Origin: a virus
Reading direction: 5' to 3' (one strand)
Length of the DNA stretch: 20,493 nt
Virus record (IMG/VR): IMGVR_UViG_3300003894_000039
Span: 1-20,493 of that record
A model generated the notes under the pieces. The model did no database searches, was not told the origin of the DNA, and saw nothing but the letters and a program-made list of their open reading frames with translations. The translations under genes were made by a program, and so were the position numbers. This document shows positions 1 through 20,493 of the stretch, in pieces; positions within the stretch are counted from its first letter, which is position 1; each line of letters opens with the position of its first letter.

Positions 1-289
1 CGTCTGTATCAATAATTAAATTTCCAGTACCAATATCTTGAATACGTGAACTTGTACCACTGTGATAAATCTGCAAGTCATTGCCAGCGCCGAAGATGGC
101 TTTTTCGTCATCAGCAAATAAAGTATCGCCGCTGGAATTTTCGGTTTTTAACTCAAAGCCACCTGCTGTAGCGCCATCATGAATGCGAATACGCTTATTA
201 GTGGTATCGTAAGTTAATTCACCCTGCGCCCCAGTAAACGCATCATTCTCAGCCGCAGTACCTCGGCGAATCTGAACTTGTGTGGCCAT
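1..289 (-). CDS. Second tail fibre, N-terminal part (runs off window)
   Basis: Reading from ATG at 289 the frame stays open to the window edge (about 96 residues). It begins MATQVQIRRGTAAEND, then AQGELTYDTTNKRIRIHDG. This is the pattern of the short N-terminal domain found on many fibre and tropism proteins (an IRRGTAxE opening, GELxxDxxxxRIxIHDG core). It is followed by a NDLQIYHSGTSSRIQD stretch of the type repeated in marine phage fibres. GGGAG at 299-303 lies 9 bases before the ATG and supports the start. The ATG is 2 bases past the stop that the upstream fibre would use if its frame were intact. Likely a distal fibre or receptor-binding component attached after the T7-type fibre. The receptor-binding end is outside the window, so specificity cannot be judged. 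Confidence 0.75.
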   Translation of the reverse strand, partial: MATQVQIRRGTAAENDAFTGAQGELTYDTTNKRIRIHDGATAGGFELKTENSSGDTLFADDEKAIFGAGNDLQIYHSGTSSRIQDIGTGNLIIDTD

Positions 290-291
290 AG

Positions 292-444
292 TTAAAGACT
301 CCCGTAGTCTGTTGAGCTAGAAACGGCATCGCTTATTGCGCCGTAATCAAAGATTCCATCAATCACACCCGTATTGATATTGGATGCAACCAAGTTAATT
401 GATGCAATATTAGTTGCATTGGTAGCAATATCACTAACACTGCC
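292..444 (-). pseudogene. Detached C-terminal end of the tail fibre (out of frame)
   Basis: Downstream of the 7-bp duplication the other reading frame continues the fibre's own repeat pattern (GSVSDIATNATNIAS, LVASNINTG) and closes with DYGAISDAVSSSTDYGSL and TAA at 294-292. It has no start codon of its own. The stop is 2 bases before the ATG of the next gene, the same tight spacing as elsewhere in the operon. I read it as the natural C-terminus of the fibre, about 50 residues, cut off by a frameshift. Deleting one copy of the duplicated 7-mer joins the frames into a protein of about 620 residues. A sequencing or assembly error is an alternative. Confidence 0.7.
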
Positions 445-2161
445 TACTGCCTGCTACTGCTGATATATTACTATTAATACCTGCAACGGTTGTAATGTCT
501 GAGCTGATCGGACTAAGGATATTAATATCAGTAGTATCACCTGCTACTGTCGTTACGTCTGCACTGATTCCTGCAACGGTTGTCACATTGGCTGAAATGC
601 CCGCCACAGTATTTACATTGGTGATACTTCCTGCAACAGTACCAATGGTATCTGTGCCGCTTAAATCTGCTGCAACAACCGTTACATCCTGACCTGCACC
701 TATTTCACTTGCAACGGTATTGACGTTTGCAATGCTTCCTGCCGTGGTGTTTACATTTGCAATAGCCCCGCCAACTGTATTCACATTGGCAATGTCATCA
801 GCAACGGTTGTAATATCAGTATCGCCATTAAAATCAGCCGCTACGGTAGTAACGTCTGTAATATTTGAACCGACAGCATCGACATTGGTAATCGAACCAG
901 CAACTGTTCCGATTGTATCGGTAGAGCCTAAGTTTGCTGCAACAACTGTAATATCCTGACCTGTACCGACTTCCGCCGCTACTATATTTACATTGGTAAT
1001 GCTTGTACCGACAGCATCAACATTAGTAATTGAGCCTGCAACCGTATTAATTTCAGAAACTGTCTCGTTTAGATCATCTGCAACGGTAGTAATATCTGAA
1101 ATATTAGTGGCAACGGTATCGACATTCGCAATACTTCCTCCTGTAGCATTCACATTTGCTATGTCACCCGCAACTGTATTCACATCTGCGATGTTAGTAG
1201 AGACAGTAACAACATTTGTATCTGTTGCCCAAGACTCTGCAACAGTAGCGCTATTAGATGCATCGGTAGCACTGCTGGATGCATTAGACGCAGACGTAGC
1301 TGCATTAGACGCAGAGGTTGCTGCGTTAGACTCAGAGGTTGCTGCGTTGGTTTCGCTAGTAGCTGCGTTAGCTTTTGAAGTAGCTGCATTGCTTGCGCTG
1401 GTGGCTGCATTGCTTTCGCTGGTAGCCGCATTGCTCTCAGATGTGGCAGCGTTTGCCTCGCTTGTGGCAGCATTGGTGGCTGATGTTGCCGCAGATACCG
1501 CATCTACGACTAATGCCCAGTACGAGCCATTAGTTAGCAGAGTGCCAGCAGGTGAGTCCTGCAAGGCGATATATACGTTATTCAGCTCACCTGCGGTCGT
1601 AGACTTCACAAGGTCGCGCGCAGTGTAATCCGATGTCGTGATCGTAGCATCGGTCCCTTTGTAGGTACCAATACTCTGTAGGTTAATAATATTCTCAGCA
1701 GTAGCGTCCCAACCGAATGCCATATTAGCGGTAGGGTCAGGTAGTACAATCCGGGTTAACGAAGTATCAATCGGAAGCAAGAAGGCTCGATCAAGCTCAG
1801 TCTGAAGCTGTTGAGTCAGGATAACTTGTTGGTCAAGCTCGGTATTAAGCTGAGCAATGTTGAATGGCCCAGTAGTCGGGAAGTCAGTCAGTCGCTTATT
1901 AGGCGCTTCCAGTATCAGCGTAATAGTGGTGTTCGTGACGGGAGTATCAAGAACAATGCTGGCGCCATCGAAGCCAACACCGGAAGCATCAGGTGTGCCG
2001 GTAATCGTATAGTCGGCAGGATCAATAAGAGAAGTGCCGTTATAAACAGAAACATCACTCTCATTAATAAACTTTTTGGCATAGGAGAAAGTGTCAGTCG
2101 CCACACCACCAACGGTATAGCGCTCTGCCAGGTCTTGATCTGGAATCGTAATATGAGTCAT
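434..2161 (-). CDS. T7-type tail fibre, 3'-truncated by frameshift
   Basis: 575 residues as read. The first 165 or so (opening MTHITIPDQDLAERYTVGG, then SVYNGTSLIDPADYTITG, and the FNIAQLNTELDQQVILTQQLQ segment) match the N-terminal virion-attachment domain of T7 gp17-like fibres and spikes. Next come twelve 7-residue AATSxxN-type units (residues about 224-307), then a long series of roughly 10-residue IxxVxTVAG units predicted to form a beta-rich trimeric shaft. The ATG lies 2 bases after the previous stop, with GAGGA just upstream. The reading ends in SAVAGSRQC, which breaks the repeat pattern because of the 7-bp duplication at 439-452. The true C-terminus is probably encoded out of frame at 292-444. 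Role: host recognition, attached at the tail nozzle. Low-complexity repeats make this gene prone to length change. Confidence 0.85.
   Translation of the reverse strand: MTHITIPDQDLAERYTVGGVATDTFSYAKKFINESDVSVYNGTSLIDPADYTITGTPDASGVGFDGASIVLDTPVTNTTITLILEAPNKRLTDFPTTGPFNIAQLNTELDQQVILTQQLQTELDRAFLLPIDTSLTRIVLPDPTANMAFGWDATAENIINLQSIGTYKGTDATITTSDYTARDLVKSTTAGELNNVYIALQDSPAGTLLTNGSYWALVVDAVSAATSATNAATSEANAATSESNAATSESNAATSASNAATSKANAATSETNAATSESNAATSASNAATSASNASSSATDASNSATVAESWATDTNVVTVSTNIADVNTVAGDIANVNATGGSIANVDTVATNISDITTVADDLNETVSEINTVAGSITNVDAVGTSITNVNIVAAEVGTGQDITVVAANLGSTDTIGTVAGSITNVDAVGSNITDVTTVAADFNGDTDITTVADDIANVNTVGGAIANVNTTAGSIANVNTVASEIGAGQDVTVVAADLSGTDTIGTVAGSITNVNTVAGISANVTTVAGISADVTTVAGDTTDINILSPISSDITTVAGINSNISAVAGSRQC
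439..452. repeat. 7-bp tandem duplication in the fibre gene
   Basis: The plus strand reads actgcct twice in a row (439-445 and 446-452), which is AGGCAGT twice on the coding strand. Because 7 is not a multiple of 3, the second copy shifts the fibre frame and leads to TAG at 436-434. With one copy removed, the codons run ...GCA GGC AGT GTT AGT GAT... and the protein repeat pattern continues without a break. Confidence 0.85.
601..967 (-). repeat. Two imperfect ~35-residue duplicates in the fibre shaft
   Basis: The shaft contains two long similar blocks: one around 869-967 (GTGQDITVVAANLG, STDTIGTVAGSITNVDAV) and one around 601-700 (GAGQDVTVVAADLS, GTDTIGTVAGSITNVNTV). They differ at only a handful of residues, while the shorter IxxVxTVAG units lie between them. 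This indicates internal duplication of a multi-unit shaft segment. Boundaries are approximate because the whole shaft is repetitive. Confidence 0.7.
1241..1492 (-). repeat. Twelve 21-bp units coding AATSxxN heptads
   Basis: Twelve consecutive 21-base units, exactly in frame, encode ten AATSxxN heptads (xx = AT, EA, ES, SxS variants, KA, ET) followed by two degenerate ones (ASSSATD, ASNSATV). The alanine/serine-rich heptad is common in phage fibres and is usually taken as a flexible or coiled-coil linker between the attachment domain and the shaft. The units differ at the nucleotide level, so this is an old, diverged array rather than a fresh amplification. Confidence 0.85.
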
Positions 2162-2163
2162 TT

Positions 2164-5100
2164 TTATTCCTCATCCTGAAAATCTTCTGCGAAATCGACA
2201 GTAGAACGCTGAACGCGAGTGCTCATATCATTCCACCAAATCATGTTATTCCAAGGCAAAGTGTAGCGTATAGCCCGGCCTAAATCAGCAGTGTCCTGGT
2301 CGGGATCAACCATCGCCTGTATTAGCGTACCCCATTGATTCGCCACCGGACCAAGTACAGCGCCAGCCCTCGATGTCGCAGTAGGATCTCGCTCTGTATT
2401 TTCTAGGCCAAATGCTGCTCTGGCGCCCCACTCTCCACCAGTAGCGCCTTCAAGCATCTGATTGGCATCAAGAATAATGCCAGTAACTCCTGAGATCTCA
2501 ATCGCCCGGAATAAACGATCCTCAAATGACAGTTGGATATAGTCTGGACTTTTAACCATATCCACAAATGCAGATACCATGATCATAGCGCCCATTGCTG
2601 CGTAGTACCTTGCCTCATTCCGCTGCAAGCCAGCCATCAAGAGGTTCTGGGTCGCTATCATAGAGAACTTCTTATACTGAATAAGCGGCTTAACCCAATC
2701 ATTATGAGCCCACAAAGGTTGAGTCGCCGCACCGGGCGTCATGACCAAGCGATTGGTCTCATCGGCCAGCATCCCACGGAACTGACGCACTGCCTCAACA
2801 TCATCCCAAGCACCAGTGTTTGCCAGCAACAAGTTCTCACCCTTTTGGGAGCCAGCTTTCTTCCATTGTTGAACAACTCGCTTTGCGAATCCCTCAGTGA
2901 AACCAATCTTGCCAAGCTCGGCCTTTCTGGATTTACTCAAGGAATTCCAATTAATCGCATCCTCGATCATTCGAGACTGCATCATGCCGCCAAATACACC
3001 CTTGATATGATCTGTCCAAGGACTCATCAAGTTGACGATAAACGTCAGGCCGGTCATGTTGTTATTCCAGCGTTCAATTCTGGTGCGACCAATCATATCG
3101 CCATGAGCGCCTAGCATTTCATAGGCACGTTGATTGTTGAACAGGTCTAGCGCCTCTCCAGCCAGTTGAACTTCTTTCTTAGCTATCTTGAAGTCTTGAT
3201 CGAGAAAGCCACGAGCAATACCACCAAAGGCTTTACGAAATCCGTATGCAGCAACACCCTTACCAACATCGTTGAGTGTGACAAAAAGTACACGACCCAT
3301 CGAGGTAATCATGTTGTACTGCATCAATCCCCGAATGGTTCGAGAACTAAGACTAGAGGGATCAGGGCCAACATAATAATTCCCAAGCACGACATCACGC
3401 AGATCCCTGGCTGATTGATGAAGTTCTGCAATTTCATCCATCACGGCTTTACCGGGATTAGCCTCGAGCGCCTTAATCTCGAGATCTTCGAGATGCGCAG
3501 TCATTGAATTATCACCAAACTGGCGAATCATCTCAATTTGAGGCGCCACACGCTGCACATAGATAGCATTAACTACTCGGACATCCTTCACCAAGAAGTC
3601 AGCCACGCTGCCAACACCGGCTACTTCATAGGAGTTGGGAATATCCAAACGGCGACCAAGCATTGCAGACGGAAGACCAGAAGCATTTGGATCCTTGATC
3701 GTATTCAGAGAATCACCTTTCTCCACTTCACCAAGGATCTCATTGATCGTGTCATCAACACGTTTGGCAATGGCATCAGGGTGAGTTGAAAGGGTCTTAA
3801 TCTTATTACCAACCCGGACGGTCGGGTATTTACTGTAATAGTCTGTCAGGATCTTCCGAAGATCATCAATCCGAGTATTAACAGTCTCAGGATCCCATAC
3901 GCGATGGAAGAACGGCTCCTTTGGCCGCTGAACCCTGGGGTTTTTTGAAGCCTTGATTTCAGCTTCAGTTATTGCGAGCTCATCCTGATACTTCACAATC
4001 AGCGCCTCGATGCGCTTGATTGCCGCAGGATTCTTGTAGTCATTTAATCCAGCTTTAAGCTGATCGATACGCGCACTCAGTCGTGCAGCCCGATTGGTCA
4101 GACCTGCCGTACTATTGAGCGCACCCATCTTCTCGAGCTCGCCACCCATTTCATCGAGCAAGTCCTGCATCTTTTTGGCAGCAGCTTTGATATGTGGATC
4201 AGTCTGCTTGCCGGTCATCATGTGCTCACCCACACGATCATAGAACTCAGCCAAGCGCATTGGCTTTGTTTCTACAGGGGCATCATGTGCTCTGCCAGGT
4301 ATCTTTGATTCCAAGCCATTGACGAGATCACTAATAGACTTTATCTTGTCGCTGGCATAAATACGGAATGCTGATCGCCCTTCAGCACCACCGATCATCT
4401 TAGAGTATTCGTTCATCACATCTTCAGTCGCCTGAGCAAACTTGGCTTCCCATTGCTTAGCCATGCCCTCAACTGAAGCGCCGGTACCTGCCCGACTTGA
4501 GCCTTGAATAAGGTCAGGAGATCCAGCTATCTTTCTTGCCAGCTTGATATATGACGTAGCAAGCTCTGGCGCGAGCTTTCGCAGCTTTGTGCCGGTCATC
4601 CGATACCAAGGCATATCAAGAGCGCCTAACTTTCTCTCAATGCCTCCCATCACCGGAATCGGAGCAAAGTCTTCAGGCGACAAACCTTCTTGCTCAAGGT
4701 CTTTATGCCACTGTTCTTCTGCTGCCTTGCGCTCTTTTAAGCTACGCAGTACAGCTTCGAGCTCGGGACGCATTTCCTTGACTGCTTCTCGAGCGGCTTT
4801 TGCCTCATCGGCAATCTCAGAGATCCGGGCGTTGATCTGGTTGATAAAGTCTTCAACCGATAGACCCTCTTCTTCTGCCTGCTTAGCCAGACGTTTCTCA
4901 TTGCCCAGCAAGCGCTGAAGTCTGCGCTTCTCGTTGGTCAGATCCTTGATCGCCCGACCCTTAAGCTGAGCCTCAATATCCTCGATCTTCTTATCCAGTG
5001 CTGCCATCCGAGCTTGAACTTCCGCATCATAGGAAGCTCTGCGCTCCGAGGTATTGTGAAGTCGGAACTCAACGCCGTTGTTATCGAACTCACCAGAGCC

Positions 5101-6555
5101 GACACCCTCGCGTACACCCGCATCAACGTGAGATTTAGCCTCGAGTGAGTCGAAGGAGGACACGCGCTTAGCATGGCGCCCATCAATGTAGCCAGCAATC
5201 TCTTCTGGCTTGACTTTCGCCAAGAAGCTATTTGCTTGTCCGGCACGAAGACCCGACTCATCAATACCCAAACGCTCAAAGGCATAGCGGTTTGCCTCGA
5301 TCTCTTGAGCGATAGCCTTCTTGCTCATCAGCTTTTGATGGGTGTGACCGGCCTTAGCATGACCAATCTCATGGTGAGCAATGAAGCGGATATAGGCATT
5401 CACGCCGCCATTGTTATCGAACCACTTTTTCAGCGCCCCAAGATCAATACCGAGCATTGCGGCAGAAGTCTGCTCGGAAGTGGCGCCCTGTCCACCACGC
5501 AGATAAGGCATTCCAGCCTCATAATCAGCACGAATTGAATCAGCATCGAGGATTATTTGCCCGGTAGAAGGTCTGGTTGCGCCCAAGCTGCCGCCATCAG
5601 TTTTACCGAACTCAATACTTAGTTCACCAGATTCAGCATCAATCTCGAGTTTGATCTCATCGAGGGAAATATCATCGACCTTGCCGCCACGCTCGAGGAC
5701 ACTTAGAGTGCCATCATCATTGGTGCGGACAAAGAGCTGACGGCCATCGTCCATTTGGTATCGGGCAACATCACCAAGCTCGTCTTTAACCTGGTTGGCA
5801 ATAAAGTCCTCATAAGTACCAGCCACATCAGGATAGTCCTGCTCGAACTCTTCCTTGGTGTATCGCTGGCTTATAGTTGCAGACTCATCGGCCGCAGGGC
5901 GGTCATTACTCACATGGTGGGAGAAGTTGCGCGAGGATGACCGGGCAAGCACATCACCAAGATGACCGATAGATCCAGCAAAGCCAGCACCAAATGCCGT
6001 GCCAAAGATAGAAGAGGTGATTGTCTCAGCCATTGTTGAGGTGGGATCCATCTCATGACGAAGAACCTCAGCGGGCACGATACCCGCAGCAGCGCCGGGC
6101 ACTGCGCTTCTGATATTGCCCAGCCACCCAAGTCCTCGCTTCATGCCCAAGAACGGGACTAGATTCTCAGGCTGGACAAAGCCAGCAGAAAGCTCAGTCC
6201 AGAAGGCATCTTGCTGGGCTAAGTTCTGCCTACGCTCGGTGTTGTAATCCCATTTCTCGATGATGTGATCAAACTCAAGACGGGAGTTTGTCTGATAAAG
6301 CTGTTTAGCCAGCTCAATCGGATAATCTTTCACATCCTCAAAGGTAGGCGTGAACTCACCCATATCAGGGTAGAAGCCAAAGGTAGACACGTTGTCGGCA
6401 TGACGAAGCGCCGTGCGCATAGTAAATTGCCCAGCAGCGTAAAGATTCCAAGCATCTGCGAAATTCTCCAAATAGGAGCGCTCCGCTATGATGTTGAAAT
6501 CAACGTATTGATCTTTTTGCTCCTCCATAAGCAGTTCGTTCAGCTTCTCTGTCAC
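2164..6555 (-). CDS. Large internal virion / DNA-ejection protein with zinc-peptidase motif
   Basis: 1463 residues, in the position of T7 gp16 (last internal core protein before the fibre). The start is GTG at 6555, supported by AAGGAGG at 6563-6569 with a 7-base spacer; it overlaps the previous stop by GTGA. Visible regions: a Gly/Ala-rich possible membrane segment near residues 170-200; a gluzincin-like motif HEIGHAKAGH (H395, E396, H399) followed about 20 residues later by EIEANRYAFERLG, as in ImmA/IrrE-type metallopeptidases; charged coiled coil about 505-630 and another about 820-870; and a hydrophobic segment near the C-terminus (AAMGAMIMVSAFV). No lysozyme-like transglycosylase motif was recognised in place of the T7 gp16 N-terminal domain. 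The likely role is forming the ejection channel across the host envelope, with the peptidase perhaps acting on cell wall or host protein. Position and size are strong evidence; the peptidase function is inferred from the motif. Confidence 0.75.
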   Translation of the reverse strand: MTEKLNELLMEEQKDQYVDFNIIAERSYLENFADAWNLYAAGQFTMRTALRHADNVSTFGFYPDMGEFTPTFEDVKDYPIELAKQLYQTNSRLEFDHIIEKWDYNTERRQNLAQQDAFWTELSAGFVQPENLVPFLGMKRGLGWLGNIRSAVPGAAAGIVPAEVLRHEMDPTSTMAETITSSIFGTAFGAGFAGSIGHLGDVLARSSSRNFSHHVSNDRPAADESATISQRYTKEEFEQDYPDVAGTYEDFIANQVKDELGDVARYQMDDGRQLFVRTNDDGTLSVLERGGKVDDISLDEIKLEIDAESGELSIEFGKTDGGSLGATRPSTGQIILDADSIRADYEAGMPYLRGGQGATSEQTSAAMLGIDLGALKKWFDNNGGVNAYIRFIAHHEIGHAKAGHTHQKLMSKKAIAQEIEANRYAFERLGIDESGLRAGQANSFLAKVKPEEIAGYIDGRHAKRVSSFDSLEAKSHVDAGVREGVGSGEFDNNGVEFRLHNTSERRASYDAEVQARMAALDKKIEDIEAQLKGRAIKDLTNEKRRLQRLLGNEKRLAKQAEEEGLSVEDFINQINARISEIADEAKAAREAVKEMRPELEAVLRSLKERKAAEEQWHKDLEQEGLSPEDFAPIPVMGGIERKLGALDMPWYRMTGTKLRKLAPELATSYIKLARKIAGSPDLIQGSSRAGTGASVEGMAKQWEAKFAQATEDVMNEYSKMIGGAEGRSAFRIYASDKIKSISDLVNGLESKIPGRAHDAPVETKPMRLAEFYDRVGEHMMTGKQTDPHIKAAAKKMQDLLDEMGGELEKMGALNSTAGLTNRAARLSARIDQLKAGLNDYKNPAAIKRIEALIVKYQDELAITEAEIKASKNPRVQRPKEPFFHRVWDPETVNTRIDDLRKILTDYYSKYPTVRVGNKIKTLSTHPDAIAKRVDDTINEILGEVEKGDSLNTIKDPNASGLPSAMLGRRLDIPNSYEVAGVGSVADFLVKDVRVVNAIYVQRVAPQIEMIRQFGDNSMTAHLEDLEIKALEANPGKAVMDEIAELHQSARDLRDVVLGNYYVGPDPSSLSSRTIRGLMQYNMITSMGRVLFVTLNDVGKGVAAYGFRKAFGGIARGFLDQDFKIAKKEVQLAGEALDLFNNQRAYEMLGAHGDMIGRTRIERWNNNMTGLTFIVNLMSPWTDHIKGVFGGMMQSRMIEDAINWNSLSKSRKAELGKIGFTEGFAKRVVQQWKKAGSQKGENLLLANTGAWDDVEAVRQFRGMLADETNRLVMTPGAATQPLWAHNDWVKPLIQYKKFSMIATQNLLMAGLQRNEARYYAAMGAMIMVSAFVDMVKSPDYIQLSFEDRLFRAIEISGVTGIILDANQMLEGATGGEWGARAAFGLENTERDPTATSRAGAVLGPVANQWGTLIQAMVDPDQDTADLGRAIRYTLPWNNMIWWNDMSTRVQRSTVDFAEDFQDEE

Positions 6556-9338
6556 TGGCCTGCCTCCTTGGCTCTCATCTCCTCCAAGGCATTATCAATT
6601 CCTCTCTGCAACCTAGTCGCCCTCTTCCGGTCAGCCTCCCTAGCTCTATTTTTCCGATCAGCCTCCTCTCTCTTCTTCTGTTCATTCTCAGCCTCGGCTC
6701 TCTTCTGCTCCTCCATTTGTTGTAGCTGAGTTCTCCTCCCAAAATATACATCCGCTTCGGTCAGACCATCATCTGGCCCACTTTCCGCTTGTCCACGGTG
6801 CCAAGCATCAATACCAGGGGTAAGGTCAATAATTGCCACATCGCCATTCTGGTCACGCCAATACTGAGGTTCTTCGACGCCACCAACGTTTTCAACAAGT
6901 TTAAACAAAAACACATGATTTGGCTTAGAGTCAGAAGCGACACCAGCCCAGCGGATCACTGCATTCTCACCTAATTCAACCGATCCATCAGGCGCACCAA
7001 TCTGGCTCTCGATAAAGCGATTAGCCTGATCAGAAGCAAAGAATCCGCTTCGATCAACTTTGCCGCCCGCTGCATAGTTCAACACTGGATCTCGAACATA
7101 GTCAGCGTTCTCAAGCGGTAAGAACGCATCGTTATGTCGCCATGCGTGATTGCCAGTAGTAACCGCAGATAGTGCACGATTAAATGCCTCTTCGCTCCCT
7201 TCTGCCGGATCACCAGTAGAGGTTGGCAGTGCGGCAAAATAAGCCTGTGTCATTTCCACCATCATCTGTGGCGGCACAGTATATTCACGGGAGAACGGCA
7301 TCCAGCTCGGATCAACCAGATTATCCCGAACGAACTTAATATGAAGATCCCGAGTTTCTGGATTCATAGTTTTATAGTTGCCAGCACTTCCGAACAGATC
7401 TGGATTAACAATCATGTCCTTGGCACGATTACGAATGCTTGGTGTGAAGCCAGCAGTTGGCCCCATATTGGATAGCATCTGAATACCGGGATTCTTCTTT
7501 TTGAACGTCTCTTGCAGGGCATAAGCACCACCATGCTGAGCTGTGATAGCGTCATACATTGCAATAGCTCTTGCTGCCTGCACATCATTCAGTGCAGCGG
7601 GATTGTCGATATTCCGTAGACCCTCAATCTCCTCAACCATACTTGCTGGAATAACACCCATAGCAATAGATGGAGCTGCGGCTTTAGCCAGCATGGTCGG
7701 GCTCATTGCCCCAAGCTCCTCTGGGGTAAAGCTACCGAAGAAGGTCTGATTTGACTCCATACGCATCTTCTGCGAGCCACCACCCTCAACCGTAGTGAAG
7801 TCAGCCTGCTTAATCATATGAGCCATTGCCGCATTATGGTCACCGTCAGATTGAGACAATGCCCTCTGGTACTGCGCCATTCCAAGTTGGAAGTCATTCT
7901 TGGCGCCACTTGAGCGTGAGGCGTTATTAAGTGCGCTCTGAATTGAAGCACTTTTATCCATTAGCCTGTTATATAGCTCAGGGCTTTGCATTCTGATTTC
8001 ATTTAGGTCATCAGACTCAAAGCCGAGTAGTGCGCCAAGCTGATCTTGAGACTCTTCATATAGGCGAGAATAGATCTTGTGGTAGAGCTTGTTTGCTCGA
8101 TAACTCTTCTCACTGCGGCCAGTTTTAATAATATCGGCAGCAAACCCATTAATCATTGCTGATATCTCAGGACGAGTGTCGCTGGCGTACTTAGCTTGAA
8201 GCCTGTCAGCAGAAGCGATAGCCGCCTCTTCTAAGTTCAGATTTCCATCGCGAATCATATTGAACTGAAGCGCAGCGAATTCTGCACGGATATTCTTCTC
8301 AGTCGCAACAAGTCCAGAGCGATAAAGCTGGTTCGAGGTTTTTGCAACCTTCTCCATCTTCTCAGCCAAGGCATCGCGCTCATCTTGATCCAACTGGGTA
8401 TCAAGTGACATTTCAGCGAAAGTGAAACTTTGACTCTCCTCGTCAAAGATCGGAACCATCATTTTGGCAGAGCCATCACGAATAGCAGTCAAGCTCTCAA
8501 GTGTTGCGTCATATTCAGCAGCACCTAGATTGCGGTTATTACCAAGTGCATCGGTAAGAATCTGAGTTTCAAAACCAGAAGTAATTACCTTTCTCTGAAG
8601 GCTTTCAGCAGCATCAACAAGCCAGCGAGCCTTAACCTCATCATCACCCATCAAGAAGGTATTTTGATACTCAAGCAGATTCGCCCAGTGCCGCATCAAT
8701 AGCTCAGAACCTTCTGGCGTTTGAATGTCTCCCCCTGAGTTTACTGCCATCACAATGTCGCGCAGGCTCTTATTGATCACAGCTTCTTGTGATTCTTTAC
8801 CAGCCGCAAAGTCAGCAACACCCTTATTTAGCACCAGCGACTTGTATTGGCCTTGACCCACTGACTCCATCTTATCCAGGGTCATGCCGCGAATATCTTC
8901 AGGAATATCCTGAGATCGCTCAGCAATGTACTCGCCCCACTCTTCTTGGAAGCCAGCAGGATTGTTCAAGTTACGAGCACGAATCTCAGCAGCAGTCTGC
9001 TCTGATTCAGCCAGCATCTCATTGCGGTAGCGGAGCGCTAAGCCCTCACGATACTTCTGTTCATAGATTGTGTAGCCAAGTGGTCCAGCTTCGGGGAGTG
9101 CAGGAGCAACGATGTCACCACTCTCATCACGCGAGAACTCATACTGATTAATATCAGCCATTGCCTCGATCTCACGATTCTCTTTAGCAATGCCATAAGC
9201 AGTATTGCCAATCGCTTCGAGGTGATGTGCGCTTTTCTGCAACATTCCAGCCGCACGATTAAAGCCCGACAGATCAGACTTGCCCGGATCACGGACACCA
9301 ATCTGCATTTCATATCGCTTGAGTATTTCACCAGCCAT
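6552..9338 (-). CDS. Internal virion protein (T7 gp15-like position)
   Basis: 928 residues, without a recognised enzymatic motif. It lies between the 150-residue and 1463-residue internal proteins, the place of T7 gp15. The sequence is rich in charged helices (for example AIGNTAYGIAKENREIEAM near the N-terminus) and ends in a very basic/acidic helical tail (residues about 860-928: EEQKRAEAENEQKKREEA and following). The ATG at 9338 overlaps the previous stop as TAATG, so translation is probably coupled. Expected role: structural part of the inner core that is ejected with the DNA. The assignment rests on size and order more than on sequence motifs. Confidence 0.7.
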   Translation of the reverse strand: MAGEILKRYEMQIGVRDPGKSDLSGFNRAAGMLQKSAHHLEAIGNTAYGIAKENREIEAMADINQYEFSRDESGDIVAPALPEAGPLGYTIYEQKYREGLALRYRNEMLAESEQTAAEIRARNLNNPAGFQEEWGEYIAERSQDIPEDIRGMTLDKMESVGQGQYKSLVLNKGVADFAAGKESQEAVINKSLRDIVMAVNSGGDIQTPEGSELLMRHWANLLEYQNTFLMGDDEVKARWLVDAAESLQRKVITSGFETQILTDALGNNRNLGAAEYDATLESLTAIRDGSAKMMVPIFDEESQSFTFAEMSLDTQLDQDERDALAEKMEKVAKTSNQLYRSGLVATEKNIRAEFAALQFNMIRDGNLNLEEAAIASADRLQAKYASDTRPEISAMINGFAADIIKTGRSEKSYRANKLYHKIYSRLYEESQDQLGALLGFESDDLNEIRMQSPELYNRLMDKSASIQSALNNASRSSGAKNDFQLGMAQYQRALSQSDGDHNAAMAHMIKQADFTTVEGGGSQKMRMESNQTFFGSFTPEELGAMSPTMLAKAAAPSIAMGVIPASMVEEIEGLRNIDNPAALNDVQAARAIAMYDAITAQHGGAYALQETFKKKNPGIQMLSNMGPTAGFTPSIRNRAKDMIVNPDLFGSAGNYKTMNPETRDLHIKFVRDNLVDPSWMPFSREYTVPPQMMVEMTQAYFAALPTSTGDPAEGSEEAFNRALSAVTTGNHAWRHNDAFLPLENADYVRDPVLNYAAGGKVDRSGFFASDQANRFIESQIGAPDGSVELGENAVIRWAGVASDSKPNHVFLFKLVENVGGVEEPQYWRDQNGDVAIIDLTPGIDAWHRGQAESGPDDGLTEADVYFGRRTQLQQMEEQKRAEAENEQKKREEADRKNRAREADRKRATRLQRGIDNALEEMRAKEAGQ

Positions 9339-9790
9339 TAGGGCATCCCTCCAGACATTTTTGCGCCACCGCTAAATAGCGTAGAGAGTGAGCCAGTGAT
9401 AGCTTCAATCTTTGCTGCTTTTGCTGCCGACTTGGAAGCCAAGATAGAGCCTGCCGTTTGTGCTGATTGGCTTGCTCCGAACAACTTAATGTTTGCAAGC
9501 TCCATTGCCTCTTGCTGCGCAACATCTTCTTCCAAAGCAAGGAATGAGCCAGAAGCACCAATATCAAAACCCTTGGCTGCTGCCAGTGCAATATTACGAG
9601 CCCTTGTGGCGCCAGTGCGCCTAGCTAGCGCAGTCTCTTCTTCGATACTTTTAATGCGGTCAAGCTGAGCCTCATGTGCCAACTGACGCTGACGTATCGC
9701 CTCTTGCCGTTGCTTCTCTCTTCCAGCAGATATTTGTCCCATCACCGACATTCCGGTGCTTGCAGCCAACAATGCGACTTCCCAAGTCAT
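9338..9790 (-). CDS. Small internal virion protein (T7 gp14-like)
   Basis: 150 residues. The N-terminus MTWEVALLAASTGMSVMGQISAG is hydrophobic and is followed by a basic, glutamine-rich helix (REKQRQEAIRQRQLAHEAQ). The C-terminal half is Ala/Ser/Gly-rich (ILASKSAAKAAKIEAITG). An N-terminal apolar helix, a Q/R-rich helix, then small residues is the usual pattern of podovirus gp14-like core proteins, which insert in the outer membrane during ejection. ATG at 9790, one base after the stop of tail tubular B. Its place ahead of the two large internal proteins supports the call. Confidence 0.75.
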   Translation of the reverse strand: MTWEVALLAASTGMSVMGQISAGREKQRQEAIRQRQLAHEAQLDRIKSIEEETALARRTGATRARNIALAAAKGFDIGASGSFLALEEDVAQQEAMELANIKLFGASQSAQTAGSILASKSAAKAAKIEAITGSLSTLFSGGAKMSGGMP

Positions 9791-9791
9791 G

Positions 9792-12251
9792 TTAATACTC
9801 CACTTTCAGATAGAGCGACAATACCTTACAAGGCATTGGCACATCGCAAGTCAATGTCACTTCAGCTCGCTTGTCCCAGCCCAGCAAATAGAACTCCTTG
9901 AGCCCAGTGAGCTTTGGTGGTGGGCCAGACAGATCATCAGTCACCGATCTTGTAATCAGATCATACCCATCTACTTCAATGATTGCCGAGTCATCGAGCA
10001 TCAAGGTGGCTGAGACAATCGTCTTTACTTCACCAATCTTGGCCCCGTCTTGGAATATCTTCTCAATCGGCATTGGGGTCAGTGGCGAGTCATACTTTAG
10101 GCCAGCGCAGATCCGCAAGCCCTCGTAGTTATTTGGATCTGAAATATCCACCTGTCCCGAGCTATCGATAGCAAACTGCCCAAGGTAGTAAGCGTTGTCA
10201 TCCCAAGTGCCGTTATTGTCATAGGACAGAGTGACATCCACAGTCTCGTCCGCAAGATGTGTCAGCCCGGTAAATACGGTAACCATTGCGGGAGTAGCAC
10301 TAAAATATGATCCATAGGTAGGTAGGTCAGCTAACATTGGGGCTAAGATATTGTCTGTAATCCAAGAATAGTCCTCTAACTCCGCAATGAATCGTAATAC
10401 AGCAATTGAATCATTGATATCAATATCACCATCATTATCAATATCACCACGCTGGTAACCGCTAACAGTATCAGTAATCAAGTCATATAACACTTGATCA
10501 CTAGGCGCCGAACCTACAGTGATTTTCAGTATTTCATTGTTAACAGCTGTTAAAGCAGCATCGTTATCAAGAGTGTCCAAGTTATTAACATACTCAGCAC
10601 AGTCCATCAGCGCATCAAAGGTAAACTCTTCGAGGTAATACTTGGTAACACTATTGATAGTGCGCTTGGCAACAGTGAATGCCTGTTCTCCAACTGTTCT
10701 CAGTGAGAGAAATTCACCATTAGTAGTCCAATAATGCCAGCCTCGAATATTTTCTGCCTTGGCTGAATGGAAGGCCGCAATCGTTCCATCGTCATTCAAG
10801 AAGAAGGAGATTTGCTCAGGCTGATCCTCGAATGAGTAGAGTACCGATGTATCTTTCGGATGCTTAATGTAGCTAGTTGATGGCAGAGTAATCGAATCGG
10901 CTGCATAGCTCTGCTCAATCTCATTCCAGTTCATTTCGCGGATAACCTTGCCGCCTTTCTGCGGGAGCAGGGTGGTGTTATCAAACCCAACAGGGATTGC
11001 ATCAGAGCACCCATAGTTGGTTACTCGCCGCACACTGATTGATCCTGGAGTCAGCGGAGCCTCATCACTCTCAGGACAGTAATACTCTGCTTGATCGGTG
11101 AAGATCTGAAGGTGCTGGCCAGAGACAAAGGATTTGATCTGCCCGCCATTAGCACTCGATATGGCGTACTGGACCGATTCATTATCAAGCCCCGTGCCGG
11201 TATTGAAGTTATATATCGCCGCAGATTGCGAGGCGACAAAGTTCAGCGGAGCTTCATCACTGCCACCAAAGAACAATCGCTGCTGGTGTAGTGTCACAGC
11301 ACCTGGATAGCCACGCCGGTCTGAGTAAAGCTCCTCATCCCAATCATGGCTGGCAACAGGCGATACGTTAAGTTTATTGGTACAGGAAACTTCTGTATTG
11401 CTAGTTAAGCCGGTGACATTTTCAACCGGCGAAAAAGAACCTGTCTGCATATCGACAGTCAGTGTGAGGCCACTAATCACAGCCAACGTGCCCTTAGCGC
11501 CAGAGGAAACCCCATAGATAGTCTCACCCAAGACAAAACCCGAGGCGCCAGCTACCGACAATTGAACGGCCTGATCTAATGTCTCACGGACAGTGCCAGT
11601 AACCTGAGTGGCACTTGTGTATGCAGTGATCTCTATCTGTTTACCTTTGTATCTAAGCAAAGAGCCAACATGGTCACTATTAAAGTAATCATCACTGGTT
11701 GTCAGCGTGATTGAGCCAGTGATGCCACTTGGCAGTAAGGTCACACCAGACTTTTGAAAGTTATAAAAGGGTTTGTGCTTAGGCCAGCCGCTCTGGTCTT
11801 GCTCGAATGTAAAGTTACCAATCGTGAAGCTGGTAGCACCAGTACGCGTGATGATCTTAATCGGATGATCTTTATGTGTGACGATAACAATGTCGCCAAA
11901 CTGTAACCATCGAATACCGGGGAAATCGGCCAGCGTCCACGGTACACCGGAAGTAATATCGATAGCCGAGCCATAGTTACCTACGGGAACAATCTTGAGC
12001 TTCTGTTCACCAAAGCAAATTATATAACGCTGCTCATCGTTGAACTCGAAGTCCACCAGATTGTATTGTTCACCAAGATCTAAGCGGAACAATGTGCCCG
12101 GCCTACGGCGCACACCACCCTGTGCAAGAGGCCACCAGTTAGTGAGCTGTGAAGCACCATTGTCATAAGCCTTGGTATCTGTACGGCCTGTCATCAGGCC
12201 ATCGAGAATACCGGCAGAGAAATTGGTCTGATAATTCCCGTAACGAGGCAT
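9792..12251 (-). CDS. Tail tubular protein B (nozzle) with dockerin-like insertion
   Basis: 819 residues. The N-terminus (NFSAGILDGLMTGRTDTKAY, then GGVRRRPGTLF) and the middle (LFFGGSDEAPLNFVASQS, QIFTDQAEYYCPES, NWNEIEQSYAADSIT) have the pattern of podovirus tail nozzle proteins (T7 gp12 role). The family pattern resumes with VFTGLTHLADETVDVTLSYD near residue 660. Between about 554 and 657 there is extra sequence containing GDIDNDGDIDINDSIAVLRF (602-621), a dockerin type I / EF-hand-like calcium loop. The ATG overlaps the tubular A stop as TAATG, with GGAG 7-8 bases upstream. Role: builds the nozzle through which DNA exits and to which fibres attach. Confidence 0.85.
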   Translation of the reverse strand: MPRYGNYQTNFSAGILDGLMTGRTDTKAYDNGASQLTNWWPLAQGGVRRRPGTLFRLDLGEQYNLVDFEFNDEQRYIICFGEQKLKIVPVGNYGSAIDITSGVPWTLADFPGIRWLQFGDIVIVTHKDHPIKIITRTGATSFTIGNFTFEQDQSGWPKHKPFYNFQKSGVTLLPSGITGSITLTTSDDYFNSDHVGSLLRYKGKQIEITAYTSATQVTGTVRETLDQAVQLSVAGASGFVLGETIYGVSSGAKGTLAVISGLTLTVDMQTGSFSPVENVTGLTSNTEVSCTNKLNVSPVASHDWDEELYSDRRGYPGAVTLHQQRLFFGGSDEAPLNFVASQSAAIYNFNTGTGLDNESVQYAISSANGGQIKSFVSGQHLQIFTDQAEYYCPESDEAPLTPGSISVRRVTNYGCSDAIPVGFDNTTLLPQKGGKVIREMNWNEIEQSYAADSITLPSTSYIKHPKDTSVLYSFEDQPEQISFFLNDDGTIAAFHSAKAENIRGWHYWTTNGEFLSLRTVGEQAFTVAKRTINSVTKYYLEEFTFDALMDCAEYVNNLDTLDNDAALTAVNNEILKITVGSAPSDQVLYDLITDTVSGYQRGDIDNDGDIDINDSIAVLRFIAELEDYSWITDNILAPMLADLPTYGSYFSATPAMVTVFTGLTHLADETVDVTLSYDNNGTWDDNAYYLGQFAIDSSGQVDISDPNNYEGLRICAGLKYDSPLTPMPIEKIFQDGAKIGEVKTIVSATLMLDDSAIIEVDGYDLITRSVTDDLSGPPPKLTGLKEFYLLGWDKRAEVTLTCDVPMPCKVLSLYLKVEY
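10389..10448 (-). other. Dockerin/EF-hand-like calcium loop in tail tubular B
   Basis: Residues 602-621 of the nozzle protein read GDIDNDGDIDINDSIAVLRF. Asp at loop positions 1, 3, 5, 9 and 12 with Gly at 6, then an aliphatic helix, match the dockerin type I repeat (DxNxDGxxxxxDxxxL). Only one such repeat is present, whereas cellulosomal dockerins have two. Calcium binding is inferred from the ligands; partner binding is not shown. Confidence 0.7.
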
Positions 12252-12841
12252 TACACGCTCCTCGAATTACGTCTTGCTGTACGGTACTTATTCGCACGAA
12301 TCGCCTTGATAGTCTGCGATGCAGAATCACGGTGGCGAGCTTTCAGCATTTGCTGATTGCCTTTCTCAAGGTAGTAGTTCGCCAGATCCCCACGCATAGC
12401 CACACCTGAAGCCAGAATCTCAGCCAAGCGAAACTCGATCAAGCGGGTGAAATAGGGAGGCCACTTGGATTCATCGGCCTTAAAGATGCCCTCAAGGATA
12501 ACCTCATCATCCTCACTGGCATTACAGTAGATCAGGTTGTAATAGCGGTCATACTCAATAGGCTCGCCATTGACCAGCACTGCCTCAACAGAGAGGATGT
12601 CACTTGGGACTTGATAGGCTGCTTCCCACTCAGAATCCAGCGGAACTTCTGCCAATCTATTGATGATATTTTTCTTTGTGGCAAAGCGCCACGGATAAAG
12701 ACTGAGCTCATTCTCAATCAGATCTGCATAGTTCGCAGATAGCACCTTTGCTTCAGCACTATTGTCATCGAATGCAGTAATAGGCTCGATACGCATCAGC
12801 AGGCAGGCTGCCTGGGCTATCGAAATATCTGTATCTGCCAT
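12251..12841 (-). CDS. Tail tubular protein A (adaptor)
   Basis: 196 residues, usual size for the T7 gp11-like adaptor. The pattern SIAQAACLLMRIEPITAFDD, NELSLYPWRFATKK, PLDSEWEAAYQVPSDILSV, EVILEGIFKADESKWPPYF and AEILASGVAMRGDLANYYLEK is characteristic of this family (short N-terminal helix, W-R-F-A motif, VPxDxL segment, membrane-free helical C-terminus). Position between capsid module and nozzle gene fits. ATG at 12841 with GGAG at 12848-12851. It is the first gene after the terminator at 12856-12889, so its expression depends on read-through or on a promoter I did not find. Role: ring between portal and nozzle. Confidence 0.88.
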   Translation of the reverse strand: MADTDISIAQAACLLMRIEPITAFDDNSAEAKVLSANYADLIENELSLYPWRFATKKNIINRLAEVPLDSEWEAAYQVPSDILSVEAVLVNGEPIEYDRYYNLIYCNASEDDEVILEGIFKADESKWPPYFTRLIEFRLAEILASGVAMRGDLANYYLEKGNQQMLKARHRDSASQTIKAIRANKYRTARRNSRSV

Positions 12842-12855
12842 GACTTTCTCCTAAC

Positions 12856-12889
12856 AAAAAAGGGGAGAGACCGAAGCCCCACCCCTTTT
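12856..12889 (-). terminator. Intrinsic terminator with UUCG loop after the capsid genes
   Basis: On the minus strand AAAAGGGG (12889-12882) pairs with CCCCTTTT (12865-12858). After one T/T mismatch an inner GGGGC/GTCTC stem (two G-U pairs) is closed by a TTCG tetraloop at 12872-12875. The run continues as six Ts (12861-12856). This is a standard rho-independent terminator. It lies between the post-capsid gene and tail tubular A, the same position as T-phi in T7, and probably sets capsid expression above tail expression. Confidence 0.88.
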
Positions 12890-12911
12890 CGGGCTACATC
12901 AGCAACACCTA

Positions 12912-13154
12912 TTAGGTGCCATTGACTACGGTAGTGGTACTGCCATCTGAGGCATTCACCACAAGTACGTCAACGGTAGGAGTGCCGCCAGTGCTGCCTG
13001 CAACGAAGATGACATCGCCTTTCTTGAGCTCGGTGCCCATATCAAGGAAATAGTCAGTCGCAATAACAGTCGCAATAGCGTCAGTGGTGTCGTAGAAGTA
13101 GCAAGACTTGGTACCCACATTCATGCGAGCCAGATCATCTGCATTAAAAGCCAT
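12912..13154 (-). CDS. Small post-capsid protein, possible head decoration protein
   Basis: 80 residues from ATG at 13154. AAGGAGGG at 13162-13169 sits 7-8 bases before this ATG but only 1 base before the alternative ATG at 13160, so MAFNADDLARMN is the better start. The sequence (CYFYDTTDAIATVIATDYFLD, LKKGDVIFVAGSTGGTP) has a pattern often seen directly after podovirus major capsid genes: a YxTxDxxAxVxAxxYF segment and an LKxGDxIxV segment, then a beta-rich tail. No enzymatic motif. It shares the capsid transcript and is followed by the terminator, so it is likely made in high amount. A head decoration or stabilising role is inferred from position only. Confidence 0.75.
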   Translation of the reverse strand: MAFNADDLARMNVGTKSCYFYDTTDAIATVIATDYFLDMGTELKKGDVIFVAGSTGGTPTVDVLVVNASDGSTTTVVNGT

Positions 13155-13170
13155 TGTCATGCCCTCCTTA

Positions 13171-13995
13171 TTAAGATTCAGTATGACGCAACTGATACAC
13201 ACCAGTAGCATCGATGACTTTAGCGCCCTGAGACAGAGAGCCAACGGCCAAGTTAGCCTGCTCTTTACCCTGCCAAGTCACATCCAAGTTCAACTCTGCA
13301 CCAGACGCATGACCGATAGCGGTCTTGTGCCAAGCCATAGAGGTACGAACACTGGAAGACTTAGAAAAGCCAGAGAACATGAATACAAAGAAGCTATTCC
13401 ATTTCTTTGCAGTCATGCCTGCGCCCTTGTAAGGCAACTCAGACTCAGGAACGTAGTCGGTACTGGCGAACTGGGTCAGGCCCAGCAGGTCAGTCCAACC
13501 TTGAGGTGAAACACCCAAGAAGCGTTGACCATCATCAGGCACATCATTGTCGCCCATATGCTCAAAGATCTCTTCAATCTTAGCCAGAGTTACTGCGCCA
13601 GTGGCAGTAGTCTGGTTAGCGGTCGCTGCATCCATTTCGGCAACGATAATGGAATCGGTCTTACGACCCATCGCGCCAGCAATAGAATCAGAAGCAACCA
13701 TCTTCTCATCATGATTGATCTTCAGCTCATCGAGCCTATCGATGTATTCACCAGCATAATGATCTTCAAGAGTGATCTTTACCGGAGTGTGGTCGAGATT
13801 CATAACAGGAACTTGACCATGACGCGACTTGGTACCGGCAGTGCCTTTACCAATCTTCTGCATGGTGGTGGATTGACCACGGATGTTGTTCTTGTTACGA
13901 ACGGTATTGCGCAGTTTGGAACCCATGCGCTGATATGCCATATGCACATCAGACTCGAACTGGTCCACAAACGACTGATCGATAGTATCAGACAT
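13171..13995 (-). CDS. Major capsid protein
   Basis: 274 residues, directly after the scaffold gene and preceded by its own promoter. The sequence (SFVDQFESDVHMAYQRMGSK, QSTTMQKIGKGTAG, DHTPVKITLEDHYAGEYIDR, KTDSIIVAEMDAATANQT, FLGVSPQGWTDLLGL) resembles the podovirus capsid family known as Phage_capsid_2, found in phages outside the T7 group, rather than T7 gp10. The fold is expected to be HK97-like, which the sequence alone does not show. At 274 residues it is slightly short for the family. ATG at 13995 with GGAG 7 bases upstream. No sign of a frameshifted long form was seen at the 3' end, where TAA at 13173 is followed at once by the next gene's SD. Confidence 0.88.
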   Translation of the reverse strand: MSDTIDQSFVDQFESDVHMAYQRMGSKLRNTVRNKNNIRGQSTTMQKIGKGTAGTKSRHGQVPVMNLDHTPVKITLEDHYAGEYIDRLDELKINHDEKMVASDSIAGAMGRKTDSIIVAEMDAATANQTTATGAVTLAKIEEIFEHMGDNDVPDDGQRFLGVSPQGWTDLLGLTQFASTDYVPESELPYKGAGMTAKKWNSFFVFMFSGFSKSSSVRTSMAWHKTAIGHASGAELNLDVTWQGKEQANLAVGSLSQGAKVIDATGVYQLRHTES

Positions 13996-14075
13996 CGTAT
14001 GTCTCCAAAGTTATAAAAGAAAAACCAGCGGTTGTCCTTTCATCTTTGTGCGAGATGCCCGATTGTCCGGGAAGG

Positions 14076-14109
14076 GTCGGGACAGCACACAGTCAAGGGC
14101 CGTCCCGAC
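14076..14109 (-). promoter_or_regulatory. 11-bp hairpin in the capsid 5' leader
   Basis: Arms at 14099-14109 and 14076-14086 pair over 11 bp with a single G-U pair (GTCGGGACGGC against GCTGTCCCGAC); the loop is 12 bases (14087-14098). No U-run follows, so it is not an intrinsic terminator. It lies at or just after the predicted start of the capsid transcript, which suggests an RNase III site or a 5' stabilising stem. A smaller CCCGG/TCGGG hairpin follows near 14058-14072. Confidence 0.75.
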
Positions 14110-14111
14110 AG

Positions 14112-14140
14112 AAGATAGGCTACCTATTTATAGGTGTCAA
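14112..14140 (-). promoter_or_regulatory. Sigma70-type promoter for the capsid gene
   Basis: Minus strand: perfect TTGACA (-35, 14140-14135), 17-base spacer, TATCTT (-10, 14117-14112, 4 of 6). The scaffold stop TGA is inside the -35 box. The spacer contains a 6+2+6 inverted repeat, ACCTAT-AA-ATAGGT (14122-14135), which could bind a regulator. The 117 bases between this promoter and the capsid ATG are the longest non-coding gap within the operon. Confidence 0.65.
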
Positions 14141-14925
14141 CCTTTCTGAGCAGAAAAGCGGCCCCAAGCGTCATTTACTTTCTGGATGTAGTCTGGATCA
14201 CGAGTCTTCCAGTAGCGAGGATCATCCTGCATCGCCTGCAATTCAGTACGAGTCAGCTTGCCGGGCGCCTGACCACCCTCACTCCCAAAATCAATTGAAC
14301 TTTGTGACTTCATGATCTTCTCAAGGAAGATAACTGAGTCTGCATTACCCAAGGCAAATTGTACTTTGTCGAACAATTCATCACCGGCAGTCTTGCGAGC
14401 CCACAGCTCAACACGATTGATTCGATCCTGAGCACCTTCGCCTAATGCCTCACGCTCTGCGTCCATATTCGGCAGCGACTTCAGGTCATTCTTCAGGTAC
14501 TCCTGAACACCGGCATTGAACTGGTCATTAGAGTATCCATTCTCAAATGCCACACTCTTCCACCAAGCCAGCATCGGATCTTCTGGATTGATATTGACCG
14601 CCGTATCTTCAGGCAAGCCAAGCTCTTTGGCATCGAGGCGCACCTCGTATTGCTCAGCAGATTCAGGGCGATTCGCCATGCGCCCTTGCTCGAACTCATT
14701 GAAGTAAGCCTCACGGTTTGCGCCGATCTTGGATTCCAGTGAGGAGTAACTTGAAGCCATTTCCTGTAGTCGCACTTCACCTGATTCTGGATTCCAGAAT
14801 TTCTCAGGTACATAGTCAGGGCGAGTTACCGCAGTATCATTATCCCCAATACTAGTATCATCGCCAGAACCACCAACCCCATCACCGCCAGGCTCTTCAT
14901 TCATGTAGATGAAATTTTTCTTCAT
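14137..14925 (-). CDS. Capsid assembly scaffold protein
   Basis: 262 residues. An acidic, Gly/Asp-rich N-terminus (EEPGGDGVGGSGDDTSIGDND) is followed by RPDYVPEKFWNPESGEVRLQE, a segment typical of T7 gp9-like scaffold proteins. A helical middle follows, and a C-terminal helix pair around TELQAMQDDPRYWKTRDPDY and VNDAWGRFSAQ, as in capsid-binding C-termini of scaffolds. It directly precedes the capsid gene. The ATG overlaps the upstream stop as ATGA. Role: templates the procapsid and is then removed. No protease motif was seen in it. Confidence 0.88.
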   Translation of the reverse strand: MKKNFIYMNEEPGGDGVGGSGDDTSIGDNDTAVTRPDYVPEKFWNPESGEVRLQEMASSYSSLESKIGANREAYFNEFEQGRMANRPESAEQYEVRLDAKELGLPEDTAVNINPEDPMLAWWKSVAFENGYSNDQFNAGVQEYLKNDLKSLPNMDAEREALGEGAQDRINRVELWARKTAGDELFDKVQFALGNADSVIFLEKIMKSQSSIDFGSEGGQAPGKLTRTELQAMQDDPRYWKTRDPDYIQKVNDAWGRFSAQKG

Positions 14926-15188
14926 TTCCGCTGCTCTCCTAATAGAATGCGGCGTTTGATTTCCGCCACGATAAACCGCTGACCCTCATAGTGAGCCAAC
15001 GCATTTGGATTAAACTCTGGCCCATTAATCAGGTGCAGAGTCTTGCCAACGAGATAATCCAAAACCTTCTCCCCGCTTTTGCAGTTGAAGGTCAGGACGA
15101 AAGCCTCGTTAAGCAGTTTTTCCTCCTCGCTCAAGTTTTCTTGTTGTTCTATTGTCTTGGCGATTTCTTCTTTTTTTTGCTTTCTCAT
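14922..15188 (-). CDS. Bbp19-like small virion-module protein
   Basis: 88 residues. It opens with a lysine/glutamate-rich helix (MRKQKKEEIAKTIEQQENLS), then FVLTFNCKSGEKVLDYLVGKTLHL, and closes with ALAHYEGQRFIVAEIKRRI. The combination of an F-x-S/G-x-G-x-x-V-L-x-x-L segment and a Y-x-E-G-Q-R-x-x-x-x-x-I segment matches the Bbp19-like family named after BPP-1. Members lie between portal and scaffold in many podoviruses. The function is not known to me. The ATG overlaps the portal stop as TAATG, and its own stop overlaps the scaffold start. Confidence 0.65.
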   Translation of the reverse strand: MRKQKKEEIAKTIEQQENLSEEEKLLNEAFVLTFNCKSGEKVLDYLVGKTLHLINGPEFNPNALAHYEGQRFIVAEIKRRILLGEQRK

Positions 15189-16720
15189 TACTGGATCATG
15201 CCCTCCACATCGGCGCCCATTGCCTGCTGCTGTTGTGCAGCCTGCATAATATTATTGAGTGTCTGCTTGATCTCGTCTTCAGAGTTAATCAACTCAATTG
15301 GATAGTCGTTGTACTTCGCCAGCTTATGCACAGTCTCAGGCACCTTGTTGACCATCATGGCAACTTGAGGACCGAACATCATCTGTAGCTGGCCTTGGAA
15401 TTCCTGCATTGCCTGAATTTCACCACGCTTGGAGAAGCGAGCCATTGGCGATACCGGGACAATCCGTAGCTCTTTCCCGTCCACAGCAGGCAGATCAATC
15501 TTGCCCTGCTTCTTCAGCAGATAGACGGTACGCATGACAATCTTATTAATCAGCTCGGTCTGAATGCGGTGACGGCTAGCACCAATCAATCGGTTCAGGC
15601 TAGCAGAACGCTCAGCAATCTCGGTAGCACTACGCGGTGTTTGCGTGGTTGGGCCGAAGTCTTGGTTATACAGCGCCCGTTTCACCTTCTCTTGCTGGTC
15701 ACGCAGAATGATTTGACTTAGATCAAAGCGACCAGGATTCTGAATTGCAGATAAGCCCTTGGTACCGGGCTCAACCGGGATCAATGTACCGGGCACCAGA
15801 TTGATATTGTCAGTATTGACGATGCCATTGCTCTCGTACTGCCAGATACCACCGATATTCATTTCACCGGCCTCGAACAGCAGTTCATAGGTCAAGTTCA
15901 GTGAGCGGATAGCAGGCAGTGCGTTAATCAGTGGGCCGCGCCCATAGAACTCACGCCCGGCTTTTGACCATCGACCAGTAGCAATTGGCTCAGCACCAGA
16001 GCCCTTGTCTTCACGCTCTATAATGCAGCTCTTATCTTCAAGGCTGATTACCTTATAGAGCCACACTTCTTCCATTTGCGTCCAATCACGGTACACGCAC
16101 TCAATGAATTTGAACTTCAGGTCGGGGTTATTACTGGCCTTTTCCATCATTTCCTTGGAAATCTTGGCATCCTGCCAGCGCACCTTAGCCTCATCCAGCG
16201 TCATTGAGTGACGGCGGAATCTACCATCAGGACCACCAAACGGCCCTTGGTCAATCGAATATTCTTGAAGCGGGACAGTCTCAAACTTCACCGAGGAGTT
16301 GGTAGTATCCATCGATTCTGAGACAGAGATCGAGCCAGTACCAATCGCAATATCGTAGAAGACTTCAGAGGCTACATTATCAATGCCACCATTGCGCATG
16401 GTGTAGTAAACGTAATCTGCCACTTCTGACAGTTGGCTTTGTAGCCTGCGGTCAGCATTGGGGATAACGAAAGCAAAGTCGAAGAACTTGCTATCGCTTG
16501 GCATCATGCCGTCTTGCATCAAGGAGACAAACTCTTGGTTTGCCAGTACCGGCGTTTCGTCATAGATCTTATCCATGCGCTCAGAGCCGGGTGAGTCAGT
16601 ATTCATGAATGAATCACGCATTGGCTGTGCGAAGTCAATGCAATCCTCCCAGATAGAAAGCCAAGGGCGTTTCCGCTGCTGTGCTTTCTCAGCGCGTTTA
16701 ATAAGATCTTTAGTATTCAT
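15188..16720 (-). CDS. Portal (head-to-tail connector) protein
   Basis: 510 residues, usual size for the podovirus head-to-tail connector family (Head_tail_con, T7 gp8-like). Recognisable parts: KRPWLSIWEDCIDFAQPMRD near the N-terminus, QEFVSLMQDGMMPSDSKFFD, FYDIAIGTGSISVSES, FIECVYRDWTQ, GRGPLINALPAIRSLNLTYE, PVEPGTKGLSAIQNPGRFD, and TPRSATEIAERSASLNRLIG in the long wing/stem helix region. It forms the dodecameric ring at the unique capsid vertex, binds terminase during packaging and the tubular A ring afterwards. ATG at 16720 lies 3 bases after the preceding stop. Confidence 0.93.
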   Translation of the reverse strand: MNTKDLIKRAEKAQQRKRPWLSIWEDCIDFAQPMRDSFMNTDSPGSERMDKIYDETPVLANQEFVSLMQDGMMPSDSKFFDFAFVIPNADRRLQSQLSEVADYVYYTMRNGGIDNVASEVFYDIAIGTGSISVSESMDTTNSSVKFETVPLQEYSIDQGPFGGPDGRFRRHSMTLDEAKVRWQDAKISKEMMEKASNNPDLKFKFIECVYRDWTQMEEVWLYKVISLEDKSCIIEREDKGSGAEPIATGRWSKAGREFYGRGPLINALPAIRSLNLTYELLFEAGEMNIGGIWQYESNGIVNTDNINLVPGTLIPVEPGTKGLSAIQNPGRFDLSQIILRDQQEKVKRALYNQDFGPTTQTPRSATEIAERSASLNRLIGASRHRIQTELINKIVMRTVYLLKKQGKIDLPAVDGKELRIVPVSPMARFSKRGEIQAMQEFQGQLQMMFGPQVAMMVNKVPETVHKLAKYNDYPIELINSEDEIKQTLNNIMQAAQQQQAMGADVEGMIQ

Positions 16721-16723
16721 GGC

Positions 16724-16966
16724 TTACCCCAAGGTAGTTTTCTTGTTCTCATCGCCAAATAAAGTGAAGCCGCCCGCACCGCCCATCGTTGTCTGAGCCA
16801 ACAAGCCCCTGCCTCGGCGCATCTCAATTCGACGCTGACGCTCTTGCTTATCCTGCTCTTTTGCCAAAGAGACGCGGCTTTGCTTCTCACGCTCTTCAGC
16901 CAATCGAGTAGCTTCAAGCTGTTCCTTGGTTGGACCTTTATCGCCACCACCAAATACTGATCCCAT
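16724..16966 (-). CDS. 80-residue protein between terminase and portal
   Basis: Unrecognised function. MGSVFGGGDKG at the N-terminus is followed by a long, strongly charged helix (LEATRLAEEREKQSRVSLAK, EQDKQERQRRIEMRRGRG) and a Gly-rich end (TTMGGAGGFTLFGDENKKTT). Small proteins with a glycine-rich start, a Q/E/R helix and RGRG-type turn are common just before the portal in environmental podoviruses, but I know of no assigned role. ATG at 16966 has GGAGAA 5 bases upstream; the upstream gene's TAG lies beside that SD. A portal-assembly or minor virion role is possible but unsupported. Confidence 0.7.
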   Translation of the reverse strand: MGSVFGGGDKGPTKEQLEATRLAEEREKQSRVSLAKEQDKQERQRRIEMRRGRGLLAQTTMGGAGGFTLFGDENKKTTLG

Positions 16967-16976
16967 CGGATTTCTC

Positions 16977-17381
16977 CTATCGAAAGTTTCCGGTCACATC
17001 AACTGCGCCAAGTGTAGCCAGATATTTACGCAACTGATAGGGGGTATGCACCCAAGGATTGCCCTTCTTCATCAAGAGCTTAGCCGCAGTCACGCAAGTA
17101 AATAGCCCGAACTTGATCAATTTACCCTTCTTATCGCGCTCAACATAATCATTATCAAGGTTAATGACGGTAGCCCCTTGAGCTACAAGGTCGGAAGTGA
17201 TCTTATACATTTCTCCACCGTGCAGCGAAGCTACGCTGAGCCCATTAGTTTCATAATCGAACAACACCCAGCAAGGATCTGAGTATTCCTTTATAAAGAT
17301 AGCAATATGGTGGAAGCCTGGTCTCAGGAAGAAATTCCACCATTTAGGCGCAGCGGGCCTGAAAATAAAGATTAGCTCCAC
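16977..17381 (-). CDS. Small papain-like (permuted NlpC/P60-type) protein
   Basis: 134 residues from GTG at 17381, overlapping the terminase stop by 10 bases; AAGAGG 6 bases upstream is a fair SD. The segment GFHHIAIFIKEY (H24, H25), then a beta-rich part, then FTCVTAAKLLMKKGNPWVHT (C96) and TPYQLRKYL, has the order His-first, Cys-later seen in circularly permuted papain-like enzymes (YiiX/LRAT type). The TCVxxxKxxLG..TPxQLxxxL pattern recurs in small phage proteins next to terminases. Whether it acts on peptidoglycan, lipid or protein cannot be told, and no signal peptide is visible. It may be a virion or packaging-associated protein. Confidence 0.65.
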   Translation of the reverse strand: MELIFIFRPAAPKWWNFFLRPGFHHIAIFIKEYSDPCWVLFDYETNGLSVASLHGGEMYKITSDLVAQGATVINLDNDYVERDKKGKLIKFGLFTCVTAAKLLMKKGNPWVHTPYQLRKYLATLGAVDVTGNFR

Positions 17382-18913
17382 TTTCTGCCTCTTGGCTTGC
17401 TACCCCTGCGTTGTGAGTCGAACACATCCCAGCGCCCACGGACGTTTCTTGGCTGCATATTCTGCTGCATCTGGCTATTCGAGATCAGCGCCCGGCCCTC
17501 ACCGCCGCCCAGCATCATGTACTGGCAGGCATCATGAACGTGCGAATACTTGTTCTTATTTGGCTTAAGCTCATATCGAGCTTCGCCAGACACTCCCAAT
17601 CGTTTGTACTGATAGCCCACCTCAAATCCACGAATGAGCACCGTACATCGGGAGTCCACCAGCAATCCTGGCTGCCCATCCACCATCCGGTCAAGAGTCG
17701 CGGTGACTGATTCGATACGGATAACAGGATCGTTACTGGGAGCTTTCGCAACTGGAATGCCCTCGGCTCTAAGGATCGCCATTGCGGTGTCCTGCTTAGA
17801 GTCTGACTGCTCCCCTCGGTTATCTCCTGTTGGATCTCCAAAGAACTTCAGCTCATAGTCTTCATAATGCTCAGCGATAATCCGATTGAGTACGCCAGCA
17901 AAGCGCTTGGCGCCCATGTCGGCTGATTCAATGGTTCTGATTATTCGCCATTGCCCCAAGGATGTTTGCTGGCCGAAGACCGCTGCCGGGGTTAAGCCGA
18001 AGTCCATGCCGACAATAATCTCCCTGCCCGGTATTGGATCAAGGTGAACCTTAGATACATGGACATCAGAGCGGAAGGACGGATAGACAGGCTTGCCGTC
18101 TTGCAGGGTGCCATACTTATTTAATACATAGACATTGATCCAGGTCTTGGCTTTACCAGCAATGATGTCAGTGTAGTAAGTCTTTGGCAGATACTTGATA
18201 TTCTCGGCCTTCTTGTTGATCTCATAGCCGATTAATCGCTCCCCTTCCATCTGCTCGATCAGGCCTGGTGGCTGGGTATAGAACGTCCAATTATCAGGCG
18301 TAGTGAGTGTCAACTTGTCCTCTTCAGTCAGGTACTCAGGCATTGGCACCTCACCAGACATGATCGCCCACCAGTGATCATCTTCCGGTGCGTTAGTGTC
18401 CGCTATCACGCCATACCAAGTAGGCCCGCCATCTTTCATAGGCGGAAAGCGGCCAACACGCATGGTGCAGCCATCGATAACAGACTTGGGCACCTCGCGT
18501 GCCTCATTGACGAATACCCCTGTCAGGTCCAGAGATAGTAGCTTTCGGACATCCTGCGGTTTATCCAAGGCGAGGAAGATAACTTCAGCCTCCACATCAT
18601 TGAAGACAAGGTTGTGTGTGTATGGAGGTGACCAATTGAACTTGCCGAAGTATTCCTCGGGAAACCATTCGAGCCACGTCTTGATCGTGGTGGTCTTGAG
18701 CTGGGGGTTTGTGTTGCGCACAACGGCCCAACGAGTACGGCGTTTACCAGTAGCATCAGGGACTTGCTGGCAAGACTTGAGGAATATATCAATACAACAA
18801 GAAACGGACTTACCAGAACCAACCGGGCCGCGAATCCCTCTAAAAAAACCCCTGTCTTTAAGGAACTCGCGGGTTACCTCCCCACTGGGCTGATAGTTAA
18901 GCTCATAGGCCAT
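17372..18913 (-). CDS. terL: Terminase large subunit
   Basis: 513 residues. The ATPase domain is clear: Walker A GPVGSGKS at 29-36, Walker B GVFVNE at 132-137 with the glutamate at E137 (Asn replaces the usual Asp), and a coupling-type segment around VIADTNAPEDDHWW. The RNase H-like nuclease domain shows EIIVGMDFGLTP (D304), KFFGDPTGDNRGEQ (D360, D364) and YSHVHDACQYMM (D461), the expected acidic metal-binding set. It cuts and pumps DNA into the procapsid through the portal. The ATG overlaps the upstream stop as TAATG, with GGGAG 7-8 bases ahead. Located upstream of the portal, unlike in T7. Confidence 0.95.
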   Translation of the reverse strand: MAYELNYQPSGEVTREFLKDRGFFRGIRGPVGSGKSVSCCIDIFLKSCQQVPDATGKRRTRWAVVRNTNPQLKTTTIKTWLEWFPEEYFGKFNWSPPYTHNLVFNDVEAEVIFLALDKPQDVRKLLSLDLTGVFVNEAREVPKSVIDGCTMRVGRFPPMKDGGPTWYGVIADTNAPEDDHWWAIMSGEVPMPEYLTEEDKLTLTTPDNWTFYTQPPGLIEQMEGERLIGYEINKKAENIKYLPKTYYTDIIAGKAKTWINVYVLNKYGTLQDGKPVYPSFRSDVHVSKVHLDPIPGREIIVGMDFGLTPAAVFGQQTSLGQWRIIRTIESADMGAKRFAGVLNRIIAEHYEDYELKFFGDPTGDNRGEQSDSKQDTAMAILRAEGIPVAKAPSNDPVIRIESVTATLDRMVDGQPGLLVDSRCTVLIRGFEVGYQYKRLGVSGEARYELKPNKNKYSHVHDACQYMMLGGGEGRALISNSQMQQNMQPRNVRGRWDVFDSQRRGSKPRGRKWS

Positions 18914-19116
18914 TAGCGTCTCCCGTCATCAAGTACACGCTTATGCCTTCCGTATTCCAGATACTTCTCGACAGTCTCAGGAGTCAGTGCCTCGATCATC
19001 ATATCGGCCTGCTGATCTTCCATCTTCAGGTCAGGCATATACATACCGTGGATACGCTTAACGATCTTCCTGAGAATCTTCAGGTCATTACTACTGAATG
19101 CGTCAAGCGCCGCCAT
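18913..19116 (-). CDS. 67-residue protein upstream of terL, candidate small terminase
   Basis: No family recognised. The protein is helical: LDAFSSNDLKILRKIVKRIH, a short middle, then MEDQQADMMIEALTPETVEKYLEY and a basic end (GRHKRVLDDGRR). Its stop overlaps the terL start as TAATG, so the two are probably co-translated. Position and a basic helical nature would suit a small terminase subunit, yet 67 residues is short for one and no DNA-binding motif is plain. ATG at 19116 has a G-rich stretch upstream (AAGGGGG). The annotation as small terminase is a guess from context. Confidence 0.6.
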   Translation of the reverse strand: MAALDAFSSNDLKILRKIVKRIHGMYMPDLKMEDQQADMMIEALTPETVEKYLEYGRHKRVLDDGRR

Positions 19117-19169
19117 CGAGCACCCCCTTAATGAGCCGCCTCAACCCGTTAGTCAGAAATAAGCCCAGT

Positions 19170-19421
19170 TCAGCAATACCCATCAATTACCTCGAAGATT
19201 CTTTCTGCTACCTGTTTATCATCGTGCGTGTATATTGCTTGAACATACACCACCCTGTCACTATCAACATCACATTTACACACTGTGCGATATTTCTCAT
19301 CATCCCGCATACACTCAAGAAGTGGTCCACCAGCGATACCAACGGTGTCATCTTCACTAAAGTGCTTAATCCACTGCCGAGTTGATTCGGTCAGAAAGAT
19401 GCTTGGCTGCGTGTTCTGCAC
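19170..19421 (-). CDS. 83-residue protein of unknown function
   Basis: Unrecognised. I place the start at GTG 19421 because AAGGAG at 19429-19434 is exactly 7 bases upstream; a TTG at 19427 would leave only 1 base. The protein begins MQNTQPSIFLTESTRQWIKH and contains four cysteines (LLECMRDDEK, TVCKCDVDS, DGYC at the end) with a predicted beta-alpha look (VVYVQAIYTHDD, QVAERIFEVID). It overlaps the end of the preceding 133-residue gene by 56 bases in another frame, a larger overlap than elsewhere here, which lowers certainty. Confidence 0.55.
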   Translation of the reverse strand: MQNTQPSIFLTESTRQWIKHFSEDDTVGIAGGPLLECMRDDEKYRTVCKCDVDSDRVVYVQAIYTHDDKQVAERIFEVIDGYC

Positions 19422-19767
19422 GTTCAATCTCCTTATCCAGCTCAGCCCGTTTACGGATCTCAGCCCTGGTTAATATTTTCTTGGTTCTGGAATGCTCGAG
19501 GTTCAACTTAGCTCGTTTCTTCTGAGCCTTGCGCCCCTTCTCAATCTGCCTCGCTAATGTGCGTCTCAGTAAATTTTCACGGGCTTGCTCACCTGTTGGC
19601 TTCCCCTTCTCGCCTACCCGCTCCTCAAGCATTTTCAAGGCAAGGCGCAATTCCCCCAAGGCCGTCATCAAGCGGTCATGGTATGGGTCATCTACCATGC
19701 CCTCATGGTAGCGACTAGCCACCACGGCAAGCAGAGGAAGGAACCCCTTACTGTTATTCGCTTGCAT
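19366..19767 (-). CDS. 133-residue basic helical protein of unknown function
   Basis: Unrecognised. After a short N-terminal part (GFLPLLAVVASRYHEGMVDD) nearly the whole protein is charged helix with a high lysine/arginine content (GRKAQKKRAKLNLEHSRTKK, RAEIRKRAELDKEIERAEHA), suggesting nucleic-acid contact or coiled-coil assembly. ATG at 19767 overlaps the previous gene by 14 bases; the SD is weak (TAGAGA). It precedes the terminase genes, so a role in packaging is conceivable but not shown. Confidence 0.6.
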   Translation of the reverse strand: MQANNSKGFLPLLAVVASRYHEGMVDDPYHDRLMTALGELRLALKMLEERVGEKGKPTGEQARENLLRRTLARQIEKGRKAQKKRAKLNLEHSRTKKILTRAEIRKRAELDKEIERAEHAAKHLSDRINSAVD

Positions 19768-19951
19768 TCTCTACATCGACCATCGTAGCCAAACCGCAGT
19801 AGCCACGATGCGGCGCCTCACTCCCAATAATATCTTCAGCCCATCTCCATCCCATGCACTTGTCTGCAAGACATTGCTTACTCAATGACTGACAACACTG
19901 CCTTTTCTTGACTTCCTCAACCGTACCGACATTACTAGCCCAATTTTTCAT
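19754..19951 (-). CDS. 65-residue cysteine-rich small protein
   Basis: First gene of the cluster after the non-coding region. The sequence has CC at residues 19-20, then KQCLADKCMGWRWAED and later HRGYCGLA: five cysteines with a C-x4-C-M-x-W-R-W motif and a C-terminal GYCGL. Small phage proteins with a C...CMAWRW...GYCGL pattern are common in proteobacterial phages and probably bind a metal ion; their role is not known to me. ATG at 19951 has GGGGGAT about 5 bases upstream. Its stop overlaps the start of the next gene. Confidence 0.65.
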   Translation of the reverse strand: MKNWASNVGTVEEVKKRQCCQSLSKQCLADKCMGWRWAEDIIGSEAPHRGYCGLATMVDVENASE

Positions 19952-19997
19952 CTTTATCCCCCATTGCTATCCCTTTGAATTAACTAACAAATTACAC

Positions 19998-20017
19998 TTA
20001 TCCACAGGTTATCCACT
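19998..20017 (+). promoter_or_regulatory. Two tandem DnaA boxes
   Basis: TTATCCACA at 19998-20006 is identical to the strongest E. coli DnaA box. A second copy, TTATCCACT at 20009-20017, has one mismatch. They are head to tail with starts 11 bp apart, so on the same helix face, and lie next to AT-rich DNA. This is consistent with a replication origin or a DnaA-regulated site. Confidence 0.65.
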
Positions 20018-20039
20018 GACCCCTACTCCCTTTGGGGTA

Positions 20040-20068
20040 TTGACAAGGGTATTCACCAATAGTATCTA
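20040..20068 (+). promoter_or_regulatory. Plus-strand promoter candidate
   Basis: Perfect TTGACA at 20040-20045, 17-base spacer, TATCTA at 20063-20068 followed by TATATT. The -10 box matches only 3 of 6, but the -35, spacing and TATCT core are the same as in the capsid promoter on the other strand. It would transcribe away from the late operon, toward the window's right edge, where I see no plus-strand gene. Confidence 0.4.
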
Positions 20069-20110
20069 TATATTTAATCCCCTCTTGGTAAGTGCGTCTT
20101 GAATCTTAAG

Positions 20111-20128
20111 TCTTAGTATTCACTAAGA
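20111..20128. repeat. Short inverted repeat TCTTAG-6-CTAAGA
   Basis: A perfect 6-bp inverted repeat (20111-20116 and 20123-20128) around a 6-base loop in the non-coding region. No U-run follows on either strand, so it is not an intrinsic terminator. It could be an operator or be chance. Confidence 0.35.
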
Positions 20129-20493
20129 TCTCCTGCATCCTACTTGGCCTCCGTCTTCCGACTCCTTATACGTTAGCTCCGCTCCTTCGGTGCTCGCCCC
20201 AACACAACCACGATCATTCATTCTTAGGTTTTTCGGGTATGTAGCGCTTGAGGGGGTACTTACGTGACAAGCAAAGGGTGAATTTTGAACCCCCTCCCTC
20301 ACAGAGAGATATTCACCTGCACGTTGTTCCCCGTCACAGACAGTGAGCTTGGGCTTGTTGGTCGTCTCGTTCCAGCCCTCGCGCAATTCGGAGAGCTTGG
20401 CTTCCAGTTCCACTTCCTTGAGTCCGTCACCCAGAACATTGAGACCCAGCACGGCCAAGACGACGCAGGCGACCGGCAGACCCAGAAGCCAGG
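20123..20493 (-). CDS. Partial frame resembling a peptide ABC-transporter permease C-terminus
   Basis: The frame enters from the right edge as WLLGLPVACVVLAV, then LGLNVLGDGLKE. In DppC/OppC-type permeases the last membrane helix has Pro, 14 residues, then GD(G/A)L(R/K)(D/E), with FNLLGDGLRD typical; here the spacing from Pro to GD is the same. The next residues (VELEAKLSELREGWNETTNK) do not match the usual ALDPR ending. Codon third positions are GC-rich up to about 20340 and the DNA is visibly richer in GC than the phage genes, so this part is probably a real coding fragment of different origin. From about 20330 to the stop at 20123 the frame looks like chance read-through. Alternative: the membrane anchor and coiled stem of a phage spanin. 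The true start is outside the window. Confidence 0.4.
   Translation of the reverse strand, partial: WLLGLPVACVVLAVLGLNVLGDGLKEVELEAKLSELREGWNETTNKPKLTVCDGEQRAGEYLSVREGVQNSPFACHVSTPSSATYPKNLRMNDRGCVGASTEGAELTYKESEDGGQVGCRRS

Follow-up and report, generated by a model that had tools for sequence, protein, structure and literature searches.

The tail nozzle protein encoded by the stretch of phage DNA analysed here (20,493 nucleotides, in the following called the window) has an insert that we consider likely to be a copy of a mobile, self-contained phage module, with calcium-dependent sticking or docking outside the virion as its most likely task. On sequence comparison, the module changes its carrier gene among related phages, while orthologues of its carriers do without it. 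Free movement between unrelated proteins is known for only a few virion domains. As the carrier changes while the module stays, the role of the module can be separated from that of its carrier, and its function is directly testable.

The nozzle gene and its insertion site

The carrier gene lies at positions 9792–12251 on the minus strand and encodes 819 amino acids. By whole-protein profile and by predicted fold, its product is a tail nozzle (tail tubular protein B) and a member of the T7 gp12 type (PDB 6r21, 7ey7, 8ck1, 9efk; phrog_376): phrog_376 covers residues 1–818 with an E value of 2.9e-107, the Pfam family Phage_nozzle (PF25675) scores 36.7 bits, i.e., over its cut-off of 27, and the predicted structure can be superposed on the Carin1 nozzle (8ck1_A; 627 residues, 2.8 A, VIA Z 37.4) and, at a Z of about 26, on T7 gp12. 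What sets this nozzle apart from its relatives is the module, at a site which in them is short or otherwise occupied.

In the reading direction, the nozzle gene is preceded by the genes for tail tubular protein A (the adaptor, which adjoins it at 12251–12841, minus strand; identified by its open reading frame and PHROG) and the terminase. The nearest isolate is Pelagibacter phage Hodr, whose terminase shares 54% identity with this one over 99%. In some other phages, the adaptor holds the module; in the window, it does not. From gene order and sequence, we take further genes on this side to encode a probable capsid protein and a probable portal. On the other side of the nozzle gene is a fibre gene (434–2161, minus strand), together with genes that presumably, on the same grounds, encode internal virion proteins. 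One of these probable internal virion proteins (1463 residues; 2164–6555, minus strand) contains the zinc-protease motif HEIGH, and its match to a family of phage metalloproteases (phrog_87) is weak (E 7e-4). The fibre gene contains long AATSESN and NTVAxDIxNV repeats; repeats of the latter type also flank the module in two fibres of other phages (L003 and L005) and are likely recombination ground.

A search of viral contigs with the nozzle query alone gave no match; an alignment query did find nozzle loci in IMG/VR, of which the best 80 of 582 confirmed (600 stretches) were taken, together with 8 named phages. Four open-ended loci (L058, L084, L106, L108) and L107 were left out, so that the alignment comprised 84 sequences: the window, the 8 named phages and 75 loci. 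In the window, 118 residues separate the conserved YYLEEF (residues 538–543) from GLTHL (residue 662), compared with 18–37 residues in 73 of the 83 other nozzles, the loci among them coming from the best 80 of 582. Five of those 73 (L033, L034, L035, L039, L045) have a further beta domain, which is aligned just to the right of the short gap. In the remaining 10 nozzles, the gap has 98–135 residues and is occupied by unrelated domains: one type in Skadi-8, L038, L040, L043, L048 and L090, a second in L086 and L098, and another again in L096. The nozzle of Hodr has, at the same site, a stretch ending in YYCSSHSGMGG, and that of Carin1 also has extra residues there. The Hodr insert (L021/L029), which ends in YYC-x-x-HSGMGG, looks cupredoxin-like by eye. 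This stretch is also present in a subtilase-type protein (L011), and may be another plug-in that travels between virion proteins.

Since the occupants differ and most nozzles have only a short gap, the site (nozzle residues 544–661; 10269–10622, minus strand) can be seen as a hot spot for plug-in domains. As judged from the alignment, it is a general plug-in point, and its occupant in the window is unique in the sample: none of the 80 nozzle loci (the best 80 of 582) has a dockerin-type motif, and when the HMM of the module was run over 195 sequences, the window's nozzle was the only nozzle matched. The original prediction of an insertion of roughly 100 residues is thereby borne out, and within the sample the insertion is specific to this nozzle; alignment with tail tubular B proteins gave no general presence of the region without Asp ligands, so the insertion is upheld.

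The module and its calcium loop

The module proper has 87 amino acids (residues 564–650, DAALTAV...GSYF; 10302–10562, minus strand). Its limits were fixed by the sole relative found when the insert alone was compared with viral contigs: a fibre with a T7 gp17-like start (L001), in which the match spans 87 amino acids with 77% identity. There is indeed an insertion over the span first proposed (10281–10592), while the conserved module is narrower. With copies in tail fibres, the identity is 70–74%. Scans of the insert alone against Pfam, NCBIfam and PHROG matched no family. Current Pfam and PHROG models leave the module of the window protein unnamed, and it provides a handle for annotation.

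Further copies were reached by profile search, and all 60 loci of the later round score with the module HMM; these loci are redundant, several being near-identical phages. The search patterns forced G-D-I and D or N at loop position 3 and are thus biased towards copies in which the start of the loop is intact; for loci new in the 60-locus round, loop positions 5, 6 and 12 were left unforced. The architecture of the module (about 75–90 residues) is a helix, a lead-in (often G-R-x-x-G-D-I-[DN]-N) to a single calcium loop, a following helix and a C-terminal helical hairpin, which often ends in N-P-x-x-Y-x-x-Y.

The 12-residue calcium loop of the EF/dockerin type, DIDNDGDIDIND (residues 603–614; 10410–10445, minus strand), was assigned from sequence and alignment. 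In the window, each of its five side-chain positions (1, 3, 5, 9 and 12) has an acidic residue. Among 38 aligned copies of the module, positions 1 and 12 are always D, position 3 is always N, D or T, position 5 is always D, S, T or N, and position 6 is G in all copies except one (37 of 38). A strict ligand rule (D at 1, D, N or S at 3 and 5, D at 12) holds for 30 of the 38, and for all 38 if T is allowed. As the ligands recur in 38 of 38 copies, and a 261-nucleotide stretch of the insert matches another phage at 73%, the insert is not a product of chance. The loop would very probably bind Ca2+. Position 5 is S or T, and position 9 is T or N, in many copies, so that in part of the family the affinity for calcium may be weak.

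The model of the module alone has a mean pLDDT of 82, and of about 92 over its residues 31–80. It predicts helices at 2–15, 23–30, 49–59, 66–78 and 80–86, with the loop between the second and the third. The model of the whole nozzle is unreliable within the insert, where it predicts beta strands instead of helices; this region was probably misled by a mixed alignment. Structure searches with the module model carry little weight for so small a module: Foldseek against the PDB returned only a double dockerin (E 5.1), Foldseek against viral models returned nothing significant, and VIA-align gave no match at Z 2.

In sequence, the kinship is with dockerins. The 38-copy profile has 25 matches in the PDB at E<=0.01, almost all of them to sequences called dockerin or cellulosomal (best 4fl4_A, E 6.4e-10), and the matches are confined to one loop and its helix, i.e., to single repeats of the PDB dockerins. 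The Pfam family Dockerin_1 (PF00404) weakly matches 23 of the 38 copies at E<=1 (best 1.8e-4); it matches neither the window module at E<=10 nor anything else in the window's own record. The EF-hand family EF-hand_1 (PF00036) is weak as well (7 of 16 and 6 of 38 copies in two copy sets, one loop per module, the window copy without a match). Like the type I dockerin repeat (PF00404; PDB 4fl4, 2y3n, 1ohz), the module has Asp at loop positions 1 and 12 and a calcium loop and following helix that align significantly. Unlike it, the module has extra flanking helices, sits in phage virion proteins, and has a single calcium loop, in the window as in all copies aligned, in place of two tandem repeats; nor was a cohesin, the partner of dockerins, found in any of 18 and of 49 records (67 in total), which are fragments, the window itself being only 20.5 kb. 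Of the dockerin type I repeat originally predicted, the dockerin-type calcium loop stands, with the motif at residues 602–621; a full dockerin it is not, as there is one repeat. By sequence, then, the module is half a dockerin, and not a dockerin by definition.

Carriers and movement between genes

A PHROG scan of 31 carrier proteins assigned a family to 25 of them, with 22 different best families; merged by hand, these come to about 15, since baseplate-wedge-like (4), fibre (3), adaptor (2) and central-fibre (2) families overlap. Carriers include the nozzle, fibres, SU10-type adaptors (PF24175), the head closure protein Hc3, baseplate wedges, central fibre J, large virion proteins and a subtilase (PF00082), and six of the 31 (L201, L205, L207, L218, L241, L247) have no PHROG family, so that some carriers may be other than virion proteins. 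Copies more distant than those in fibres are found in adaptors and in head-closure, baseplate, central-fibre and other virion proteins. Within its carriers, the module can be N-terminal, internal or C-terminal: in three small proteins (L201, L209, L218) it forms the extreme C-terminal end, and in two adaptors (L014, L016) it is an insertion of about 88 amino acids in comparison with HTVC027P and HTVC023P. Thus, the same domain was found both in unrelated virion proteins and as present in some orthologues and absent from others. When the open reading frames near the module in unlike carriers were clustered, no clear common partner emerged, and the largest cluster was maybe joined via imperfectly masked module matches.

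Two side observations concern particular carriers. A baseplate-type protein of 1753 residues (L017 / L019) has one strong module and weaker loop-like repeats, and is possibly a tandem array of loops. In four others (L218–L221), the small carrier protein ends in a TGA that lies within the span of the module-profile match, and either read-through or a trimmed module end is possible.

The clearest footprint of movement is a pair of contigs from different samples (L002 and L005), which over about 5 kb compared have in common only one 392-bp block and one 38-bp match. The block, 98% identical (384 of 392), contains the module with little sequence on either side; just upstream, identity is about 37%, and it drops again right after the block. 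The edges are sharp on both sides, both reading frames are open, and both carriers are fibres; the L002 contig stops about 20 bp past the block, which leaves a small doubt that a contig-end chimera is involved. The module is missing from a fibre (L125) with 64% identity to the N-terminal part of that of L005, and of 72 fibre relatives, the only two that have it come from the very contigs L005 and L002.

Among related phages, the module is found in one gene or another. It is in a small protein in L201, L209/L210 and L222, where the adaptor and the phrog_644 protein do without; in the phrog_644 protein in L204 (small protein without) and in L202 (small protein and adaptor without); in a repeat-rich protein in L205, where the small protein, the adaptor and the phrog_644 protein are all without; and in the adaptor in L014 and its near copies. 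The small protein of L201, with the module, and that of L202, without it, are 73% identical. In L199 and L200, the module occurs in two adjacent genes, for a homologue of the small protein and for the adaptor. The second copy in L200 is degenerate; the two copies in L199 have an identical run of 50 nucleotides in common, which suggests that they have exchanged sequence.

Base composition points to an origin of the window's copy elsewhere. Measured over 273 bp, GC in the window is at its minimum in the insert (38.5%, compared with 48.8% overall), and the GC3 of the insert is 27%, compared with 51% in the rest of the nozzle gene. The low-GC island (10269–10676) comprises the module and short flanks, and is the only part of the window with a 273-bp GC of 38.5% or less. 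This is close to the 39–40% GC of the loci that bear the fibre copies, and the module was probably gained from an AT-richer phage. The window module and the fibre copies use the same codon at 32–33 of 62–65 shared residues (Met and Trp excluded). As about half of the shared residues have other codons, the split from the fibre copies is not recent and the protein is under selection.

In general, there is one copy per record. At E<=1e-4, the 38-copy profile matches 49 of 49 records, 47 of them once, and among records of at least 25 kb there is one copy in 12 of 13. An earlier 6-copy profile (E<=0.01) matched 18 of 18 records: 14 with one copy, three with two, and one with three. Six records have two or three copies (G011, G014, G015, G016, G019, G020), and since most contigs are metagenomic fragments, the count of one per phage is to be taken as a minimum. 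That the module rarely accumulates and yet switches its carrier fits a task that is done by the module itself.

In a tblastn search of 50,697 phage records, the modules of the window, L001 and L006 (E<=10, the cut-off for earlier queries) and of L203 and L213 (E<=0.01, that for later ones) gave no match, with a BLAST low-complexity filter that may mask the loop; that of L008 gave one weak match (E 0.9), to a human faecal phage. The module is likely to be absent from isolate phages, as far as such matches tell. Pattern-limited scans of bacterial and archaeal genomes gave no confirmed relative.

Possible roles and known parallels

The following explanation is proposed. The module would spread in frame between virion genes by recombination, and the nozzle of the window would have received it in this manner at the variable plug-in site. 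Its task would be carried out by the module itself, whatever the carrier; most likely, this is calcium-dependent sticking or docking outside the virion, e.g., to a component of the host envelope or matrix. The parts of this explanation differ in strength: calcium binding by the loop is very probable, the module is probably exposed on the outside of the tail or neck, and the chances that it attaches to something outside the virion are about even. It is unlikely that the role of the module is peculiar to the nozzle. A structural switch specific to the nozzle, as once suggested, has lost ground: a module that is found in a wide range of unrelated virion proteins, and that changes genes among related phages, cannot depend on the nozzle for its role. 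Of the three ideas in the original prediction, sticking to an outside surface is the most plausible.

It is possible, and put forward tentatively here, that this phage-only half-dockerin serves as a nomadic virion tag: one copy in most phages of this kind, in the exterior structural gene that it happened to enter last, giving calcium-gated attachment to a ligand common to the hosts or the habitat. If this were true, it would be a carrier-independent adsorption aid, overlooked since cultured phages seem to be without the module.

Less probable, and in our estimate unlikely, is that the module is a calcium-locked helical knob which stiffens loops of tail proteins or bridges subunits, without any outside ligand. 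Metal-locked small domains often stabilise extracellular proteins, and the five acidic side-chain positions of the window loop would suit this; however, the carriers are unrelated in family, some of them (L201, L209, L218) hold the module at the very C-terminus, and orthologues exist without it. Slightly more doubtful still is that the module works as a true dockerin, which would dock a phage protein bearing a cohesin (a fibre or an enzyme) or a cohesin-like protein of the host surface. The similarity to dockerin repeats is significant for the loop and the helix after it (25 PDB matches at E<=0.01), and the use of one copy per phage in interchangeable carriers fits a docking tag; against this, only one of the two needed repeats is present, Dockerin_1 is matched weakly, with the window copy unmatched, and no cohesin was found in the 18 + 49 records, which are fragments. 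The latter result, together with the single repeat, also weakens the earlier suggestion that the insert docks a cohesin-like fibre part. That the module is a selfish in-frame element, merely tolerated and of no benefit to the phage, is very improbable: its spread between unrelated genes, the sharp-edged L002/L005 cassette and the 50-nucleotide run shared by the adjacent L199 copies would be expected of such an element, but there is no accumulation of copies (47 of 49 records have just one), its protein is under selection (70–74% amino acid identity, with different codons at about half of the shared residues), and its loop ligands are conserved over deep divergence.

Calcium-dependent attachment by the module itself, the preferred reading, has a parallel. 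A single domain type that is optionally placed in different virion proteins of phages is known from the Ig-like domains, which Fraser and colleagues reportedly described on tailed phages in 2006. By analogy with these domains, the module can be read as serving for calcium-dependent display on a promiscuous range of carriers. The difference is that it is built as a mostly helical calcium loop, not as a beta sandwich, is often an internal insertion, and here is usually found once per record. The Ig-like domains of T4 Hoc, according to a passage of one source (PMC9958956), probably help binding to surfaces.

Smug et al. 2023 (PMC10684548) describe fragments common to otherwise unrelated phage proteins through ongoing shuffling; the present case differs from that mosaicism in that one module is spread over many carriers, in uncultivated phages, and the main text of that paper makes no mention of dockerin, EF-hand or calcium. 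A literature search covering titles, abstract openings and passages, mostly without subscription papers, found no such module described. Thus, promiscuous virion domains are a known kind; a half-dockerin with a calcium loop and this many carriers is, to our knowledge, undescribed. Should the module act as an adhesin that depends on calcium, some of the calcium dependence of adsorption in natural phages may be due to it. Its positions also mark insertion sites that are tolerated by nozzles, adaptors and fibres.

Dockerin-like parts have been noted in other phages: gene 40 of Vibrio phage VvAW1 is called dockerin-like in a passage of PMC3558961, and a dockerin-like part of phage HSE2 was modelled, according to a passage of PMC5967307, both being related to the module by description only. 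Among our loci, one (L114) has two long open reading frames whose dockerin-like loops come in pairs (GRMRGDVNNDG and similar) and differ from the phage module; they may represent a different source of the loop.
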